A DNA stretch of 64,000 nucleotides from Brevundimonas subvibrioides (GTDB lineage Bacteria; Pseudomonadota; Alphaproteobacteria; Caulobacterales; Caulobacteraceae): assembly GCF_027271155.1 (NCBI RefSeq), contig NZ_CP114542.1, positions 434,001 through 498,000 on the forward strand, written 5' to 3'. Both the position numbers and the translations under genes were made by a program. The notes below the pieces were generated by a model. That model searched no databases, was not told the DNA's origin, and saw nothing but the letters and a program-made list of their open reading frames with translations. Shown here piece after piece: positions 1 through 64,000 of this stretch. Positions within the stretch are counted from its first letter, which is position 1. Every line of letters starts with the position of its first letter.

Positions 1-194
1 TCCCGGGCGGCCTCGGCATAGGCGCGCTGTGCGCCGTCCAGTCGGGTGCGTGTCAGCAGGCCCAGCATGCCGATGACGCCGTTCAGCGGCGTGCGCATCT
101 CGTGGCTCATCAGTCGCAGGAAGGGATCCGCCCCACCCAGATTCGTCACCGGGGTCGTGTCCGCTGCCGTGCTCGCCCTGGTTCGCCGCGCCAT
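1..194 (-). CDS. Histidine kinase, N-terminal fragment (cut by window edge)
   Basis: The first 64 or so residues of a sensor histidine kinase are visible; the rest lies beyond the window. About 29 residues in, the text reads [20 protein letters not shown], a classical H-box of the HisKA dimerisation/phosphoacceptor domain, so the phosphorylated histidine sits near residue 31. Only a short, non-membrane N-terminus ([12 protein letters not shown]...) precedes it, which suggests a soluble kinase or hybrid kinase without its own sensor domain. The start is supported by a GGAGG located five bases upstream of the ATG at 194. Its partner regulator and output cannot be told from this fragment. Confidence 0.75.
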
Positions 195-249
195 GCCCGC
201 CTCCGCTGGGTCGGAGAGTGGGCGAAAGGGGTTAACGACGGCCTATCAG

Positions 250-1839
250 CTACCAGGCGGGAATTGCGGCCTGTCCGCCCCCCTGCCGCTCGAAGTCGCC
301 CTGGGCGCCGACGGTGGATCGGCGATAGATCAGGGCTTCGGCGATGTGGCGACGGAGGACTCCGGTCGCGCCTTCCAGATCGGCGATGGTCCGGGCCAGC
401 CGCAGGGTCCGGGTCCAGCCGCGCGCGGTCAGCCCCCCGGCCTCGCCCGCCCGCATCAGCAGGGCGCGACCGGCCGCGTCCGGCGTGGCGAATCGCTCCA
501 GCACCTCGCCCGAGGACCGGGCGTTCAGGGCCTGCATCGGGTCCAGTCCCGCCTCCCGCACCCGATCCTCCTGCATGGCGCGGGCGACGGCGACGCGGGC
601 CGCTGCCTCGGCGGTACCCTCCGCCGGGCTGGGCAGGGCCATGTCGGCGGCGGTTACGGGCGGAGTCTCGATCGTCAGGTCGATGCGGTCGAACATCGGG
701 CCCGAGATGCGGTTCTGATAGTCGCGCTGGCACCGGGGGGCCTTGCCGCACGCCCCCTTGCCCGCGCCGCCGAGGCCACAGCGGCAGGGATTCATGGCCG
801 CCACCAGCTGGAACCGCGCCGGATAGCGGACATGGGCATTGGCGCGGGCCACGACGATCTCGCCGGTTTCCAGCGGCGCGCGCAGACTGTCGAGCGCCTG
901 GGCCGAATATTCGGGCAGTTCATCCAGGAACAGCACGCCATTGTGCGCCAGCGACGCCTCGCCCGGCTTGGCGCGCAGGCCTCCGCCGGTCAGGGCGGCC
1001 ATGGAGGCGGAATGGTGGGGGCTGCGGAACGGCCGCTCGCGCGTCAGGGCTCCGCGCTCGATCAGCCCGGCGACCGACCAGACCATGGAGGTTTCCAGCA
1101 GTTCCGTCGGCGTCAGCGGCGGCAGCAGGCCGGGCAGGCGCTGGGCCATCATCGACTTGCCCGATCCGGGCGGCCCGACGAACAGCAGATTGTGGCCCCC
1201 GGCGGCGGCGACTTCCAGAGCCCGCTTGGCGCTTTCCTGACCCTTGACCTCGCGCAGGTCCGGTATCGCGGTTCCCGACCGCACCGGCCCCGGCTCGGGG
1301 GCCCGCAGGATGGTCGTGCCCTTGAAATGGTTGATCAGACCGATCAGCGAACGGGGGGCCAGGATCGAGACGTCGCCCGCCCATGCCGCCTCCGACCCGT
1401 TCGCCTCGGGGCAGATCAGGCCCAGCCCCATGGCCGAGGCGGCGACCGCGGCCGGCAATGTGCCGCCCACCGGCTGGATCCGTCCGTCGAGGCCCAGCTC
1501 CCCCAGGGCCGCCCAGCCCTGCAGCGCATCGGGCTGGATCACGCCGAGCGCGGCCAGCAGGGCCAGGGCGATCGGCAGGTCGAAATGACTGCCTTCCTTG
1601 GGCAGGTCGGCGGGGGCCAGATTGGCGATGATCCGCTTCGCCGGCAGCGCCAGGCCGATGCCGGCGAACGCCCCGCGCACCCGCTCGCGGCTTTCGGCCA
1701 CCGCCTTGTCCGGCAGGCCGACGATGGAGAAGACGGTCGGACCGTCCGAGCCGACCAGCTGCACCTCCGCGCTGACACGCCGCGCCTCGACCCCCTCGAA
1801 CGCCACCGTCGCGATACTCGCCAGCATGTCCCGCCCCAT
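250..1839 (-). CDS. YifB/ComM family Mg-chelatase-like AAA+ ATPase
   Basis: 529 aa, the usual length of the YifB/ComM family. The N-terminal third is the ChlI-like domain with the family GLPDKAVAESRERV segment (residues 41-54); the AAA+ core has Walker A GPPGSGKS (222-229) and Walker B VLFLDELPE (302-310), followed by MNPCRCG, a cysteine pair typical of the family, and a C-terminal Mg-chelatase domain. ComM is a hexameric helicase that promotes branch migration during natural transformation in Vibrio; in this lineage the role is inferred only. An alternative start at 1827 (MLASIATVAFEG) fits the usual family N-terminus and may be the true one. It lies 68 bp downstream of gshB on the same strand. 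Confidence 0.92.
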   Translation of the reverse strand: MGRDMLASIATVAFEGVEARRVSAEVQLVGSDGPTVFSIVGLPDKAVAESRERVRGAFAGIGLALPAKRIIANLAPADLPKEGSHFDLPIALALLAALGVIQPDALQGWAALGELGLDGRIQPVGGTLPAAVAASAMGLGLICPEANGSEAAWAGDVSILAPRSLIGLINHFKGTTILRAPEPGPVRSGTAIPDLREVKGQESAKRALEVAAAGGHNLLFVGPPGSGKSMMAQRLPGLLPPLTPTELLETSMVWSVAGLIERGALTRERPFRSPHHSASMAALTGGGLRAKPGEASLAHNGVLFLDELPEYSAQALDSLRAPLETGEIVVARANAHVRYPARFQLVAAMNPCRCGLGGAGKGACGKAPRCQRDYQNRISGPMFDRIDLTIETPPVTAADMALPSPAEGTAEAAARVAVARAMQEDRVREAGLDPMQALNARSSGEVLERFATPDAAGRALLMRAGEAGGLTARGWTRTLRLARTIADLEGATGVLRRHIAEALIYRRSTVGAQGDFERQGGGQAAIPAW

Positions 1840-1907
1840 GGTTCACGGGGAACAAAACACAAACAAACTCAGGTTGCAAAATCGGCGACATGCCCGTCTG
1901 ACGCGCG

Positions 1908-2858
1908 TCAGCCGTGCGGGATACGCTTTGCCTCGATCACGTCCCACAGGATCGCCGCCGCATCGATGCCGGTGAAGTCCTTCAGCTGCACCGCACCGGT
2001 CGGCGAGGTCACATTGATCTCGGTCAGATAGTCGCCGATCACGTCGATGCCGACGAACAGCAGGCCCTTTTCCTTCAGCACCGGCCCGACGATGGCGCAG
2101 ATTTCCAGATCGCGCGGCGTCAGCTCGACCGGCGCGGCCGTGCCCCCGACCCGCAGGTTGGAGCGCACCTGGCCGTCGGCGGGCACGCGGTTGATCGCCC
2201 CGACCGGCTCGCCGTCGATCAGGATGATCCGCTTGTCGCCCTTTGACACAGCGGGGATGAATTTCTGGATCACCAGGGGATCCCGCGATCCGGCCATGTG
2301 GATCTCGACAAGGGCCTCGAGATTCGGATCATCCGCCTTCAGCCGCACCACGCCCGACCCGGCCGCGCCGTGCAGGGGCTTCAGAACCACGTCGCCGTGG
2401 CGTTCGTGGAAGTCGACCAGGGCGACCGGGTCCGCGCTGATCAGCGTCGGCGGCTGGACGCCGTCGAAATGGGTGGCGAACAGTTTTTCGGGTGCGGAGC
2501 GGACCTCGGCCGGGTCGTTGACCACCAGGGTGCGCGGGTGGACCGTTTCCAGCAGATAGGTGGCGGTGACATAGGCCATGTCGAACGGCGGGTCCTGACG
2601 CATCAGGATCACATCGACGTCGCGGCCCAGGTCCAGCTTCACCTCCGGTCCGAACGAAACGTGATCCCCGTGGACCTGGCGGATCGTCACCGGCCGGGCG
2701 CGGCACGACAGGCTGCCGTCCTCCAGCGCCAGGGTGCGGAAGTCATGGACCCACAGCGCATGGCCACGCTGCTGCGCCTCCATCATCAGAAAGAAGGTGG
2801 TGTCCGAGGCGATGTTGACCCCTTCGATGGGGTCCATCTGAACAGCGACGCGCAGCAT
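1908..2858 (-). CDS. gshB: Glutathione synthetase
   Basis: 316 aa, full length for prokaryotic GshB. It joins gamma-glutamylcysteine and glycine with ATP to make glutathione in the cytoplasm. The sequence shows the N-terminal [21 protein letters not shown]-type opening, the [19 protein letters not shown] block, the ATP-grasp core ([35 protein letters not shown]) and the C-terminal INVTSPTG motif that binds Mg/ATP, all diagnostic. An AAGGA lies eight bases before the ATG. The stop of the upstream HAD gene is only 18 bp away, so both are probably one transcript. The family assignment is close to certain. Confidence 0.96.
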
Positions 2859-2876
2859 GTGAATGTCCTTCGTCGA

Positions 2877-3731
2877 TCAGTCGACGGCCGGCATGGTGCC
2901 GGCGTTGATGGCGATGCGGCCGATCAGGCCCTTGACGATCAGGTCCAGCGGCTGGCCCTCGCGATAGTCGGCGGCGGCCACGAAATTCACCCGGTCCTCG
3001 GAAATCAGGCTGTAGATCTTCTTCTGGTCCTTCTCGGAATTCCGGGGATCATAGACCGCGATCGAATAGCCGCCCTTGGTATGCATCATCTTCATGGTCG
3101 GGACATCGGTGTCCCCGTCGCCCAGGAAGATCATCCGCTCGAACGGCACGGCCCGGTCGTCGTCGGGCACGAACTTGTTGATCCGCTCGTGGTCCCAGTG
3201 GTTCAGCACCCCCTTGTTTATGCGGAACAGATACTGGGTCTTGGTCGTGTAGTTGACGCCGACGGCCGGCCAGATCGCCACCCCGTGGTCGTCATAGGCG
3301 AATTTGGACGCGAACACGTGGTGGAAGGCGTCGCGGATCGGACAGCCCTCGATCATCTCCTCCAGCCCGGCCGAGATGATGTAGTGGTCGATATCCAGGC
3401 CGTATCTGGCGCCCACCGCATCGATCCGCTCGAACCAGCCGGGGCCGGTCAGGTCGGATTTCAGCCCGTCGAACAGTTTCACGTCCTCGCCGTGCTCGCG
3501 CAGGGTCTTTCTGGTGATCGGCGTGCCGTTCTCGCGGGCCCGCTGCAGCATCAGCTGCATGTACATCAGGATGTTGTCGCCATCGGCCGACCGGGTCAGC
3601 CGGTCCGCCTCGACCCAGAAATCGCCGATCCCCATGCCCACCGAGGGGATGAAGGTCACCTCCTGCATATTCCCACGCGCCAGAGTGCCGTCGAAATCGT
3701 AGATCAGGGCGGTCTTGAGCAGGTCGGCCAT
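2877..3731 (-). CDS. HAD-family hydrolase
   Basis: 284 aa, haloacid dehalogenase superfamily. Motif I is YDFDGTLARG (nucleophile Asp12, acid/base Asp14), motif II lies around IISAGLEEM (119-126), and the acidic motif IV is FLGDGDTDVPTM (203-213), giving a complete set for a Mg-dependent phosphatase. The cap between about 20 and 110 is helical. No signal peptide or membrane segment is present, so it is cytoplasmic. The substrate cannot be read from the sequence; it precedes gshB by 18 bp in a likely operon, which would allow a role with thiol or nucleotide metabolites but does not prove it. GGAGG is positioned well before the ATG. Confidence 0.85.
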   Translation of the reverse strand: MADLLKTALIYDFDGTLARGNMQEVTFIPSVGMGIGDFWVEADRLTRSADGDNILMYMQLMLQRARENGTPITRKTLREHGEDVKLFDGLKSDLTGPGWFERIDAVGARYGLDIDHYIISAGLEEMIEGCPIRDAFHHVFASKFAYDDHGVAIWPAVGVNYTTKTQYLFRINKGVLNHWDHERINKFVPDDDRAVPFERMIFLGDGDTDVPTMKMMHTKGGYSIAVYDPRNSEKDQKKIYSLISEDRVNFVAAADYREGQPLDLIVKGLIGRIAINAGTMPAVD

Positions 3732-3746
3732 GATGGCCTCCGAATG

Positions 3747-3828
3747 GCAACAGGCAGCAGGCAGTAGGCAAGAGCGTCGTCGGGCTCAAGCCCCGATGCA
3801 TCGGCCGTGGCCTCTACGGCCTGTTGTC
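3747..3828. repeat. Intergenic inverted repeat with tandem CAGGCAG units
   Basis: The 97-bp spacer between divL and the HAD gene carries CAACAGGC (from 3749) repeated loosely as CAGGCAG units, and the matching GCCTGTTG just before the divL stop (about 3819-3826). Inside lies a perfect 12-bp palindrome CCGATGCATCGG (3793-3804). Together they can fold into a long stem-loop. It may act as a transcription end for divL or be a remnant of a small dispersed repeat; there is no T-tract typical of an intrinsic terminator. Confidence 0.4.
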
Positions 3829-6159
3829 TCAACCCAGGGCCAGCTCCGGCACCACCGCCGTCCCCGTCGCCTCCAGCGGCAGGTGCAGGATGAAGGCGGC
3901 GCCCTTGCCGGGTTCGGACTCCACCTCGGCCCAGCCGCCGTGCAGTTCGACCAGGGCCTTGACCAGGGCCAGGCCGACACCGGGACCGCCGCGCTCGCGC
4001 TTGACGAACCGGTCGAAGACCAGGGCCTGGAGGTGATAGGGGATGCCCCGCCCGGTGTCCTCGACCCTAAGGCGGACCTCGGTGCCGTTCAGTTCGGCCT
4101 TCAGCATGACCGTCCCGCCCTCGGACACGGATCGCGTCGCGTTTTCGAGCAGGTGATCCACGGCCTGCATCAGACGCCGCGCGTCCGCCCGCACCGGCGG
4201 CAGATCGTTCGGGACCATGGCCCTCAGCGTCGCGCCGCGCCCCTCGATCCGCGGGCGGTGGCGTTCCACGGCCTCGGCGAACAGGTCGCGGATGCGCACG
4301 TCACCGAGCGACAGCTCCATCTCCCCGGCGTCGATCTGGGCCATGTCCAGCACGTCGTCGATCGAGCGGGCCAGTTGCCCGGCCGCGATGCGGATGGCTC
4401 CCGCATGCTGGCGGCTGCGTTCGGGCAGGTCGCCCAGGCTTTCCAGCAGTTCGGAATAGCCGACGATGGTCGTCAGGGGGGTCCGCAGCTCATAGCTGAC
4501 CGAGCCGACGAACTCGCGCTTCAGCGCCTGACTTTCCTTCAGGGCCGCCTCGCGCTGGGCCAGGGCCTGTTCCAGCTCGCGCCGGGCGGTGACGTCGGAA
4601 AAGGCCACCAAAGTCGCGCCGTCGGGAAGGGGCCGGGTCTGCCAGGCGGCGATCCGGCCATCGGTGGTGCGGCCCTCGCCCTGCACCGCCACGCGGCTTT
4701 CCGGATCGGGATCGGCGACCCGCGCCTTCAGCCCCAGCCACAGGGCGGCGTCGGGCAGGGCGACCTTGCACAGTTCGGCGACGGCGTCGAAATCGCCCGC
4801 CGCCTCCAGCCGCTCGGCGGACACGGACCAGAAGGTCTCGAACGCCTCGTTGTGCAGGCGCAGGCGGCCGTCGGACCCGAACACGGCCACGGCGTCGTTC
4901 AGCTTGTCCAGCGTCGCGGTCTGGACCTGCAGCTGGGCATTGAAGCGGCTGCGCAGGGACAGCTCGCCGGTGATGTCGGAGAAGATCAGCAGGATGCCGC
5001 CCAGCGGGTGCGGCTGTCGCACCACGCGCAGGGTCCGTCCGTCCGGCAGGGACCAGCTGTCGTCCGGGGCCGCTTCGGCCGCGCCATAGAATTCCAGCTC
5101 CCGGGCCTTCCATCCGGCGTAGTCGATGACCTCGGGCAGCATGCGGCGCTGGCGCAACCGGTCCAGCAGTTCGCCGTGCGTCGGCCGCTCGTTCAGCCAG
5201 GCGGGGTCGAGGTTGAACAGGGTCTGGAAGGCGGTGTTGTGAAAGGCGAGCTTCCGCGATGGGCCAAAGATGGCCACCGCATCGGCCAGGTGGTTCAGCG
5301 TCTCGTCATGCGCCGTGACGTGGCGGCGCAGGGTGTCGCGTGTCTCCTCGGCCTCGGTCATGTCGATGGCGAAGACCAGCACGGGCCCGCCCACGCCGCC
5401 CAGTGGCTCGGCCATGATCTTCCAGGCGCGCCTGCGGCTGTCGCCCGCGGTCCAGCGAAAGCCTTCCTGACGCGCGCCCACGCGGGATGCCTCGGCCGCC
5501 AGCTGGTCGGCCCCCCGGTCGAACACGGCGCCCGCCTCGCGGGCCTCCTCCAGGGACGGCGCGCGGACCTCGGTCAGCCAGGCGCGATTGGCCCAGACCA
5601 GCTGCCCCTGACCGTCCACCACCCAGGTCGGGGACGGCGAGGCGTCGGCGATCAGACCGGCCCCGAGCCCGCCCGGAGCCTCGCCGGACGTCAGGTCGGA
5701 CCGATCGGACGCGGGCAGCTGCGACAGACCGATCCAGGCCTCGCCACCGAACGGCCGTCCCTCGATGCGCCAGTCCCCGTCGCGCAGGTCAAAGGGCTGA
5801 CCCTCGTCCAGCAGCAGGCGAACGGCGTCCGTATGACGTGCGTTCAGGCTTTCGGCCAGGTCCACGGCCGGATCGCCGGTCTCCGCTGCGGCCAGGGCGG
5901 TGCGCGCCGACTGGATGTGCGCTGCGTCGCCCACCACGACCGGCATGGCATCGTGCACCAGGCTCAGACGCACATCGCCGAACGCGGCCAGGGCCGCGTC
6001 CCGCGTGACGGCGCCGGTCTCGGCCGACCGCAGGCCATGTTCAATGATGGATTGCCTGCGCGTCAGGACGCGTTTCAGCCGCCAGGCCCAGGCGATGAGG
6101 GCCAACGCCAGTCCCGCCGCTCCGGCCGTCGCCACAAAGGCGATCTCGGCTCCGTCCAT
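3829..6159 (-). CDS. divL: DivL-type cell-cycle tyrosine pseudokinase
   Basis: 776 aa, close to the roughly 769 aa of Caulobacter DivL. One N-terminal membrane helix (about residues 7-26) is followed by several PAS-like regions (about 165-270, 285-400, 410-525), a HisKA-like helix pair and an HATPase domain. The H-box reads FVGSVSYELRTP: the phosphoacceptor histidine is replaced by Tyr556 (codon 4492-4494), the hallmark of DivL. The ATP-binding boxes persist (LLENATRSV, DTGRGIPY, PGVGLALVKALVELHGG). In Caulobacter DivL reads phosphorylated DivK and controls the CckA-ChpT-CtrA pathway at the new cell pole, and its kinase activity is dispensable. Orthology is inferred from the Tyr box, length and PAS layout. 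The stop is followed by an inverted repeat. Confidence 0.92.
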   Translation of the reverse strand: MDGAEIAFVATAGAAGLALALIAWAWRLKRVLTRRQSIIEHGLRSAETGAVTRDAALAAFGDVRLSLVHDAMPVVVGDAAHIQSARTALAAAETGDPAVDLAESLNARHTDAVRLLLDEGQPFDLRDGDWRIEGRPFGGEAWIGLSQLPASDRSDLTSGEAPGGLGAGLIADASPSPTWVVDGQGQLVWANRAWLTEVRAPSLEEAREAGAVFDRGADQLAAEASRVGARQEGFRWTAGDSRRRAWKIMAEPLGGVGGPVLVFAIDMTEAEETRDTLRRHVTAHDETLNHLADAVAIFGPSRKLAFHNTAFQTLFNLDPAWLNERPTHGELLDRLRQRRMLPEVIDYAGWKARELEFYGAAEAAPDDSWSLPDGRTLRVVRQPHPLGGILLIFSDITGELSLRSRFNAQLQVQTATLDKLNDAVAVFGSDGRLRLHNEAFETFWSVSAERLEAAGDFDAVAELCKVALPDAALWLGLKARVADPDPESRVAVQGEGRTTDGRIAAWQTRPLPDGATLVAFSDVTARRELEQALAQREAALKESQALKREFVGSVSYELRTPLTTIVGYSELLESLGDLPERSRQHAGAIRIAAGQLARSIDDVLDMAQIDAGEMELSLGDVRIRDLFAEAVERHRPRIEGRGATLRAMVPNDLPPVRADARRLMQAVDHLLENATRSVSEGGTVMLKAELNGTEVRLRVEDTGRGIPYHLQALVFDRFVKRERGGPGVGLALVKALVELHGGWAEVESEPGKGAAFILHLPLEATGTAVVPELALG

Positions 6160-6243
6160 GCCCGTTCACCCGCCGATTCGATTCGCCAGCATAGCCTGAT
6201 TTCCCCGATTGCGCGGAAGGTCTGCCGGACCGATATCCGCAGC

Positions 6244-6666
6244 ATGCCACAGACCACTGCATCTGCCGAATGGACCGACCGCCTGGCCCCGTCGCTGGAC
6301 GATTTCGCTGCCCTGGCGCGAGCCGCCTTCGACGCCCTGCCCGAGCCGTTCCGGTCGGCAGCGGGCGAGGTGGTGCTGCGGATCGACGATTTCGCGGACG
6401 AGGAGACCCTGGCCTCGGTCGGGGTCGAGGATCCCTTCGAACTGACTGGCCTGTACCACGGCGTCGATATCGGTCGGCGCGAAGGGCTGGGACCGGCGGT
6501 GGAGCCGTCGCGGGTGTTCCTGTACCGCCGCCACATCCTGGACGAGTGGTGCGAGCGGGGCGACATCGGTCTGTCGGACCTGATCGCCCACGTCCTGATC
6601 CACGAAATCGGTCACCATTTCGGACTGTCCGACGACGACATCCACGCCATCGAAGACGACGACTAG
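6244..6666 (+). CDS. Small zincin-like metallopeptidase-family protein (HExxH)
   Basis: 140 aa, starting at MPQTTASAEW. It matches the short 'metallopeptidase family' proteins (DUF1025/zincin_1): an N-terminal helix (FAALARAAFDALPEPFR), the VVLRIDDFADEETL strand region, an LTGLYHGVDI segment, and near the C-terminus HVLIHEIGHHFGLSDDDI, which supplies the HExxH zinc ligands and a downstream acidic residue (around 120-125). No signal peptide is seen, so it is cytoplasmic. Proteolytic activity has not been shown for most members, so the substrate is unknown. It is divergent from divL with an 84-bp spacer and ends 37 bp from the convergent M16 gene. The start ATG at 6244 is chosen because homologous sequence begins near it. 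Confidence 0.85.
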   Translation: MPQTTASAEWTDRLAPSLDDFAALARAAFDALPEPFRSAAGEVVLRIDDFADEETLASVGVEDPFELTGLYHGVDIGRREGLGPAVEPSRVFLYRRHILDEWCERGDIGLSDLIAHVLIHEIGHHFGLSDDDIHAIEDDD

Positions 6667-6703
6667 GCGTTCAGGCAGGGGCCCCGGGCCCCGGGCGAAG
6701 CGC

Positions 6704-9553
6704 CTATTCGATCGATCGTACCTCGACCGGCAGGCCGAGGCTGTCCAGCTGCGGCCGCACCACCGACGCGTCGCCCACCACGACCCAGACGAAGTGGTCG
6801 GGCTGGATGACCGCGCGAGCGGCTTCGTCCATCCGGGCGGCCGTCAGCGCGCGGGTGCGGCTGGCCAGGGTCGCCTGATAGTCGTCCGGACGGCCGTACA
6901 GGGCGTTGGAGCGCAGGGCGCCCAGAATCTGGGCCGAGGTCTCGAATCCACCGGCCAGCGATCGGGTGTTGCCGTTGATGGTCCGCTCCAGTTCGTTCGG
7001 CTGGACGCCCTCTGTCTCCAGGAACCGGTCGTACTGGGCGATCAGGGCCGCGATCGACTCCCCGGTCCGGTTGGCCTGAACCGGAGCGTTGACGATGTAG
7101 GGCACGCGGTGTTCCAGCGCATTGACACTTCCGCGTACGCCATAGGACCAGCCCTTGGTCTCGCGCAGGTCGAAGTTGATCCGTGACAGGAAGTCCGACC
7201 CCAGCGTCACATTCGCCGCGTTCAGGGCCAGCAGGTCATCCGTACCGGACACGGGCAGGACCGCCCCGCCATAGATCAGCGACTGCGGTGACTGCGGCCG
7301 GTCGATCAGGACGATGCGGTTCGTGGGCGTCGGAACGGCGGCGTCGGCGAAGGCCTTGGTCCCCCTGGGAGTCGAGGGCGCGCGCCAGTCGCCGAAGGCG
7401 GCCTCCAGCTGCGGCGTCACCTGCGACAGCGGCAGGTCCGACACGACAAAGAGGGTCGCATTGTCCGGTCTGACCCAGGCCGCGTGCGTCGCCACCAGGT
7501 CCGCACGGGTCAGGGCGGTGATCGTCGCGACGTCGCCCGTGCCGGTGAAGGACCGGCCATAGGGGCTGGTCTCCCCGTAGATCAGCGGCGGCAGGGCGCG
7601 GGCGGCGATTGCGTTCGGATTGGTCTTTTCGCTCGCGAGGCCCGCCAGACGCGACGCGCGGATGCGCTCGATCTCCGACGCCGTGAAGGCCGGATTCCGG
7701 ACCACATCGGCCAGCAGAGTCAGCGACGGCGTCAGGTTGGCGGTCACGACCGACAGGTCGGCGCTCGTCCGGTCCATCGAGGCCCCGACGTTGATCGAGG
7801 CACCCAGACGCTCCTCTTCCTCGGCCAGCTGGTTGGAGCTGCGGGTCGTCGTGCCCTCGTCCAGCAGATCCAGCATCATGGCCTGGGCACCCAGGCGATC
7901 GGCGGGGTCGGCGGCATAGCCGGCGTCGAACTCCACGGCGACGCGGGTCACGGGAACGGTGTCGACCCGGGCGTAGACGACCTTGACGCCGTTCGACAGG
8001 GTCGCGCGCTCGACGGCCGGAAACTCCAGGTCGGGCACCTGGCCGATGGCCGGCATCGGATCGCGGGCGACGCGCTGGAGTTCGGCGGCCGGGACCGGGG
8101 TCGCGTCCGACGGGGCGGCGGCCTCCTCATAGGCCTCGCGCTCGCCGGGAGCGATGGTCATGTCGAAGACCGGACGGGTCAGCCAGCGCTGCATGGCGGC
8201 AGTGACCTGGGCCGGGGTGACGGAGGCGTATTCGGCCAGCTCCTTCTTGTAGTCGTCCGGATCGCCCGCATACAGCTGGCCCTCGGCGAGCACATTGGCC
8301 TTTCCGTTGACCTGTTCCAGGCTCTGGATCCGCTGGGAGACATAGCGGGTGGCGACGCGCGCCACTTCTTCCTCGGTCGGCCCCTGGGCGATGAAGTCGG
8401 CGACGATGGCGTCCAGGCGCCGGCTCACCTCGGTGGCGTCCTGGCCCGGCTTCACGTCGACCGAGATGTCGAAGATGCCAATGCGGTGGAAGTCCGACAG
8501 GGACGAGGACACCGCTACGGCCGTCTGCTCCTGGCGGACCAGAAGGTTGTCGAGGCGCGAGGACGCGAGGCCGCCCAGCACCTGGGCGCCGACCGACAGC
8601 GGCACGGCGTCGTCGCTCAGCAGACCGGGTACGGCCCAGCTGCGCGTCAGGCGGGTGTTGGCGACCCGGTCATGCATGACCTCGACGATCGGCGCGGCCA
8701 GGGTCGGCACGTCGGCCTCGGCCGGGGTGTTCACCGGGCCCCGCGGGATGGCGCCGAAATATTTCTCCATCAGGGGACGGGCGGTCGCTTCGGTGATGTC
8801 GCCCGACAGGACGACGATGGCATTGTTCGGGCCATAGTTCTCGCGGAACCAGTTCCGCACCGTCTCAAGGCTGGCGGCGTCCAGGTCGGCCATCGAGCCG
8901 ATGGTCGAGTGGCGATAGGGATGGCCTTCGGGGAAGAGGGCTTCCAGCTGGGCGTATTCGAACAGGCCATAGGGCTGGTTATCGCCCTGACGCTTCTCGT
9001 TCTGCACCACACCGCGCTGCAGATCGAGCACCTCCTGACCGACCTCGCCGAGCAGATAGCCCATGCGGTCACTCTCAAGGAACAGGGCCTGCTCCAGCGC
9101 CGGCGTCGGCACGGTCTGGAAATAGTTGGTCCGGTCGAACCAGGTCGTGCCGTTGAGGTTCGACGGGCCAAGGTTACGCATCCGGCCCAGATAGGAGCCC
9201 GGGGCGTTTTCCGATCCACCGAACATCAGGTGCTCGAACAGATGGGCGAAGCCGGTCGAGCCGGCCGGCTCGTCCTTGGAGCCCACGTTGTACCAGACCG
9301 ACACGGCCACCACCGGGGCCTTGTGATCTTCGTGCACGATGACCGTCAGGCCATTGTCGAGCGTGAACCGTGTCCATGGAATATCGACCTCTGACACCAG
9401 TTCAGCCACGGGCGCGGCCTGCAGCGGTGCCGCCTGGACCGATCCCGCGACTGCCGAAGCCGTGGCAGAACCTTCCGATCCGGCAGCGACCGCAGGTACG
9501 GCCGGGGCGATCACAGCCATGATGGCAGCCAGCGAGACGAGGCGAAGACGCAT
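6704..9553 (-). CDS. Exported M16 (pitrilysin/insulinase) zinc peptidase
   Basis: 949 aa with a clear signal peptide ([20 protein letters not shown], cleavage near AVAA). Two tandem M16 halves are present. The first carries the inverted zinc motif HLFEH (His104, Glu107, His108) in [12 protein letters not shown] and the downstream GVVQNEKRQ glutamate region; the second half, from about residue 510, lacks the motif and keeps the fold, as in typical two-domain members. Probably a periplasmic oligopeptide-degrading enzyme. A second, separately located paralog is at 29707-32541. AGGA lies upstream of the ATG. No operon partner is evident; neighbours are convergent on one side. Confidence 0.93.
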
Positions 9554-9741
9554 GGAAACAGTCCTGTTTTACGGGTGGGCCAGACCTTAGCGACGGCGCG
9601 CGGTCTGGCAATCGCGGCCGGCCAAACATGGACAAAGAGTCACAAAGGTCCGGGTGGCCGCCGCCCGACGCGCGGGTGATCGAATCCGGCCGACGCGCGT
9701 TGCCGGATTGGCGGTGGGACGGGACGGACGATGAAGGTCGG

Positions 9742-11904
9742 CTAAAGGAAGCTGTAGGGGTCCACATCGACCGTGACCCGGACCGACCCCGGCACCTTCA
9801 CCCGCGCCAGCCAGGCCCGCAGGAAGCCCTGCAGGTCGACGTCCCGGTCCGCCCGCACCAGCAGCCGCTTTCTCCGCCGCCCGCGGATCAGGCCCAGCGG
9901 CGCATCGGCCGGGCCATAGACTTCCAGCCGCTCGGCATTGGGGATGGCGGCGGCCAGATCGGCGGCGACCTTCTCGACCGCCATCGCATCGACCCCGGAC
10001 AGGATCAGCGCCGCCAGACGCCCGTGCGGCGGCAGGGTCGCGGCCTCCCGTTCGGCCATTTCTGCCTCGACGAAGGCGTCCCGGTCGCCTGCCGCCAGGG
10101 CCATCAGGACCGGATGCTCCGGCGTCCAGGTCTGCAGGATGGCGCGGCCGGGCCTGTCCGCCCGCCCGGCCCGGCCGGTGGCCTGGGTCAACAGTTGATA
10201 GGTTCGCTCCGCCGCCCTGAGATCCCCGCCGCGCAGGCCCAGATCCGCATCCACGACCCCTACGAGCGTCAGCCGCGGAAAATTGTGCCCCTTGGCCGCC
10301 GCCTGGGTCGCCACCAGGATGTCGATCTCGCCGTCCGTCATCCGCTGGATCAGGGCGCGGGCGGATCTGGCGTCCGGAACGGTGTCGGAGCTGAAGACGG
10401 CTGTTCGCGCCTCGGGGAACAGCTGGCGAACCTCTTCCTCGACCCGTTCGACGCCCGGTCCGACCGACACCAGTGTGTCCTCGGCCCCGCAGGACGGGCA
10501 GAACCGGGGTCGGGCCATGGTGAAGCCGGTCAGGTGGCAGACCAGCCGCCCGGTATAGCGATGCTCGACCAGCCAGCTGTCGGTATCGGGCGAGGTCATC
10601 CGGTGCCCGCATGCCCGGCACAGAACGACCGGCGCATAGCCCCGCCGGTTCAGGAAGAGCAGGGTCTGCTCCCCCGCCATGAGGGTCCGGGCGATCGCCT
10701 CGCGAAGGGGCTGGGACAGCCAGGTCCGGGGGTCGGGCGGGCACTGGCGCAGGTCCAGCAGCTGGATGTCCGGCAGCACCGCCGCCCCGTGCCGGCTGGA
10801 CAGCTTCAGCCAGCCATAGCGGCCGGCCTGCGCGTTCCACAGGGTCTCCAGCGACGGCGTGGCCGAGGCCAGGACCACCACCGCCCCCTCGATCCGCGCC
10901 CGCGCCACCGCCAGGTCGCGCCCGTGATAGACCAGACCGTCCTCCTGCTTGAAGGACCCGTCGTGCTCCTCGTCGACGACGACCAGGCTGAGGTTGGGGA
11001 AGGGCAGGAACAGCGCCGACCGGGCCCCGACGACGATGCTGCATCGGCCCGACACCACCGCCTCCCACACCCGTCGGCGACGCGGCGGGGCGACGCCCGA
11101 ATGCCATTCGGCCGGGGTCGCGCCGAACCGGGCCGTGATCCGGGCGATCAGGTCCTGGGTCAGGGCGATCTCGGGCAGCAGGATCAACACCTGGGCCGAC
11201 GGATCCGCGGCCAGGGTCCGGGCCACGGCCTCCAGATAGGCCTCGGTCTTGCCCGAACCCGTGACCCCGTCCAGCAGGAAGGGCCGGAATCCGCCGGCCC
11301 GGGTCGCGGCCGCGATCGCATCCGCCGCCGCCGCCTGATCCGCGTTCAGCCTCGCCGGGGCATGGGCCGGGTCGGGCGGGTCGAAGGCGGCATCGGCTGC
11401 GATCTCGATGATCTCCAGCACGCCCTCGTCGATCAGCCCCTTGACCACGGCCGACGACACGCCTGCCAGCCGCGCCAGATCCGGGCCCGGCATCGCAGCC
11501 TCGCCCAGGGCCTCCAGCACCGCCGTCCGCCCGGCCGTCGGTCGGGCGGGCCGTCGGTCCCCCACACGCCGCACGCGCCGCTCGGGCCGGGGACGCGGCG
11601 CGCGCAGCCCCTTCAGCGCCGTCGCCGCCATCTCGCCTGGCGGGCTCAGCGTCCAGCGCGCGGCCCATTCGACGAAATCCAGCGTGCCGGCCGGCAGGGG
11701 CGGATCGTCCAGCCGGGTCTCGACTGCCTTCAGCCGTCGGTTCGACCCGGTCGTCTCGCGCACCTCGGTGACGATGCCCCGCATCAGGCGCGGCCCCAGA
11801 GGCACCGCGACCTGGTCGCCCCGCGACAGCGTCATCGCCCCGGGCACCTCATAGTCGAAGGCCTCGTGCACCGGCAGGGGAATGAGGACGGAGGCGACTT
11901 TCAC
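9742..11904 (-). CDS. priA: Primosomal protein N' (replication restart helicase PriA)
   Basis: 720 aa when started at the GTG at 11904 ([20 protein letters not shown]), which matches the usual PriA length and N-terminus; the frame stays open far upstream without resemblance to PriA. Features in order: N-terminal DNA-binding region, Walker [18 protein letters not shown], the DEEH box [12 protein letters not shown], the zinc-binding cysteine groups ([25 protein letters not shown]), then helicase motifs [17 protein letters not shown] and [14 protein letters not shown]. PriA reloads the replisome at collapsed forks. It is divergent from the transaldolase with only a 30-bp gap, so both promoters must overlap each other's 5' ends. 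Confidence 0.95.
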
Positions 11905-11934
11905 AGGCCGGTCCTGTCGGCTAGAACCCGCCGC

Positions 11935-12588
11935 ATGAAACTCTTTCTCGACACCGCCGACGTTGCCGTCATCAAGGACCTGCTGCCCACCGGCATGGTG
12001 GACGGGGTCACCACCAATCCCTCGCTGATCGCCCGATCCGGTCGCAACATCGCCGAGGTCATCGCCGAGATCTGCGCCCTCGTCGAGGGGCCGATCAGCG
12101 CCGAGGCGGTCGCCACCGATTTCGAGACCATGGTCAAGGAAGGCGACCGGCTGGCCGCCATCGCGCCCAACGTCGTCGTCAAACTGCCCCTGACGTGGGA
12201 CGGCCTGCGCGCCGCGCGCAACTTCGCCGACAAGGGCATCCGGACCAATGTCACCCTGTGTTTCTCCGTCGCCCAGGCCCTGCTGGCGGCCAAGGCCGGC
12301 GCGACCTTCGTCTCGCCCTTCGTCGGACGGCTGGACGACCACGGGTCGAATGGAATCGAACTGCTGGAAGACATCCGCGTCCTTTACGACACTCACGGCT
12401 TCGAGACGGAAATTCTCGCCGCCTCCCTGCGTCATCCGGGTCACGTTTCGGCCGCCGCCATCGCCGGGGCCGATGCCGCGACCCTGCCGGCAGACACTTT
12501 CAAGGCCCTGGTCAAGCACCCGTTAACCGACAAGGGGCTTGATGCCTTCCTCGCCGACTGGGGCAAGACGGGACAGTCGATCCTGTGA
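11935..12588 (+). CDS. fsa: Transaldolase / fructose-6-phosphate aldolase-like protein
   Basis: 217 aa, the size of the short TalB-like/FSA subfamily. The sequence contains the N-terminal [10 protein letters not shown], the [12 protein letters not shown] block (26-37), Schiff-base Lys83 in NVVVKLPLT, the [20 protein letters not shown] segment and the [12 protein letters not shown] motif. It is a TIM-barrel class I aldolase of sugar phosphates in the cytoplasm; whether it works as transaldolase in the pentose phosphate pathway or as fructose-6-phosphate aldolase cannot be decided from the sequence. It is divergent from priA and followed, after 31 bp, by the DUF484-xerC pair. Confidence 0.93.
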
Positions 12589-12619
12589 ACGCGTCCGGTG
12601 CCCCGGACAGGAGTGCCGA

Positions 12620-13333
12620 GTGACGTCCGAGGACAAGACCGCCGACCTGTTCGCACAGCCTGAGGGCCTCCACTGGCCGGAGGTCCGCGCCTGGCTGCAG
12701 GCCAACCCCCAGACCCTGGCCGACGACCGCTCCCTGCTGGAAGAGATCGGGCTGAAGCCCCATGGCCGGAATGTCGTGGAATTCGGCCGCGCGGCCCTGA
12801 CCAGGCTGGAAGCAGCCGCCGAGCGCGAGGCGGATGCCAGGAAACGCATCGAATCCATCGCCCGGGCCAATTTCGCCGCCCAGACCCAGACCCATGTCGC
12901 GGCCCTGGACCTGCTGGAATCCCGCAATCATTCCGACCTCGCCCGCCGCCTGGATGCGGCCGCCCAGGGCCGGTTCGGCCTGTCGGGTGCCGCGATCGCG
13001 GTCGAAAAGCCCGGCAGCGCCCCGTTTGGCTGGAAACTGCTGGAGGTCGGCGGCGTCGACAGTCTGCTGGGCGACCACGGCCTGACCTGGCTGGGGCCGA
13101 TGTTCGAGGGGCTGGACCTGTTCGGACCATCGTCCGCCGACATTCGCTCGGTCGCCCTGATCCGCATGGCCCCGCATCTGGGCGGCGAGCGCAACGATCA
13201 GGCCCGCCACGCGATCTGTGCCTTCGGATCGCCCGAGGACGAGGGCTTCACCCCCGGCATGGGTTGCGAACTGGTCGCCTTCATCGCCCGGGTCGTCGAA
13301 CGCACGGCCGAGCGATGGCCGATCCTGAACTGA
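12620..13333 (+). CDS. DUF484 family protein
   Basis: 237 aa if started at the GTG at 12620, which has AGGAG seven bases upstream. DUF484 proteins are GAF-like cytoplasmic proteins typically found immediately upstream of xerC; here the last 19 bp overlap xerC, the same arrangement. Visible features are WPEVRAWLQANPQTL near residue 15, a helical segment rich in Ala/Arg/Glu (about 55-90, coiled-coil potential) and the ending GCELVAFIARVVERTAERW. The molecular role is not known. An ATG at 12539 within the upstream transaldolase is an alternative but has no good ribosome site. Confidence 0.85.
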   Translation: MTSEDKTADLFAQPEGLHWPEVRAWLQANPQTLADDRSLLEEIGLKPHGRNVVEFGRAALTRLEAAAEREADARKRIESIARANFAAQTQTHVAALDLLESRNHSDLARRLDAAAQGRFGLSGAAIAVEKPGSAPFGWKLLEVGGVDSLLGDHGLTWLGPMFEGLDLFGPSSADIRSVALIRMAPHLGGERNDQARHAICAFGSPEDEGFTPGMGCELVAFIARVVERTAERWPILN

Positions 13334-14244
13334 CCGCCTCCGAAGCGCTCGCCGCCTGGCTGGAGCATCTGGCGCACGAGCGGCGGCTCTCGCCCCGCAC
13401 CCTGGAAGCCTATGGTCACATCGCCCGCCAGTATCTGGCCTTCCTCGAACGCCACCGGGGCGAAGCCCAGCGCCTGTCCGACCTCGGCACCGTCACGGCC
13501 GCCGAGCTCCGCGCCCATCTGGCCGAGCGCCGGTCCGGCAATCACCCCTTGAACGCCCGCTCGCTCAGCCAGACCCTGTCGGCGATCCGCACCTTCCATG
13601 TCTTCCTAGACCGCCGTTGCGACACGCCGGCCCCGCAACTGGCCCTGGTGCGCGGCCCCCGGGTCAAGGCGAGCCTGCCGCGTCCGGTGAGTGCCGATCA
13701 GGCACGCGGCATGCTGGCCGAACCCGGCCTCGATCCCGATGCGGAGCCGTGGGAGGCCTTGCGCGACACGGCCGTCCTGTCGCTGCTCTACGGCTGCGGC
13801 CTGCGGATTTCGGAGGCGCTAAGCCTGACCCGGGCCGATGCGCCCCTGCCCGAAACGCTTCGCATCACCGGCAAGGGCGGAAAGACCCGGCTGGTCCCGG
13901 TCCTGCCTGCCGTGCGGTCGGCCGTCGATGCGGCCCTGGCTGCCCAGCCCTTCCCGCTGGAGCCTTCGGACGCCCTGTTCCGCGCCCGTCGCGGCGGTCC
14001 GCTCAGCGCCCGCCATGTCCAGGCGACGGTCCAGACGCTGCGCGGCCGCCTCGGCCTGCCGGCGTCCGCGACCCCGCACGCCCTGCGCCACAGCTTCGCC
14101 ACCCATCTGCTGGGGGCCGGGGCCGACCTTCGCTCGATCCAGGAACTGCTGGGCCACGCCAGCCTGTCGACGACCCAGAAATACACCGCCGTCGACGCCG
14201 CCCACCTGCTGGGGGCCTATGCGGCAGCGCATCCGAGGGCCTAG
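13315..14244 (+). CDS. xerC: Site-specific tyrosine recombinase XerC
   Basis: 309 aa. N-terminal SAM-like core-binding domain (LEHLAHERRLSPRTLEAY) and C-terminal catalytic domain with the full R-K-H-R-H-Y set: YGCGLRISEAL (Arg), GKGGKTR (Lys), HALRHSFATHLL (His, Arg), LLGHASLSTTQKYT (His and nucleophile Tyr). XerC with XerD resolves chromosome dimers at dif during division. It overlaps the DUF484 gene by 19 bp, suggesting translational coupling; this is the housekeeping gene order, and there are no att sites or integrase-type neighbours, so it is not read as a mobile-element integrase. The stop codon overlaps the stop of the convergent small gene. Confidence 0.95.
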   Translation: MADPELTASEALAAWLEHLAHERRLSPRTLEAYGHIARQYLAFLERHRGEAQRLSDLGTVTAAELRAHLAERRSGNHPLNARSLSQTLSAIRTFHVFLDRRCDTPAPQLALVRGPRVKASLPRPVSADQARGMLAEPGLDPDAEPWEALRDTAVLSLLYGCGLRISEALSLTRADAPLPETLRITGKGGKTRLVPVLPAVRSAVDAALAAQPFPLEPSDALFRARRGGPLSARHVQATVQTLRGRLGLPASATPHALRHSFATHLLGAGADLRSIQELLGHASLSTTQKYTAVDAAHLLGAYAAAHPRA

Positions 14245-14588
14245 GGGCGGGGCGTGAGCCTCTGAAGCGGCGCAGGATCGCGGCCCGACTCTCGGCCCAC
14301 AGCGTTCGCGCCGCCGATGCGGTAGTTCACGATGATCGGCGCGGGACAGCCGTCAATATATCGATCCAGTAGACGATAGAGGCCGACGCGTGGGCTCCCG
14401 TCGCGCCATCTCAGATCCTGACCGGGCACGATCGGGTCATTGGTTCGCAAGACCGACGATTCACAGGCTGACTGGGTCAAGCCGATCATCGGCATAGCAG
14501 CCGAGCCTCGGGGAGCGGCGGGCGCTGGCGGAGCCGTGGGAACCGCCAGCTGCGGCGCGGTGGCGAAAAGGAGAAGCATCGAAAGCAT
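14241..14588 (-). CDS. Small secreted hypothetical protein
   Basis: 115 aa. The ATG at 14588 has a textbook GGAGG five bases upstream, so it is preferred over in-frame starts further out. The N-terminus MLSMLLLFATAPQLAVP is a short hydrophobic signal peptide, followed by a Pro/Ala linker (APPAPAAPRG) and a small domain with two cysteines (SACESSVL and DGCPAPIIV) that could form a disulphide in the periplasm. The ending is basic. I recognise no family. The stop overlaps the xerC stop tail to tail. Confidence 0.65.
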   Translation of the reverse strand: MLSMLLLFATAPQLAVPTAPPAPAAPRGSAAMPMIGLTQSACESSVLRTNDPIVPGQDLRWRDGSPRVGLYRLLDRYIDGCPAPIIVNYRIGGANAVGRESGRDPAPLQRLTPRP

Positions 14589-14646
14589 CGGAACCTCCAT
14601 CCAGAAGGTCACTCTACACTGATCGACTGCAATCCGAAACTCACCC

Positions 14647-16071
14647 CTACGCCTGCATTGTCCAGCCCTCGACGCCCATGGCCGCCTGTTTGACGGCTTC
14701 GGAGCGGGTCGGGTGGGCGTGGCTGGTGCGGGCGAGGTCTTCGGAGGCCCCGCCGAAGGCCATGGCGACACAGGCCTCGCCGATCATCTCGCCGGCCTGC
14801 GGTCCCATGATGTGGACCCCCAGGATGCGGTCGGTCGCGGCGTCGGCCAGGACCTTGGCATAGCCGTCGGTTTCGTGATTGATCTTGGCGCGACTGTTGG
14901 CGGTGAACGGGAATTTGCCAGACTTGTAGGCGACGCCGTCGGCCTTCAGCTGGTCCTCGGTCCTGCCGACCCAGGCCACCTCGGGGAAGGTATAGACCAC
15001 GCTCGGCACCAGATTGTAGTCCACGTGGCCTGCCTTGCCCGCGATCAGTTCGATGGCGGCGACGGCGTCTTCTTCCGCCTTGTGGGCCAGCATCGGGCCG
15101 GTGGTGACGTCGCCGATCACCCAGACTCCCTCGGCCACCTTGAAGTGGTCGCCGACGATGACGCCGCGCTTGTCGGTCTCGACGCCGACCGTCTCCAGCC
15201 CCAGCCCCGCCGTGTAGGGGCGACGGCCAATGGCGACCAGGACGACGTCGCCGGTCAGGGTCTCGGCCGCGCCGCCGGCGGCCGGCTCGACGGTCAGTTC
15301 CACGCCGGTGTCGGTCACCTTCGATCCGGTGACCTTCGACCCCAGCTTGAAGGTCATGCCCTGTTTCGTCAGGGCGCGCTGGAAGGCGGTGGCCAGGTCG
15401 GAGTCCATGCCCGGGGTGATGCGCGGCAGGTATTCGACGACGGTGACCTCGGCCCCCAGGCGACGCCAGACCGATCCCAGCTCCAGGCCGATGATCCCCG
15501 CCCCGACCACGATCAGCTTCTTCGGCACGGCGGGAAGGGACAGGGCCCCGGTGGAATCCACGACCTTGCCCTCGACGAAGTCGACGCCGGGCAGGGGCGT
15601 GGGCTCCGAGCCCGTGGCGATGACGATGTCCCTGGCCTTCAGGATCGTCTTCGTCCCGTCGGCGGCCTCGACCTCGACCGTGCCGGGTCCGGCGATCCGG
15701 CCCTTGCCCTTGATCCAGTTGGCCTTGTTCTTCTTGAACAGGAATTCGATGCCCTTGGTCAGGGCGGTCACGCTCTCGCTTTTCTGCTTCATCATCACCG
15801 GCAGGTTCAGCGTCGGCGTCACCTCGATGCCGATGCCCGCGAAATCCTTCGACGCCGACTCGAACAGTTCCGAGGCATGCAGCAGGGCCTTGGACGGCAT
15901 GCAGCCGACGTTCAGGCAGGTCCCGCCCAGCGTCTCGCGCATTTCGACGCAGGCCACCTTCATCCCCAGCTGCCCGGCCCGGATCGCGGCGTTGTAGCCC
16001 CCGGGGCCACCCCCGATGATCACGACGTCATAGGATGCAGGAGCGGATGGGGCGGGGGCGGCGTCGGTCAT
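14647..16071 (-). CDS. lpdA: Dihydrolipoyl dehydrogenase (E3)
   Basis: 474 aa from the ATG at 16071, with AGAGG upstream. FAD-binding GGGPGGYNAAIRAGQ near residues 20-34, redox-active disulphide GGTCLNVGCMPSK (Cys around 46 and 51), NAD-binding GAGIIGLELGSVWRRLGAEV, and the C-terminal HAHPTRSEAVKQA, which supplies the active-site His-Glu dyad. It reoxidises dihydrolipoamide of the 2-oxoacid dehydrogenase complexes in the cytoplasm. In many alphaproteobacteria lpdA lies after odhB/sucB; here the neighbours are small membrane proteins and that E2 gene is not in the window. A 12-residue Ala/Pro stretch precedes the flavin domain. Confidence 0.96.
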   Translation of the reverse strand: MTDAAPAPSAPASYDVVIIGGGPGGYNAAIRAGQLGMKVACVEMRETLGGTCLNVGCMPSKALLHASELFESASKDFAGIGIEVTPTLNLPVMMKQKSESVTALTKGIEFLFKKNKANWIKGKGRIAGPGTVEVEAADGTKTILKARDIVIATGSEPTPLPGVDFVEGKVVDSTGALSLPAVPKKLIVVGAGIIGLELGSVWRRLGAEVTVVEYLPRITPGMDSDLATAFQRALTKQGMTFKLGSKVTGSKVTDTGVELTVEPAAGGAAETLTGDVVLVAIGRRPYTAGLGLETVGVETDKRGVIVGDHFKVAEGVWVIGDVTTGPMLAHKAEEDAVAAIELIAGKAGHVDYNLVPSVVYTFPEVAWVGRTEDQLKADGVAYKSGKFPFTANSRAKINHETDGYAKVLADAATDRILGVHIMGPQAGEMIGEACVAMAFGGASEDLARTSHAHPTRSEAVKQAAMGVEGWTMQA

Positions 16072-16198
16072 GGAAACCTCTGGGTCGTGCGCGGTCGGGG
16101 AAAGCGCCGCTGTCGTAGCGGCTGGCCCGTCAGAATCAACAGACGTATCGGTTGAGGATCCCGATATGGGGACGGTCCGTCCCGGCCGCGAGGCCCGT

Positions 16199-16702
16199 TC
16201 AGGCGGCGAGCTGTCCCGGACCCCGGCGTCGTACCCTCCGGCGCGAGAGGACAACGATCATGACCCCGACCACCAGCAGGGTGCCCAGGATCAGCCAGGT
16301 CGGATCGACCGGCAGACCGGTGGGGGCCACGGCCTCGGCCGAGCGCTGCGCCATCTCGCTCCCGGCCGAATAGCTGTCGGCCGGGAGCGAGGCGTTCTGC
16401 GATCTGCCCGACCGGTCGATGGCCAGCCTCAGCACCGCATCGGCGACAAAGCCCAGGAAATAGGCCAGGGCGGCACGCGGGTTGCCCGAACCGAGCAGCA
16501 GCGCCGCGACGACATAGAGCAGGACGGCCCCGATCCACAGGGCCGCCTGGGGAATGCCGCCACCTCCCTCGACCATGGCGCCCGCGCGCTCTATGGCGAC
16601 GGCGATGGGCGCGCCCTCGAGAAAAGGCGACAGGAAGGGCCAGGCCAGCCAGCCGGCATAGCCGATCACGGCCAGCATCAGAGCGAAGCGAAAGACCTTC
16701 AT
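16199..16702 (-). CDS. Small membrane protein, paralog of the next gene
   Basis: 167 aa. Predicted membrane segments: residues 5-25 (FALMLAVIGYAGWLAWPFL), about 51-70 (ALWIGAVLLYVVAALLL), a weaker one at about 75-92 (AALAYFLGFVADAVLRLA) and a C-terminal helix about 135-153 followed by a basic tail (SRRRVRRRG). It aligns by eye with the neighbouring protein at 16746-17243: same length, same opening and a shared Y-F-x-GF segment, indicating a local duplication. I do not recognise a family. The gap to the upstream gene is 43 bp, so both are probably cotranscribed, possibly with lpdA 127 bp downstream. Confidence 0.7.
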   Translation of the reverse strand: MKVFRFALMLAVIGYAGWLAWPFLSPFLEGAPIAVAIERAGAMVEGGGGIPQAALWIGAVLLYVVAALLLGSGNPRAALAYFLGFVADAVLRLAIDRSGRSQNASLPADSYSAGSEMAQRSAEAVAPTGLPVDPTWLILGTLLVVGVMIVVLSRRRVRRRGPGQLAA

Positions 16703-16745
16703 GGGGACCTGCCGTCCGTGAAAGGAAAGGGGGACCCCGGTGCGA

Positions 16746-17243
16746 TCAGGCCCAGACGGGCGGCCGGGTCCAGATGTGGGTCAGGGCCGCGCCCTTTTGG
16801 CCGCGCCACACGCCCATGGCCAGGATGCAGAGGCCGACGGCGAGGAGCGCCGCCAGGACCAGAGGCGTGGTTTCGACCAGCACGCCGAACGGCCGCAGGG
16901 TCACATCGGCACGGGCCGCAATGTCCAGGGCGGACGGCAGAGGCTGTCCCGCACCTGTCCCCGCGAGCCGAAGCGTGATCTCTCCGAGGAACCCTGCAAA
17001 GTACAGGCCTGGTGCCCAGTTCAGGCGCGCCGCCGTCGCGATCCCGCCGAGGCCATACAGCAGGATGGTCGCCATAAACAGGCCGGCGAAGGTCAGTCCC
17101 ATTGGCGACTCGCCCTGCGCCAGGTTGGCCCAGACCTTCATCGGTGGAGTCCCCGCCGACAGGGCCTCGACCAGCGGCAGCCCCAGCCAGGCCGCATAGG
17201 CCAGCACAAGCGCACCCAGACAAATCCTCAGTCCCCAAACCAT
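16746..17243 (-). CDS. Small membrane protein, paralog of the preceding gene
   Basis: 165 aa with hydrophobic segments at residues 4-25 (GLRICLGALVLAYAAWLGLP), about 50-68 (LTFAGLFMATILLYGLGGIA), about 76-93 (NWAPGLYFAGFLGEITLRLAG) and about 123-145 (LVETTPLVLAALLAVGLCI). The layout matches its neighbour at 16199-16702, so the pair looks like a tandem duplication. No catalytic motif is visible. It lies 65 bp after the PAS kinase start side gene order (kinase 17309-19144 is on the other side), same strand, and might be part of the same transcript. Function unknown. Confidence 0.7.
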   Translation of the reverse strand: MVWGLRICLGALVLAYAAWLGLPLVEALSAGTPPMKVWANLAQGESPMGLTFAGLFMATILLYGLGGIATAARLNWAPGLYFAGFLGEITLRLAGTGAGQPLPSALDIAARADVTLRPFGVLVETTPLVLAALLAVGLCILAMGVWRGQKGAALTHIWTRPPVWA

Positions 17244-17308
17244 AAAGCGCCCCCGCTACAGATCAGGGTTAACGCCTTAGCACGAACAGCGGTGTCTGGG
17301 CGACTCGA

Positions 17309-19144
17309 TCAGGCAGCGGAATCTTCGACCCGTTGCACGCCGACCACGCCGGGCAGCGTCAGCACGGCCTCCGCCCCCTCACCGTCAACCCCGGTCAGGC
17401 TGAGCGTGCCGCCCCACTGGCGGGCGAAGGCATGGGCCTGGGCGAGGCCAAGGCCCTGCGCCCCCACGCGGGTGGTGAAGAAGGGCTCCAGCGCGCGCTG
17501 GGCGGTCGCCGCGGTCAGCCCCGGCCCGGTATCGCGCACCGACAGGCGCACTTCGCCGTCCAGGGACTCCAGCCGCACCGCGATCGATCCCGCCCCGTCC
17601 ATGGCCTCGACCGCATTGCGGACCAGCCCCGCCAGCGTCGCATCGAAGGCGACCGGGTCCAGCAGAACGGGTGTTTCCACCCCGGGGGACTCGATCATCA
17701 GGTCGATTCCGGGGCCCACGAGTGTCCGCAGCCGGGTCTCGAGCCCGCGCACCAGGACACAGACATCCAGCACCCGCCCCTGGGCGTACTCGCCCGCCGA
17801 GAAGGCCGACAGGCGGCGGGTCAGGGCCTCGCCCCTCTGTCCCGCGATCAGCGCGGCCTTGCCCAGGCGACGCACCCGGGCGGGATCGTCTGCGGTCTTC
17901 AGCATCATGTCGAGCGCGCTGGTCATCACGGCCAGCAGTGCATTGAAGTCCTGGGCCACGCCGCCGGTCAGGCGACCGACGCTCTCCAGCCGATGCGCCG
18001 CCTCGTTACGGTCGGCGATCTCGGCCCGGGCCCGCGCCTCGGCGGCGACGGCCTCCTCGCGCGCGGCCTGCAAGTCCGCCTGAACCTGTTCCAACATGCG
18101 GGCCAGCTCCGCCTCCCGCGCGACCGCGGCGGCCTCGGCCGCCCGGGCCAGGGCCACGCCATCGACCTCATCCCCGGCAGGCGGCGTTTCCGCCGCGATG
18201 ACCGGCACCTCCACCTCGGGGGCGGGGATCGGCGTGCCCGCCAGCAGCAGGGCGTCTGTCGACCCGCCCGTCTCGGACAGCGGCAGGATTTGCCACGACA
18301 CGCCATGCGCGCCGCCCAGCCGCGATTCGATCGGATCGGCCTCGCCGGGCGTGGTGGCCAGTGCGGCCCGCAGGGTCTGGCGACCTTCCACCCGCTCGGT
18401 CTCGTCCAGGAAATGATCGGCGAAGTCCTTGCCGATCACGCCGGCGTCCCGGCCGAACAGGGACAGGGCCATGGGGTTCGCCTCGCGGATCACGCCGTTG
18501 GCGGCCACGACCACCAGGGCGCTGGACGCCGCCTCGAACACGCGCCGGGTCAGGTCGTCGGCGTCACGGGCGACGGGCGCGGCCTCGGCCGGCAGGGCCT
18601 CGGGCGTCGTCAGCCCTTCGGTCTCGACGATGGCGGCGGTGGAGCCGATGATCTGCCCCAGCGCATCCTCGATCGGCATGGCGGTGACCGAGACCAGCAT
18701 CTTCCGCCGCGTCGCCGGATTGGCCAGGATGTGCTGGAACCCCTTGACCGTCTGGCCCCGCAGCGCCCGCGCGCTGGGCAGCAGATCCGGCGGCACCGGA
18801 CGGCCGTCGGGATAGGTGATGCCCCAGGTCGCCGAATGGAACCGCAGCCCGATCAGCTCGGCGTCACGGCGTCCCATCAACTGGTGCGCGGCGCGGTTGG
18901 CGAAGACGAACTTGCCCCCGCGATCGGTCTGGACGAGGGCCACGGGGATGGCGTTCAGGGTCTCGTACAGGCGGGTCTCGGCCGCCTCGCGGGCCTTCGA
19001 AACGGCATCCAGCTCGTCGGCGGTCGAGACGTGTCGGGTCCTGTGGGTGAAGGCAAAGATCAGGGACGTCACGGCCAGGACGGAGGTCACGGCCGCCAGC
19101 AGGCCCAGCACCAATATCCAGTTGACCTCGCCTTCCAGAAACAT
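17309..19144 (-). CDS. PAS-domain membrane histidine-kinase-like protein lacking the H-box histidine
   Basis: 611 aa. One N-terminal membrane helix (about 8-31), a coiled region, PAS-like domain 1 (about 58-165, FVFANRAAHQLMG) and PAS-like domain 2 (about 200-300, GVIREANPMALSLFG), a long Ala/Glu coiled coil (330-385), then the HisKA/HATPase core. The H-box reads RLTGGVAQDFNALL where family members have histidine before the Asp-Phe; residue 398 is Gln (codon 17951-17953). The ATPase boxes look intact (LVRNAVEAMDG, DTGPGL, QGLGLAQAHAFARQWGG). It may be a pseudokinase that signals allosterically or has lost autophosphorylation. No adjacent response regulator is present. Two small membrane proteins follow downstream. 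Confidence 0.88.
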   Translation of the reverse strand: MFLEGEVNWILVLGLLAAVTSVLAVTSLIFAFTHRTRHVSTADELDAVSKAREAAETRLYETLNAIPVALVQTDRGGKFVFANRAAHQLMGRRDAELIGLRFHSATWGITYPDGRPVPPDLLPSARALRGQTVKGFQHILANPATRRKMLVSVTAMPIEDALGQIIGSTAAIVETEGLTTPEALPAEAAPVARDADDLTRRVFEAASSALVVVAANGVIREANPMALSLFGRDAGVIGKDFADHFLDETERVEGRQTLRAALATTPGEADPIESRLGGAHGVSWQILPLSETGGSTDALLLAGTPIPAPEVEVPVIAAETPPAGDEVDGVALARAAEAAAVAREAELARMLEQVQADLQAAREEAVAAEARARAEIADRNEAAHRLESVGRLTGGVAQDFNALLAVMTSALDMMLKTADDPARVRRLGKAALIAGQRGEALTRRLSAFSAGEYAQGRVLDVCVLVRGLETRLRTLVGPGIDLMIESPGVETPVLLDPVAFDATLAGLVRNAVEAMDGAGSIAVRLESLDGEVRLSVRDTGPGLTAATAQRALEPFFTTRVGAQGLGLAQAHAFARQWGGTLSLTGVDGEGAEAVLTLPGVVGVQRVEDSAA

Positions 19145-19280
19145 CCCGCGTCATCCCATTCTGGCACTGAAAAAGCGCCTGTGACGCGAACCTCGCAAGG
19201 CCCGGGCCGAACCTGCGGTTAGGCCGGACCCGGCTCCTGGTCCAGTCGCAACTGCGCGATCAATCCCGCAAGCATGCACG

Positions 19281-19313
19281 AAAAAGGGGACCGATGTCGC
19301 CACCGGTCCCCCC
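19281..19313 (-). terminator. Intrinsic terminator of the TonB receptor gene
   Basis: An 8-bp GC stem (GGGGACCG 19286-19293 with its complement at 19304-19311), loop of about ten bases, followed on the minus strand by TTTTT. It lies 19 bp past the receptor stop codon, consistent with a rho-independent end of that transcript. Confidence 0.75.
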
Positions 19314-19331
19314 GTTTCGTCAGCCTCCGGA

Positions 19332-22109
19332 TCAGAAGCTGAAGCGGACGCCTGCGTCGAAGCGGCGGCCGAACCGCTCCCACTCGATCGTGTACTGGCT
19401 TTCGCGCGAATAGCGGCGGCCCGGGGTGTTGGTCAGGTTGGAGGCGTCGAAATAGACCTCCAGATTGTCGTTGACCGCATAGCGGACCGAGGCGTCCATC
19501 TCGTCGTCGGTGGCCCAGAAAGTGTTCCCGCCGTCGACGGGGTCGCCGATGGCATCAAGCCACTCTGTGCGCTCGCGATAGTTCACCCGCGCCGACAGGC
19601 CGTACTTCTCATAGTATAGACCGATGTTGTAGATCAGGTCCGACGTGTTGGGCAGCGACACCTTGCTGCCGTCAGGTTTTTCGGCTTCGGACTCGTTCAG
19701 CGTGACGTTGGTGTTGATCCCGAACCCGCCCATCCAGTCGGGCAGGCCCAGCTGTTCGGTATAGGGTTCCAACTGGAGCTGCAGCGCGCCCTCGATGCCG
19801 TAAATATAGCCTTCGCCGCCGTTGATCAGCGTGGTGATGTTGTAGTCGGAGCGGACCTGGCCGCCGAAGTCCAGGGTGTCGGTCCCGACCTGGCGCGTGA
19901 AGGAGAACAGGACGTCGTCGACCTTCTTGTAGAAGGCACCCAGCGATACGAAGCCCTGAGGCTGGATGTACCATTCGTAGTAGGCGTCCACGCCGTAGGC
20001 ACGCTCCGGCGTGGCGTCGGGGTTGCCGCCCGAGATGGTCCTGTTCTGGTCGTTGATCGTCAGGTTGGGCCGCAGCTGGTCGTAGTCGGGGCGCGCCGCT
20101 CCCGTCGTGAACGACAGGCGCAGCTTCTGGTCTTCGGTCAGGTCGTAGTTGATGTGCAGGCTGGGATAGACCAGCGTCTGCTCCGTCTGCGTCTCGACCG
20201 GCGTGAGGACGGCCGCCCCACCTGTTGGGGGTGTGATCGAGGCGTTGGCACGCCCGGTATTGGTGATCCGCTCCACGCGGGCACCAGCCAGGATCGAGCC
20301 CCAGTCATAGCCCAGGCGGACCATGCCATAGGCGGCCGCGACCTCTTCCTCGACGTTGTAGAAGTTGGTGCGGACGGGTTCGTAAGTGGCACCGGCAGCC
20401 ACCACCCGGTTGATCTGGTCGCGCATCGCCTGGATGTCGAAATAGCGGAAGGTGTAGCCCAGCGGGATCTTGCCCTTGAAGGGGAGGTCCAGCGAGACCG
20501 GGACGTAGGTGCGCGAGACGTTGGCCGCCGTGAGGATGGCATTCTCACCCGTGTTCGAGGTGCGCAGCAACAGCTGGCTCTCGTTGGATTCCTTGGTGCG
20601 CTGATCGTACTGGCCGCCGAAGGTGAAGGTGGCCTCGGCCCCCATCAGGCTGAACTCGCGGCGGGCGTCGAAGCGGGCGGTATAGGCCTCGGTCTCGTCG
20701 ATGGCCTTCAACGAGGTCAGCTGCGTCAGGTCGTGCACGAAGTCGTCGATGTTGGTGACGCGGTCGCCCCTGGAATAGAGCGTCGCCGCCCCTGTGCCGG
20801 TCACCAGGGTACGATAAAGCTGGATGTTGTGCAGGTCGACGTCGGTGAAGTTGTAGCCGATCGTGACGCGCTGGGCGCGGGCCGACGGGCTCTCATAGCG
20901 CGCCTCGCCGACCACCGACCGGTCATCAACAGAACGGGTGAAGTTGGCGCGCCAGTCCAGGTTCCAGCCGCCCAGTTCGTGTTCGCCGCCCAGGGTGGTG
21001 GTGAAGATCGACTGTTCATAGGCCCGCAGGGTGGCGCGCTGGTTCAGGTCGATGCCATAGACCGTGCCGACCAGCGAGGTATTGCCGATGCAGGTGTCGG
21101 CATAGCCGGTGTTGCTGACGCTGCCGGTCGGCGTCACCGTGCAGGGCGCGGCGGCCGAGCGCGGCGGCACTGAGGCATCCGACTGGCGGTCGTCGGTGTC
21201 GAACAGGAAGTTGTCGCGGGCCTCGTCATCCTGGAAGGTCGTAAAGATGGACTCCAGGAAGAGGCGGTTGGTGTCGTTCGGAGCCCAGTCGATCCGGCCG
21301 GTGCGCGAATAGTTGGTGCGCGTCAGGCGGTACAGCTTGTTCTCGGTCTCGCGGGCCCACAGCCGGTTTCCGGGCGCAGGCGTGTAGCCGGCACCGCCGG
21401 GCTGGACGTCCTGACCGACGGTCTCCCAGTCGATCTCGTAGTTGTCGGTGACCATGTTGCGCTCGTAGTACGAACCCGAGGCCAGGATGCCGATCTCGCC
21501 GATGCCGGTGTCGTACCGGTTCGACACGACCAGCTGACCTTCGTATTCGTTGCGATCGCCCAGCTGAACGATGCCCGCGCCCGCCTTGCCCGCCACGCGG
21601 AAGCCGGAATAGTCGAAGGCCGAGCGGGTGATGATGTTGATGTTGCCGGCGATGGTCTCGCCGTTCAGGTCCGGCGTCACCGCCTTGTTGACGACGATCT
21701 GCGAGGCGATGGCCGAGGGCAGGCTGTCATAGCGGGTGTCGCGGCCCTCGGGGCTGACGATGCCGATCCCGTTGATCGACAGGGTGGTCCAGTTCTTGGG
21801 CGCGCCGCGCAGCGAGATGTAGCGGGGCTGGCCCTGGTCGCTCTCGACCGCCGCGCCCGGCACCCGGGCGATGGCCTGGGCCACGTTCTGGTCGGGCAGA
21901 CGACCGACGGCGTCCGACGCCACCACACTGACCAGGCTGTCGGAGTTGCGCTGGACACTCAGCGCGGCGGCTTCGGATTCCGCGATCGGGCGGCGACCGA
22001 CGACGACGATCTCGTCGACCTGGTCCGACGGCGCATCCTGTGCGGCGGCCACGCCGGCGAACATGAACGGTGAAACGGCTGCTCCCAGCAGCAGGAAGGA
22101 TTTGCGCAT
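19332..22109 (-). CDS. TonB-dependent outer-membrane receptor
   Basis: 925 aa from the ATG at 22109 (MRKSFLLLGAAVSPFMFAG, signal peptide ending near AAAQ); an in-frame ATG 43 codons upstream would bury the signal peptide. A TonB-box-like DEIVVVGRR follows, then the plug (SVVASDAVGRLPDQNVAQAI, VNKAVTPDLNGETIAGNINI) and a 22-strand barrel ending in GVRFSF with the terminal Phe needed for BAM insertion. The plug signature belongs to the group often predicted to transport oligosaccharides or other organic ligands rather than siderophores. It is divergent from a beta-propeller phytase, so phytate or its products is a likely ligand (inference). An intrinsic terminator follows. Confidence 0.93.
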   Translation of the reverse strand: MRKSFLLLGAAVSPFMFAGVAAAQDAPSDQVDEIVVVGRRPIAESEAAALSVQRNSDSLVSVVASDAVGRLPDQNVAQAIARVPGAAVESDQGQPRYISLRGAPKNWTTLSINGIGIVSPEGRDTRYDSLPSAIASQIVVNKAVTPDLNGETIAGNINIITRSAFDYSGFRVAGKAGAGIVQLGDRNEYEGQLVVSNRYDTGIGEIGILASGSYYERNMVTDNYEIDWETVGQDVQPGGAGYTPAPGNRLWARETENKLYRLTRTNYSRTGRIDWAPNDTNRLFLESIFTTFQDDEARDNFLFDTDDRQSDASVPPRSAAAPCTVTPTGSVSNTGYADTCIGNTSLVGTVYGIDLNQRATLRAYEQSIFTTTLGGEHELGGWNLDWRANFTRSVDDRSVVGEARYESPSARAQRVTIGYNFTDVDLHNIQLYRTLVTGTGAATLYSRGDRVTNIDDFVHDLTQLTSLKAIDETEAYTARFDARREFSLMGAEATFTFGGQYDQRTKESNESQLLLRTSNTGENAILTAANVSRTYVPVSLDLPFKGKIPLGYTFRYFDIQAMRDQINRVVAAGATYEPVRTNFYNVEEEVAAAYGMVRLGYDWGSILAGARVERITNTGRANASITPPTGGAAVLTPVETQTEQTLVYPSLHINYDLTEDQKLRLSFTTGAARPDYDQLRPNLTINDQNRTISGGNPDATPERAYGVDAYYEWYIQPQGFVSLGAFYKKVDDVLFSFTRQVGTDTLDFGGQVRSDYNITTLINGGEGYIYGIEGALQLQLEPYTEQLGLPDWMGGFGINTNVTLNESEAEKPDGSKVSLPNTSDLIYNIGLYYEKYGLSARVNYRERTEWLDAIGDPVDGGNTFWATDDEMDASVRYAVNDNLEVYFDASNLTNTPGRRYSRESQYTIEWERFGRRFDAGVRFSF

Positions 22110-22244
22110 GATGATATCCCCATGGCGTCCGCATTCCCGGTCCGCCTTGCAAAAGCCGTTAAACGCCGACGGCAAAGCCGGCTTGACGGTTTTGCGACGG
22201 GGAAACCGCAGGTTTGCATGGGTTTTCCGAAGATCCATCCTGAC

Positions 22245-22262
22245 CCGGATAAATCCGGATAA
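22245..22262. promoter_or_regulatory. Direct repeat CCGGATAA in the receptor-phytase intergenic region
   Basis: CCGGATAA occurs at 22245-22252 and 22255-22262, ten base pairs apart (one helical turn), midway between the divergent receptor and phytase genes. The spacing suits two protein monomers binding the same face. The same region holds two GGCTTGACG copies (around 22180 and 22278) that could be -35 elements. I cannot match this to the known PhoB box, so the regulator is unidentified. Confidence 0.3.
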
Positions 22263-22338
22263 CGCGGGTTGGCGATCGGCTTGACGCGCCCCGGCAAGGC
22301 ATGGTCTCGACGTGCGCCGTCCTGTCCGGAGCCTCCCG

Positions 22339-23439
22339 ATGTCCCGTTCGCTGTTCCGCCTGACCTGCCTTCTGGTGCCCCTGGCGCTGTCGGGCTGCGC
22401 GACGCACGAGGTCGATTATCGCGGCGAGGGTGACGGTGTCGTCGGCGCGGGTGCCACAGTCCATGCCGTCGTCGAGACGCCGTCCGTCGGCGAACCCGGT
22501 CAGGATGCCGCCGATGATCCGGTCATCTGGGCCGGCCCCCGCCCGGTCACAATCATGGGAACCCCGACGCCGGGTATCGTCGTCGGAACGGACAAGAAGG
22601 CGGGCCTCTATGCCTACGGTCTCGACGGCGCGATCCTGCAGTTTCTGCCCGAGGGCCTGCTGAACAACGTCGACGCGGTCGAGGGGCTGAGCATCGACGG
22701 TCGCCCGCAGCTGTTGCTGGGGGCCAGCGACCGGACACCGGGCAGGACCGGCGTATCGCTGTATCTGTTCGACCCGGCCGGAACGGGCCAGAACGGCATC
22801 CGCCCCTGGGGGGCCATCGCCACCGATGTGGTCGAACCCTACGGCTTCTGTTTCGCGCGCATCGGCACCGAGGTCCACGCCATCCTGGTCGGCCACGAGG
22901 GCGAGGTGCGCCAGTTCGTGGTGACCGCCGACGCCCGGGGACGCCCGGTCTCGCGCGAGGTGCGCCGGTTCGAAATCGGCTCGATCTCCGAAGGCTGCGC
23001 GGCCGACCCCGCCACCGACTCCCTGTATCTGGCCGAGGAAAATGTCGGCGTGTGGCGTTACGGCCTCGGTGCGACCTCGGGCGATGCCCGCACCCTTATC
23101 CAGCCGATCGCGCCCGGCATTCTGGTCGCCGACGCCGAGGGCCTGACCACGATCACCGATGGCGACGCACGCTATCTGATCGGGTCCAGTCAGGGGGATT
23201 CGACCTTCCCCGTCTGGCGCATCGACGGCGCCGCCCCGGCCTGGGTCGGGCGGTTCGTGGTCCGGGACGGCACGATCGACGGCGTCACCGGCACGGACGG
23301 TCTGGCGGCCTGGAGTGGAGCCATCGGTCCCTTCCCCCATGGCCTCGTCGTGGTCCAGGACGACGTCAATGACGTCGGCAACCAGAACTTCAAATATATC
23401 GACTGGCGCGACATCAAGGCGGCGCTCGCCATCGATTGA
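22339..23439 (+). CDS. Beta-propeller phytase-like lipoprotein
   Basis: 366 aa from the ATG at 22339. The N-terminus MSRSLFRLTCLLVPLALSGC is a lipoprotein signal with lipobox LSGC. The body has BPP features: DDPVIWAG, a GTDKKAGLYAYGLDG blade, the LNNVDAVEGL calcium-site strand, an EGCAADPATDSLYLAEENVG segment and ADAEGLTTI, and a GSSQGDSTFPVWRI blade near the end. BPPs are Ca-dependent enzymes that release phosphate from phytate. Membrane anchoring places it in the periplasm or on the outer membrane. It is divergent from a TonB receptor and followed by a small acidic protein. The assignment is strong, substrate range inferred. Confidence 0.9.
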   Translation: MSRSLFRLTCLLVPLALSGCATHEVDYRGEGDGVVGAGATVHAVVETPSVGEPGQDAADDPVIWAGPRPVTIMGTPTPGIVVGTDKKAGLYAYGLDGAILQFLPEGLLNNVDAVEGLSIDGRPQLLLGASDRTPGRTGVSLYLFDPAGTGQNGIRPWGAIATDVVEPYGFCFARIGTEVHAILVGHEGEVRQFVVTADARGRPVSREVRRFEIGSISEGCAADPATDSLYLAEENVGVWRYGLGATSGDARTLIQPIAPGILVADAEGLTTITDGDARYLIGSSQGDSTFPVWRIDGAAPAWVGRFVVRDGTIDGVTGTDGLAAWSGAIGPFPHGLVVVQDDVNDVGNQNFKYIDWRDIKAALAID

Positions 23440-23469
23440 TCCGGCGCGCCCGGCCGCTAGTCTGCCCGG

Positions 23470-23883
23470 ATGCAGGATCAGAACGGCCCCGGCGATTCGG
23501 ACGATGACGGCGGCGGTTTCGACGCCGACGACTGGTCGCGCCTGGTGCCCTTCACCGGCCGCGTCGCCACGCTGGACGATGTCCAGACCCGGCGCGCGGT
23601 CTTCGCGCTGGGCGACAGCCAGGACCCTTCGGTCCTCGACATGGACCTGCCCCAGCCGGTGATCTGGTGGGACGAAGACGGCGAACAGGGCGCGGTCGCG
23701 GTCCAGGCCGAGGTCCACGCCGGGGCCTTCGGCGAACCGATGGAAGTCCTCGGCCTGATCCTGCCCGACGGCGACGCCGTGGTCGCCCTGCTGGACGACG
23801 TCGACCTCGTCGATGACACCGACCCGCACTGGCGCCGACTGGTGGACGAGGCGATCGATCCGGACGCGGCAGGAGAGGACTGA
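23470..23883 (+). CDS. Acidic hypothetical protein
   Basis: 137 aa, strongly acidic (DSDDDGGGFDADDW at the start, DDVDLVDDTDPHWRRL near the end) with no signal peptide or membrane segment. The central region VIWWDEDGEQGAVAVQAEVH and EVLGLILPDGDAVVALLDDVDL looks like a small beta-rich domain. No family recognised. It follows the phytase by 30 bp on the same strand and could share its transcript; function unknown. Codon use is like its neighbours. Confidence 0.65.
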   Translation: MQDQNGPGDSDDDGGGFDADDWSRLVPFTGRVATLDDVQTRRAVFALGDSQDPSVLDMDLPQPVIWWDEDGEQGAVAVQAEVHAGAFGEPMEVLGLILPDGDAVVALLDDVDLVDDTDPHWRRLVDEAIDPDAAGED

Positions 23884-23900
23884 ACGTTCCCTTGTGCGCC

Positions 23901-24050
23901 CTTGTCATCCCGGAAATCGCGCCAGCGATGATCCGGGACGACACAATGCCTTTTCGACGCTCCCGGAAGACGCGGAGCGGCTATCCGGGATGTTCAATCT
24001 CTGCGATCCAGCGTCCCGGCGCTCCGCTTCGCTTCGGCCGGGATGACAAG
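23901..24050. repeat. Multi-hairpin intergenic repeat with 13-bp terminal inverted repeats
   Basis: CTTGTCATCCCGG (23901-23913) and its exact complement CCGGGATGACAAG (24038-24050) bound 150 bp. Inside, two further TCCCGG/CCGGGA pairs, e.g. around CCGGAAATCGC...GCGATGATCCGG and TCCCGGAAG...TATCCGGGA, form side hairpins, so the unit folds into a multi-arm structure. There is no ORF. It looks like a dispersed intergenic palindrome family of the type found in alphaproteobacteria, which would be confirmed by more copies elsewhere in the genome. Confidence 0.6.
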
Positions 24051-24067
24051 AACCAGGCCCAGAAATG

Positions 24068-24091
24068 AAAAAACCCGGTCTCGCGACCGGG
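24068..24091 (-). terminator. Intrinsic terminator of tRNA-Gly
   Basis: Stem of GACCGGG/CCCGGTC around a four-base loop, followed on the minus strand by a run of six T. It lies about 15 bases beyond the tRNA 3' end, as expected for a monocistronic tRNA gene. Confidence 0.8.
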
Positions 24092-24105
24092 CCTCTTCAA
24101 TCGAC

Positions 24106-24180
24106 TGGAGCGGGCGAAGAGATTCGAACTCTCGACCCCAACCTTGGCAAGGTTGTGCTCTACCACTGAGCTACGCCCGC
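24106..24180 (-). tRNA. tRNA-Gly (anticodon GCC)
   Basis: 75-nt cloverleaf on the minus strand, GCGGGCG acceptor pairing with CGCCCGC and CCA encoded at the 3' end. D-arm AGCTCAGTGGTAGAGC, anticodon stem CAACC with loop TTGCCAA and anticodon GCC, T-arm GAGAGTTCGAATCTC. Isotype glycine is clear from the anticodon. An intrinsic terminator follows. Confidence 0.97.
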
Positions 24181-24310
24181 ACTTCAGCCGGAGGCGGGCC
24201 TATAGCGGAGAGGCCGGACCTCTCGCAAGACCCAACCCGCACAATTCCTCGCGCTCAAGCAGCGAGCGACCGTGTCGCGAGCGTAGCGCGGCGCGAAGCG
24301 CATCCGCGCG

Positions 24311-25093
24311 TCAGCGCGGCGCCATGCGAATTGCTCCATCAAGCCTTACGCATTCGCCGTTGATGTAGACGTTGCGGGCCAGCTCCAGCACCAGCGACGC
24401 ATAGTCCGACGGCTTGCCGAGGCGGCTGGGGAAGGGGATCTGGGCGGCCAGGGCGTCCTGGATCTTCTGGTCCATGCCGGCCATCATCGGCGTCCACATG
24501 ATGCCGGGCAGGATGGTGTTCACCCGGATGCCTTCCTGCGCCAGGTCGCGGGCGATCGGCAGGGTCATGGCATAGACGCCGCCCTTGGACGCCGAATAGG
24601 CCGCCTGGCCGACCTGTCCGTCCTGGGCCGCGACCGAGGCGGTGTTGACGATCAGGCCGCGCTCGCCGTCCTCCATCTTGTCCAGGGTGACCATGCCCAG
24701 GGCCGACTGGCTCAGCACCCGGAAGGTGCCGAACAGATTGACCCGCACGGTGCGCTCGAAGCTGGCCATGTCGTGGGCGCGGACTTCGCCCGTGTCCTTC
24801 TTGCGCGACACCGTCTTCTGGCCGGTGGCGATGCCGGCGCAGTTGACCAGCAGCCGCTCCTGACCGTTCGCGGCCCGAGCCTTGTCGAAGGCGGCCGCCA
24901 CAGAGGCGTCGTCGGTCACGTCTACCGCGCAGAAGACGCCACCGATCTCGGCGGCGATGGCTTCGCCCCGCTCGGCATTCAGGTCGAACAGGGCGACCCT
25001 GGCCCCCGTCGCCGCGATGGCCCGCGCCGTGCCCTCGCCCAGGCCGCTGGCCCCACCGGTGACCACCGCGGCGATGCTGCTGTCGAGTTTCAT
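24311..25093 (-). CDS. Short-chain dehydrogenase/reductase, 3-hydroxyacyl-CoA dehydrogenase-like
   Basis: 260 aa from the ATG at 25093. Rossmann motif TGGASGLG near residue 12, the NCAGIA motif around 95, catalytic YSASKGG (Tyr and Lys) around 170, and a TASVAAQDGQVGQAAYS context like that of the HSD17B10/3-hydroxyacyl-CoA dehydrogenase type II group. It is an NAD(H)-dependent cytoplasmic oxidoreductase; the substrate is inferred from the group only and could be another beta-hydroxyacyl compound. It lies convergent with the upstream-strand YkvA gene's opposite strand and 55 bp away from it. Confidence 0.9.
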   Translation of the reverse strand: MKLDSSIAAVVTGGASGLGEGTARAIAATGARVALFDLNAERGEAIAAEIGGVFCAVDVTDDASVAAAFDKARAANGQERLLVNCAGIATGQKTVSRKKDTGEVRAHDMASFERTVRVNLFGTFRVLSQSALGMVTLDKMEDGERGLIVNTASVAAQDGQVGQAAYSASKGGVYAMTLPIARDLAQEGIRVNTILPGIMWTPMMAGMDQKIQDALAAQIPFPSRLGKPSDYASLVLELARNVYINGECVRLDGAIRMAPR

Positions 25094-25148
25094 GGCGTTC
25101 GTCCCTATATTCCGTTGAACTCTGGAAAATCGGGGGGATTTAGCCGCC

Positions 25149-25556
25149 ATGACCACAAACGCCAAACCGGCATCGGGCCCGATCTCGCCCGAAGACGCCA
25201 TCGATCCCTCCAGGGCCCTGCTGCCGGCCGTGCAGCGCGTCAACGAGGTGCGGGTCAGGGCGGGTTTCTGGCCCAAGGTCGGGCGCGTCGCCGCCCGCAT
25301 CCCCTTCGCCAACCAGATGATCAGCGTCTATTACGCCGCCCGCGACCCGGAGACGCCGCTGGCCGCCAAGGGCGTGATGATGGGGGCGCTGGCCTATTTC
25401 GTCCTGCCGCTGGACGCCATTCCCGACATTCTGGCGGGGATCGGCTTCACCGACGATGCCGCCGTCATCACCGCCGTGATCGCCACCCTGGGGGCCAATA
25501 TCCGCAAACGCCACCGCGAGGCCGCCGAGCGGGCCCTGGAGCGGCTGCGGCGTTGA
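25149..25556 (+). CDS. YkvA family (DUF1232) membrane protein
   Basis: 135 aa. DUF1232 core: PFANQMISVYYAARDPETPL, AKGVMMGALAYFVLPLDAIP (a hydrophobic helix with the conserved YFVxPxDxIPD motif) and GFTDDAAVITAVIATLGANI. One to two membrane-associated helices near residues 75-95. YkvA proteins are short membrane proteins of unknown function. The stop codon sits in the stem of a hairpin that lies between this gene and the convergent 2OG oxygenase gene. Confidence 0.9.
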   Translation: MTTNAKPASGPISPEDAIDPSRALLPAVQRVNEVRVRAGFWPKVGRVAARIPFANQMISVYYAARDPETPLAAKGVMMGALAYFVLPLDAIPDILAGIGFTDDAAVITAVIATLGANIRKRHREAAERALERLRR

Positions 25557-25580
25557 TCCTCCCCCGCCGGGGCAGGATCA
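25554..25580. terminator. Bidirectional stem-loop between convergent genes
   Basis: TGATCCTCCCCC (25554-25565), loop GCC, and the near-complement GGGGCAGGATCA (25569-25580) form a 12-bp stem with one mismatch. It overlaps the YkvA stop codon and reaches to the end of the oxygenase gene on the other strand. No T-tract is present, so termination is a guess from position. Confidence 0.4.
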
Positions 25581-26339
25581 GTAACGCCGGTCACCCTCCC
25601 GCGACTGCGGCCCCAGCGCGGTGTTGGACCTCAGCCACCCGACGATCGACAACCGGTCCCTGGCGGCGAAAGACGCCACCTGCGTCACCGCATGGCGGGT
25701 GGGCACGACGAACAGGTTCAGCGCATTGAACGCCGGCACCCAGCCATGCTCGATATGGCCGTCCTCGCCATAGAAGACCAGGTTCCCGCCCCAGTCGGCC
25801 CGCCAGTCGCGGCTGAAGTTCAGCACATAGCCGTACAGCCGGTTCTTGCCCGGCGAGACGTCGTTGTGACTGGTCAGGACATGGCCGGGCCGATAGCGCG
25901 AGGCCTGGGCGTCGGCCAGATCGATCCGGTCGTCTCCGGTGACGGTGCGGACGAAGGCGATGAAGGTCTCGCTGTTCAGCCAGTCCAGAACCGCATCGGC
26001 CGCGTCGCCCCGGGTCACCTCCAGCTCGCGCTCGGCGGTCAGGCGACGGGTGTCGAAGATGTATTGCGTCAGGGGGCTGGAGCCGTCCACGGCCGCCTCG
26101 TCCAGCCAGGCCTGCTTGGCGGGGTCCTCTGCGACGCGCCCGTCCAGCGGCAGTTCGAGATAGGTGCCGCCCGCCGCCACCGTCGTCTTCCAGCGTCGTT
26201 CGGCCGCCAGCACCGCCTCGATCGCATCGGCGGCCTCTGTCACCAGGATGCCGGGGATATGCAGCCTCTGCCCGCCCGCCTGAAAGGCCCGGGCCAGTGC
26301 GGTGGCGTCCAGTCCGGGCGACAGGCGCAGCGACGTCAT
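25578..26339 (-). CDS. 2OG-Fe(II) oxygenase family protein (second of a pair)
   Basis: 253 aa starting at MTSLRLSPGL. The double-stranded beta-helix iron site reads SHNDVSPGKNRLYGYVLNFS (His-X-Asp) and later TRHAVTQV (distal His) with an Arg for 2-oxoglutarate about ten residues on. A DDRIDLADAQASRYRPGHVL block precedes. This belongs to the prolyl-4-hydroxylase-like group; the substrate is unknown. ATGA overlap with the stop of the preceding paralog (26336-27061) shows translational coupling in an oxidoreductase-oxygenase-oxygenase operon. It may hydroxylate a protein or small molecule. Confidence 0.85.
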   Translation of the reverse strand: MTSLRLSPGLDATALARAFQAGGQRLHIPGILVTEAADAIEAVLAAERRWKTTVAAGGTYLELPLDGRVAEDPAKQAWLDEAAVDGSSPLTQYIFDTRRLTAERELEVTRGDAADAVLDWLNSETFIAFVRTVTGDDRIDLADAQASRYRPGHVLTSHNDVSPGKNRLYGYVLNFSRDWRADWGGNLVFYGEDGHIEHGWVPAFNALNLFVVPTRHAVTQVASFAARDRLSIVGWLRSNTALGPQSREGDRRY

Positions 26340-27061
26340 CGGTCGTCCCCCGGCGGCGGGGTCGTCCGCCACCAGCCGGTGATCGAATAGCGCGGCAGGC
26401 CCGCGAACGGGGCCACCATCGACACCGCATGGCTCTGCGGCACCCTGAACACGTTCAGCGTCCCCGCACCGGGCAGGAAGGTCTCGCTGACCTCGCCATT
26501 CTCCAGGAACATCAGCAGCCCGCCCCACTCCGCCCGCCAGTCCGGCGACAGGTTCAGCACATAGGCATACAGCCGCCCGGCATCGACATGCTCGTCGGTG
26601 TGCCGGTTCAGGAAATGGCCGGGCAGATACCGCGTCGCCTGGGCGTCGACATAGGCGATCCGGTCGTCTCCGGTCAGCGTCCGCGCGAACTCCAGAAACG
26701 GCCCGGTGTTGAACCAGGCATGCAGGTCATACAGTGCCTGCGGGATCGCCAGACCCAGGCTTCGCGCCTGACCCAGTCTCAGCCGGTCGAACAGGAACTG
26801 GAAGCCCTCCGTAGCCTCTTCGTGCGCCAGGGCGATCAGCCGGGCCTGTTCGTGCAGGGGCTCGGCCTCGAACATCGCGACGGGGACGTCGGCGTTGTAG
26901 GGATTGTGCATGGCCCGCATCCAGACCATCGCCGGATCGGTCACCGCCTCATGGAGGCCCCCGACGCCGGCCTGAAACAGGCCGGGAAGGCGCACGCGCG
27001 AGCGCGCGGCCAGTCGCTCCCGCGCCGCGGCCATATCCAGACGGGGCGACAGCACGGTCAC
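26336..27061 (-). CDS. 2OG-Fe(II) oxygenase family protein (first of a pair)
   Basis: 241 aa, paralogous to the neighbour downstream: both carry GDDRI-x2-x-DAQA-x-RY-x-PGH before the iron site. Here the facial triad is HTDEHVDAGRLYAYVLNLS (His, Asp) and QSHAVSMVAPF (His). N-terminal 70 residues are helical with a Met/His-rich piece (VWMRAMHNPYNADVP). It overlaps the upstream quinone oxidoreductase by 4 bp (27058-27061) and the downstream oxygenase by 4 bp, so all three are translationally coupled. Cytoplasmic by lack of signal peptide; substrate not deducible. Confidence 0.85.
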   Translation of the reverse strand: MTVLSPRLDMAAARERLAARSRVRLPGLFQAGVGGLHEAVTDPAMVWMRAMHNPYNADVPVAMFEAEPLHEQARLIALAHEEATEGFQFLFDRLRLGQARSLGLAIPQALYDLHAWFNTGPFLEFARTLTGDDRIAYVDAQATRYLPGHFLNRHTDEHVDAGRLYAYVLNLSPDWRAEWGGLLMFLENGEVSETFLPGAGTLNVFRVPQSHAVSMVAPFAGLPRYSITGWWRTTPPPGDDR

Positions 27062-28059
27062 GATTCCACGGTCACCACGATCTTGCCCATGGCAGTGCGG
27101 TCCGACAGCGCCTGGATCGCCTCGTGCGCGCGCTCCAGCGGGAAGGTGCGCGACACCCGCGGCTTGATCCTGCCTTCGGACCAGAACCGCATCAGGTCGG
27201 CCATATTGGCCGCGTGCCCGGCCGGATCGCGCGCGACGGCCGCGCCCCAGAACACCCCGATCACCGACACCGATTTCAACAGGGTCAGGTTCAGCGGAAA
27301 CGACGGGATCCCTGCCGGAAAGCCGACGACCAGATAGCGCCCGTTCCAGTCCATCGACCGCAATGCCGGTTCGGCATAGTCGCCGCCGACCGCGTCATAG
27401 ACGACGTCGGGCCCGTCGCGGCCCGAGGCCAGCTTCAGCTCGCCCGACAGTTCCTTCTGCGCGGCCTTGTCCATCGCTCCTGACGGATAGATCAGCCCGT
27501 TGTCGGCCCCCAGGTCGAGGGCGAACTGGACCTTGTCGTTGGTCGAGGCGGCGGCCGTCACCAGGGCCCCCATGGCCTTGCCCAGCTCGACCGCGGCGGC
27601 CCCCACGCCCCCGGCCGCGCCCAGCACCAGCAGACGCTCGCCCGGCTGCAGCTTCGCCCGGTCCTTCAGCGCGTAATAGGAGGTGCCATAGGTCAGGACC
27701 AGGCCCGCCGCCTCCTCGAACGACATGGTGTCCGGCATCCGGATCAGGCTGTCGGCCCGGACAGCGATCCGCTCGACCAGGCCGCCCCAGCCCGGCACGG
27801 CGATGACCCGGTCGCCCTTGAACACGCCCTTGACGCCCTCGCCGACGGCCTCGACCACACCCGCGACCTCGCCGCCGGGCGAGAAGGGACGTTCGGGACG
27901 GAACTGGTATTTGTCCTCGATGATCAGTGTGTCGGGGAAGTTGATGCCGACCGCCTTGACCTCGATCACCACCTCGCCCGCCTTGGGCGTGGGATCGAGA
28001 ACCTCCTCCACGACGAGGGACGAAGGACCACCGACGGTCTTGGACAGGACTGCGCGCAT
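27058..28059 (-). CDS. NADPH:quinone oxidoreductase family (zinc-less MDR) protein
   Basis: 333 aa medium-chain dehydrogenase/reductase of the quinone oxidoreductase branch: VKAVGINFPDTLIIEDKYQF, FSPGGEVAGVVEAVGEGV, the Rossmann segment GAAGGVGAAAVELGKAMGA near residues 140-158 and PLERAHEAIQAL near the end; no zinc cysteines. It probably reduces quinones or enoyl substrates with NADPH. First gene of a coupled operon with two 2OG-Fe(II) oxygenases; the shared start/stop overlap of 4 bp implies a common pathway or simply co-regulation. Confidence 0.9.
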   Translation of the reverse strand: MRAVLSKTVGGPSSLVVEEVLDPTPKAGEVVIEVKAVGINFPDTLIIEDKYQFRPERPFSPGGEVAGVVEAVGEGVKGVFKGDRVIAVPGWGGLVERIAVRADSLIRMPDTMSFEEAAGLVLTYGTSYYALKDRAKLQPGERLLVLGAAGGVGAAAVELGKAMGALVTAAASTNDKVQFALDLGADNGLIYPSGAMDKAAQKELSGELKLASGRDGPDVVYDAVGGDYAEPALRSMDWNGRYLVVGFPAGIPSFPLNLTLLKSVSVIGVFWGAAVARDPAGHAANMADLMRFWSEGRIKPRVSRTFPLERAHEAIQALSDRTAMGKIVVTVES

Positions 28060-28199
28060 TCTTGGGTCTCGTTTGGCTTGGCGGGACCGATGCGCGTTCG
28101 CGCGACTTCGGGCCCGCCTGTCAGGATGGTTCTTGGCGTCGCGTGAGGCTAAAGAGCGCCACGCCCGATTGAAAGAGGCGACCGTATCAGGAGACGCCC

Positions 28200-29090
28200 A
28201 TGCCCGGACCCGCCCTCATCCTGCACGGTGGTGCCGGGGCCCGTCAGGGACGCGACTACGGTGCCGAGACCGCCCATATGCGACAGGTCGTCCAGGCCAT
28301 GGCCGTTCGGCTGGCGGCCGGCGCGGCGGCGCTGGACGTCGTGGTCGAGGCGATCGTGAGGCTGGAGGATTCGGGCCTTTACGTCGCCGGCCGCGGGGCC
28401 TCGCCCAACCTGGCAGGGGAATACGAGCTGGACGCCAGCCTGATGGACGGCCCGACCCGCCGCGCCGGGGCCGTCGCCGCCTTTCAGGGCTATCGCAACC
28501 CGGTCCGGGCCGCGCGCGCGGTCATGGACCACAGCCCCCACGTCCTGCTGGCCGGGTCGGGAGCCTCTGCCTTCGCCGCCGAACAGGGGCTGGACCCCAT
28601 CGACGACCCCGACACCTGGTTCACCCGGGCCGGACAGGGCGAGGACAACCATCCTCCCGGCCAGGGTCGGACCGGCGCCCTGGCCCACGGCACGGTCGGC
28701 TGCTGCGTGCTGGACAGCGAGGGTCGTCTGGCGGCGGGCACCTCGACCGGCGGCGTGTTCGGCAAGCTGCCGGGACGGGTCGGAGACACGCCCATCCCCG
28801 GCGCGGGCGTCTGGGCGACCGACCGGGTCGCGGTCTCCTGCACGGGCCAGGGCGAGTATTTCATCCGCACCAACGCTGCCGCCGGCGTCGACTGGCGCGT
28901 CGCATCGGGCCAGTCCCTGGCCGAGGCCACGGCTGCGACCATCGCCGAAATCGGCACCCTGGGCGGCGACGGCGGACTGATCGCGCTGGACGCCGAAGGC
29001 CACCGCGCCGACCCCTTCAACAGCCAGGGCATGAAGCGCGCCTGGCTGACGCCGGACGGCGAGGTGGGCGTGGATGTGTTCGGCAAATAG
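28200..29090 (+). CDS. Isoaspartyl peptidase/L-asparaginase (Ntn hydrolase)
   Basis: 296 aa. The N-terminal ILHGGAGA, the [15 protein letters not shown] region and the autocleavage site [10 protein letters not shown] with nucleophile Thr165, followed by [21 protein letters not shown], are diagnostic of plant-type asparaginase. The precursor would self-cleave into alpha and beta subunits. It hydrolyses isoaspartyl dipeptides, recycling damaged peptides, and to a lesser extent asparagine. AGGAG lies just upstream of the ATG. No signal peptide, so cytoplasmic. Downstream is a 616-bp non-coding stretch. Confidence 0.93.
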
Positions 29091-29335
29091 CGCGCGATCT
29101 GCCCTCCCCTGGGGGGTGAGGAGACGGCTTGTGTCCGCTCCGCCGCCCCGAGTTGTCCGCGCTCGCCCCGAATTCCCCAACCCATTCAGCACCCATCGTG
29201 ATTAATGGGCCCGCGAGCGCGCCTGCATCCCGAACCCGTCTATCCTTCTTGCGTCCCGTCGCGAGGGGAAGGCGTCCTGGGCCCAGGACCCGGACGCGCG
29301 GCGGGGCGCGATCGAGCGGGACTGTCCATGGGCGC

Positions 29336-29590
29336 AAAACCGTGGAGCCCGGAGGGCCCTGTCACCCTCCGCCCGTCGCGGGCTTAGTCCGGAAAGGGTC
29401 TAACGGCGCAAAGCGCAGGGGACTGAAGACCCCCGGCAGGCCGAGGATGCCCGTCCCCGGACGCTCGCGTGAACCGGTCGCGGCGGAGCCCCGGGCGCAA
29501 GCCGAAAACACACACACGCTCCCTACGGCGAAAGCACGGGGGCACATCGGTTCCGGGCGACCGCTCGGGCTCCACCGTCTTCCCCGACCC
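29336..29590. ncRNA. Candidate structured RNA of unknown class
   Basis: GTGGAGCCCG (about 29341) pairs with CGGGCTCCAC (about 29567), closing a roughly 235-nt domain. Within it: GGAGGG...CCCTCC hairpin, GCCCG TCG CGGGC hairpin, GTCCGG...CCGGAC outer stem enclosing GGGTCT...AGACCC, which encloses a GCGC AAA GCGC hairpin. Alternative pairing of GAACCGGTCGC with CGGTTC/GCGACCG exists. I tested by eye for RNase P (AGGAAAGTCC box), tmRNA tag and 5S rRNA motifs and found none. The strand cannot be decided from pairing alone. Confidence 0.35.
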
Positions 29591-29636
29591 GTTCACAGCG
29601 GAAGAGCGATGACGCATGGGCGATGATCCGCCCACA

Positions 29637-29656
29637 TTACACCGCTGTAACTTACA
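29637..29656. promoter_or_regulatory. TTACA/TGTAA inverted-repeat operator candidate upstream of M16 gene
   Basis: TTACA (29637-29641), TGTAA (29646-29650) and TTACA (29652-29656) give two overlapping palindromes: TTACA-N4-TGTAA and TGTAA-C-TTACA. It sits 50 bp before the ATG of the M16 peptidase, where an operator would overlap the promoter. The motif class (TetR or LysR/AcrR-like) cannot be told. Confidence 0.35.
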
Positions 29657-29706
29657 CGGCTCGCCAGCCCTGATACGGTCGTTCCGCATTCCTCCGGAGC
29701 CCGCTC

Positions 29707-32541
29707 ATGAAGTCCCGCCTGCTGTCGGCCGTCGCCGCCCTCGCCCTGCTGTCCGCCGCGCCCGTGATGGCCCAGGCGCCCGCCGCCCCGCCCGCCAGTG
29801 TCGAGGTGCCGCCGCTGGGCTTCGTCAAGCGCACCCTGCCCAACGGCATGGACGTCTATACCGCGCGCGACACCTCGACCTCGAACGTGACGGTCCAGGT
29901 CTGGTACCGCGTCGGCTCCAAGGACGACCCCCAGGCCCGCTCCGGCTTCGCCCACCTGTTCGAACACCTGATGTTCAAGGCGACCAAGGATTTTCCCGAC
30001 GAGACCTTCGACCGCCTGACCGAGGACGTGGGCGGCAATAACAACGCCTTCACCTCGGACGACGTCACCGCCTATCACGAGACCATTCCCGCCAATCACC
30101 TCGAGCGCCTGATCTTCGCCGAGGCCAGCCGTCTGGGCTCGCTGGTGGTCAATGAGGATGTGTTCGAGAGCGAGCGCGACGTCGTCAAGGAGGAGTACCG
30201 TCAGGGTGTCCTGGCCCAGCCCTACGGTCGCCTGTTCAGCCTGTTCGTGCCGGCCACCATCTATCAGGACAGCCCCTATCGCCGCTCGACCATCGGCTCG
30301 ATCGAGGATCTGGATGCCGCGACGATCGAGGACGTGCGCCGCTTCCACGCCACCTACTACCGGCCGGACAACGCCTTCCTGATCGTGGCCGGAAACTTCG
30401 ACCAGGCACAGCTGGACGGCTGGATCGACCGGTATCTGGCCCCCATCCCCAACCCGAACCGCCCGCTGCCGGCCAACAATGTGGTGGAGCCCGAGCCGAC
30501 CGGCCCGCGCGAGGTCACCTTCCACGCCCCGAACGTGGCCCTGCCGGCCGTGGTCCTGGCCTGGCCGACCGTGGCCTACCGCGACGCCGACCGCATTCCC
30601 CTGACCGTGCTGGACGGTATCCTGTCCACGGGCGAAAGCTCGCGCCTGTACCGCTCGCTGGTCTATGAGCAGCAGCTGGCCGCCCAGGCCTCCTCCAGTC
30701 CCGACTTCGCCCAGCAGGCCGGCTATCTGGCCGCCTTTGCCATCATGGCCGGGGGCAAGACGCCCGACGAAGGCATCGCCGCCCTGCGCGCCGAGGTCGC
30801 CCGTTTCCGCGACGAACCGGTCACCGACGCCGAGCTGGCCGAGGCCAAGAACGAGCTGGTGGCCGATGCGCTCCGCAGCCGCGAGACCATCGACGACCGC
30901 GCCAACGTCCTCGGCTTCGCCCTGATCCAGACCAATGACGCCACCGTCGCCGACCGCGAGATCGCCGAGATCCAGGCCGTCACCGCCGCCGACATCCAGC
31001 GCGTCGCCCGCCGCTACCTGACCGACCAGCGCGGCGTCACGATCCGCTATCTGAACGCCGACGACGCCAATCCGGTCACGGAACAGGTCACCGACGTCAC
31101 CGCCCCGGTCCAGATCGCCGACCTCGCCCCCGTCGGCGAGGTTCTGACCCTGCTGCCGGAAGCCGAGCGCGCGCCCCTGCCGGAGATCGCGGCCGCGGTC
31201 TCGCCGACCACCCCGCCGGTCGCCGACTTCCGCCTCGACAACGGCCTGCGCGTGCTGGTGGTCGAAAAGGAAGGCCTGCCGCTGGTCTCGGCACGTCTCG
31301 GCTTCGACGCCGGTCAGGCGGACGAGGCGCCGGGCAAGGCGGGTGTCGCCTCCATGACCGCCGCCCTGCTGACCCAGGGCACCACGACCCGCACCGCTCC
31401 GGAAATCGCCACCGAGATCGAACAGCTGGGAGCCTCGGTCGGCGCGGGCGCGGGTGCGGACTTCTCGAACGTCTATGCCAATGCGCCCGCCAACGTCTTC
31501 CCCCGGGCCGTCGCCCTGATGGCCGACCTGGTCCGCAATCCGACCTTCGCCGAGGAGGAACTGGACCGTCAGCGGACCCAGACGCTCGACGCCCTGCGCA
31601 TCGCCCTGACCACGCCCGGACAGGTCGCGGCCCAGGCCGCCGCCCGCGTCGTCTACGGCGAGGCACCCTATGGCGCGCCGGCCTCGGGCACCCTGACGAC
31701 CCTGCCCGCCATCACCCGAGCCGACGTCGCCGCCTTCCACGCCGCCCGCTATCGTCCGTCCGGGGCGACCCTGGTCCTCTCCGGCGATATCGACGAGGCC
31801 GAGGCCCGCGCCCTCGCCCAGTCGGCCTTCGGTGACTGGACCGCGCCTGCGACGGTGGCACCGGCCGCGACCGCCCCGGCCGGTGAGCCCCGCCCCACCC
31901 GCATCGTGGTCATCGACCAGCCCGGGGCCGGTCAGGCCGCCGTCACCGTGGCCCTGCGCGGGGTGTCGCGCACCGACGCCGACTATTTCCCCCTGACGCT
32001 GGGCAACACCCTGCTGGGTGGCAGCTTCACCTCGCGCCTGAATCAGGAAATCCGCATCAAGCGCGGCCTGAGCTACGGCACGCGGTCCGGGCTGGGCGTG
32101 CGTCGCGACGACGGCCTGTTCACCGCCAGCGCCCAGACCCGCAATGACGCCGCCGCCGAGGTCGCCGACCTGATCCTGGCCGAGGTCACCCGCCTGTCCA
32201 CGACCCGGCCGACCGCTTCGGAGATCACCACCCGTCAGGCCATCCTGACCGGGGCCTTCGGCAGTTCGCTGGAAACCGTGGACGGCCTGGGCGGACTGGT
32301 CGCGAACCTGGCCCTCTACGACCTGCCGATGAGCGAGCTGGCCGCCTATGTCGGCAACGTCGAGGCCGTGGACGGGGCGGCGGTTCAGGCCGCCTTCGCC
32401 GAACACCTGCCCGTCGACCGGGCCAGTCTGGTGATCGTCGGCGATGCGGCTCAGTTCATCGACGCCCTGCGTGCCAGACACCCCGACGTCGAGGTCATCC
32501 CCCTGTCCGACCTCAATCTGGACAGCGCCGCGCTGAAATAG
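29707..32541 (+). CDS. Exported M16 zinc peptidase (second copy in window)
   Basis: 944 aa with signal peptide MKSRLLSAVAALALLSAAPV and AQA cleavage. Two M16 halves; the first has [12 protein letters not shown] with zinc/catalytic residues His83, Glu86, His87 and the downstream DVVKEEYRQGV glutamate. The second half (from about residue 495) has a RXXX motif-less M16 fold with YGEAPYGAP. Probably a periplasmic oligopeptidase. It resembles the gene at 6704-9553 in architecture but differs in the N-terminal spacing and linker, so it is a paralog, not a recent duplicate. The 3' end is followed by a strong hairpin. Confidence 0.93.
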   Translation: MKSRLLSAVAALALLSAAPVMAQAPAAPPASVEVPPLGFVKRTLPNGMDVYTARDTSTSNVTVQVWYRVGSKDDPQARSGFAHLFEHLMFKATKDFPDETFDRLTEDVGGNNNAFTSDDVTAYHETIPANHLERLIFAEASRLGSLVVNEDVFESERDVVKEEYRQGVLAQPYGRLFSLFVPATIYQDSPYRRSTIGSIEDLDAATIEDVRRFHATYYRPDNAFLIVAGNFDQAQLDGWIDRYLAPIPNPNRPLPANNVVEPEPTGPREVTFHAPNVALPAVVLAWPTVAYRDADRIPLTVLDGILSTGESSRLYRSLVYEQQLAAQASSSPDFAQQAGYLAAFAIMAGGKTPDEGIAALRAEVARFRDEPVTDAELAEAKNELVADALRSRETIDDRANVLGFALIQTNDATVADREIAEIQAVTAADIQRVARRYLTDQRGVTIRYLNADDANPVTEQVTDVTAPVQIADLAPVGEVLTLLPEAERAPLPEIAAAVSPTTPPVADFRLDNGLRVLVVEKEGLPLVSARLGFDAGQADEAPGKAGVASMTAALLTQGTTTRTAPEIATEIEQLGASVGAGAGADFSNVYANAPANVFPRAVALMADLVRNPTFAEEELDRQRTQTLDALRIALTTPGQVAAQAAARVVYGEAPYGAPASGTLTTLPAITRADVAAFHAARYRPSGATLVLSGDIDEAEARALAQSAFGDWTAPATVAPAATAPAGEPRPTRIVVIDQPGAGQAAVTVALRGVSRTDADYFPLTLGNTLLGGSFTSRLNQEIRIKRGLSYGTRSGLGVRRDDGLFTASAQTRNDAAAEVADLILAEVTRLSTTRPTASEITTRQAILTGAFGSSLETVDGLGGLVANLALYDLPMSELAAYVGNVEAVDGAAVQAAFAEHLPVDRASLVIVGDAAQFIDALRARHPDVEVIPLSDLNLDSAALK

Positions 32542-32545
32542 CCCC

Positions 32546-32591
32546 GGCCACGCGACAACCGGATCACCGTCCCGATCTGGTTGTCGCGGCC
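32546..32591 (+). terminator. Long stem-loop after the M16 gene
   Basis: GGCC-A-CGCGACAACC (32546-32560) pairs with GGTTGTCGCGGCC (32579-32591), a 13-14 bp stem with an 18-base loop. It lies four bases after the stop codon. There is no long T-run, so it may stabilise the mRNA end rather than terminate by the intrinsic mechanism. Confidence 0.5.
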
Positions 32592-32640
32592 GTTCTGGCC
32601 TAAACGGGCGGGCTGATCCTCCTTGAACAAGAGCCCCGAC

Positions 32641-33831
32641 ATGGCCGACGGCAGCCCGATCTCGACGCAGACCTTCCGCTGGGACGACCCGTTCGACATG
32701 GCGTCGCGCCTGACGGACGACGAACGCGCCATCCAGGACGCGGCCCGGTCCTATGCCCGCGAGAAACTGCTGCCCCGCGTCGTCGCCGCCTTCCGCGACG
32801 AGACCTTCGACCGCGCCATCATGACCGAGATGGGCGAGATGGGGTTCCTCGGGGCCATGCTGCCCGAACAGTACGGCGGTTCCGGCGTCAGCCATGTCGC
32901 CTATGGCCTGATCGCCCGCGAGATCGAGGCGGTCGACTCAGGCTACCGCTCGGCCATGTCGGTGCAGTCGTCGCTGGCCATGTATCCGATCTACGCCTTC
33001 GGCAACGAGGAACAGAAGATGCGCTTCCTGCCCCGGATGGCGGCGGGCGAGCTGATCGGCTGTTTCGGCCTGACGGAGGCCGACGGCGGCTCCGACCCGG
33101 CCTCGATGAAGACGAAGGCCGTCGCGGTCGAGGGCGGCTATCGCCTGAACGGCGGCAAATACTGGATCACCAACTCGCCCATCGCCGACCTGGCCATCGT
33201 CTGGGCGAAACTGGATGACGTCATCCGCGGCTTCATCGTCGAGCGCGGCTTTGAGGGCTTCACCACCGGCAAGATCGGCGACAAGCTGTCCTTGCGCGCC
33301 TCCATCACCGGCGACATCGGCCTGAACGACGTCTTTGTGCCCGAAGCCAACCTGCTGCCCGGCGTGAAGGGTTTGCGCGGGCCGTTCTCCTGCCTGAACA
33401 AGGCCCGCTACGGCATCGCCTGGGGGGCCATGGGCGCCGCCGAGTTCTGCTTCCACGCCACCCGCGACTATGTCGGCTCGCGATCGCTCTTCGGCCGCCC
33501 GCTGTCGTCGCGCCAGCTGGTGCAGAAGAAGCTGGCCGACATGCAGACCGAGATCTTCCTGGGCTTCGAGGGGGCCTATGCGCTCGGCCGCCTGCTCGAC
33601 ACCGGAGCCTTCGTGCCCGAAGCCATTTCGCTGATGAAGCGCAACAACTGCGGCAAGGCCCTCGCCATCGCCCGCGAGGCCCGTGACATGCACGGCGGCG
33701 CCGGCATCACCGGCGAGCTCCACGTGATGCGCCACGCGATGAACCTCGAGACGGTCAACACCTACGAAGGGGCGCATGACGTGCATGCCCTGATCCTGGG
33801 GCGGGCGATCACGGGGGAGAGCGCGTTTTAG
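32641..33831 (+). CDS. gcdH: Glutaryl-CoA dehydrogenase-like acyl-CoA dehydrogenase
   Basis: 396 aa from the ATG at 32641; a TTG 18 bases upstream is also in frame. Acyl-CoA dehydrogenase fold with [18 protein letters not shown] (flavin-binding), [17 protein letters not shown], catalytic Glu in [21 protein letters not shown] and the substrate-pocket [20 protein letters not shown], a signature of glutaryl-CoA dehydrogenases. It oxidatively decarboxylates glutaryl-CoA to crotonyl-CoA in lysine/tryptophan breakdown. No signal peptide, cytoplasmic. The gene stands alone; the usual CoA-transferase partner is not next to it. Confidence 0.92.
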
Positions 33832-33852
33832 GAATGCAGAGGATCGCGGTTT

Positions 33853-34056
33853 TCAGGCGGAGAATATCTCGATGCCGATCAGGCGTCCTTCGACGTCAAA
33901 GTCGAGGTTGACGTCGAGACCATCGTAGCCTTTCACAACCTGATAGAGAGGAACGGTTTTCGCTACGCATCCGAACGAACCTGATCCTGGATGATCGGGC
34001 AGATAGACGTAAGACATATTGGAGGCCATGTCCGCCTCAAGCTTAACTAATCCCAT
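33853..34056 (-). CDS. DUF2283-like small protein
   Basis: 67 aa. It contains a Y-V-Y-L-P strand and the ending VNLDFDVEGRLIGIEIFSA, which matches the DUF2283/YuzE pattern of small beta-rich proteins (...D-x-D-x2-G-x-L-x-GIE-I). DUF2283 proteins usually begin near the MSYVY-like segment; the first nine residues may not be real, and an alternative ATG lies at MASNMSYVY. No known function. It is between glutaryl-CoA dehydrogenase and an NTF2-like gene on the opposite strand to gcdH. Confidence 0.7.
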   Translation of the reverse strand: MGLVKLEADMASNMSYVYLPDHPGSGSFGCVAKTVPLYQVVKGYDGLDVNLDFDVEGRLIGIEIFSA

Positions 34057-34090
34057 CCCAACCAGTCCTCTGTCAGCTGCCGATCGCGCT

Positions 34091-34549
34091 CTACCCCTCG
34101 CACCCCGTCGTGCGCTGGTTCCAGGTGATACCGGCGATCTTCCAGACGCCGTCGCGGCGGATCAGGTCGAAATGGTCGGAGCCGCAGTGGACGACCCGGC
34201 CGTCGAGCTTGAAGACATAGGGGCCCCAGACCATGGCGATGTCGCCGTCGATGGCGATGATCGGATCGGTCAGGATTTCCTCGAACCGCTCAGGGCCCGG
34301 CTGAAGCCCTTCGGCAAAGGCCTCGGCGGCGAGGGTCTGAATTACAGAGGTGCCGTCCGGGCGCTCGACCGCCACGATCATCCGTGCCTCCGGGGCCAGA
34401 TGCGGGGCCAGCAGACTTCCGTCGCGAGCGGCGAGCGCGGCGAAGATGCCGTCGATCGGCACCATGACCGCCGCCGCCTCGGGCGAGGCCGGATCGACCT
34501 GGGTCGGCGTCTGGACCGCGAGTGCGGCCAACAGGGCGAGCATGGACAT
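34091..34549 (-). CDS. NTF2/SnoaL-like secreted protein
   Basis: 152 aa. Short N-terminal hydrophobic stretch (MSMLALLAALAVQ) may be a signal peptide. The remainder has the cone-shaped NTF2-like pattern: FAALAARDGSLLAPHLAPEA, MIVAVERPDG, IQTLAAEAFAEGL, IIAIDGDIAMVWGPYVFKLD and HCGSDHFDLIRRDGVWKI. Such proteins include polyketide cyclase-like enzymes and small-molecule binders; this one is likely a periplasmic ligand-binding or accessory protein. No partner gene is evident; DUF2283 gene lies 34 bp downstream. Confidence 0.78.
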   Translation of the reverse strand: MSMLALLAALAVQTPTQVDPASPEAAAVMVPIDGIFAALAARDGSLLAPHLAPEARMIVAVERPDGTSVIQTLAAEAFAEGLQPGPERFEEILTDPIIAIDGDIAMVWGPYVFKLDGRVVHCGSDHFDLIRRDGVWKIAGITWNQRTTGCEG

Positions 34550-34643
34550 GAGAAAGCCTCCCGATCGGCGCGGGGCCTCGCGCCGGACCTGACGCTATCA
34601 CGCCGCCCGATGGCGACAAGCCGGGTCGCCCGGCGCGACGCCG

Positions 34644-35423
34644 TCAGGGCTGTGGCCGGTCCCGGGTCGGGGACGAGCCGGTATTGACCTGGGGCACATA
34701 CAGGCCGGTCACCGCGCGGGTGACGAAACCGACCGGCTGGGTCCGGGGCCCGAACGACAGGCAGGGGTCCGGCGATGGAATGTCCCGCACGGCCCGGTCG
34801 GGCTGCGAGATGGTGTCGCCGATCTCGTCGCCCAGCGGCTCGGCCATCTGCAGGGCATCGCCGATGCGCGACAGGGACGGGGCGTCGGTGCCGACCGTAT
34901 TGGCGTTGCGGGCCCAGGCCAGGGCCGCGACCTGGGTCCCGTCCGGCCCGATCAACTCGCTCTCGACCGCCAGCCCGCCCGTCGTGCCCGGAACCCGGAA
35001 CGTGCCCGGCCCGGGGATCAGCAGATTGGCCACGGCCGCGACGCCCGAACCGACCGTCCCCGTCGGGCGCACATCCACCACCCCGGTCCTCAGCCGCGCC
35101 ACGCCCTGGGCCCCGGGGGTCAGGGTGAACCGCTCGCTGACCTCATAGCAGATCTGGCGATCGACCTCCCGCAGCAGCTGGACGCGTTCCTCGTCGGTCA
35201 GGGCGCTGCCGGCCGTGCCCACGAACCGGCTGGGCTCCAGATGCACCCGGTCGATCGCCGCGACCGCCGCATCGTCCCGCCGCTGGCGGATCGAGGCGCG
35301 GATCGTATCCTCGCGGGTGACCAGCCCGTCATAGCCGCCCAGGAACCCGGCATCGGCGACCGGGGCGGTCTGGCAGGCGGCGAGGCCGAGACCGGCGAGG
35401 AGGAGAAGGGCGGCCTGGCGCAT
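34644..35423 (-). CDS. DUF3313-like lipoprotein
   Basis: 259 aa from the ATG at 35423, with AGAGG upstream. Lipoprotein signal MRQAALLLLAGLGLAAC with lipobox LAAC. The body resembles DUF3313 lipoproteins: CYEVSERFTLTPGAQGVARLRTGVVDV and NLLIPGPGTFRVPGTTGGLAVESELIG. A C-terminal conserved PCLSFGPRTQPVGF segment is followed by a Ser/Pro-rich tail. Likely anchored in the inner or outer membrane; precise role is unknown. The response-regulator gene on the other strand starts 130 bp away, so both may share a regulatory spacer. Confidence 0.75.
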   Translation of the reverse strand: MRQAALLLLAGLGLAACQTAPVADAGFLGGYDGLVTREDTIRASIRQRRDDAAVAAIDRVHLEPSRFVGTAGSALTDEERVQLLREVDRQICYEVSERFTLTPGAQGVARLRTGVVDVRPTGTVGSGVAAVANLLIPGPGTFRVPGTTGGLAVESELIGPDGTQVAALAWARNANTVGTDAPSLSRIGDALQMAEPLGDEIGDTISQPDRAVRDIPSPDPCLSFGPRTQPVGFVTRAVTGLYVPQVNTGSSPTRDRPQP

Positions 35424-35554
35424 ATGGAACCTCTGCAATGGTCTCTCCCAACGCGGACACGACCCGGGCGTTGCGGTCAGGAACGATCATTCCATGCGCC
35501 GTTGTGATTCCGCATCAGACTTCTATCCTGAAAGCCGGCATGGGGGACGGACAG

Positions 35555-36367
35555 ATGACCACGGTCGGGATCGACACAATGGCAGAGGCGGATCCGTTCG
35601 CCGCCCTGGCCGAGGTCTTCGCCGGTCGTCGCGCCCTGCTGCTGGAAGACGACCCGGCGCTGGCCGACCACGTCGCCGACCGCCTGCTGAAGGCCGGGTT
35701 CGAGATCGTTGATCGCGTCGATGCGGGCGAGGCGGCCTTGCAGATGGCAGGGACGCATCCCTACGACGTCCTGATCCTGGATCGGATGACCAATGGCCTG
35801 GACGGGCTGGAGACGCTGAAACGCCTGCGGACCGGGGCCGGTCCGTCCAGCGATGCGCCCGCCCTGATGCTCACGGCCCTGACGGGCGAGCGCCAGCGGG
35901 TCGAGGGTCTGCTGGGCGGTGCCGACGACTATCTGTCCAAGCCCATCGGCGACGAGGAGCTTCTGGCCCGCGTGGCATCCCAGCTGCGCCGCGTCGCGCG
36001 CCGGGCCAAACCCGCCAACACCGACCTCATCAACGGGCCATTCCGCCTGTCGCCCGGCGCCCGGACGTTGAAGCTGACGGTCGAGGGGACCGAGCGGCTG
36101 ATCGATCTGTCGCCGCTGGAGTTCGCCATCGTGTCCGAACTGATGACCGCGCGCGGCCAGCCGGTGACCAAGACCATGCTGTGGGACCGGTGCTGGATCG
36201 AATGGACCTTCCTGCCCGACAATTTCGTCAACATCATCGACGCGCGGATCAGTGCCCTGCGTCGCCGGTTGAAGGAACAGGCCCCCGAACTGGGCGAGGA
36301 CCTGCATCCCCTGATCGTCTCGGCCCGCAGCCAGAGTCTGATCTTCCGCGACCTCGACGCGGGTTGA
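35555..36367 (+). CDS. OmpR-family response regulator
   Basis: 270 aa from the ATG at 35555 with GGGGGAC seven bases upstream; an ATG at 35540 is the alternative. Receiver domain with phosphoacceptor Asp76 in DVLILDRMTNGLDG, Ser/Lys in SKP near residue 130 and LTA in TALTGERQR; C-terminal winged-helix DNA-binding domain with LSPLEFAIVSELM and NFVNIIDARISALRRRLKE. The kinase gene follows with 5 bp spacing, so it is its cognate partner. The HtrA-type protease behind the kinase suggests an envelope-stress module. Output promoters are not recognisable here. Confidence 0.92.
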   Translation: MTTVGIDTMAEADPFAALAEVFAGRRALLLEDDPALADHVADRLLKAGFEIVDRVDAGEAALQMAGTHPYDVLILDRMTNGLDGLETLKRLRTGAGPSSDAPALMLTALTGERQRVEGLLGGADDYLSKPIGDEELLARVASQLRRVARRAKPANTDLINGPFRLSPGARTLKLTVEGTERLIDLSPLEFAIVSELMTARGQPVTKTMLWDRCWIEWTFLPDNFVNIIDARISALRRRLKEQAPELGEDLHPLIVSARSQSLIFRDLDAG

Positions 36368-36372
36368 GGGGC

Positions 36373-37806
36373 TTGAGCCCACCGGCCGTTCCATGGACGC
36401 TTCCGGCCGGTTGGCGGCGCTGGCTGGCCGAACGCACCTCGACCCAGCTGGCGGCCACCCTGGCCATCATGGCGGTCGTCGCCCTGACCGGGTCCCTGCT
36501 GATCACCGGGCAGGCCGCGCGGCTGGACCAGCGCCAGCAGGCGGCCCTGGCGGCCCTGGCCGACTTTGCCGCCATCGCCGTGAAACTGCCGCCGGACGCC
36601 GGCGCGGAAGAGATGACGGAATCGGACGCCGCCTACTGGTCCGCCTTCCTCAGCGCCTTTCAGGACGGGCCCAGCCGCGAATCCATCACCCTGGAGGAAA
36701 CCTGTCGCACGGGCCGGGGCGGTGCGGGGGTGCGCTTCATCCGCGCGCCCGTCGGCAAGCCGGCCGGTCTGGCGGCGCTGGAGACCGCCCGCACCTATCG
36801 CCTGTCGCGGCTCGGGCCCGGCGTCTATCGGGTGCGGCTGGCCCCGGGTCAGCTCTGCCCGGCCCGCGCCATCGAGGCGGTGATCGTCAAGCGGCCCGTC
36901 GGCGCGCTGCAGGTCATCGTCGGCCGGGTGGTGGATCCGGCGGGTGTCGCCTGGCGCTGGGCCGTCCTGTCGGTCGCCCTGACCGGAGCGCTGATCCTGG
37001 TGTCGGGGCTCGCGGCCGCGACCTTTGCCCGGCGGCGACTGACCAGCGCGATCGCCCAGGTCAGCCTGGCCCTGGACCGGGCCGCGGTGGGCGATTTCTC
37101 GCGGCGGGCCCCCGATGTGGCGGTCGCGCCCGAGATGACCGCCCTGTCGACCCAGGTGAACCGGACGCTTGACCGGCTGGAGGAACTGCTGACCTGGCTG
37201 CGGGATTCGGCCGACCAGCTGGCGCATGACTTCCGCACGCCGCTCGCCCGCGCCTCGCTGCGCCTCGATCGGCTGATGGAGGCCGACGATCCGGCCGAGC
37301 GCGCCCGGCTGGGCGAGGAGGCCAAGCAGGATCTGGCCGACATCACCCGCGCCATGAACGAGGCCATGGCCCTGCGCGACGGCGAGGCCTGGCTGTTCGA
37401 GGACGTCCGGCTGGACGTGCTGGCCGAGGCCTGCGTGGAGCTTTACCAGCCCATCGCCGATATCCGCGGCATCCATATCGTGGCCGGGGGTGAGCCGGTC
37501 TCCGTCCTGGGCGTCCGCTCCCTGTTGCAGCGGGCTGTGGCCAATCTGGTCGATAACGCGGTCAAATTCTCGCCCGAGGGCGGCACCGTCACCCTGCGGG
37601 CCTATGCGGACGAGGCGGAGGTGGCCATCTCCATCGCCGACCAGGGCCCGGGCATGTCCGGTCCCGAGCCGGCACGGGTCGAGGGGACCGACAGCCACGG
37701 CATGGGCCTTGCCTTCGTGCGCGCCATCCTGCGCCGCCACGGCGGCAGGATGACGATTGATGACGCCGCGCCGGGGGCCATCGTCACCGCGCATTTCCCG
37801 CGCTAG
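36373..37806 (+). CDS. HAMP-containing sensor histidine kinase
   Basis: 477 aa, starting from TTG at 36373 (a TTG at 36364 and an upstream read-through are alternatives, none with a good ribosome site). Two membrane helices (about 26-46 and 195-217) flank a periplasmic sensor region, then HAMP, HisKA with phosphoacceptor His285 in DQLAHDFRTPLARA, and HATPase with NLVDNAVKFSPEGG, DQGPGM and SHGMGLAFVRAILRRHGG. A Cys pair at 111 and 162 in the periplasmic loop may form a disulphide. It is the partner of the response regulator upstream and lies 29 bp before the protease gene. Confidence 0.9.
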   Translation: MSPPAVPWTLPAGWRRWLAERTSTQLAATLAIMAVVALTGSLLITGQAARLDQRQQAALAALADFAAIAVKLPPDAGAEEMTESDAAYWSAFLSAFQDGPSRESITLEETCRTGRGGAGVRFIRAPVGKPAGLAALETARTYRLSRLGPGVYRVRLAPGQLCPARAIEAVIVKRPVGALQVIVGRVVDPAGVAWRWAVLSVALTGALILVSGLAAATFARRRLTSAIAQVSLALDRAAVGDFSRRAPDVAVAPEMTALSTQVNRTLDRLEELLTWLRDSADQLAHDFRTPLARASLRLDRLMEADDPAERARLGEEAKQDLADITRAMNEAMALRDGEAWLFEDVRLDVLAEACVELYQPIADIRGIHIVAGGEPVSVLGVRSLLQRAVANLVDNAVKFSPEGGTVTLRAYADEAEVAISIADQGPGMSGPEPARVEGTDSHGMGLAFVRAILRRHGGRMTIDDAAPGAIVTAHFPR

Positions 37807-37834
37807 TCTGTCCGGGACATCAGGGGATGAACCA

Positions 37835-39169
37835 ATGAAACGTGCGGCATTTCTGGCGGGAACGGCGATCGCTCTCACCCTGTTCGGCGCAGGCGCGGCC
37901 TCGGCCCAGAGCGGGCCGTCCAGCCTGCCTTTCGACGCCCGGCGTGGCGTCTTCACCTTTGCGGCGGGGCTTGAGCGTTCGCTGCCCGCCGTGGTGCAGG
38001 TCACCACGCTTGGCGTCTCCGCCGGTCCGACGACCGGCGAGACCGAGCCCACACCGACCGGCAGTGGATCGGGCGTCATCATCGACGCGGCGGCCGGCAT
38101 CATCGTTACCAACAACCATGTCATCGAGGGGGGGCAGAAGTTCCGCGTCGACATGACCGACGGCCGGCTGGTCGACGCGGTCCTGCTGGGGGCCGACAAG
38201 GCGACGGACGTGGCCGTGCTGCAGATCCAGGCCACCGGCCTTTCGCAGGTCGAGACGGTCGATTCCGACACCCTGCGCACCGGCGACCTGGCCTTTGCCG
38301 TCGGCTATCCGCTGGGCCTTGACCAGACCCTGACCATGGGCGTGATCTCGGGGCTCGGGCGTTCGGGCATGGGCGATGCGGTCGAGGACTATATCCAGAC
38401 CGACGCGGCGGTGAACTCGGGCAACTCGGGCGGGCCGCTGCTGGACAGCCGGGGCCGACTGATCGGCATCAACACCTCGATCCTTTCGGGCGACATGGGT
38501 GGCGGCAACGACGGCATCGCCTTCGCCGTGCCGACCCGTATCCTGATGTTCGTGGTCGACCAGATCCGCGCCAACGGATCGGTCACGCGCGGCGTGATCG
38601 GCGCGACGCTCGGCTCCCTGACGGCCGAGCGCGCAGTCGAACGGGGTCTGGGCTTCGTGCGCGGGGCCATTGTCGAGGATGTGGTCCCCGGATCGCCCGC
38701 CGACCGCGCCGGTCTGCGGACCGGCGACGTCATCACCCGCATCCAGAACCGCCCGGTCGCCAATGCCGGCTCGGTCCAGGCGACGGTCGGCATCGCGCCT
38801 CCGGGCACGGCGCTGACCCTGGTCTATCTGCGCGACGGCCAGAGCACGACGGCCCAGATGACCGTCGAGACCGAGTCCACCGCCGCCGTGCAACTGGGCT
38901 CCAGCGCGCTGCAGGCCTATGGCGCCAACATCCGGGCGCTGACGGCTGCTGATGGCAAGGGCGACGAGCCCGGCCTGATCGTCGTGGCGGTTGAGGGTGG
39001 ATCGCCTGCCGCCCAGCAGGACCTGCGCGCAGGCGATGTGATCACGGCGGTCGCGGGCGAGAGCGTCACATCCCTGGCCGATCTGGCCGCAGCCCTGGGC
39101 AACAGCGGGGCTCTGACCGTTCGCCGCGATGGCGAGGTCGTGGAGCTGTCGATCACGCCCGGCAGCTGA
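37835..39169 (+). CDS. HtrA/Do-like periplasmic serine protease with two PDZ domains
   Basis: 444 aa. Signal peptide MKRAAFLAGTAIALTLFGAG with cleavage at ASAQ. Trypsin-like domain with catalytic His95 (TNNHVIEGG), Asp125 (ATDVAVL) and Ser198 (NSGNSGGPL), followed by two PDZ domains (about 245-335 and 350-440; GLRTGDVITRIQNRPVANAG, DLRAGDVITAVAGESV). It degrades or refolds misfolded periplasmic proteins. It follows a two-component pair, giving a likely envelope-stress operon. AGGGGA lies 10 bases before the ATG. A strong terminator follows. It is shorter than DegP but has the full triad. Confidence 0.93.
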   Translation: MKRAAFLAGTAIALTLFGAGAASAQSGPSSLPFDARRGVFTFAAGLERSLPAVVQVTTLGVSAGPTTGETEPTPTGSGSGVIIDAAAGIIVTNNHVIEGGQKFRVDMTDGRLVDAVLLGADKATDVAVLQIQATGLSQVETVDSDTLRTGDLAFAVGYPLGLDQTLTMGVISGLGRSGMGDAVEDYIQTDAAVNSGNSGGPLLDSRGRLIGINTSILSGDMGGGNDGIAFAVPTRILMFVVDQIRANGSVTRGVIGATLGSLTAERAVERGLGFVRGAIVEDVVPGSPADRAGLRTGDVITRIQNRPVANAGSVQATVGIAPPGTALTLVYLRDGQSTTAQMTVETESTAAVQLGSSALQAYGANIRALTAADGKGDEPGLIVVAVEGGSPAAQQDLRAGDVITAVAGESVTSLADLAAALGNSGALTVRRDGEVVELSITPGS

Positions 39170-39525
39170 TCCTTCGGTCTGCCGATACGGAAACGCCGGG
39201 GTCGTCGCCCCGGCGTCTTTCGTTTCTGGCCGGGCTCCGGGCAGCAAAACGCCCGCCGTGCCATTCGGGGGGAGGGGCGGCAGGGCGGGCGTCTCGCTCT
39301 GGAGGAAGCGTCGGCCCGTCGGAGCCCATAAACTGGAGTCATCCAGGGGGGCTGGGGGGGCTGTTCAGGATCCGGGACGCTTCCGAACTCCGTCAGGCCG
39401 ACGGTCTGTATCTCGCGGCCTGATCTGTCCACTGATGGACCGAAACGGGGCCATTTCGTGTCGGGCGATCTTTTCCGGCCTGCGGTCCGCTGGCGTTCGT
39501 CGGGCGTGCGCCTAGATTGATCCTC
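39170..39525. other. 356-bp intergenic region
   Basis: Besides the terminator above, a second stem ACGCCCGCC (39249-39257)/GGCGGGCGT (39284-39292) with G-rich loop is preceded by AAAA, so it could end transcription on the minus strand, though no minus gene enters from this side. I see no ORF with start signals and no recognisable operator. The rest precedes the DUF2794 gene and must contain its promoter, which I cannot place. Confidence 0.5.
39194..39225 (+). terminator. Intrinsic terminator of the kinase-protease operon
   Basis: 8-bp stem CGCCGGGG/CCCCGGCG (39194-39201 with 39208-39215), six-base loop, then TCTTTCGTTT. It lies 24 bp after the HtrA stop codon. Confidence 0.85.
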
Positions 39526-39864
39526 ATGAGCGCCGATGTCACCCCTTTCGATCCGTCCCCGTCCGGATCCGTCTTCTTCGAGCGGCGCGAGCTGGACCTG
39601 ATCCTGCGGGTCTACGGCCGCATGGTCGCCCAGGCCGAATGGCGCGACTATGCCATGGTCGGCGGCAGGGAGGCGGCCGAGTTCGCCGTCTTCCGCCGCT
39701 CGGGCGACGCCCCCGCCTATCGCATCGAGAAACGCCCGTCGTTGCAGACGCGACAGGGCCAGTGGTCGGTCATCGGCGAGGGCGGCGTGGTGCTGAAGCG
39801 CGGCCGCGAGCTGGCCCAGGTGCTGCGCGTCTTCGACAGCCGCAAGTTTCAGGTGGTCGAATAG
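39526..39864 (+). CDS. DUF2794 family protein
   Basis: 112 aa, starting MSADVTPFDPSPSG. DUF2794 is an alphaproteobacterial family of about this length: FFERRELDLILRVYGRMVAQ (helix), AEWRDYAMVGGREAAEFAVFRRS, YRIEKRPSLQTRQGQWSVIGEGG and LKRGRELAQVLRVFDSRKFQVV. A beta-rich basic protein with no signal peptide; its role is unknown. A hairpin-terminator follows in the convergent spacer to the Bax-inhibitor family gene. Confidence 0.88.
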   Translation: MSADVTPFDPSPSGSVFFERRELDLILRVYGRMVAQAEWRDYAMVGGREAAEFAVFRRSGDAPAYRIEKRPSLQTRQGQWSVIGEGGVVLKRGRELAQVLRVFDSRKFQVVE

Positions 39865-39868
39865 AAAA

Positions 39869-39892
39869 GGCCCCGCCGTTTCCAGCGGGGCC
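39869..39892 (-). terminator. Bidirectional terminator between DUF2794 and YccA-type genes
   Basis: GGCCCCGC/GCGGGGCC 8-bp stem (39869-39876 with 39885-39892), eight-base loop. The minus-strand read-out ends in CTTTTCTA, which serves the membrane-protein gene ending at 39921; the plus side lacks a T-tract. Confidence 0.7.
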
Positions 39893-39920
39893 TCCTGTCA
39901 TCTGTGCCGGAGCGATGCGA

Positions 39921-40682
39921 TCAGCGACGGCCGCCAAACAGGGCGAGCATGAACTGGAACATGTTGATGAAGTCCAGATACAGGCTGAGCGCGCCGTAGC
40001 TGGTGGCGACGCTCATCCGGGTGCGGTCGCCGCCCAGGGCGTAGTAGGTCATCTTCAGCCGCTGCGTGTCATAGGCCGTCAAGCCCGCGAACAGCAGGAC
40101 CCCGACGGCCGAAATGATCATCTGCATTGGCCCGCTGTTCAGGAACATGTTCACGACAGAGGCGATGATCAGGCCGATCACGCCGATGATCAGGAAGCTG
40201 CCGATGCCCGACAGGTCCCGCTTGGTCGTATAGCCCCAGAGGCTCAGGGCCCCAAAGGCCGCGGCGGTGACCAGGAAGGTCGAGACGATCGACGTGGACG
40301 TGTACAGCAGCACCACGCTGCCCATCGAGGCACCGATCAAGGCCACGACGAGCCAGTAGATGGCGCTGGCCGCGCCCGACGTCGGATTCCGCATGACGAA
40401 GCCCGAGACCAGCAAGACGGCCAGGGGCGAGAAGGCCACGATCATCCCCAGTATGGTAAAGCCTGTGACCCGCGTCACGCCGTCGGGGAACAGCTGCGTG
40501 GCGTACAGCAGGTCGCGCACCGGCGGGAACGATCCGGTCACATAGGCCAGGGCCGCCGATACCAGCAGCCCCAGGGCAACCTTGTTATAGACCCCCAGCA
40601 TGAAGCTGCGCAGGCCGGTATCCACGGCCATGTCGGCCGGGGCATTCACCGGGGTCGAAAAACCGTTTCTGAAGTCGCTCAT
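39921..40682 (-). CDS. Bax inhibitor-1/YccA family membrane protein
   Basis: 253 aa with seven predicted membrane helices: KVALGLLVSAALAYVTGS, FTILGMIVAFSPLAVLLVSG, AIYWLVVALIGASMGSVVLL, IVSTFLVTAAAFGALSLW, IGSFLIIGVIGLIIASVVN, MIISAVGVLLFAGLTAYDT and the C-terminal YGALSLYLDFINMFQFMLAL. The YDTQRLK and ALSLYLDFINMF motifs are typical of the BI-1/YccA superfamily, whose members modulate Ca flux or membrane-protease (FtsH) substrate turnover. Short soluble N-terminus precedes. Terminator hairpin at the 3' end. Confidence 0.93.
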   Translation of the reverse strand: MSDFRNGFSTPVNAPADMAVDTGLRSFMLGVYNKVALGLLVSAALAYVTGSFPPVRDLLYATQLFPDGVTRVTGFTILGMIVAFSPLAVLLVSGFVMRNPTSGAASAIYWLVVALIGASMGSVVLLYTSTSIVSTFLVTAAAFGALSLWGYTTKRDLSGIGSFLIIGVIGLIIASVVNMFLNSGPMQMIISAVGVLLFAGLTAYDTQRLKMTYYALGGDRTRMSVATSYGALSLYLDFINMFQFMLALFGGRR

Positions 40683-40826
40683 CGCGAGATCAATCTCCAA
40701 TGGGCCGGAGGAAAAGTCTCCGGCGACTGCAGAGAATATCGGGTGTCCTCCGCTTTCTTGCAAGCGGCTCGCAGCAGGATCGGTTCCGACCTTTCGCCGC
40801 AGGGCCGACGCCGATAGGCTGGCCCC

Positions 40827-41363
40827 ATGCTGCGCCTGTTCACCGCCCTGCCCATCCCCTTCGACGTGGCCGAAACCCTGGGCCGCCGACAGGCTGGCCT
40901 GCCGGGCGCCCGATGGCGCAGCGCCGAACAGCTCCACATCACCCTGGCCTTCTATGGCGAGGTCGAGGAACGCCGCGCCGACGACCTGGCCGCCGAACTG
41001 GCCCGTATCCCGCCGGGGGCGTTCGAGATCGAACTGAAGGGCGTGGGAGCGTTCGGCGATGCGCACCGCAGCCATACCCTGTGGGCCGGGGTGGAGCCAT
41101 GCGAGCGGCTGACCGTCCTGGCCGGGCGCTGCAAGGCGGCGGCCGAGCGGGCGGGGGTCAGGATGGAGCCCCGGCTTTATCGCCCCCACCTGACCCTGGC
41201 CTATCTGAAGACACAGACCAATCCCGACCGGATCGGGGCCTGGATCACTGGCCACAACCTGCTGCATTCGCCGCCGATCCGGATCGACCGCTTCGGCCTT
41301 TATTCCAGTCTTCTGTCCGATGGCGGCAGCCACTATGAGCTGGAACGGGAGTATCCGCTGTGA
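40827..41363 (+). CDS. thpR: RNA 2',3'-cyclic phosphodiesterase ThpR (2H phosphoesterase)
   Basis: 178 aa with the two catalytic HxTx motifs: HITL (about residue 38) and HLTL (about residue 121), characteristic of the 2H phosphoesterase superfamily, and the family ending SHYELEREYPL. ThpR (LigT-like) hydrolyses 2',3'-cyclic phosphates of RNA ends. No signal peptide. Its TGA stop overlaps the GTG start of the following GNAT gene as GTGA, so both are translationally coupled. It is divergent from the YccA-family gene. Confidence 0.93.
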   Translation: MLRLFTALPIPFDVAETLGRRQAGLPGARWRSAEQLHITLAFYGEVEERRADDLAAELARIPPGAFEIELKGVGAFGDAHRSHTLWAGVEPCERLTVLAGRCKAAAERAGVRMEPRLYRPHLTLAYLKTQTNPDRIGAWITGHNLLHSPPIRIDRFGLYSSLLSDGGSHYELEREYPL

Positions 41364-41920
41364 CTGCCCGCGACATCGGCCCCGTGATCGAGACCGGACG
41401 CCTGATCCTGCGACCGCCGATCGTCGAGGATTTTCCGCGCTGGGCCGAATTCCAGGCCGACCCCGAGACCAACCGGTTCCTGGGCGGGGTCCAGCCGCCG
41501 CCCCAGACCTGGCGCACCCTGATGGCCGTCATCGGCCAGTGGGCCGCGACGGGCGAGGCCATGTTTTCGGTGATCGAGAAGGACAGTGGCCTGTGGATGG
41601 GCCGGATCGGACCGCTGCACCCCTATGGCTGGCCTGGCACCGAGGTGGGCTGGAGCCTGCATCCCGATGCGCGGGGGCGTGGCTATGCGGTGGAGGCGGC
41701 GGTGGCGAGCATGGACTATGCGATCGATGTTCTTGGCTGGACGGACGTGATCCACTGTATAGCACCCGAGAACCTGGCCTCGGTGCGGGTGGCCCGGACG
41801 CTGGGGTCCGTCAATCGAGGGCCGGGTCGACTGCCCGAGCCGATGCAGGACGAACCCGTCGACCTTTGGGGTCAGAGCGCCGACGAATGGCGCGCGAACC
41901 GCAAGCGCTTCCGGGTCTGA
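41360..41920 (+). CDS. GNAT-family N-acetyltransferase
   Basis: 186 aa, starting at the GTG at 41360, which overlaps the thpR stop, with GGGAG upstream. RimJ/RimL-like acetyltransferase: TGRLILRPPIVEDFPRWAEF, EVGWSLHPDARGRGYAVEAA (acetyl-CoA-binding R-x2-G-x-G/A region: DARGRGYAVEA) and NLASVRVARTLG. It would transfer an acetyl group to an amine of a protein or small molecule. The substrate is unknown. Cotranscribed with thpR. Confidence 0.87.
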   Translation: MTARDIGPVIETGRLILRPPIVEDFPRWAEFQADPETNRFLGGVQPPPQTWRTLMAVIGQWAATGEAMFSVIEKDSGLWMGRIGPLHPYGWPGTEVGWSLHPDARGRGYAVEAAVASMDYAIDVLGWTDVIHCIAPENLASVRVARTLGSVNRGPGRLPEPMQDEPVDLWGQSADEWRANRKRFRV

Positions 41921-41978
41921 GCAACTATCGTCCATCGCCATCGTATCTTCGCGGACAATGCCGATCACCGGAGAGCCC

Positions 41979-42506
41979 ATGACCGCCGCCCGACCGCTCG
42001 CCCTCGCCGCCGCCGCCCTGCTGGCCAGCGCCCTGCCAGCCGCAGCCCAGGCCACGAATGTGGACCTGGACCGGTTCGACGGCCGCTGGTTCGAGATCGC
42101 GCGCAATGACAACGGACTGCAGCGCGACTGCAGTCGCGCCCAGATCGACTTCGACCCCGCGACCCGGGCCAGCCGCTATTCCATCCTGGTCATCTGCACG
42201 CGGCGCGGGACGGGCCGCGTCGAGACCCTGCGGGCCCATGCCTCGGTGACCGATCCGGCCACCAATGCCAGGTTCCGGTTCAGTCTGACGGGTCTGCTGA
42301 GCTTCGGTGGGCTGGCGTCGCAGCACTACTGGATCTGGGATCACGCACCCGACTACAGCTGGGCCATCATGGGCCTGCCGAACAAGTCCAGCTGGTGGAT
42401 CTGGCACCGGACCCAGACGCCCTCCGCCTCCGTCCGGACCGCGACCCTGGCCCGTGCCCGGGCGCTCGGCTTCGACACCTCGGGCGTCGTGCAGACCGGG
42501 GTCTGA
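41979..42506 (+). CDS. Lipocalin family protein (Blc-like)
   Basis: 175 aa from the ATG at 41979 with GGAGAG upstream (41958 also in frame). Cleavable signal peptide ending AAAQA, with no lipobox cysteine, so it is periplasmic rather than lipid-anchored, unlike E. coli Blc. Lipocalin signature DRFDGRWFEIARNDN (the G-x-W motif), TDPATNARFRFSL and YWIWDHAPDYSWAIMG. It probably binds a hydrophobic ligand. Cys residues at CSRAQ and ICTRR could make a disulphide. Confidence 0.85.
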   Translation: MTAARPLALAAAALLASALPAAAQATNVDLDRFDGRWFEIARNDNGLQRDCSRAQIDFDPATRASRYSILVICTRRGTGRVETLRAHASVTDPATNARFRFSLTGLLSFGGLASQHYWIWDHAPDYSWAIMGLPNKSSWWIWHRTQTPSASVRTATLARARALGFDTSGVVQTGV

Positions 42507-42596
42507 CGCCCGGCGGCGTCTCCAGCGCCGGGGCGAAGCCATGGTTTTCGACCCGCCCGGGCGGATTTGAACCGGTCCTTGCCGCGCTTGCGGACG

Positions 42597-42611
42597 GAAC
42601 TTAACCGGAAC
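42597..42611. promoter_or_regulatory. LexA (SOS) box GAAC-N7-GAAC
   Basis: GAAC at 42597-42600 and 42608-42611 with exactly seven bases between; this equals the alphaproteobacterial SOS box GTTC-N7-GTTC on the other strand. It lies 12 bp before the ATG of the mmcB-like gene, where LexA would block transcription until DNA damage. Confidence 0.75.
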
Positions 42612-42622
42612 ATAGTGCGGCC

Positions 42623-43066
42623 ATGCCCGCAGCCGCTCATCTGGAACTCGTATTCAGCCGTCCCGAAACGACGCTGGGCGTGACGCGCGGAGCCGGCCGG
42701 CTGCTGGCGGACCTTGGCTATGCGCCGCTTCTGGAAGTCTGTCTGCCCAACGGGCGGCGTGCCGACGTCATGGCCCTGGGCCGCAAGGGCGACATCGTGA
42801 TCGTCGAGGTGAAATCCGGGCTCGACGACTATCGCGTCGACCGCAAATGGCCCGAATACGCGCCCTTCTGCGACGCCTTCTATTTCGCTGTCGCGCCGGA
42901 GTTTCCCGACGGTGTCCTGCCGGACGCGCCGGGCCTGATCGTGGCCGACGGCTTCGGCGGGGCGGTGGTGCGCGAGGCACCCGTCAGTGCCCTGGCTCCG
43001 GCCCGGCGCAAGGCCCTGACCATCGCCTTCGGCCGTCTGGCCGCGATGCGGACCCTGAAGCCCTAA
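42623..43066 (+). CDS. mmcB: MmcB-family DNA repair protein
   Basis: 147 aa. Nuclease-like fold segments: LEVCLPNGRRADVMALGRKG, IVIVEVKSGLDDYRVDRKW (D/E-x-K catalytic pattern of PD-(D/E)XK enzymes) and YAPFCDAFYFAVAP. MmcB of Caulobacter is a mitomycin-C-inducible protein of the SOS response. An SOS box sits immediately upstream, matching the known LexA control. Activity is inferred from the D-x-K pattern. It overlaps the stop of the convergent RegA-type gene by four bases. Confidence 0.85.
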   Translation: MPAAAHLELVFSRPETTLGVTRGAGRLLADLGYAPLLEVCLPNGRRADVMALGRKGDIVIVEVKSGLDDYRVDRKWPEYAPFCDAFYFAVAPEFPDGVLPDAPGLIVADGFGGAVVREAPVSALAPARRKALTIAFGRLAAMRTLKP

Positions 43067-43641
43067 CGCGGTGCGCGCTTGGCCAGGATGCGCTGAAGGG
43101 TGCGGCGATGCATGCCCAGGCGACGCGCGGTCTCCGAGACATTGTGGTCGCACAGCTCATAGACCCGCTGGATATGCTCCCAGCGCACCCGGTCGGCGCT
43201 CATGGGATTGTCCGGCGGCTCAGGCGCATCGCCGGTGGCCAGCAATGCCTTGACCACGTCGTCGGCGTCGGCCGGCTTCGACAGATAGTCGACGGCCCCG
43301 GCCTTGACGGCTGCGACCGCCGTGGCGATCGCGCCATAGCCGGTCAGCATGACGATGCGGGAATCGGCGCGGCGATCGCGGATGGCCTCGACCACCTTCA
43401 GCCCGTTGCCGTCCTCCAGCCTCATGTCCAGCACGGCGAAGGCCGGCTGGGTCGTCTTCAGCGCCTCGGTGGCTTCCGAGACCGAGCCGACGGTCGTCAC
43501 CTCGAAGCCGCGCGACTCCAGCGCCCTGCCAAGGCGCGTGCGCAAGGCCTGATCGTCGTCCAGCAGCATCAGCGAGCGATCCGCCAGACCGGCGATGCGC
43601 TCCTCGATATTGGGTGTGGTGGCGGTGGCTGTGGTCGGCAT
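43063..43641 (-). CDS. regA: RegA/ActR/PrrA-type response regulator
   Basis: 192 aa. Receiver with phosphoacceptor Asp72 (LDMRLEDGNG), YLSKP near residue 105, and a C-terminal Fis-like HTH (SETARRLGMHRRTLQRILAK). The linker PPDNPMSADRVRWEHIQRVYE is a hallmark of the RegA/ActR/PrrA group. It activates genes for redox- and oxygen-responsive energy metabolism. Gene order is regB then regA on the same strand (86 bp apart), divergent from senC as in photosynthetic alphaproteobacteria. The ATG at 43641 fits the family start. Confidence 0.92.
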   Translation of the reverse strand: MPTTATATTPNIEERIAGLADRSLMLLDDDQALRTRLGRALESRGFEVTTVGSVSEATEALKTTQPAFAVLDMRLEDGNGLKVVEAIRDRRADSRIVMLTGYGAIATAVAAVKAGAVDYLSKPADADDVVKALLATGDAPEPPDNPMSADRVRWEHIQRVYELCDHNVSETARRLGMHRRTLQRILAKRAPR

Positions 43642-43727
43642 GACGGCGGTCTCCCTGCTGTCGAGATCGGTTGCCGCACCGCTTGCGTCAAGCGGTGCGG
43701 CGTTGGGTCGCTTGTCGGGGTCGGGTC

Positions 43728-45194
43728 TCAGGTCGGCACGGCCTCCAGCGCCTTGCGCGGCCACCGCACGGTGACCCGCGCGCCCCGGTTCGCGCCCGGC
43801 CCCCCGTCGCCATGGCTGACCACGACCTGGCCGCCCGTCCGCTCCAGCAGGGTCCGGGCAATGAAGAAGCCCAGCCCCATGCCGCCCTGGCTGGGAATGG
43901 CGTCCAGAACCGTCGCTGCCGTCCGGCCCTTCTTGCCCGGCCGCGTGGCTCCGGCCGCGGCGGCCAGCTGGGTCGCCAGCACCTGGCGCGCCTTGCCGTG
44001 CGGACGGCTGGTGACATACGGCTCCCCCAGCCGGGGCAGGATGTCGGCGGCGAAGCCCGGCCCGTCGTCCAGCACCTCGATCGTGATCCACTGCACATCG
44101 GCCGTGCCCAGCACCCGCACCCGGGTGGCGGCGAAGTCGGCGGCGTTCTCGACGATGGCCGAAAGCCCGTGGATGACTTCGGCCAGGCGGCGGACGTGGG
44201 GTGCGGCCATGCCCGTGGGCGTGCGGACCTCGACCGAGATGTCCAGGTCGAAGCCCAGGTGCGGCTCCACCACCTCGGACAGCAGGGCCTTGAGCCCCAC
44301 TTCGGTGTAGAGCTCGTCCCCGTCCTCGGGCCGTTGCGACAGGCGTTTCAGGATCTCGCGACACCGGTCGGCCTGCAGCAGCATCAGTCGCGCATCTTCC
44401 GCGATGGGACCGTCGGGGGCCGCCGCGCGCAGCAGCTCCTTGGCCACGATCTGGATGGTCGCCAGCGGCGTGCCCAGTTCGTGGGCGGCCGCGGCGGCCA
44501 GTCCGCCCAGCGCCGCCAGCCTCTGCTCGCGCTGCAGAACGTCCTGGGTCGTGGCCAGGGCCAGTTCCAGCTTCTCGGCCTCGGCGGCGACCCGCCAGGC
44601 ATAGGCGGCCGTAAAGACCACGCCCGTGATGAGGGCCAGCCCGACCCCGAACCGATACAGCGGGGGCAGGTCCAGTTCGGTCCCCGATACCCAGGGCAGG
44701 GGCATGGACCAGAAGAACAGGGCGGTGGTCGAGACGAACACCATCAGACCCAGCAAGAGCGCCTGCCGCCCCGGCAGGGACGCCGCCGCCACGGTCACGG
44801 GCGCCACCAGCAGCAGGCAGAACGGATTCTCCAGCCCGCCGGTGAAGGCCAGCAGCGCCGTCAGCTGCAGGATGTCGAACCCCAGATGGATCGCGGTCTG
44901 GCGACCGTCGGGCAGGCGGCTGTCGGTCTGGCGCAGGCGCGACATGGCCGACAGATTCACCAGGGCGCTGATCCCGATGACGCTCAGCACCTGCCAGACC
45001 GGCAGGGGGAAATGCAGCATCATGACCAGGACGATGACCGTCGCGGTCTGACCCGCGATGGCCAGCCAGCGCAGGATGATCAGGGTGCGAAGGCTCAGGC
45101 CGCGCGCACGGCGGGGCAGGTCGCGCCAGCCCGGCACGACCGCGCCCTGCGACGTGTTGGCGGCAAAGGACGGGCTGGCTTCGCTCTGGTTCAC
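43728..45194 (-). CDS. regB: RegB/ActS/PrrB-type redox sensor histidine kinase
   Basis: 488 aa from GTG 45194 (other GTGs at 45218 and 45248 possible). Six membrane helices at about 35-60, 68-85, 100-117, 125-145, 150-166 and 180-200. The loop GGLENPFCLLLVAPVTVAA is the quinone-sensing signature of RegB. H-box LAAAAAHELGTP with His238, and Cys278, exactly 40 residues on, matching the redox-active cysteine of RegB. ATPase domain: NAADFAATRV, DDGPGF and MGLGFFIARTLLERTGG. It phosphorylates the RegA partner downstream. Confidence 0.92.
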   Translation of the reverse strand: MNQSEASPSFAANTSQGAVVPGWRDLPRRARGLSLRTLIILRWLAIAGQTATVIVLVMMLHFPLPVWQVLSVIGISALVNLSAMSRLRQTDSRLPDGRQTAIHLGFDILQLTALLAFTGGLENPFCLLLVAPVTVAAASLPGRQALLLGLMVFVSTTALFFWSMPLPWVSGTELDLPPLYRFGVGLALITGVVFTAAYAWRVAAEAEKLELALATTQDVLQREQRLAALGGLAAAAAHELGTPLATIQIVAKELLRAAAPDGPIAEDARLMLLQADRCREILKRLSQRPEDGDELYTEVGLKALLSEVVEPHLGFDLDISVEVRTPTGMAAPHVRRLAEVIHGLSAIVENAADFAATRVRVLGTADVQWITIEVLDDGPGFAADILPRLGEPYVTSRPHGKARQVLATQLAAAAGATRPGKKGRTAATVLDAIPSQGGMGLGFFIARTLLERTGGQVVVSHGDGGPGANRGARVTVRWPRKALEAVPT

Positions 45195-45249
45195 GACGGG
45201 TCTATAGACCGTCTCCACCCCGATGTCGGCCCCGTCCCATGGAGACACG

Positions 45250-45873
45250 ATGCCACGCCGTTCCGTCCTGCTGTTCGCCGGTGCCTGTATCGCCATTGCC
45301 GTGGCGCTCGCGGCCGTGACCGTGGTCGTCGTGACCGGCCGCGAACAGGCGGCGGCGGTCGCGGAAGGGACCGGCACCGGACAGGCCAGCGTCGGTGGTC
45401 CGTTCCAGCTGGTGAACCAGGACGGCCAGAGCGTCGATCAGACCCTGCTGGACGGACGGTGGAGCCTGGTTTTCTTCGGCTTCACCTACTGCCCCGACTT
45501 CTGCCCCACCACGCTCCAGGCCCTGGCGGCGACCAAGGCCCGGCTGGGCGCGGCCGCCGACGATGTTCAGATCGTCTTCATCTCCGTCGATCCGGCGCGC
45601 GATACGCCCGCGGCCCTGAAAGCGTATCTGGCCACCGACGGCTTTCCGAAGGGCGTCATCGGTCTGACCGGCAGCGAAGCCCAGGTCAAATCCGCCGCCG
45701 ACGCCTACCGCGCCTATTTCCAGAGGGTCGGGACGGGGCCTGACTATACGATGAACCACTCCCTGACCGTGTATCTGATCGGCCCGGACGGCCAATACCG
45801 ATCCGCCCTGGCCCATGACCTGGGACCCGAGCGTTCGGCACAGCTGATCCAGCGGGTCATGGCGCGGGGGTGA
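45250..45873 (+). CDS. senC: SCO/SenC-family copper chaperone
   Basis: 207 aa, GGAG upstream of ATG 45250. N-terminal membrane anchor (about 5-28), thioredoxin-like domain in the periplasm with copper-binding Cys81 and Cys85 (TYCPDFC) and His170 (NHSLT). It delivers copper to cytochrome oxidase. Divergently paired with regB, as in Rhodobacter senC-regAB. The divergent starts of regB and this gene share less than 60 bp, so a common regulator is likely. Confidence 0.93.
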   Translation: MPRRSVLLFAGACIAIAVALAAVTVVVVTGREQAAAVAEGTGTGQASVGGPFQLVNQDGQSVDQTLLDGRWSLVFFGFTYCPDFCPTTLQALAATKARLGAAADDVQIVFISVDPARDTPAALKAYLATDGFPKGVIGLTGSEAQVKSAADAYRAYFQRVGTGPDYTMNHSLTVYLIGPDGQYRSALAHDLGPERSAQLIQRVMARG

Positions 45874-45911
45874 ACGCCCCCCGCTTCCTTCAGGGCGGAC
45901 TGTAAATCCTT

Positions 45912-45922
45912 TTGCAGTGCAG
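45912..45922. promoter_or_regulatory. PhaR-like motif TTGCAGTGCAG
   Basis: The 11-bp sequence differs by one base from the CTGC-N3-GCAG site bound by PhaR, a regulator of PHB granule genes in alphaproteobacteria. It lies 52 bp upstream of the phaZ start, in a spacer otherwise without known signals. A chance match is possible. Confidence 0.3.
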
Positions 45923-45973
45923 CGCGTTCTATGGTGCGATGCCCGTCTCGGCGGGGGCCGATCACAGGATTCC

Positions 45974-47254
45974 ATGCTCTACGCACTTCACGAGCTCGCC
46001 TATTCCTCGGCGCAGCCTTTCCGCATCGGGGCGCAGATGGCGCGCCGGTTCTGGACCTCACCACTGAATCCGGCCGCCGACACCGCCATCGGCCGCACGG
46101 CCTATGCCTCGGCCGAGCTGTTCGAAAGCGTCACGCGCCGCTACGGCAAGCCCGCCTGGGGTCTGGAGGTCGTCACCATCAACAACCGGCCCGTGCGCAC
46201 GACGGAACAGGTCGTCTGGAAAAGCCCCTGGGTCCGGCTGTTGCGTTTCGCGCGCAACATCGGCGATCTCAAGCGGGCGGGAAAGCCGTCTGCGGCCCCC
46301 AGCGTCCTGATCGTCGCGCCCCTGTCCGGTCACTACGCGACCCTTCTGCGCGGCACAGTCGAGACCTTCCTTCAGGACCACGACGTCTATGTCACCGACT
46401 GGGTCAATGCCCGTCAGGTGCCGATGCTGGAGGGCCGGTTCGACTTCCACGACTACATCGACCACGTCCGGACCATGCTGGCCGAGATCGGCCCGCGCGC
46501 CCATGTCGTGGGTGTCTGTCAGCCCGGACCGCCGGTGCTGGCCGCCGCCGCCATCATGGCGGCCGAGGACGATCCCAACCGCCCCGCCTCCATGACCTTC
46601 ATGGGGTCCCCGATCGATGCAAGGCTGTCGCCGACGGCGACGAACCAGCTGGCGGAGGCGAGGCCCTTCGCCTGGTTCCAGTCCAACATGATCCACACCG
46701 TGCCCTGGCCCTATCCGGGCTTCGGGCGCGAGGTCTATCCGGGCTTCGTCCAGCTCTACAGCTTCATGTCGATGAACGAGGCGCGCCACACCGACGCCCA
46801 CTGGGAGTATTTCCGCGACCTGGTCGCCGGCGATGGCGACGGCGTCGAGAAGCACGAGCAATTCTACGACGAATATCTGTCGGTGCTGGATCTGACCGAG
46901 GAGTTCTATCTCCAGACCATCGACATCGTCTTCCAGTCGCACCTCCTGCCGCGCGGCCTGCTGGAGCATCGCGGCGTGCCGGTCGACCTGACCCGGATCA
47001 CCGACATCGGCCTGATGACGGTCGAGGGCGAGAAGGACGACATCTCGGGCGTCGGCCAGACCCAGGCCGCCCATACCCTGTGTACCGGCATCCCCGACGA
47101 GCGCCGGGTGCTTTACGTCCAGCCGGGTGTGGGTCACTACGGCGTCTTCAACGGGCGTCGATTCCGCGAGGAAATCTACACCCGCACCCGGGACTTCATC
47201 GCCGCCAATGAAAAGCTTTCAGCCGTACCGGGCCGGTCAGAGGCTGCCGCTTGA
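45974..47254 (+). CDS. phaZ: Intracellular polyhydroxybutyrate depolymerase
   Basis: 426 aa. Lacks a signal peptide. Catalytic GVCQPG with Cys182 replaces the serine of the classical lipase box, as in intracellular PhaZ of the Ralstonia type. Other family segments: PLSGHYATLLRGTVETFL, VYVTDWVNARQVP, GSPIDARLSPTATNQLA and the C-terminal GVGHYGVFNGRRF with catalytic His. It mobilises PHB granules. The start at 45974 agrees with family N-termini. Its end overlaps the downstream YgjP-like gene by 47 bp. Confidence 0.93.
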   Translation: MLYALHELAYSSAQPFRIGAQMARRFWTSPLNPAADTAIGRTAYASAELFESVTRRYGKPAWGLEVVTINNRPVRTTEQVVWKSPWVRLLRFARNIGDLKRAGKPSAAPSVLIVAPLSGHYATLLRGTVETFLQDHDVYVTDWVNARQVPMLEGRFDFHDYIDHVRTMLAEIGPRAHVVGVCQPGPPVLAAAAIMAAEDDPNRPASMTFMGSPIDARLSPTATNQLAEARPFAWFQSNMIHTVPWPYPGFGREVYPGFVQLYSFMSMNEARHTDAHWEYFRDLVAGDGDGVEKHEQFYDEYLSVLDLTEEFYLQTIDIVFQSHLLPRGLLEHRGVPVDLTRITDIGLMTVEGEKDDISGVGQTQAAHTLCTGIPDERRVLYVQPGVGHYGVFNGRRFREEIYTRTRDFIAANEKLSAVPGRSEAAA

Positions 47255-47933
47255 GGCCGGGGTCGCGCTCAGGCTGAGCGTCAATCCCCGCGCCCGGCGT
47301 ATCTCGATCCGCATCGATGCCCGGGCCGGTGAGGCGGTCGCCGTGGCCCCCTCCGAGCGCCGCCTGCCCGACGCGGTCGCCTTCGCCCGTTCCAGGTCTG
47401 ACTGGATCGCCGAACGCCTTGCGGCTCGCTCGGCGGGGACGGCTCTGGTCCCTGGCGCCACCATTCCGTTTCGCGGCGGCACGGCCGTGCTGGAGGCCAC
47501 GGGCGGCGCCGGGGCTGCGCGTCTGATCGAAGGCCCGGACGGCGTTCGCATCGCGTCGGGCGGCGAAGGCGAGGCCTTCGCCCGCCGCGTGGTGAATCTG
47601 TTGAAGCGGCTGGCTCGTGACGCCCTGACCGTGCGGACGCAGGTCCACCTGAATGCTCTCGGCCAACGCCCGGTCACGCTGGGCATCAACGACCCGACGT
47701 CACGATGGGGCTCATGCAGTCCGATGACGCGCTCGATCCGCTATTCCTGGCGCGTGGTCATGGCCCCGCCTGCGGTGCTGGACTATCTGGCCGCCCACGA
47801 GGTCGCCCATCTGGTCCACGCCGACCACAGCCCGGCCTACTGGGCCGTTGTGCACCGGCTGGTCGGCGACCACCGCCCGTTCCGCGCCTGGCTGCGTCAG
47901 CACGGGGCCGACCTGCACGCGGTGGGGCGGTAG
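47208..47933 (+). CDS. YgjP-like M48-type metallopeptidase family protein
   Basis: 241 aa. DUF45/YgjP family: SVNPRARRISIRIDARAGEAV at the start, SRWGSCSPMTRSIRYSWRVV (conserved RWGSC), and zinc motif HEVAHLVHADHSPAYW (197-212). Cytoplasmic. YgjP of E. coli is a small metal-dependent protein with unclear substrate. It overlaps phaZ and may be coupled to it. 4 bp separate it from the convergent PBP gene. Confidence 0.88.
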   Translation: MKSFQPYRAGQRLPLEAGVALRLSVNPRARRISIRIDARAGEAVAVAPSERRLPDAVAFARSRSDWIAERLAARSAGTALVPGATIPFRGGTAVLEATGGAGAARLIEGPDGVRIASGGEGEAFARRVVNLLKRLARDALTVRTQVHLNALGQRPVTLGINDPTSRWGSCSPMTRSIRYSWRVVMAPPAVLDYLAAHEVAHLVHADHSPAYWAVVHRLVGDHRPFRAWLRQHGADLHAVGR

Positions 47934-47937
47934 AGCG

Positions 47938-50022
47938 TTAGAAGAACAGCGGGTTGTCCGGCTTCTCCGGCGGCAGTTCCGGTTCCGGTCGCTGGTCCGG
48001 CGGGTCGTCGCGGCGGGGCTCGGACCGGGTGTCGCGCCGGTCTTCGGTCGGTTTCTCGGGTTGATAGGGCTCGCCCTGGTTCGGGTCGACGGGATCAATG
48101 GCGGTGCCGTCGCCGAACGGATCCTCGACCGCACCCATCAGGTCGCCGATCGGATCCGGCGCGACCCAGCCTTCGGGCATCGGCGGACCGTTGGGGATCG
48201 GCTGCACTTTCAGGCGGGGCAGGGCGGCCTCCATGAAGGCCTTCCAGATGGCGGCGGGCGCGGCCCCGCCGGTGACGCCGCGCATCGCCGTATTGTCGTC
48301 CTTGCCGACCCAGACGGCGGCCACGAAGCCGCCAGTATAGCCGACGAACCAGGCGTCCTTGTAGTCGGACGTGGTGCCCGTCTTGCCGGCCAGGTCGCGG
48401 CCGGAAATCTGCACCGCGCGCGCCGTGCCGCCCGTGACCACGCCGCGCATCATCTGGTTCATATAGTAGAGCGACGGGTTGTTGATGGCCTGACCGGCGG
48501 CGGCATCGCGGGCCGCGCGCTGATAGATGACCCGGCCCTGGGGCGTGCGGATGCGGCTGATGCCATAGGCTTCCACCCGGCGTCCCCCGTTGGCGAAGGC
48601 GTCATAGGCCGTGGCCATGTCGATGGGCGAGACCTCGACCGCCCCCAGCGCCATGGCCGGTTCCAGCCCGATGCGCGAGCTGATGCCCAGCCGGCGCGCC
48701 GCACGGGCCACGCTGTCGCGCCCGATCTGGTCGGCGACATAGGCGGCCACGGTGTTGATCGACTGGGCCATGGCATTGGCCATGGTCGTGTCGCCGATGA
48801 AGGTGCCGGAATAGTTGCGCGGGCTCCAGTTGCCGATGCGCACGGGCTCGTCGACCACCGGCGTCTGGGGCGTATATCCGGCCTCCATCGCCGCCAGATA
48901 GACGAAGGGCTTGAAGGCCGAACCGGCCTGGCGGCGGGCGTCGACCGCGCGGTTGAACTGGCTGTCGGCATAGGAGGCCCCGCCGATCATGGCGCGGACG
49001 CGTCCGTCGCCGTCCAGCGCCACCAGGGCGGCCTGCTGCACCCCGCGCGAGGCGTCCCGCTCCAGGATGCGATGCACGGCCCGCTCGGCCGAGGTCTGCA
49101 GCGTCAGGTCCAGGGTGGTCTCGACCACCATGTCCTCGGTCGGTTCACCGACCAGGCCGCGGATCTCCTTGTCCAGCCAGTCGATGAAATACTGGGCGTG
49201 CTGGCTGGCGAGGGTGCGGGACACGCGCACAGGCTCCAGCACCGCCAACGCCCGTTGTTCGGGCGTGATGACGCCGGTCGCTTCCATCTGGTCCAGCACC
49301 ACGGTCGCCCGCACCGCGGCCCGCTCCTTCTCCGACACCGGCGAATAGCGGGACGGGGCCTTCAGCAGCCCGGCCAGCAATGCCGCCTCGCCGACGGTCA
49401 GGTCCTTGGCCGACTTGTCGAAATACCGCTGCGATGCCGCCTCGATGCCATAGGCCCCCGCGCCGAAATAGACCCTGTTCAGATAGAGGGCGAGGATCTC
49501 CTTCTTGGTGAACTTCAGCTCCAGCCAGACCGCCAGCATCAGCTCCTGCACCTTGCGGCGCATGTTCTGGTCGGGCGTCAGGAACAGGTTCTTGGCCAGC
49601 TGCTGGGTCAGGGTCGAGCCACCCTGGACGACCCGCCCGGCCCGCATGTTGCGCGCCATGGCCCGCATCATGCCGATGGGATCGAAACCGGGGTGGTAAT
49701 AGAAGCGCCGGTCCTCGATGGCGATGAAGGCGGCGGGGACGTAGTCGGGCAGGGCCTCCAGGTCCGCGGGCGGTGCCTGCTGCGATCCACGCGTGGCGAT
49801 CAGGGCACCGTTGCGGTCCAGATAGGTGATCGAGGGCTGGCGATCGACATCGTACAGGGCCGAGGTGTCGGGCAGGCCGCGCGCGAAGACGGCGAAGAAG
49901 ACGACCAGGAAGATCAGCCCCCAGACCGCCAGGACCGAAGTCCAGTAGAAAAAGCGCTGCAACGGCGTGCGCTGTGCCCCGCCGCCGCTCGTGTTTCTCG
50001 CCCCGAAACCCGGACCCGCCAT
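47938..50022 (-). CDS. Class A penicillin-binding protein (PBP1A family)
   Basis: 694 aa from the ATG at 50022, which has GAGGAAATTG directly upstream; the open frame extends 29 codons further but lacks a signal. Membrane helix about 24-47, glycosyltransferase (GT51) with catalytic Glu103 in AIEDRRFYYHPGFD and the GGSTLTQQLAKNLFL motif, transpeptidase with SxxK (Ser368-Lys371), SxN (Ser421-Asn423) and KTG (547-549). A Pro/charged tail after about residue 625 (EKPTEDRRDTRSEP) is probably disordered. It polymerises and cross-links peptidoglycan at the periplasmic face. Confidence 0.95.
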   Translation of the reverse strand: MAGPGFGARNTSGGGAQRTPLQRFFYWTSVLAVWGLIFLVVFFAVFARGLPDTSALYDVDRQPSITYLDRNGALIATRGSQQAPPADLEALPDYVPAAFIAIEDRRFYYHPGFDPIGMMRAMARNMRAGRVVQGGSTLTQQLAKNLFLTPDQNMRRKVQELMLAVWLELKFTKKEILALYLNRVYFGAGAYGIEAASQRYFDKSAKDLTVGEAALLAGLLKAPSRYSPVSEKERAAVRATVVLDQMEATGVITPEQRALAVLEPVRVSRTLASQHAQYFIDWLDKEIRGLVGEPTEDMVVETTLDLTLQTSAERAVHRILERDASRGVQQAALVALDGDGRVRAMIGGASYADSQFNRAVDARRQAGSAFKPFVYLAAMEAGYTPQTPVVDEPVRIGNWSPRNYSGTFIGDTTMANAMAQSINTVAAYVADQIGRDSVARAARRLGISSRIGLEPAMALGAVEVSPIDMATAYDAFANGGRRVEAYGISRIRTPQGRVIYQRAARDAAAGQAINNPSLYYMNQMMRGVVTGGTARAVQISGRDLAGKTGTTSDYKDAWFVGYTGGFVAAVWVGKDDNTAMRGVTGGAAPAAIWKAFMEAALPRLKVQPIPNGPPMPEGWVAPDPIGDLMGAVEDPFGDGTAIDPVDPNQGEPYQPEKPTEDRRDTRSEPRRDDPPDQRPEPELPPEKPDNPLFF

Positions 50023-50167
50023 CAATTTCCTCGAGCTGATCCCGCTGTCATAGCCGGTCGCGCGGCCTACGGGAACGCCGTTCGCGTGAACGACGCATGA
50101 AGGCCTCACGCCACCGTGATCGCGCTTTCGGTTGAAACGATGGCGAGGAGGTTAACGGCCCGTCAGG

Positions 50168-51136
50168 TCACTCCGCGACGAAGGCATCCAGCTCGGCATA
50201 GAAGGCTGTGGCCTGGTCCAGCATGATGAAGTGGGCACTGTCGTCGATGCGCTTGAGCTCCACGCCCTGCAGGCTGGCGAAGGCCCCCTGATAGATGGCG
50301 TCGGTGAACTCGGTCGTCATGCGGGCGTCGTTGAACTTCACATACAGGACCTCGGTCGGAACCGTGATCCGGGCCAGTTCGGGCGTCAGGTCGGTCACGA
50401 TCAGCTCGCGGTAGGCGGCCGAGGACACCTTCTGGTCGCTGGCGGCCGTGTCGGCCAGCACGGCCGGGCGCGCCTGTTCATTGTTCACCATGCCGGTGAC
50501 CATGGTCGCGGCCGCGGCCTGGTAGGCGTCCGGGGGGCTGTTGGCCATGCCGGCATAGACCTGATCCGCGATCGGCGTGACGCTTTCGACCGTTGCGCCC
50601 GGCCCGCCGAACATCGCGCCCATGAAGGGCACCATGTCCACGACCATCAGCTTTCCCACGGCGTCGGGATGGCGCGCGGCCAGCATCATGCCGATCGTGC
50701 CGCCCATGGAGTGTCCGACGACGACGGGATGGTCCAGGTCGTTCTCGGCGATATAGCGGGCGATCTCCTCGGCGACGGGCGCGGCCACCGGGCCCTCGGC
50801 ATTGCCTTCGGCCGGAGCGCCGGCGAAGCCCTGGATGTGGATGCGATGGATGCGCCAGCCCTCGCCCTGCGGGGCCTGGGCCAGATGATCCACGGTGCCC
50901 TGCCAGATTTCGGGCGAGGAGCTGAGGCCGGGGATCAGGATGATCTCGCGCACGCCCGGCCCGGGCTCGCCGTCGACGCGGACATGCAGGCGGTCGGATT
51001 CGAACGCCGCGTGGTGGTGGCCGTGGTCAGCGGCGTGTTCCCCGTGTCCGTCCTGGGCCCGGACGTCGCCGACGAGCCCGAAATTGGCCATCAGACCGAG
51101 GGCGGCGATGACGCCGGTGAGGATCTGGCTGTTCAT
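50168..51136 (-). CDS. Exported alpha/beta hydrolase with His-rich N-terminus
   Basis: 322 aa. Signal peptide (about 1-27, VRAQ) is followed by a His/Asp-rich stretch DGHGEHAADHGHHHAAF (29-45), which could bind metal. Alpha/beta hydrolase fold with nucleophile Ser143 in VVVGHSMGGTIGM and HGWRIHRIHIQGF-like lid; the distal His is near SAHFIMLDQ. Substrate unknown. Divergent from the Rieske oxygenase gene with a 174-bp spacer. Alternative start codons are absent nearby. Confidence 0.85.
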   Translation of the reverse strand: MNSQILTGVIAALGLMANFGLVGDVRAQDGHGEHAADHGHHHAAFESDRLHVRVDGEPGPGVREIILIPGLSSSPEIWQGTVDHLAQAPQGEGWRIHRIHIQGFAGAPAEGNAEGPVAAPVAEEIARYIAENDLDHPVVVGHSMGGTIGMMLAARHPDAVGKLMVVDMVPFMGAMFGGPGATVESVTPIADQVYAGMANSPPDAYQAAAATMVTGMVNNEQARPAVLADTAASDQKVSSAAYRELIVTDLTPELARITVPTEVLYVKFNDARMTTEFTDAIYQGAFASLQGVELKRIDDSAHFIMLDQATAFYAELDAFVAE

Positions 51137-51310
51137 GATGCGTGTTTTCCCGAGCCGGACCATCCGGCCATCTGGTCCCTGCGCGTAACAGGTCGTGCGA
51201 TTGGATGCGGATGGCAAGAGCGATCCTCGTTCCTGTCGCGATGGGCCGGTCCTTTCGCACGACGTCGCTGGAGGATGACGAAAGGATGAGGGGGCTCTAG
51301 GATCGCTCCC

Positions 51311-52423
51311 ATGCCCGCAGACAGCGCCCCGATCCCGTCCCCCGAGGCCAAGGCCCCGCCCGCCGCCTTCGGCAAGGGGTTCGTGCTCGATACCTGGTAT
51401 TTCGTCGCCCTGTCGCGCGATGTCGCCGTGGCCTCGCTGAAGCGGTATGAGCTGCTGGGCGAGCCGGTGCTGGTGGGTCGCCGTCGCGACGGCGCGGTCT
51501 ATGCGATGCGCGACATCTGCCCCCACCGGGCCGCGCCCCTTTCCGCCGGCCGGCTGGTCCAGAAGGCCGGAGAGCCCGAGACCGTCGAATGCCCCTATCA
51601 CGGCTGGCGGTTCGGTACCGACGGGGTCTGCGCGGCGATCCCGTCGCTGGTGGACGATCAGCCCTATGAGGCCGGGCGCATCCGGGTCCGGTCCTATCCG
51701 GTGGCCGAGAGCCAGGGGATGGTGTTCGTCTATGTTCGATCCGACCCGCGCTCGGACGCCGCGCCCGACCACGCCCCGCCGGTCTTCCCCGGCGTGGTCG
51801 GCGGCGAGGCGAAACTGGTCGAGTGGATGGATTTCGACAGCCATATCGACCACGCGGTCGTCGGCCTGATGGACCCCGCCCACGGCCCCTATGTGCATCA
51901 GCAGTGGTGGTGGCGGTCCAAGCATTCGATGCACGAGAAGGCCAAGGCCTTCGAGCCGCGCGATCTGGGCTTTGCCATGGTGCGTCACGCCCCGTCGTCG
52001 AACTCGCGGGCCTACAGGATCCTGGGCGGCGCGCCGGCGACCGAGATCACCTTCCGCCTGCCCGGCTATCGCTGGGAGCATATCCAGGTGGGCGAAAAGC
52101 AGGTCCTGGCCCTGACCTGTCTGACGCCGGTGACGGAGACCAGGACCCGGATCACCCAGATCTTCTGGTCCGACCACTGGGTGTTCAGCCTGGCCAAACC
52201 CTTCCTGCGCATGGGCGTCGTCGCCTTCCTGAAACAGGACGGCGGCATGGTGAACCTGCAGAACGAGGGCCTGCGCTACGATCCGGCCCTGATCTGGATC
52301 GATGACGCCGACCGGCAGGCGAAATGGTACCAGCAGCTCAAGCGCGAATGGCAGAAAAGCCGCGCCGAGGGGCGCGACTTTTCAAACCCGGTCCAGCCGG
52401 CGGTGCTGAGGTGGAAGAGTTGA
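51311..52423 (+). CDS. Rieske (2Fe-2S) oxygenase, ring-hydroxylating type alpha subunit-like
   Basis: 370 aa. Rieske cluster ligands Cys70-His72 (ICPHRAAPL) and Cys94-His97 (ECPYHGWRF). The C-terminal catalytic domain shows DSHIDHAVVGLMDPAHGPYVHQ with the His/Asp set for the mononuclear iron. The profile resembles the vanillate O-demethylase/chlorophyllide a oxygenase-like single-component group rather than classical dioxygenases. No signal peptide. Substrate unknown. No ferredoxin reductase is adjacent. The TetR regulator beyond the repeat may not be linked. Confidence 0.88.
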   Translation: MPADSAPIPSPEAKAPPAAFGKGFVLDTWYFVALSRDVAVASLKRYELLGEPVLVGRRRDGAVYAMRDICPHRAAPLSAGRLVQKAGEPETVECPYHGWRFGTDGVCAAIPSLVDDQPYEAGRIRVRSYPVAESQGMVFVYVRSDPRSDAAPDHAPPVFPGVVGGEAKLVEWMDFDSHIDHAVVGLMDPAHGPYVHQQWWWRSKHSMHEKAKAFEPRDLGFAMVRHAPSSNSRAYRILGGAPATEITFRLPGYRWEHIQVGEKQVLALTCLTPVTETRTRITQIFWSDHWVFSLAKPFLRMGVVAFLKQDGGMVNLQNEGLRYDPALIWIDDADRQAKWYQQLKREWQKSRAEGRDFSNPVQPAVLRWKS

Positions 52424-52431
52424 TCCAAGGC

Positions 52432-52546
52432 GTGGCGAGTGGCGAGTGGTCAGTGATGAGAGGCCGAAGCCATGGCATGGTTCACCCGGAAGTTTGGGGT
52501 CTTGGACGCCTCACGAGATGCGCCATCGCTCGCCACTCGCCACTCG
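52432..52546. repeat. Inverted GAGTGGC heptad repeat, copy 1
   Basis: CGAGTGGCGAGTGG (52436-52449) and its exact complement CCACTCGCCACTCG (52533-52546) flank an 83-bp spacer. It sits between the convergent Rieske and TetR genes. The same heptads occur at 63352-63444. Confidence 0.6.
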
Positions 52547-52552
52547 TGACTT

Positions 52553-53209
52553 CTACTTGGTGCTGACGCCGGCCAGCAGGGTGTCGACCTGGCGGCCGAT
52601 GTGGTCGGCCAGCTGCTCGACCGACCAGCCGTCGTAGGCCGCGCGGCGATAGTTCGACAGATAGGCGTCCCAGGTCAGCTCGGTCAGCAGGGCGACGTCC
52701 GCATCCTGCTTAAGTTCGCCCGCGCCGATGCCCGCGCGCAGGATGTCGCTGATGACCGCGGTCAGCCCCCCGGTCGCCGCGCGCTGGCGCGTCTCGGCTG
52801 CGATCGGCTGGAACCAGGACCGGGCCACGATGGCCTGGAACAGCGGCAGCTGGTCGATGGAGCCGTGGTAGCCGGCCGACAGGGCGTTCACCAGACGGTT
52901 GCGCGTCGTCCCGTCCCCGGCGCCGTTCTTCATCACCTCGGCCAGACCGGCCATGTCCTCGGTCAGGACGGCCTCGAACAGTTCGGCCTTGTCCTGGAAG
53001 TTGGCAAAGACGGCACCCGTCGACATCCCGGCTCCCCGGGCGATGTCGCGGATGGTGGCGGGCTCATAGCCGCGCTCTGCGAACAGGCCGCGGGCGGCGT
53101 CCAGCACCTTCTGGCGGGTTCGCACCTTGGCGGCCTGGCGGCGGTTGATCCGGGGCTGGCCTTGGGTTTCGGCGGCGGGGGACAGGGCTGTCGACGCGGA
53201 CTCACGCAT
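52553..53209 (-). CDS. TetR-family transcriptional regulator
   Basis: 218 aa from ATG 53209 (GTG 53215 alternative). N-terminal HTH (VRTRQKVLDAARGLFAERGYEPATIRDIARGAGMSTGAVFANF) is typical. The ligand-binding C-terminal domain has no recognisable pocket identity. It is preceded by a 174-bp spacer to the antiporter gene, where an operator for self-control could lie; I saw only an imperfect GACCAAATTGGGTC palindrome. Regulated genes unknown, possibly the adjacent antiporter. Confidence 0.9.
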   Translation of the reverse strand: MRESASTALSPAAETQGQPRINRRQAAKVRTRQKVLDAARGLFAERGYEPATIRDIARGAGMSTGAVFANFQDKAELFEAVLTEDMAGLAEVMKNGAGDGTTRNRLVNALSAGYHGSIDQLPLFQAIVARSWFQPIAAETRQRAATGGLTAVISDILRAGIGAGELKQDADVALLTELTWDAYLSNYRRAAYDGWSVEQLADHIGRQVDTLLAGVSTK

Positions 53210-53389
53210 GAACACGGTTACTCTGAATGACGCCCGCGATTGCGGTGCGGAACAAGGGACGGAAGGGCTGCAACCGGGTCTGCACGGCCCGACAACGGAC
53301 GCAGCACGAAGACCCAGCCAAGGCTGAGCCCTGGAGGGGAGCGGCCGTTTTCATCACGGAACGATGACCAAATTGGGTCGTGTTTTGGG

Positions 53390-55210
53390 TTAAGGGCGCA
53401 GGCTGGCGCGCAGGGCCCGCGTCGGACGGTCGCGCCGGTCCTTGGGCGCGGCGGCCTGGAAGATGGCACGGAAGGCGTCGCGCCGCTCGTGGATCGAGGC
53501 CAGGACCAGCCCCATCGGCACACCCAGATCGACCAGCAGGTTCTCGGCCAGCTGCAGGCTGGCCTCGGTCGTCTCGGGCACGGCGTCCGTGACGCCGAGC
53601 GCATAGAGCCTGGCCGCATGGCGATCGTCACGGGCGCGGGCGATGATGATCAGATCGTCGCGCAGGCCTCGGGCCGCCATGACGACCTCGTCGACCTTGC
53701 CCGGCGCGTCCATGGTCACGACCAGGGCGCGCGCCGTGTCGATCCCGCACAGTGACAGCATTTCGGGCCGCCCCGCATCGCCATAGGAGACATCGAAGCC
53801 ATCCCTGCGCCCGGCGGCGACCGCGGTGGGATCCGTATCGAGCGCAATGAACGTCTGGTCGTGCCGGCCCAGCATTTCGGCCACCAGACGCCCGACCCGT
53901 CCGAATCCGACGATCAGCACGTCGCCCGACCGTGCCTCCGGCTCCGGCAGGGGGGGCACGGGGCCGGGCACGGCGACGCGCGCCAGCCTCTGGCCCAACA
54001 TGGCCATCAGCGGCACGGTGAACATGGACAGGGTGGCCGAGACCAGGACCCCTTGCGTGAACGCGCGCGCCGCGATCCCCTCCACCATGCCGGTGGTCAG
54101 GATGACGAAGGCGAACTCGCCCGCCGGACCCAGCACCAGCGCCGTCTCGATCGCGGCGCGCATCGACAGGCCCCAGGCTCTTGCCAGGCCGAAGATCAGC
54201 CCCGCCTTGATCGTGGTCAGCGCCAGGGCCAGACCGAACACGCCCAGCGGATCGGCCGCCACGGCATCGAGATCCAGCCCGATGCCGACCCCGACGAAGA
54301 AGACCCCCAGCAGCAGGCCCTTGAACGGCTCGATATTGATCTCGATCTCGCGGCGGTACTCGGTCTCGGCCAGCAGGATTCCGGCGATCAGGGCCCCCAG
54401 ACTCATCGACAGGCCCGCAGCCTGGGCCGCCACGCCCGCGCCGATGACGACCAGCAGGCACAGGGCGACGAACAGCTCCTGGCCCCCGCCCTTGGTCTTC
54501 CGGCGGCTCTTTGCGACCGACCGGAACAGCGGGCGCAGACCCAGCCGGCCGATCACGACGATCAGGGCCAGACCGATGGCGGCGGGGGCCAGGGTCAGCA
54601 GGGCGGGCCCCAGGACCGACAGCGTCATCTCGCCGCCACCGGCCGCCAGGGCCGCGAGGACCGTCACGGTGATCAGGATCGGTGCCACGGCCAGGTCCTG
54701 CGCCAGCAGGGCCGAAAAGGTGGCACGCCCGACGACACCCTTCATCCGCCCCCGCTCGGCCATGACCGGCAGGACGACGGCCGTCGATGACAGCGCCAGC
54801 CCCATGCCCAGCACGGCCGCCGAGGCCAGCGACTGGCCCATCGCCATGAAGGTGGCACCCAGCACGACGGTGCAGACCCCGACCTGCATCAGGCCGAAAC
54901 CGAAGACGAGCCGTCGCATCGCCTTCAGCCGTTCCCACGAAAGCTCCAGCCCGATCATGAACAGCAGGAAGGCGACGCCCAGTTCGGACAGCTGCGACAA
55001 CTGATCGGCGTCGTCGATGGTCAGCCAGGCCAGCCAGGGGATCAGGGGTGCCAGCCGCCCCAGCCCGTCTGGCCCCAGCAACACACCGGCGGCCAGGAAT
55101 CCCAGCACCGGGCTGATCTTCCAGCGGCTGAACAGGGGCACGACGATGCCCGCCGCCGCCAGGAAGACGACCAGATCCTTGTATTCGCCGCCGCCGTGTC
55201 CGCCCGTCAT
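53390..55210 (-). CDS. CPA2-family K+/H+ antiporter with RCK-like domain (KefB/KefC type)
   Basis: 606 aa from ATG 55210 with GAGGAG upstream. Twelve to thirteen membrane helices through about residue 385, including LLFMIGLELSWERLKAM and SSTAVVLPVMAERG typical of CPA2 exchangers, then a cytosolic TrkA-N domain (VLIVGFGRVGRLVAEMLG, about 420-435) and a short C-terminal tail. It would exchange K+ or Na+ for protons; gating by glutathione adducts as in KefC is inferred from the family only. Confidence 0.92.
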   Translation of the reverse strand: MTGGHGGGEYKDLVVFLAAAGIVVPLFSRWKISPVLGFLAAGVLLGPDGLGRLAPLIPWLAWLTIDDADQLSQLSELGVAFLLFMIGLELSWERLKAMRRLVFGFGLMQVGVCTVVLGATFMAMGQSLASAAVLGMGLALSSTAVVLPVMAERGRMKGVVGRATFSALLAQDLAVAPILITVTVLAALAAGGGEMTLSVLGPALLTLAPAAIGLALIVVIGRLGLRPLFRSVAKSRRKTKGGGQELFVALCLLVVIGAGVAAQAAGLSMSLGALIAGILLAETEYRREIEINIEPFKGLLLGVFFVGVGIGLDLDAVAADPLGVFGLALALTTIKAGLIFGLARAWGLSMRAAIETALVLGPAGEFAFVILTTGMVEGIAARAFTQGVLVSATLSMFTVPLMAMLGQRLARVAVPGPVPPLPEPEARSGDVLIVGFGRVGRLVAEMLGRHDQTFIALDTDPTAVAAGRRDGFDVSYGDAGRPEMLSLCGIDTARALVVTMDAPGKVDEVVMAARGLRDDLIIIARARDDRHAARLYALGVTDAVPETTEASLQLAENLLVDLGVPMGLVLASIHERRDAFRAIFQAAAPKDRRDRPTRALRASLRP

Positions 55211-55372
55211 CCGCACTCCTCGCCGATAGGGACGAGTCTAGACCAGCCGCAGCCTCCACGGGCACGACTTTCATTAACTTTTTTTAAGACGACAGGTTGC
55301 GGCCCGGGCGTAGGGTCCTGCCCAGTCGCCGTCCACGGCGCTTGTCCGCCGACGGAAAATCCAGGAAATCCC

Positions 55373-57493
55373 ATGAACAGACTTCTGATCGGTGCCGCTG
55401 TCGGCGCACTGCTTCTTCCCGCGTCCACCGTGCTGGCACAGGAGCACACCTGCGTGGATGAAAGCTGCACCGTCATGTCCCTGTTCCAGGACGTCCCGGC
55501 TGTCGAGGGTGCGACGGGCTATCAGGGCATCGCGGCACCGAAATACGGCACCTGGGGCTTCGACACGGCGGGCATGGACACCTCGATCGCGCCCGGCGAC
55601 AGCTTCATGCGCTATGCCAATGGCGCGGCGCTGGATCGTCTGGTCATTCCGTCGGACCGCACCAGCTACGGCTCCTTCGCCCTGCTGCGCGAGCTGTCGG
55701 ACAACCGCCTGAAGGTGATGATCGAGGGCCTGGCCGCCCGCACGGATCTGGTCACCGGCTCCGACGAACAGAAGATCGCCGACGCCTACCGCTCCTATAT
55801 GGACACCGACCGGATCGAGCAGCTGGATGCCCAGCCGCTGCAACCCTATCTGGCCGCGATCCGTGCCGCCGACACGCGCGAGAAGCTGGCCGCCTACATG
55901 GGCGGTACCAACGGCCGACTGGGGGCCTCGATCTTCGGCACCGGCATCACCACCGACCAGAAGGCGCCCGACCGCTACGTTGTCTCGACGGGACAGGCGG
56001 GCCTCGGCCTGCCGAACCGCGACTACTATCTGTCGCCGCTCTATGCGGACAAGAAAGAGAAGTATCAGGTCTATGTGGCCCGGATGCTGGAAATGGTTGG
56101 CTGGGAAAACCCGACCGACGCCGCCGCTGCCATCGTCGCGATGGAGACCCGGATTGCCGAGGCCCACTGGACCCCGATCGAAAACCGCAACCGCGACCGG
56201 ACCTACAACGAATACACCATTCAGCGGCTGGTCGACGAAGCCCCCGGTTTCGACTGGGTCGGCTACTACACCGCTGCCCGGCTGGGCGACGTGCCACGCC
56301 TCATCGTCCGCCAGAACACGGCCCTGCCCAGGATCGCCGCCATCTATGCCGAAACGCCGGTCGAGACCCTGCAGGCCTGGGAAGCCTTCCATACTGTCGA
56401 CGAGGCCGCGCCGCGCCTGTCGCGCCGGTTCTCGGATGCCCAGTGGGAGTTCCGCTCCCGTGACCTGTCGGGTCAGCCGGAACAGCGCAGCCGCGAGAAA
56501 CGCGGCATCAGCTTCGCCGAGGGGGCGCTGGGCGAGGCCGTCGGCCGCCAGTATGTCGCCGACTACTTCCCGGCCGAATCCAAGGCCAAGATGGAGCAGC
56601 TGGTCGCCAACCTGCGGCTGGCCCTGGGCCAACGGATCGACAACCTGACCTGGATGAGCGACGCCACCAAGGCCCAGGCGCACGACAAGCTGGACAAGTT
56701 CACCGTCAAGATCGGCTATCCCGACCGCTGGCGCGACTATTCCGACCTCGAAATCCGCGCCGACGACCTGTTCGGCAATGGCGAGCGGGCCGGGCTGTTC
56801 CAGTGGAATTACCAGCTGAACCGCCTGAATCAGCCGGTCGACAAGGCCGAATGGGGCATGACGCCCCAGACGGTGAACGCCTATTACAACTCCACCAACA
56901 ATGAGATCGTCTTCCCCGCTGCGATCCTGCAGCCGCCGTTCTTCGATCCCGATGCGGACCCGGCCGTGAACTATGGCGGCATCGGCGGTGTCATCGGCCA
57001 CGAGATCGGCCACGGTTTTGACGACCAGGGCTCCAAGTCCGACGGCAACGGCGTGCTGCGCAGCTGGTGGACGGCCGAGGACCGGGCTAATTTCGATGCC
57101 CTGACCACGCGGCTGGGGGCCCAGTACGACCAGTTCGAACCGTTGCCGGGCTATCATGTCCAGGGCGGCCTCACGATGGGCGAGAACATCGGCGATGCCG
57201 CCGGCACGGCCGTGGGGCTCGAGGCCTATCACCTGTCGCTGGCCGGGGCCGAGGCTCCCGTCATCGACGGCTTCACCGGCGATCAGCGCTTCTTCCTGGG
57301 GTGGGCGCAGGTCTGGCAGTCCAAATCGCGCGAGGACGCCCTGAAGCAGCAGGTCGCCACCGACCCGCACAGCCCGGCCGAGTTCCGGGTCATCGGCCCG
57401 CTGCGGAACGTCGATGCCTGGTACACGGCCTTCGACGTCCAGCCCGGCACCCGCTACTATCTGACGCCCGCCGAGCGCGTTCACCTCTGGTAG
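55373..57493 (+). CDS. Exported M13 (neprilysin/PepO) zinc metallopeptidase
   Basis: 706 aa. Signal peptide MNRLLIGAAVGALLLPASTV with cleavage near LAQE. M13 features: NAYYNSTNNEIVFPAAIL, catalytic HEIGHGFDDQGSK (about 543) and GENIGDAAGTAVGLEAY (third zinc ligand Glu), and the C-terminal RVHLW. It is a periplasmic oligopeptidase. AGGA upstream of the ATG. A stretch of seven T lies 90 bp before it, in the divergent spacer to the antiporter gene. Confidence 0.95.
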   Translation: MNRLLIGAAVGALLLPASTVLAQEHTCVDESCTVMSLFQDVPAVEGATGYQGIAAPKYGTWGFDTAGMDTSIAPGDSFMRYANGAALDRLVIPSDRTSYGSFALLRELSDNRLKVMIEGLAARTDLVTGSDEQKIADAYRSYMDTDRIEQLDAQPLQPYLAAIRAADTREKLAAYMGGTNGRLGASIFGTGITTDQKAPDRYVVSTGQAGLGLPNRDYYLSPLYADKKEKYQVYVARMLEMVGWENPTDAAAAIVAMETRIAEAHWTPIENRNRDRTYNEYTIQRLVDEAPGFDWVGYYTAARLGDVPRLIVRQNTALPRIAAIYAETPVETLQAWEAFHTVDEAAPRLSRRFSDAQWEFRSRDLSGQPEQRSREKRGISFAEGALGEAVGRQYVADYFPAESKAKMEQLVANLRLALGQRIDNLTWMSDATKAQAHDKLDKFTVKIGYPDRWRDYSDLEIRADDLFGNGERAGLFQWNYQLNRLNQPVDKAEWGMTPQTVNAYYNSTNNEIVFPAAILQPPFFDPDADPAVNYGGIGGVIGHEIGHGFDDQGSKSDGNGVLRSWWTAEDRANFDALTTRLGAQYDQFEPLPGYHVQGGLTMGENIGDAAGTAVGLEAYHLSLAGAEAPVIDGFTGDQRFFLGWAQVWQSKSREDALKQQVATDPHSPAEFRVIGPLRNVDAWYTAFDVQPGTRYYLTPAERVHLW

Positions 57494-57604
57494 GCTGAAA
57501 AAACGGCTTGTCGTCCCATCGCCACCCGGCGGTGGGGCGCCAAGGCCCGCTGGAGACCCTGTTTCCGAAACCCCGTCTTAAGACGACTGTGCCAACATGG
57601 GACT

Positions 57605-58876
57605 ATGCCAGAGGTCTCTGAAGGCGTCGTTCGTCGCCGCATCAGCCAGCAGGAACTCGACGCGATCTGCGCCCGGCACGACCGGCTGTGGCAGGCGCGG
57701 CCCGGCGGGGCGCGCGCGGTCTTCGCCTGGATGGACCTGTCGGGACTGAACCTGAAGGGCCGCAATCTCGCCGACGCCGACTTCTCCGCCGCCTGCCTGA
57801 TCGGGGCCGACCTGACCGGCGCGCGGCTGGACAACGGAACCTTTTTCGGCGCGGACATGCAGGACGCGATCTTCGTCGACGCCTCGCTGCGCCGGGCGGA
57901 TCTGCGCGGGGCCTGTCTGCGCGGGGCCAACCTCTCCGGCGCGGACCTGTTCGAGGCCGACCTGCGCGAGGGGGCCATCGCCTCGGCCAGCAAGACCGAC
58001 GGCTTCCGCATCGTGGAGGCGCAAGGGCGCAATATCACCCAGGCCCAGGGTGTCAGCCTGGTGGGTGCCAACCTGCAGCGATCCCGGCTGTCCGGCATCG
58101 CGGCCCAGTCGGCTGACTTTTCCGACGCCATCATGAAGGACTGCAAGCTGGTCCGCGCCAACCTGAAACAGGCCTGCTTCCGGGGGGCCGATCTGGCGGG
58201 TGCCGACATGTCGGGTGCGGACCTGACCGGTGCGGACATGCGCGACGCGGTGCTGGTGGGTGTGAACTCGTCGATGTGGCGGACCGACCGGGCCAATCTG
58301 GAAGGGGCCCTGACCGACAACCGCTCCGCCGGAGAACCGGTCGCACAGCTGCCTGCGGCCGAGATGCTGCATGAACACGCCATCTGGTGCGAGAGCGGTG
58401 GCGTCGAGGGTCAGCCTTCGGTCTTCGACCATGTCGATCTGCGAGGCCTCGGCTCGATCACAGGCCTGAACCTGACGGCCCTCTCGGCGCGGGGCGCGGT
58501 CTTCTACGGACTGAACATGGAGGGTGTGCAGCTTCAGGGCGCGCATCTGGAAGGGGCCGATCTGCGCTCCACCAATCTGAAGCGCGCCGATCTGCGCGGG
58601 GCCCGCCTGAGCGGCGCGCGTCTGAACGGGGCGGACCTGCGCGAGGCACAGCTGGGGCCCCTGATGATCGGGCCGGACCGCCTGCTGCCCGCAGACCTGA
58701 CCGGGGCGACCCTGCGCTCTGCCGATCTGACGGGCGCGGACCTGCGGCGTGCCGTCCTGGTCGGGGCCGATCTGACGCGGGCCAGCCTGCACGGAGCCCA
58801 GACCCGCCATGCGGTCCTGACCGACGCCGTGCTGGCGGGGGTCAGGGGTTATGAACGCCAGGCCGAAACGACATAG
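57605..58876 (+). CDS. Pentapeptide-repeat protein
   Basis: 423 aa. About 25 A(D/N)LxG/x-type pentapeptides in two or three blocks (about 43-130, 170-235 and 285-410), for example GADLTGARLDNGTF and LEGADLRSTNLKRADLRG. Between the blocks lies a non-repeat segment with the LPAAEMLHEHAIWCESGG motif. The repeats form a right-handed quadrilateral beta-helix. No signal peptide. Members range from gyrase-protecting DNA mimics to unknowns; nothing fixes this one. Confidence 0.88.
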   Translation: MPEVSEGVVRRRISQQELDAICARHDRLWQARPGGARAVFAWMDLSGLNLKGRNLADADFSAACLIGADLTGARLDNGTFFGADMQDAIFVDASLRRADLRGACLRGANLSGADLFEADLREGAIASASKTDGFRIVEAQGRNITQAQGVSLVGANLQRSRLSGIAAQSADFSDAIMKDCKLVRANLKQACFRGADLAGADMSGADLTGADMRDAVLVGVNSSMWRTDRANLEGALTDNRSAGEPVAQLPAAEMLHEHAIWCESGGVEGQPSVFDHVDLRGLGSITGLNLTALSARGAVFYGLNMEGVQLQGAHLEGADLRSTNLKRADLRGARLSGARLNGADLREAQLGPLMIGPDRLLPADLTGATLRSADLTGADLRRAVLVGADLTRASLHGAQTRHAVLTDAVLAGVRGYERQAETT

Positions 58877-58984
58877 GCATCATGCGCACACGTCCTGGCC
58901 GCCGATACGTCGCCCGGATCGCCGCAACGCTGGACAGGGCGGCCCCGTAAAGGACCGCCCCATCGCCTGCGAAAGCCGAAACCG

Positions 58985-59446
58985 TCAGGCCGTCTTGCTC
59001 TCGATCAGTCCCGTCGAATCCTTCGTCGCGATCTCGATGCGCCGGGGCTTCAGCGCCTCGGGGAGTTCGCGCTTCAGTCCGATGGACAAAAGGCCGTTGT
59101 CGAGCCCCGCCTCTGTCACGACGACATAGTCTGCCAGCTGGAAACGGCGCTCGAAGTCACGCTCGGCCAGGCCGCGATGCAGATACGTCCGCTCGGTCGT
59201 ATCGTCGTTGGCCGTCTTGCGACCGGCGACGGTCAGCAGGTTTTCCTTGACCTCGATGTTCAGCTCGTCGGGCTTGAAGCCGGCGACGGCGATCTCGATC
59301 CGATAGGCGTTCTCGCCCGTCGTCTCGATGTTGTAGGGCGGCCAGCCGGTTTCCTGACTGGTGCGCGCGGCGCTTTCCAGCAGGCCCGCCAGACGGTCGA
59401 AGCCCACGGCGGAACGATAGAGGGGGGTGAAGTCGATGGTACGCAT
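58985..59446 (-). CDS. ibpA: Hsp20 family small heat-shock protein
   Basis: 153 aa from ATG 59446 with AGGAG upstream. Alpha-crystallin domain (PPYNIETTGENAYRIEIAVAGF, ELNIEVKENLLTVAG, LAERDFERRFQLADYV, LDNGLLSIGLKREL), N-terminus MRTIDFTPLYRSAVGFDRL like IbpA. It holds unfolded proteins at heat stress. A ROSE-like hairpin covers the ribosome site and a sigma-32-like promoter lies about 130 bp upstream, so expression is probably heat-controlled at two levels. Confidence 0.94.
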   Translation of the reverse strand: MRTIDFTPLYRSAVGFDRLAGLLESAARTSQETGWPPYNIETTGENAYRIEIAVAGFKPDELNIEVKENLLTVAGRKTANDDTTERTYLHRGLAERDFERRFQLADYVVVTEAGLDNGLLSIGLKRELPEALKPRRIEIATKDSTGLIESKTA

Positions 59447-59452
59447 GTCGAT

Positions 59453-59469
59453 CTCCTGATCATCAGCAA
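59453..59469 (-). promoter_or_regulatory. ROSE-like RNA thermometer hairpin over the hsp20 ribosome site
   Basis: In the transcript, TTGCT (59465-59469) pairs with the Shine-Dalgarno AGGAG (59453-59457) as U-G, U-A, G-G, C-G, U-A, closed by GA/UC and a three-base loop. The central G-G opposition and the U(U/C)GCU sequence are the ROSE hallmark that melts on heating. The rest of the leader is GC-rich and can form extra stems. Confidence 0.6.
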
Positions 59470-59581
59470 GATGGAACCGGCCCGCGTTTTGCCCGGGTCG
59501 GCGGTGGGGATCAGTCCGTCCGGCCCCCGTGGGGCACCGAATGGCCTGCGAGAGCCCGGTGACCGGCACTCTCGAAAAGGA

Positions 59582-59610
59582 AGGTTGGGATCGCGTCCTG
59601 CGACGTCAAG
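59582..59610 (-). promoter_or_regulatory. Sigma-32-like promoter for hsp20
   Basis: CTTGACG (59604-59610) and CCCAACCT (59582-59589) on the minus strand with a 14-bp spacer fit the RpoH pattern. A transcript would have an untranslated leader of about 125 nt containing the ROSE-like hairpin. Confidence 0.4.
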
Positions 59611-59697
59611 GGGCGGGTGATGGCGCGATCGTCACTTGTTCGACCCCTGCCTCAAACTATGGTGCCGCCTGAAATCCATGCCCACCCGGAGACGCCC

Positions 59698-60522
59698 ATG
59701 CGCCGCCTGACGCTGTCCCTCGCAGCCCTCGTCCTGATGACGGGCTCCGCAGCCGCCCAGACCCTGCCGACGCCGGGTGAGACGGCAGCCCAGCGCGTGG
59801 CGCGGCGCGAGGCCATGCAGCCCCCCGTGCTCCGGGAGGATGAACAGCTTCAGGCCGCGATCGGATCCGACACCCGCCCCGCCGCGGACGTGGCCCGCGA
59901 CGCCTTTCGGCATCCCTACGAGACCCTGACCTTCTGGGGCCTGACGCCCGGCATGAGCATCGTCGAGATCGAGCCGGGTCGCGGCGGCTGGTGGAGCGCC
60001 ATCCTGCGGCCCTATGCGGCGGCGACCGGTGGCACCTACACGGCGGTCAATCGGCCGCTGGAGGGCATGGGCGTGGCCGACGGCACGGCCGACCTGATCG
60101 TGGTGGCGCGCGCCTTCCACAACTGGCAGCGCTCGACCCCCGCGCGGACCGGCCCCTATCTGGAGGCCTTCTTCAGGGCGCTGAAGCCCGGCGGCATCCT
60201 CGCCGTCGAGCAGCACCGCGCCGACGAGGGCCTGAATGCCGCCGTCACCGCTCCCACCGGCTATGTCTCCGAAAGCTACGTCATCCAGGCCGCGCAGGCG
60301 GCCGGCTTCGTGCTGGAGGCCCGCAGCGAGCTGAACGCCAATCCGAGGGACAATCACGATCATCCCTATGGCGTCTGGAGCCTGCCGCCGACCCGCGTCA
60401 GCGCCCCGCGCGAGGGGGTCGCGACGGATCGCGCCACGCCCCTGACCGAGGCGGAACGTGCGGCGCTCGATGCCATCGGCGAGAGCGATCGCATGACCCT
60501 GCGGTTCCGCAAGCCGGGCTGA
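59698..60522 (+). CDS. Exported class I methyltransferase-like protein
   Basis: 274 aa from ATG 59698 with GGAG upstream. Signal peptide MRRLTLSLAALVLMTGSAAA. The body is a Rossmann methyltransferase fold: MSIVEIEPGRGGWWSAILRP (motif I), VARAFHNW (motif IV position), FFRALKPGGILAVEQHRADEG (motif V/VI), and a C-terminal DRMTLRFRKPG. Because the periplasm contains no SAM, its real activity is unclear. Tandem paralog of the next gene; 115 bp apart. Confidence 0.83.
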   Translation: MRRLTLSLAALVLMTGSAAAQTLPTPGETAAQRVARREAMQPPVLREDEQLQAAIGSDTRPAADVARDAFRHPYETLTFWGLTPGMSIVEIEPGRGGWWSAILRPYAAATGGTYTAVNRPLEGMGVADGTADLIVVARAFHNWQRSTPARTGPYLEAFFRALKPGGILAVEQHRADEGLNAAVTAPTGYVSESYVIQAAQAAGFVLEARSELNANPRDNHDHPYGVWSLPPTRVSAPREGVATDRATPLTEAERAALDAIGESDRMTLRFRKPG

Positions 60523-60637
60523 TCGGGCCGGGTTTCGCCAGCGACGCTCAAGGCTTTGACGCGCCTGACGAAGCCCTCTAATCCAGCGGCTTCCGGGACG
60601 TTTCGTACCCGGGGGGGCGGCAGGACGCGGATAGTTG

Positions 60638-61550
60638 ATGCAGGATCGGAGGACGCCTCGATCATCGGCCGTATCGCGTCGCGCGATGCTGTCCGGCGTG
60701 GGTGTCGTCGCCGTCCTGGGTATGGCCGCCTGCGGCCGGAAGACGGAAACCAAAGCCGATCCCGAAGCCCCGTCCGGCCCACCCGAAGGGTCGCTGGAAT
60801 GGGCCATCGCCGGGCCCTGGCGCGCAGCCGACCGGTCCCGCGACCCCTGGCGCCATCCGCTGGAGACCCTGCGCTTCTTCGGCCTGCAGCCGGACATGAC
60901 GGTGGTCGAGTTCTGGCCCGGCAGTGGCTGGTACACCGAGATCCTTGCCCCTTATCTGCACAAGGGGAAGGGTGAATACTATGCCGCCGGCTTCGCGACC
61001 GGGCCGGGGGCCGATCCGGCGCAGATCGCCCTGAACGCCAATTTCGAGCGCCGCTTCAGTGCCGACGAGCGTCTGTACGGGGAGATAAAGTTCAGCCAGT
61101 TCGGCGCGACGACCGGACCGGTCTGCCCGACGGGCGAGGCGGACATGGTCCTGTTCATGCGCAACATCCACGCCTGGATGGCCGCCGGCATTGCGGAAAA
61201 GGCCTTCGCCGACGCCCATGCCGCCCTGCGACCGGGCGGCACGCTGGGCGTCGAACAGCACCGCCTGGCCCCGGACCAGGATCAGGACCCGGCCGCCGCC
61301 AACGGCTATGTCCAGGAAGCCTTCGTCAAGCAGCTGGCCGCCGAGGCCGGGTTCATCTTCGTGGCTTCGTCAGAGATCAACGCCAATGACGACGACACCA
61401 AGGATCATCCCTTCGGCGTCGAGACCCTGCCGCCCCGTCTGGCGACCTCCCCCCCCCGGCACCCCGCCCGATCCGACGTTCGACAGCGCCCGATATCGCG
61501 AGATCGGCGAAAGCGATCGCATGACCTTGAAGTTCAGGAAGCCAGAGTGA
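60638..61550 (+). pseudogene. Frameshifted exported methyltransferase-like lipoprotein (paralog)
   Basis: Starts at ATG 60638. N-terminus SRRAMLSGVGVVAVLGMAAC has a twin-arginine-like pair and lipobox GMAAC. The body matches the previous protein: VVEFWPGSGWYTEILAPYL, MRNIHAWM, ALRPGGTLGVEQHRLAPD. After LPPRLATS a run of nine C (61449-61457) shifts the frame; skipping one C restores the ending GTPPDPTFDSARY...ESDRMTLKFRKPE and the stop at 61548-61550. As given, the frame reads on into the hydrolase gene. A sequencing error in the homopolymer is the simplest explanation; genuine loss or phase variation is possible. Confidence 0.75.
61449..61457 (+). repeat. C9 homopolymer causing the frameshift
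   Basis: Nine consecutive C within the methyltransferase gene. With eight C the reading frame would rejoin the sequence homologous to the intact paralog. Confidence 0.8.
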
Positions 61551-62557
61551 ACCGCGCCGCCGCCTTTGCCGCCAATGCCCCGCTCATGGGGGTTCCGGGT
61601 GCCGCCGCCCCGCCCGGGGGCGAGGGCGACTGGTTCCGCGGGGCCGGGGGTCTGCGCCTGCGCGCCGCCTTCTGGATCCCGTCCGCCCTCGTCGCCCCCC
61701 GACCGCGTGGCACGGTCATCCTCAGCCCCGGCCGGACCGAGCCGATCGAGAAATATTTCGAGGTCATCGGCAATTTTCTGGCGCGCGGCTGGTGCGTTCT
61801 GGCTCACGACTGGCGGGGCCAGGGTCTGTCTGCCCGCCTGCTGCCGGATCGCCTGAAAGGCCACGCCCGGGCGGTCGAGGAATTCCTCGACGACTATTCG
61901 CGCCTGCTGGACGCGTTCGAGACGCGGGCCCCCAAGCCATGGATCGCCGTCGGCCATTCGATGGGTGGCACGCTGAACCTGCTGAGCCTGCAGGCGGGCG
62001 AGAACCGCTGCGCCGGCGCGATTCTGTCCAGCCCCATGCTGCGCATCAAGACCGGCAAGCGGTCGATGTGGTCGGTCAAGCTGGCGGTGCGCTGGAACGT
62101 GCGTCACGGCAAGGCCGGCGACTTCGTGCTGGACGACCCGGACGATCCCTTCGACCACACCTTCGAAAAGGACGCCCTGACCTCCGACGAGGGCCGATAC
62201 GAGATGTGGCGACAGCAGCTCTATGCCTGCCCGCACCTGGCCGTCGGGGGCCCCACCTGGGGCTGGCTGGCTTTCGGCATCGACGCGGGCGAACGCGCGC
62301 TGAAGCCCAAGGCGCTGAAATCGGTGACAATTCCCTGCACCATCGTCCAGTCGGGCGAGGACGACCGGGTCTGGAAACAGACCAACCGCTGGGCCGCCAA
62401 GCGTCTGGGTCGCGGGCGCTATGTCGAGGTGGCCGGGGCGAAGCACGAGGTCATCATGGAGACCGACGACCACCGCGCCATCTTCCTGCGCGAGTTCGAC
62501 GCCATGGCGGATTATGTGTCGCCCGTGAACGACCTGGCCCCCGTGCCGACGGACTGA
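61547..62557 (+). CDS. Alpha/beta hydrolase (lysophospholipase-like)
   Basis: 336 aa from GTG 61547, whose GTGA overlaps the paralog stop. Alpha/beta hydrolase with nucleophile in VGHSMGGTLNLLSL, catalytic acid near SGEDDRVWKQ and His near AGAKHEVIME. The lid part KGHARAVEEFLDDYSRLLD is typical of PldB/monoglyceride-lipase-like enzymes. No signal peptide. In the raw frame it is fused to the methyltransferase, but the internal GTG and the restored stop argue for two genes. Confidence 0.85.
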   Translation: MNRAAAFAANAPLMGVPGAAAPPGGEGDWFRGAGGLRLRAAFWIPSALVAPRPRGTVILSPGRTEPIEKYFEVIGNFLARGWCVLAHDWRGQGLSARLLPDRLKGHARAVEEFLDDYSRLLDAFETRAPKPWIAVGHSMGGTLNLLSLQAGENRCAGAILSSPMLRIKTGKRSMWSVKLAVRWNVRHGKAGDFVLDDPDDPFDHTFEKDALTSDEGRYEMWRQQLYACPHLAVGGPTWGWLAFGIDAGERALKPKALKSVTIPCTIVQSGEDDRVWKQTNRWAAKRLGRGRYVEVAGAKHEVIMETDDHRAIFLREFDAMADYVSPVNDLAPVPTD

Positions 62558-62560
62558 TCG

Positions 62561-63346
62561 CTACTGCGCGCCCCGGCGGAATGCGACCAGGGCCTGATCG
62601 CGCACGCGCGGGTCGCCGACGGCGATGATCCGGCCGTCGCCGCTGACCGGCTCGCCCGCCCAGTTGGTGACCTCGCCGCCCGCCGCCTCGACCACGGGGA
62701 TCAGGGCCGACCAGTCCCAGACCTTCAGGCCCGTCTCGGCCACCATGTCGATCCGCCCCATGGCCAGCATCGCATAGGCATAGGCGTCGCAGCCGTAGCG
62801 GGCCAGGCGCGCGGCCGCCATCACCTGGGTCCAGGCCCCCAGTTCGGGCGCGGTGAAGATTTCCGGCGCGGTCGTGGCGATCACCGCATCGGTCAGCCGC
62901 TCGCAGGGCCGCACGCGGATCGGCCGGGTCTGGCCCCGGCTCATCAGCACGGCGCCCGAGGGTCCCCCCAGAAACAATTCGCCGATGTACGGCTGGGAGA
63001 TGGCGCCGACCTTCGGTCGTCCACCGACCCGGAGTGCAATCAGGGTCGTCCACATCGGCAGGCCCGCGATGAAGGCCCGCGTGCCGTCGATGGGGTCCAG
63101 GATCCAGACGTGTTCCGCGTCCGGTCGGTCCTCGCCGTATTCCTCGCCGATGACCCCATGGTCGGGGTACCGGGCTGCGATCATCGTGCGGATCGCGGCT
63201 TCCGCCTCCCTGTCCGCCTGGGTGACCGGATCGAAGGCACCCGGGCCCGCCTTGTTCTCCTCGGCATAGTCGCCGCGAAAGTAGGGCAGGGTCACACGGG
63301 CGGCCCCGGCGGCCAGCTCGACGGCAAAGGATTCAAACTCGGTCAT
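62561..63346 (-). CDS. hisN: Inositol-monophosphatase-family phosphatase, HisN-like
   Basis: 261 aa. Motifs: GEEYGEDRPD (metal-binding Glu), WILDPIDGTRAFIAGLPMW, and WDWSALIPVVEAAGGEV. The WILDPIDGT(R/K)xF context with VHIG-type region is closest to HisN histidinol-phosphatases, though other IMPase members are similar. Cytoplasmic. A heptad repeat lies immediately upstream of the start, and no ribosome site is visible. The 3' end is convergent with the hydrolase, 3 bp apart. Confidence 0.88.
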   Translation of the reverse strand: MTEFESFAVELAAGAARVTLPYFRGDYAEENKAGPGAFDPVTQADREAEAAIRTMIAARYPDHGVIGEEYGEDRPDAEHVWILDPIDGTRAFIAGLPMWTTLIALRVGGRPKVGAISQPYIGELFLGGPSGAVLMSRGQTRPIRVRPCERLTDAVIATTAPEIFTAPELGAWTQVMAAARLARYGCDAYAYAMLAMGRIDMVAETGLKVWDWSALIPVVEAAGGEVTNWAGEPVSGDGRIIAVGDPRVRDQALVAFRRGAQ

Positions 63347-63351
63347 GGGAA

Positions 63352-63444
63352 GTGGCGAGTGGCGAGTGGTGAGTGGTGAGTCAAGCTCGACCCTTCACCG
63401 TTCGTTGCCCATCTCGTCACTGACCACTCGCCACTCGCCACTCG
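63352..63444. repeat. Inverted GAGTGGC heptad repeat, copy 2
   Basis: GTGGCGAGTGGCGAGTGG (63352-63369) followed by GTGAGTGG, and three CCACTCG heptads at 63424-63444. It fills the 98-bp gap between the XRE regulator stop and the hisN start, touching the regulator stop codon. Same unit as 52432-52546. Confidence 0.6.
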
Positions 63445-63831
63445 TCAGGACGCGACCGCGTCCCCTTCCGAGTGCAGCGACTTGGCCAGGTCCAGCAGCC
63501 GACGGCGCGGGCGTTCGCCCAGCTGATAGTAGGCCTGGATCAGGTCGAGGGTCTCCTTGCGTGAAAACATCTCCCCGCCATTGGCGCTGGCGGTCTCCCT
63601 GCGCTCCATGGCCTCGGCCAGACCGTCGTAGAAATAGCTGATCGGCGTCTCCAGCGCCTCGGACAGCTGCCACAGGCGCGCGGCCGAGATACGGTTCGCC
63701 CCGCATTCGTATTTCTGGATCTGCTGGAAGCGGATGCCGACCTGGATGGCCAGCTGTTGCTGGGTCAACCCCAGCAGGCGACGACGGCGGCGCAGACGGC
63801 GCCCCAGGTGAAGATCGATATCGGTGGCCAT
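63445..63831 (-). CDS. XRE-family HTH regulator
   Basis: 128 aa from ATG 63831 with AAGGGGAC upstream. HTH_3 domain: RRRRLLGLTQQQLAIQVGIRFQQIQKYECGANRISAARLWQLSEAL (about 17-62). The C-terminal half (ISYFYDGLAEAMERR, ETLDLIQAYYQLGERPRRRLLDLAKSL) is helical and resembles the SinR-like class in alphaproteobacteria. It precedes hisN but the targets are unknown. Confidence 0.88.
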   Translation of the reverse strand: MATDIDLHLGRRLRRRRRLLGLTQQQLAIQVGIRFQQIQKYECGANRISAARLWQLSEALETPISYFYDGLAEAMERRETASANGGEMFSRKETLDLIQAYYQLGERPRRRLLDLAKSLHSEGDAVAS

Positions 63832-64000
63832 TGCCCAGTCCCCTTCTTCTCGCGGGCTGTGCCAAAGCGGCACGGCTCGTCCGGGATGCCGCAATCACCA
63901 TGCCGCCTTCGCGTGACGGGCGAGCGACCGTTCAGAGCCGGAAGGCCGACATTCGGCAGTGCGACGCAACCAGCGATGTCGCAGCGCATTATCAGCCCAC
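63832..64000. other. Upstream region of the XRE regulator, window end
   Basis: 169 bp. The regulator promoter should lie here. I find no recognisable -35/-10, operator or further gene; the region continues past the window. Confidence 0.4.

Follow-up and report, generated by a model that had tools for sequence, protein, structure and literature searches.

A conserved four-hairpin hsp20 leader in Brevundimonas subvibrioides, very probably a ROSE-type RNA thermometer, behind an RpoH-type promoter

The hsp20 locus and its leader

The window, the whole stretch of 64,000 nucleotides analysed here, comes from the genome of Brevundimonas subvibrioides (2.97 Mb, a single contig). Its minus strand carries at 58985..59446 the gene of an hsp20 or ibpA-like small heat-shock protein. 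The product of 153 residues matches the Pfam family HSP20 (E 1.4e-17), and its closest NCBIfam model is IbpA (E 3.5e-50), although the score of 169.7 bits stays below the cut-off of 212 for that model. Ahead of the gene the strand reads, from 5' to 3': UUGCU; a small loop; AGGAG; six bases; and the ATG at 59446-59444. The Shine-Dalgarno (SD) sequence AGGAG, assigned from the sequence, occupies 59453..59457 (minus strand), and UUGCU at 59469-59465 lies opposite to it, with one bulged G, in a hairpin that we number IV and call the ROSE hairpin (59451..59472, minus strand). The pattern TTGCTGA-N2..6-TCAGGAG that describes it has a single occurrence in the window, and 100 dinucleotide shuffles did not produce it. 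Three further hairpins precede it on the same strand, all recognized, like the fourth, by covariation: the G+C-rich hairpin III (59476..59502), which is missing in some relatives; hairpin II (59512..59548); and hairpin I (59550..59573), with a bulged G at alignment column 51 that is invariant in all 85 aligned leaders.

Upstream of the hairpins lies a promoter of the RpoH (sigma-32) type, CTTGACG-N14-CCCAACCT (59582..59610, minus strand), with boxes that are conserved in relatives. CTTGACG (59610-59604) begins 164 bases upstream of the hsp20 ATG, and CCCAACCT (59589-59582) follows after the 14-base spacer, so that the arrangement can also be written as CTTG-N17-CCCA. From the position of the promoter, transcription of hsp20 would start near 59575. 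The structured leader thus runs from about 59575 to 59447, amounting to some 129 nt with four hairpins, and the coordinates of the original prediction (59453..59610) need widening to include it.

On the plus strand, 57605-58876 encodes a pentapeptide-repeat protein of 423 residues (Pfam PF00805, E 3.2e-58), and 59698-60522 and 60635-61550 encode two adjoining, similar-looking methyltransferase-like proteins. A scan of 59698-60522 and 60635-61558 gave no Pfam or NCBIfam match at 0.001. The second of these proteins seems to end in another frame (61191-61550), so that a frame change may have made one long open reading frame, 60635-62557, out of two genes. Further along, an imperfect inverted repeat (63342-63451) has arms of 39 nt, 82% complementary, with GAGTGGC-like units.

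Conservation of the promoter and the hairpins

Comparative analysis was based on 110 loci including the window's own; genomes of the same genus supplied 30 of them and named genomes the other 80 (the top 80 out of 311, among which the relatives found with the hsp20 protein were mostly Brevundimonas). Comparison of their last 150 bases left 88 distinct leaders, and 85 leaders were aligned.

The original prediction had claimed a CTTGACG-N14-CCCAACCT promoter, and the boxes are indeed present in the window and in all 88 distinct leaders: CTTG is followed by CCCA (67 leaders), CCTA (12), ACCA (8), or TCCA (1), with a spacer of 17 bases in 87 leaders and 18 in one. They lie 133-178 bases upstream of the ATG. 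Among the 78 leaders with CTTG-N17-CC[CT]A the sequence of the spacer varies, and 75 retain a T at position 28. The leaders therefore display the marks of an RpoH promoter (CTTG at -35, a CCCA-type -10 and fixed spacing), the E. coli consensus for comparison being that printed in PMC3669281. By inspection, similar boxes precede groES (CTTGACG...TCCTACTT) and a second hsp20 (CTTG-N17-CCCATAT) in the same genome. The pattern CTTGN{16,18}CCCANNT was dropped as genome-wide evidence for RpoH, since it is not enriched (36 places versus 62 for the reversed control) and misses the hsp20 promoter, whose T sits one base later; it has no occurrence in the window. Because such a pattern is common across the genome, the evidence for the promoter is its conservation.

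TTGCT stands 23-29 bases upstream of the ATG in 88 of 88 distinct leaders, and hence in all 110 loci; UUGCU and the bulged G are invariant in the 85 aligned leaders, with compensating changes around them, as at the outer pair of hairpin IV (columns 186/206), which is C-G in 64 and U-A in 19 of the 85. When nine loci from other genera were added to the 88 distinct leaders, 97 of 97 leaders held a T[TC]GCT able to pair with the SD with a bulged G, in the best-pairing register picked by the script, a choice that favours pairing. The imperfect pairing of U(U/C)GCU with the SD around a predicted bulged G, a trait of ROSE elements, is accordingly found throughout. The second base of the motif faces the third base of the SD as U-G in 82 of the 97, as U-A in 13 and as C-G in 2 (with the motif UCGCU), and these U-A and C-G pairs support the bulged G. 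The facing of UUGCU and AGGAG that had been predicted thus stands, and is kept in relatives, but the G-G opposition put forward as a hallmark does not, as 13 of 97 leaders have an A as third SD base, and 2 of 97 a C as second motif base. Where both bases are G, there may be a G-G contact like the one in the NMR structure of the Bradyrhizobium ROSE hairpin (PMC9450479, PMC11342760). The structure of another ROSE-like stem, solved by crystallography, departs from the NMR one, and removal of the bulged G lowered heat induction in the ROSE elements tested (PMC11342760).

Left unaided, RNAalifold drew hairpin I, the core of II, and hairpin IV from the 85-leader alignment (22 pairs, 9 with compensatory changes). 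The structure put to the test has 38 pairs in four hairpins and was drawn up from two sources, the fold of the window's leader and inspection. Standard pairs fill 95.8% of its cells, and 19 of the 38 pairs, with 248 cells, have changed on both sides. The corresponding shuffle means are 88.2% paired, 12.3 double-change pairs and 70.8 double-change cells; none of 500 shuffles matched any of five measures. Kinship alone can lift an alignment above such shuffles without any structure, but versions of the structure slid by one to three columns retain the kinship and gave 30-55% paired and 15-26 double-change cells, a comparison in which the way the structure was chosen gives it some advantage. The original prediction held that a lack of covariation among related leaders would count against it; covariation is found, and at a level that no shuffle reached.

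Every hairpin contributes to this result. Hairpin I has 99.1% of its cells paired (double changes in 4 of 9 pairs), hairpin II 93.3% (6 of 12), hairpin III 92.5% (both-side changes in 7 of its 8 lower pairs) and hairpin IV 98.7% (2 of 7). The window's own leader violates one of the 38 pairs, by an A-C mismatch in hairpin III (columns 127/176). By inspection, this hairpin is missing in 4 of the 85 aligned leaders (L091, L103, L104 and L111) and in five of ten distant loci. ROSE elements are marked by two to four hairpins, the last carrying the SD; here there are four, each with covariation, while the fold of the single sequence varies with the stretch that is folded.

Database searches and distribution in the Caulobacteraceae

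The Rfam ROSE families, from which the original prediction expected a significant match in a covariance search, gave none. When a stretch of 281 bases was compared with 4227 Rfam families, the best match was ROSE_3, with 18.9 bits (E 0.097) against a cut-off of 43, and ROSE_2 scored 15.2 bits against a cut-off of 65; RF00435 found nothing in this genome up to E 10. Neither the window nor any of 20 chosen relatives (0 of 20 at the gathering threshold) had a ROSE match above the model's cut-off, a cut-off that tests the models of the library rather than a defining ROSE trait. Searched across the genome, ROSE_3 reached E 0.244 at the hsp20 leader, barely above chance places, and each of the 14 control genomes searched also had matches to it at E 10 or less. 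Nor did any ROSE model reach E 1 or less in ten distant loci of this type, while the loci picked up earlier by RF00435 scored again in 4 of 4 cases. Weak matches of Mu-gpT-DE, ST7-OT3_4 and Atu_L6 on the 281-base stretch, and of suhB, below threshold, on the opposite strand of three distant leaders, were taken as chance.

A covariance model was built from the leader alignment; many of its matches in the genus are sequences in the model or their close kin. The own genome gave one strong match of 128.6 bits, the next (12.9 bits, E 3.6) being taken as noise. Within the genus the leader was matched in 130 of 131 genomes, and the sole miss (G085) has only a distant hsp20; a weak extra match in G030 (24.6 bits) is without UUGCU. 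The family sample yielded matches in 233 of 299 genomes and 16 of 22 genera. In the remaining 66 genomes the gene may be absent, the leader may have diverged, or the match may have been removed by a stricter filter. Wider samples gave matches in 29 of 150 genomes of the order, with 27 within the family and two weak ones outside (29.5 and 23.9 bits), and in 2 of 240 of the class, both of the genus.

Ten distant matches from eight other genera were read, and all ten end at the start of a protein judged by resemblance to be Hsp20-like, with TTGCT in eight and TCGCT in two ahead of this start. One of them, L191, is identical in sequence to L112 of the alignment. A position upstream of a small heat-shock gene, another ROSE trait, is thus seen both in the window, by the Pfam HSP20 match, and in these ten loci. 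The GGCGCYG core of hairpin I is kept in all ten, even where hairpin III is lost.

RF00435 was above its cut-off in 26 of 199 genomes of the family. In the 11 genomes for which places were listed for both models (14 when the order sample is added) its places differ from those of the leader model, so that RF00435 marks other elements, and some Caulobacteraceae seem to hold other ROSE elements of the rhizobial type. Among these places, L152-L155 illustrate that some genomes of the family have up to four RF00435-type matches (E 1 or less, some below the cut-off).

Predicted temperature response, rival readings and related systems

The isolated hairpin (59472-59451) takes the described fold, with one G bulged, at -4.8 kcal/mol and 37 C. 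In longer constructs the outcome depends on the stretch that is folded. The hairpin was predicted to cover the SD, and it does so as the minimum-energy fold from 20 to 48 C when the RNA stops at the ATG. Extending this RNA by 14 bases into the gene confines that fold to 37 C: at 20-30 C two of the five SD bases are free and the remaining ones pair elsewhere, and from 42 C four of five are in a loop. Between 59440 and 59510 (71 bases) the ROSE hairpin is held from 20 to 37 C and opens from 42 C, but between 59430 and 59520 (91 bases) it never forms, and three of the five SD bases pair with other bases at all temperatures tried. As to a free SD in the minimum-energy fold, which had been named as speaking against the prediction, the window sequence gives a mixed answer.

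In two of the four constructs an alternative hairpin takes over from 42 C upwards, with four SD bases in its loop. This was rejected as a conserved feature: its loop and flanks make up 27 distinct pairs in the 88 leaders, the mean of the stem is 3.41 versus 3.35 with the flanks redealt, and 745 of 2000 redealings were as high.

Averaged over the 88 leaders, the probability that the SD is unpaired goes from 0.12 at 20 C through 0.14 (30 C) and 0.18 (42 C) to 0.27 at 60 C. Controls with shuffled upstream sequence (120 sequences, from the first 40 leaders) gave 0.35-0.37 at 20-42 C and 0.35-0.42 overall. Unlike its relatives, the window's own leader, whose SD exposure is about 0.29 at 20 C and reaches 0.40 at 42 C, resembles the shuffled leaders (0.35 and 0.37). 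Nearest-neighbour models predict only a small rise of SD exposure with heat; ROSE sensing is said to rest on non-canonical pairs (PMC4166951), and as nearest-neighbour energies do not describe such pairs, folding says little for or against a temperature response.

We consider it very probable, from the comparison of sequences, that this leader is a four-hairpin RNA thermometer of the ROSE type, keeping the translation of an IbpA-like small heat-shock protein repressed at growth temperature. Both putative layers of control, the SD hairpin and the RpoH-type promoter, are supported by comparative evidence: the covariation, the SD pairing in 97 of 97 leaders and the promoter boxes in 88 of 88, so that the central claim of the original prediction, a ROSE-type thermometer behind an RpoH-type promoter, holds up with corrections. 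By analogy with studied ROSE elements, the imperfect SD hairpin would loosen first on heating; the ribosome would then gain the SD and translation would rise; RpoH would raise transcription in parallel; and hairpins I-III, staying closed, would aid folding or stabilise the leader.

The small predicted shift of mean SD exposure between 20 and 42 C would also suit a rival reading, in which the leader is a conserved structured 5' UTR that restrains translation or shields the messenger whatever the temperature, does no meaningful temperature sensing and leaves heat control to RpoH alone, and hairpins I-III, which are stable, G+C-rich and strongly conserved, would fit such a role as well. We regard this as improbable, for U(U/C)GCU and the bulged G, a mark of tested ROSE elements (PMC11342760), are kept while neighbouring pairs exchange, and an SD that is merely closed would need no bulge. 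That the UUGCU/SD complementarity is a chance match without functional RNA structure has a negligible probability: sub-threshold Rfam scores and the shuffled-like SD exposure of the window's leader agree with it, but the pattern is absent from the shuffled windows, the covariation exceeds every alignment shuffle, and nearly all genomes of the genus have the leader.

The thermometer proposed here has several known counterparts. More than 40 ROSE-type thermometers had been identified in alpha- and gamma-proteobacteria by 2005 (PMC4166951), and Caulobacter crescentus, of the same family, is named in PMC3669281 among organisms with classical ROSE thermometers, so that the original prediction, in calling the occurrence here worth testing, understated what is in print. 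The Caulobacter element is said there to have three to four hairpins and is likened to ours by description only; five of the ten distant relatives of our leader are without hairpin III. Like the rhizobial ROSE1 of Bradyrhizobium hspA (RF00435), the leader has a small heat-shock gene downstream, four hairpins and a UYGCU facing the SD in the last of them (PMC9450479, PMC3669281), but the RF00435 model itself does not recognize it. With the ROSE-like ibpA thermometers of Pseudomonas it shares the U(U/C)GCU-SD hairpin, the sigma-32 promoter and an ibpA-like gene, the hairpins numbering two there and four here (PMC3669281). For thermometers in Brevundimonas itself, our literature search found nothing beyond one synthetic-biology review, a search that says little about subscription journals.

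ROSE thermometers are thus already known, also in this family; new are the breadth of the distribution, the covariation test, the miss by the Rfam models and the conserved hairpin I. While the general picture of RNA thermometers is unchanged by this leader, it belongs to a well-supported ROSE set, present in nearly every genome of the genus searched and in about three quarters of the sampled family, that was missed by the Rfam models tried, and the leader alignment and covariance model could seed an RNA family. Its natural variation (one sensor pair as U-G, U-A, or C-G; hairpin III kept in some members and lost in others) would be useful for tests of sensor tuning. More speculatively, the Caulobacteraceae might carry a lineage-specific ROSE subfamily with hairpin I as a conserved functional module that works alongside the thermometer, perhaps by binding a factor or by stabilising, and the second hsp20 might carry a short UCGCU-type element; we hold this only tentatively.

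The second hsp20 of the same genome, near 2885242-2885348, has a CTTG-N17-CCCATAT promoter and a short leader, and is a lead towards a possible short ROSE-like element. There CAGUC[G]CU can face AGGACUG in seven pairs with a bulged G (24 and 13 bases upstream of the ATG), and the minimum-energy fold of this leader does not choose the UCGCU/SD hairpin (z 0.11). Seventeen second-hsp20 loci were compared (the own one, L197 and 15 that were fetched). Nine have CTGCT; no more than four consecutive pairs form in these, and the promoter pattern is not matched. The other eight have TCGCT 18-24 bases upstream of the ATG; in seven of these the best register makes 6-7 pairs with TCGCT (in L201 the script preferred another motif), and promoter boxes are likewise present in seven of the eight.
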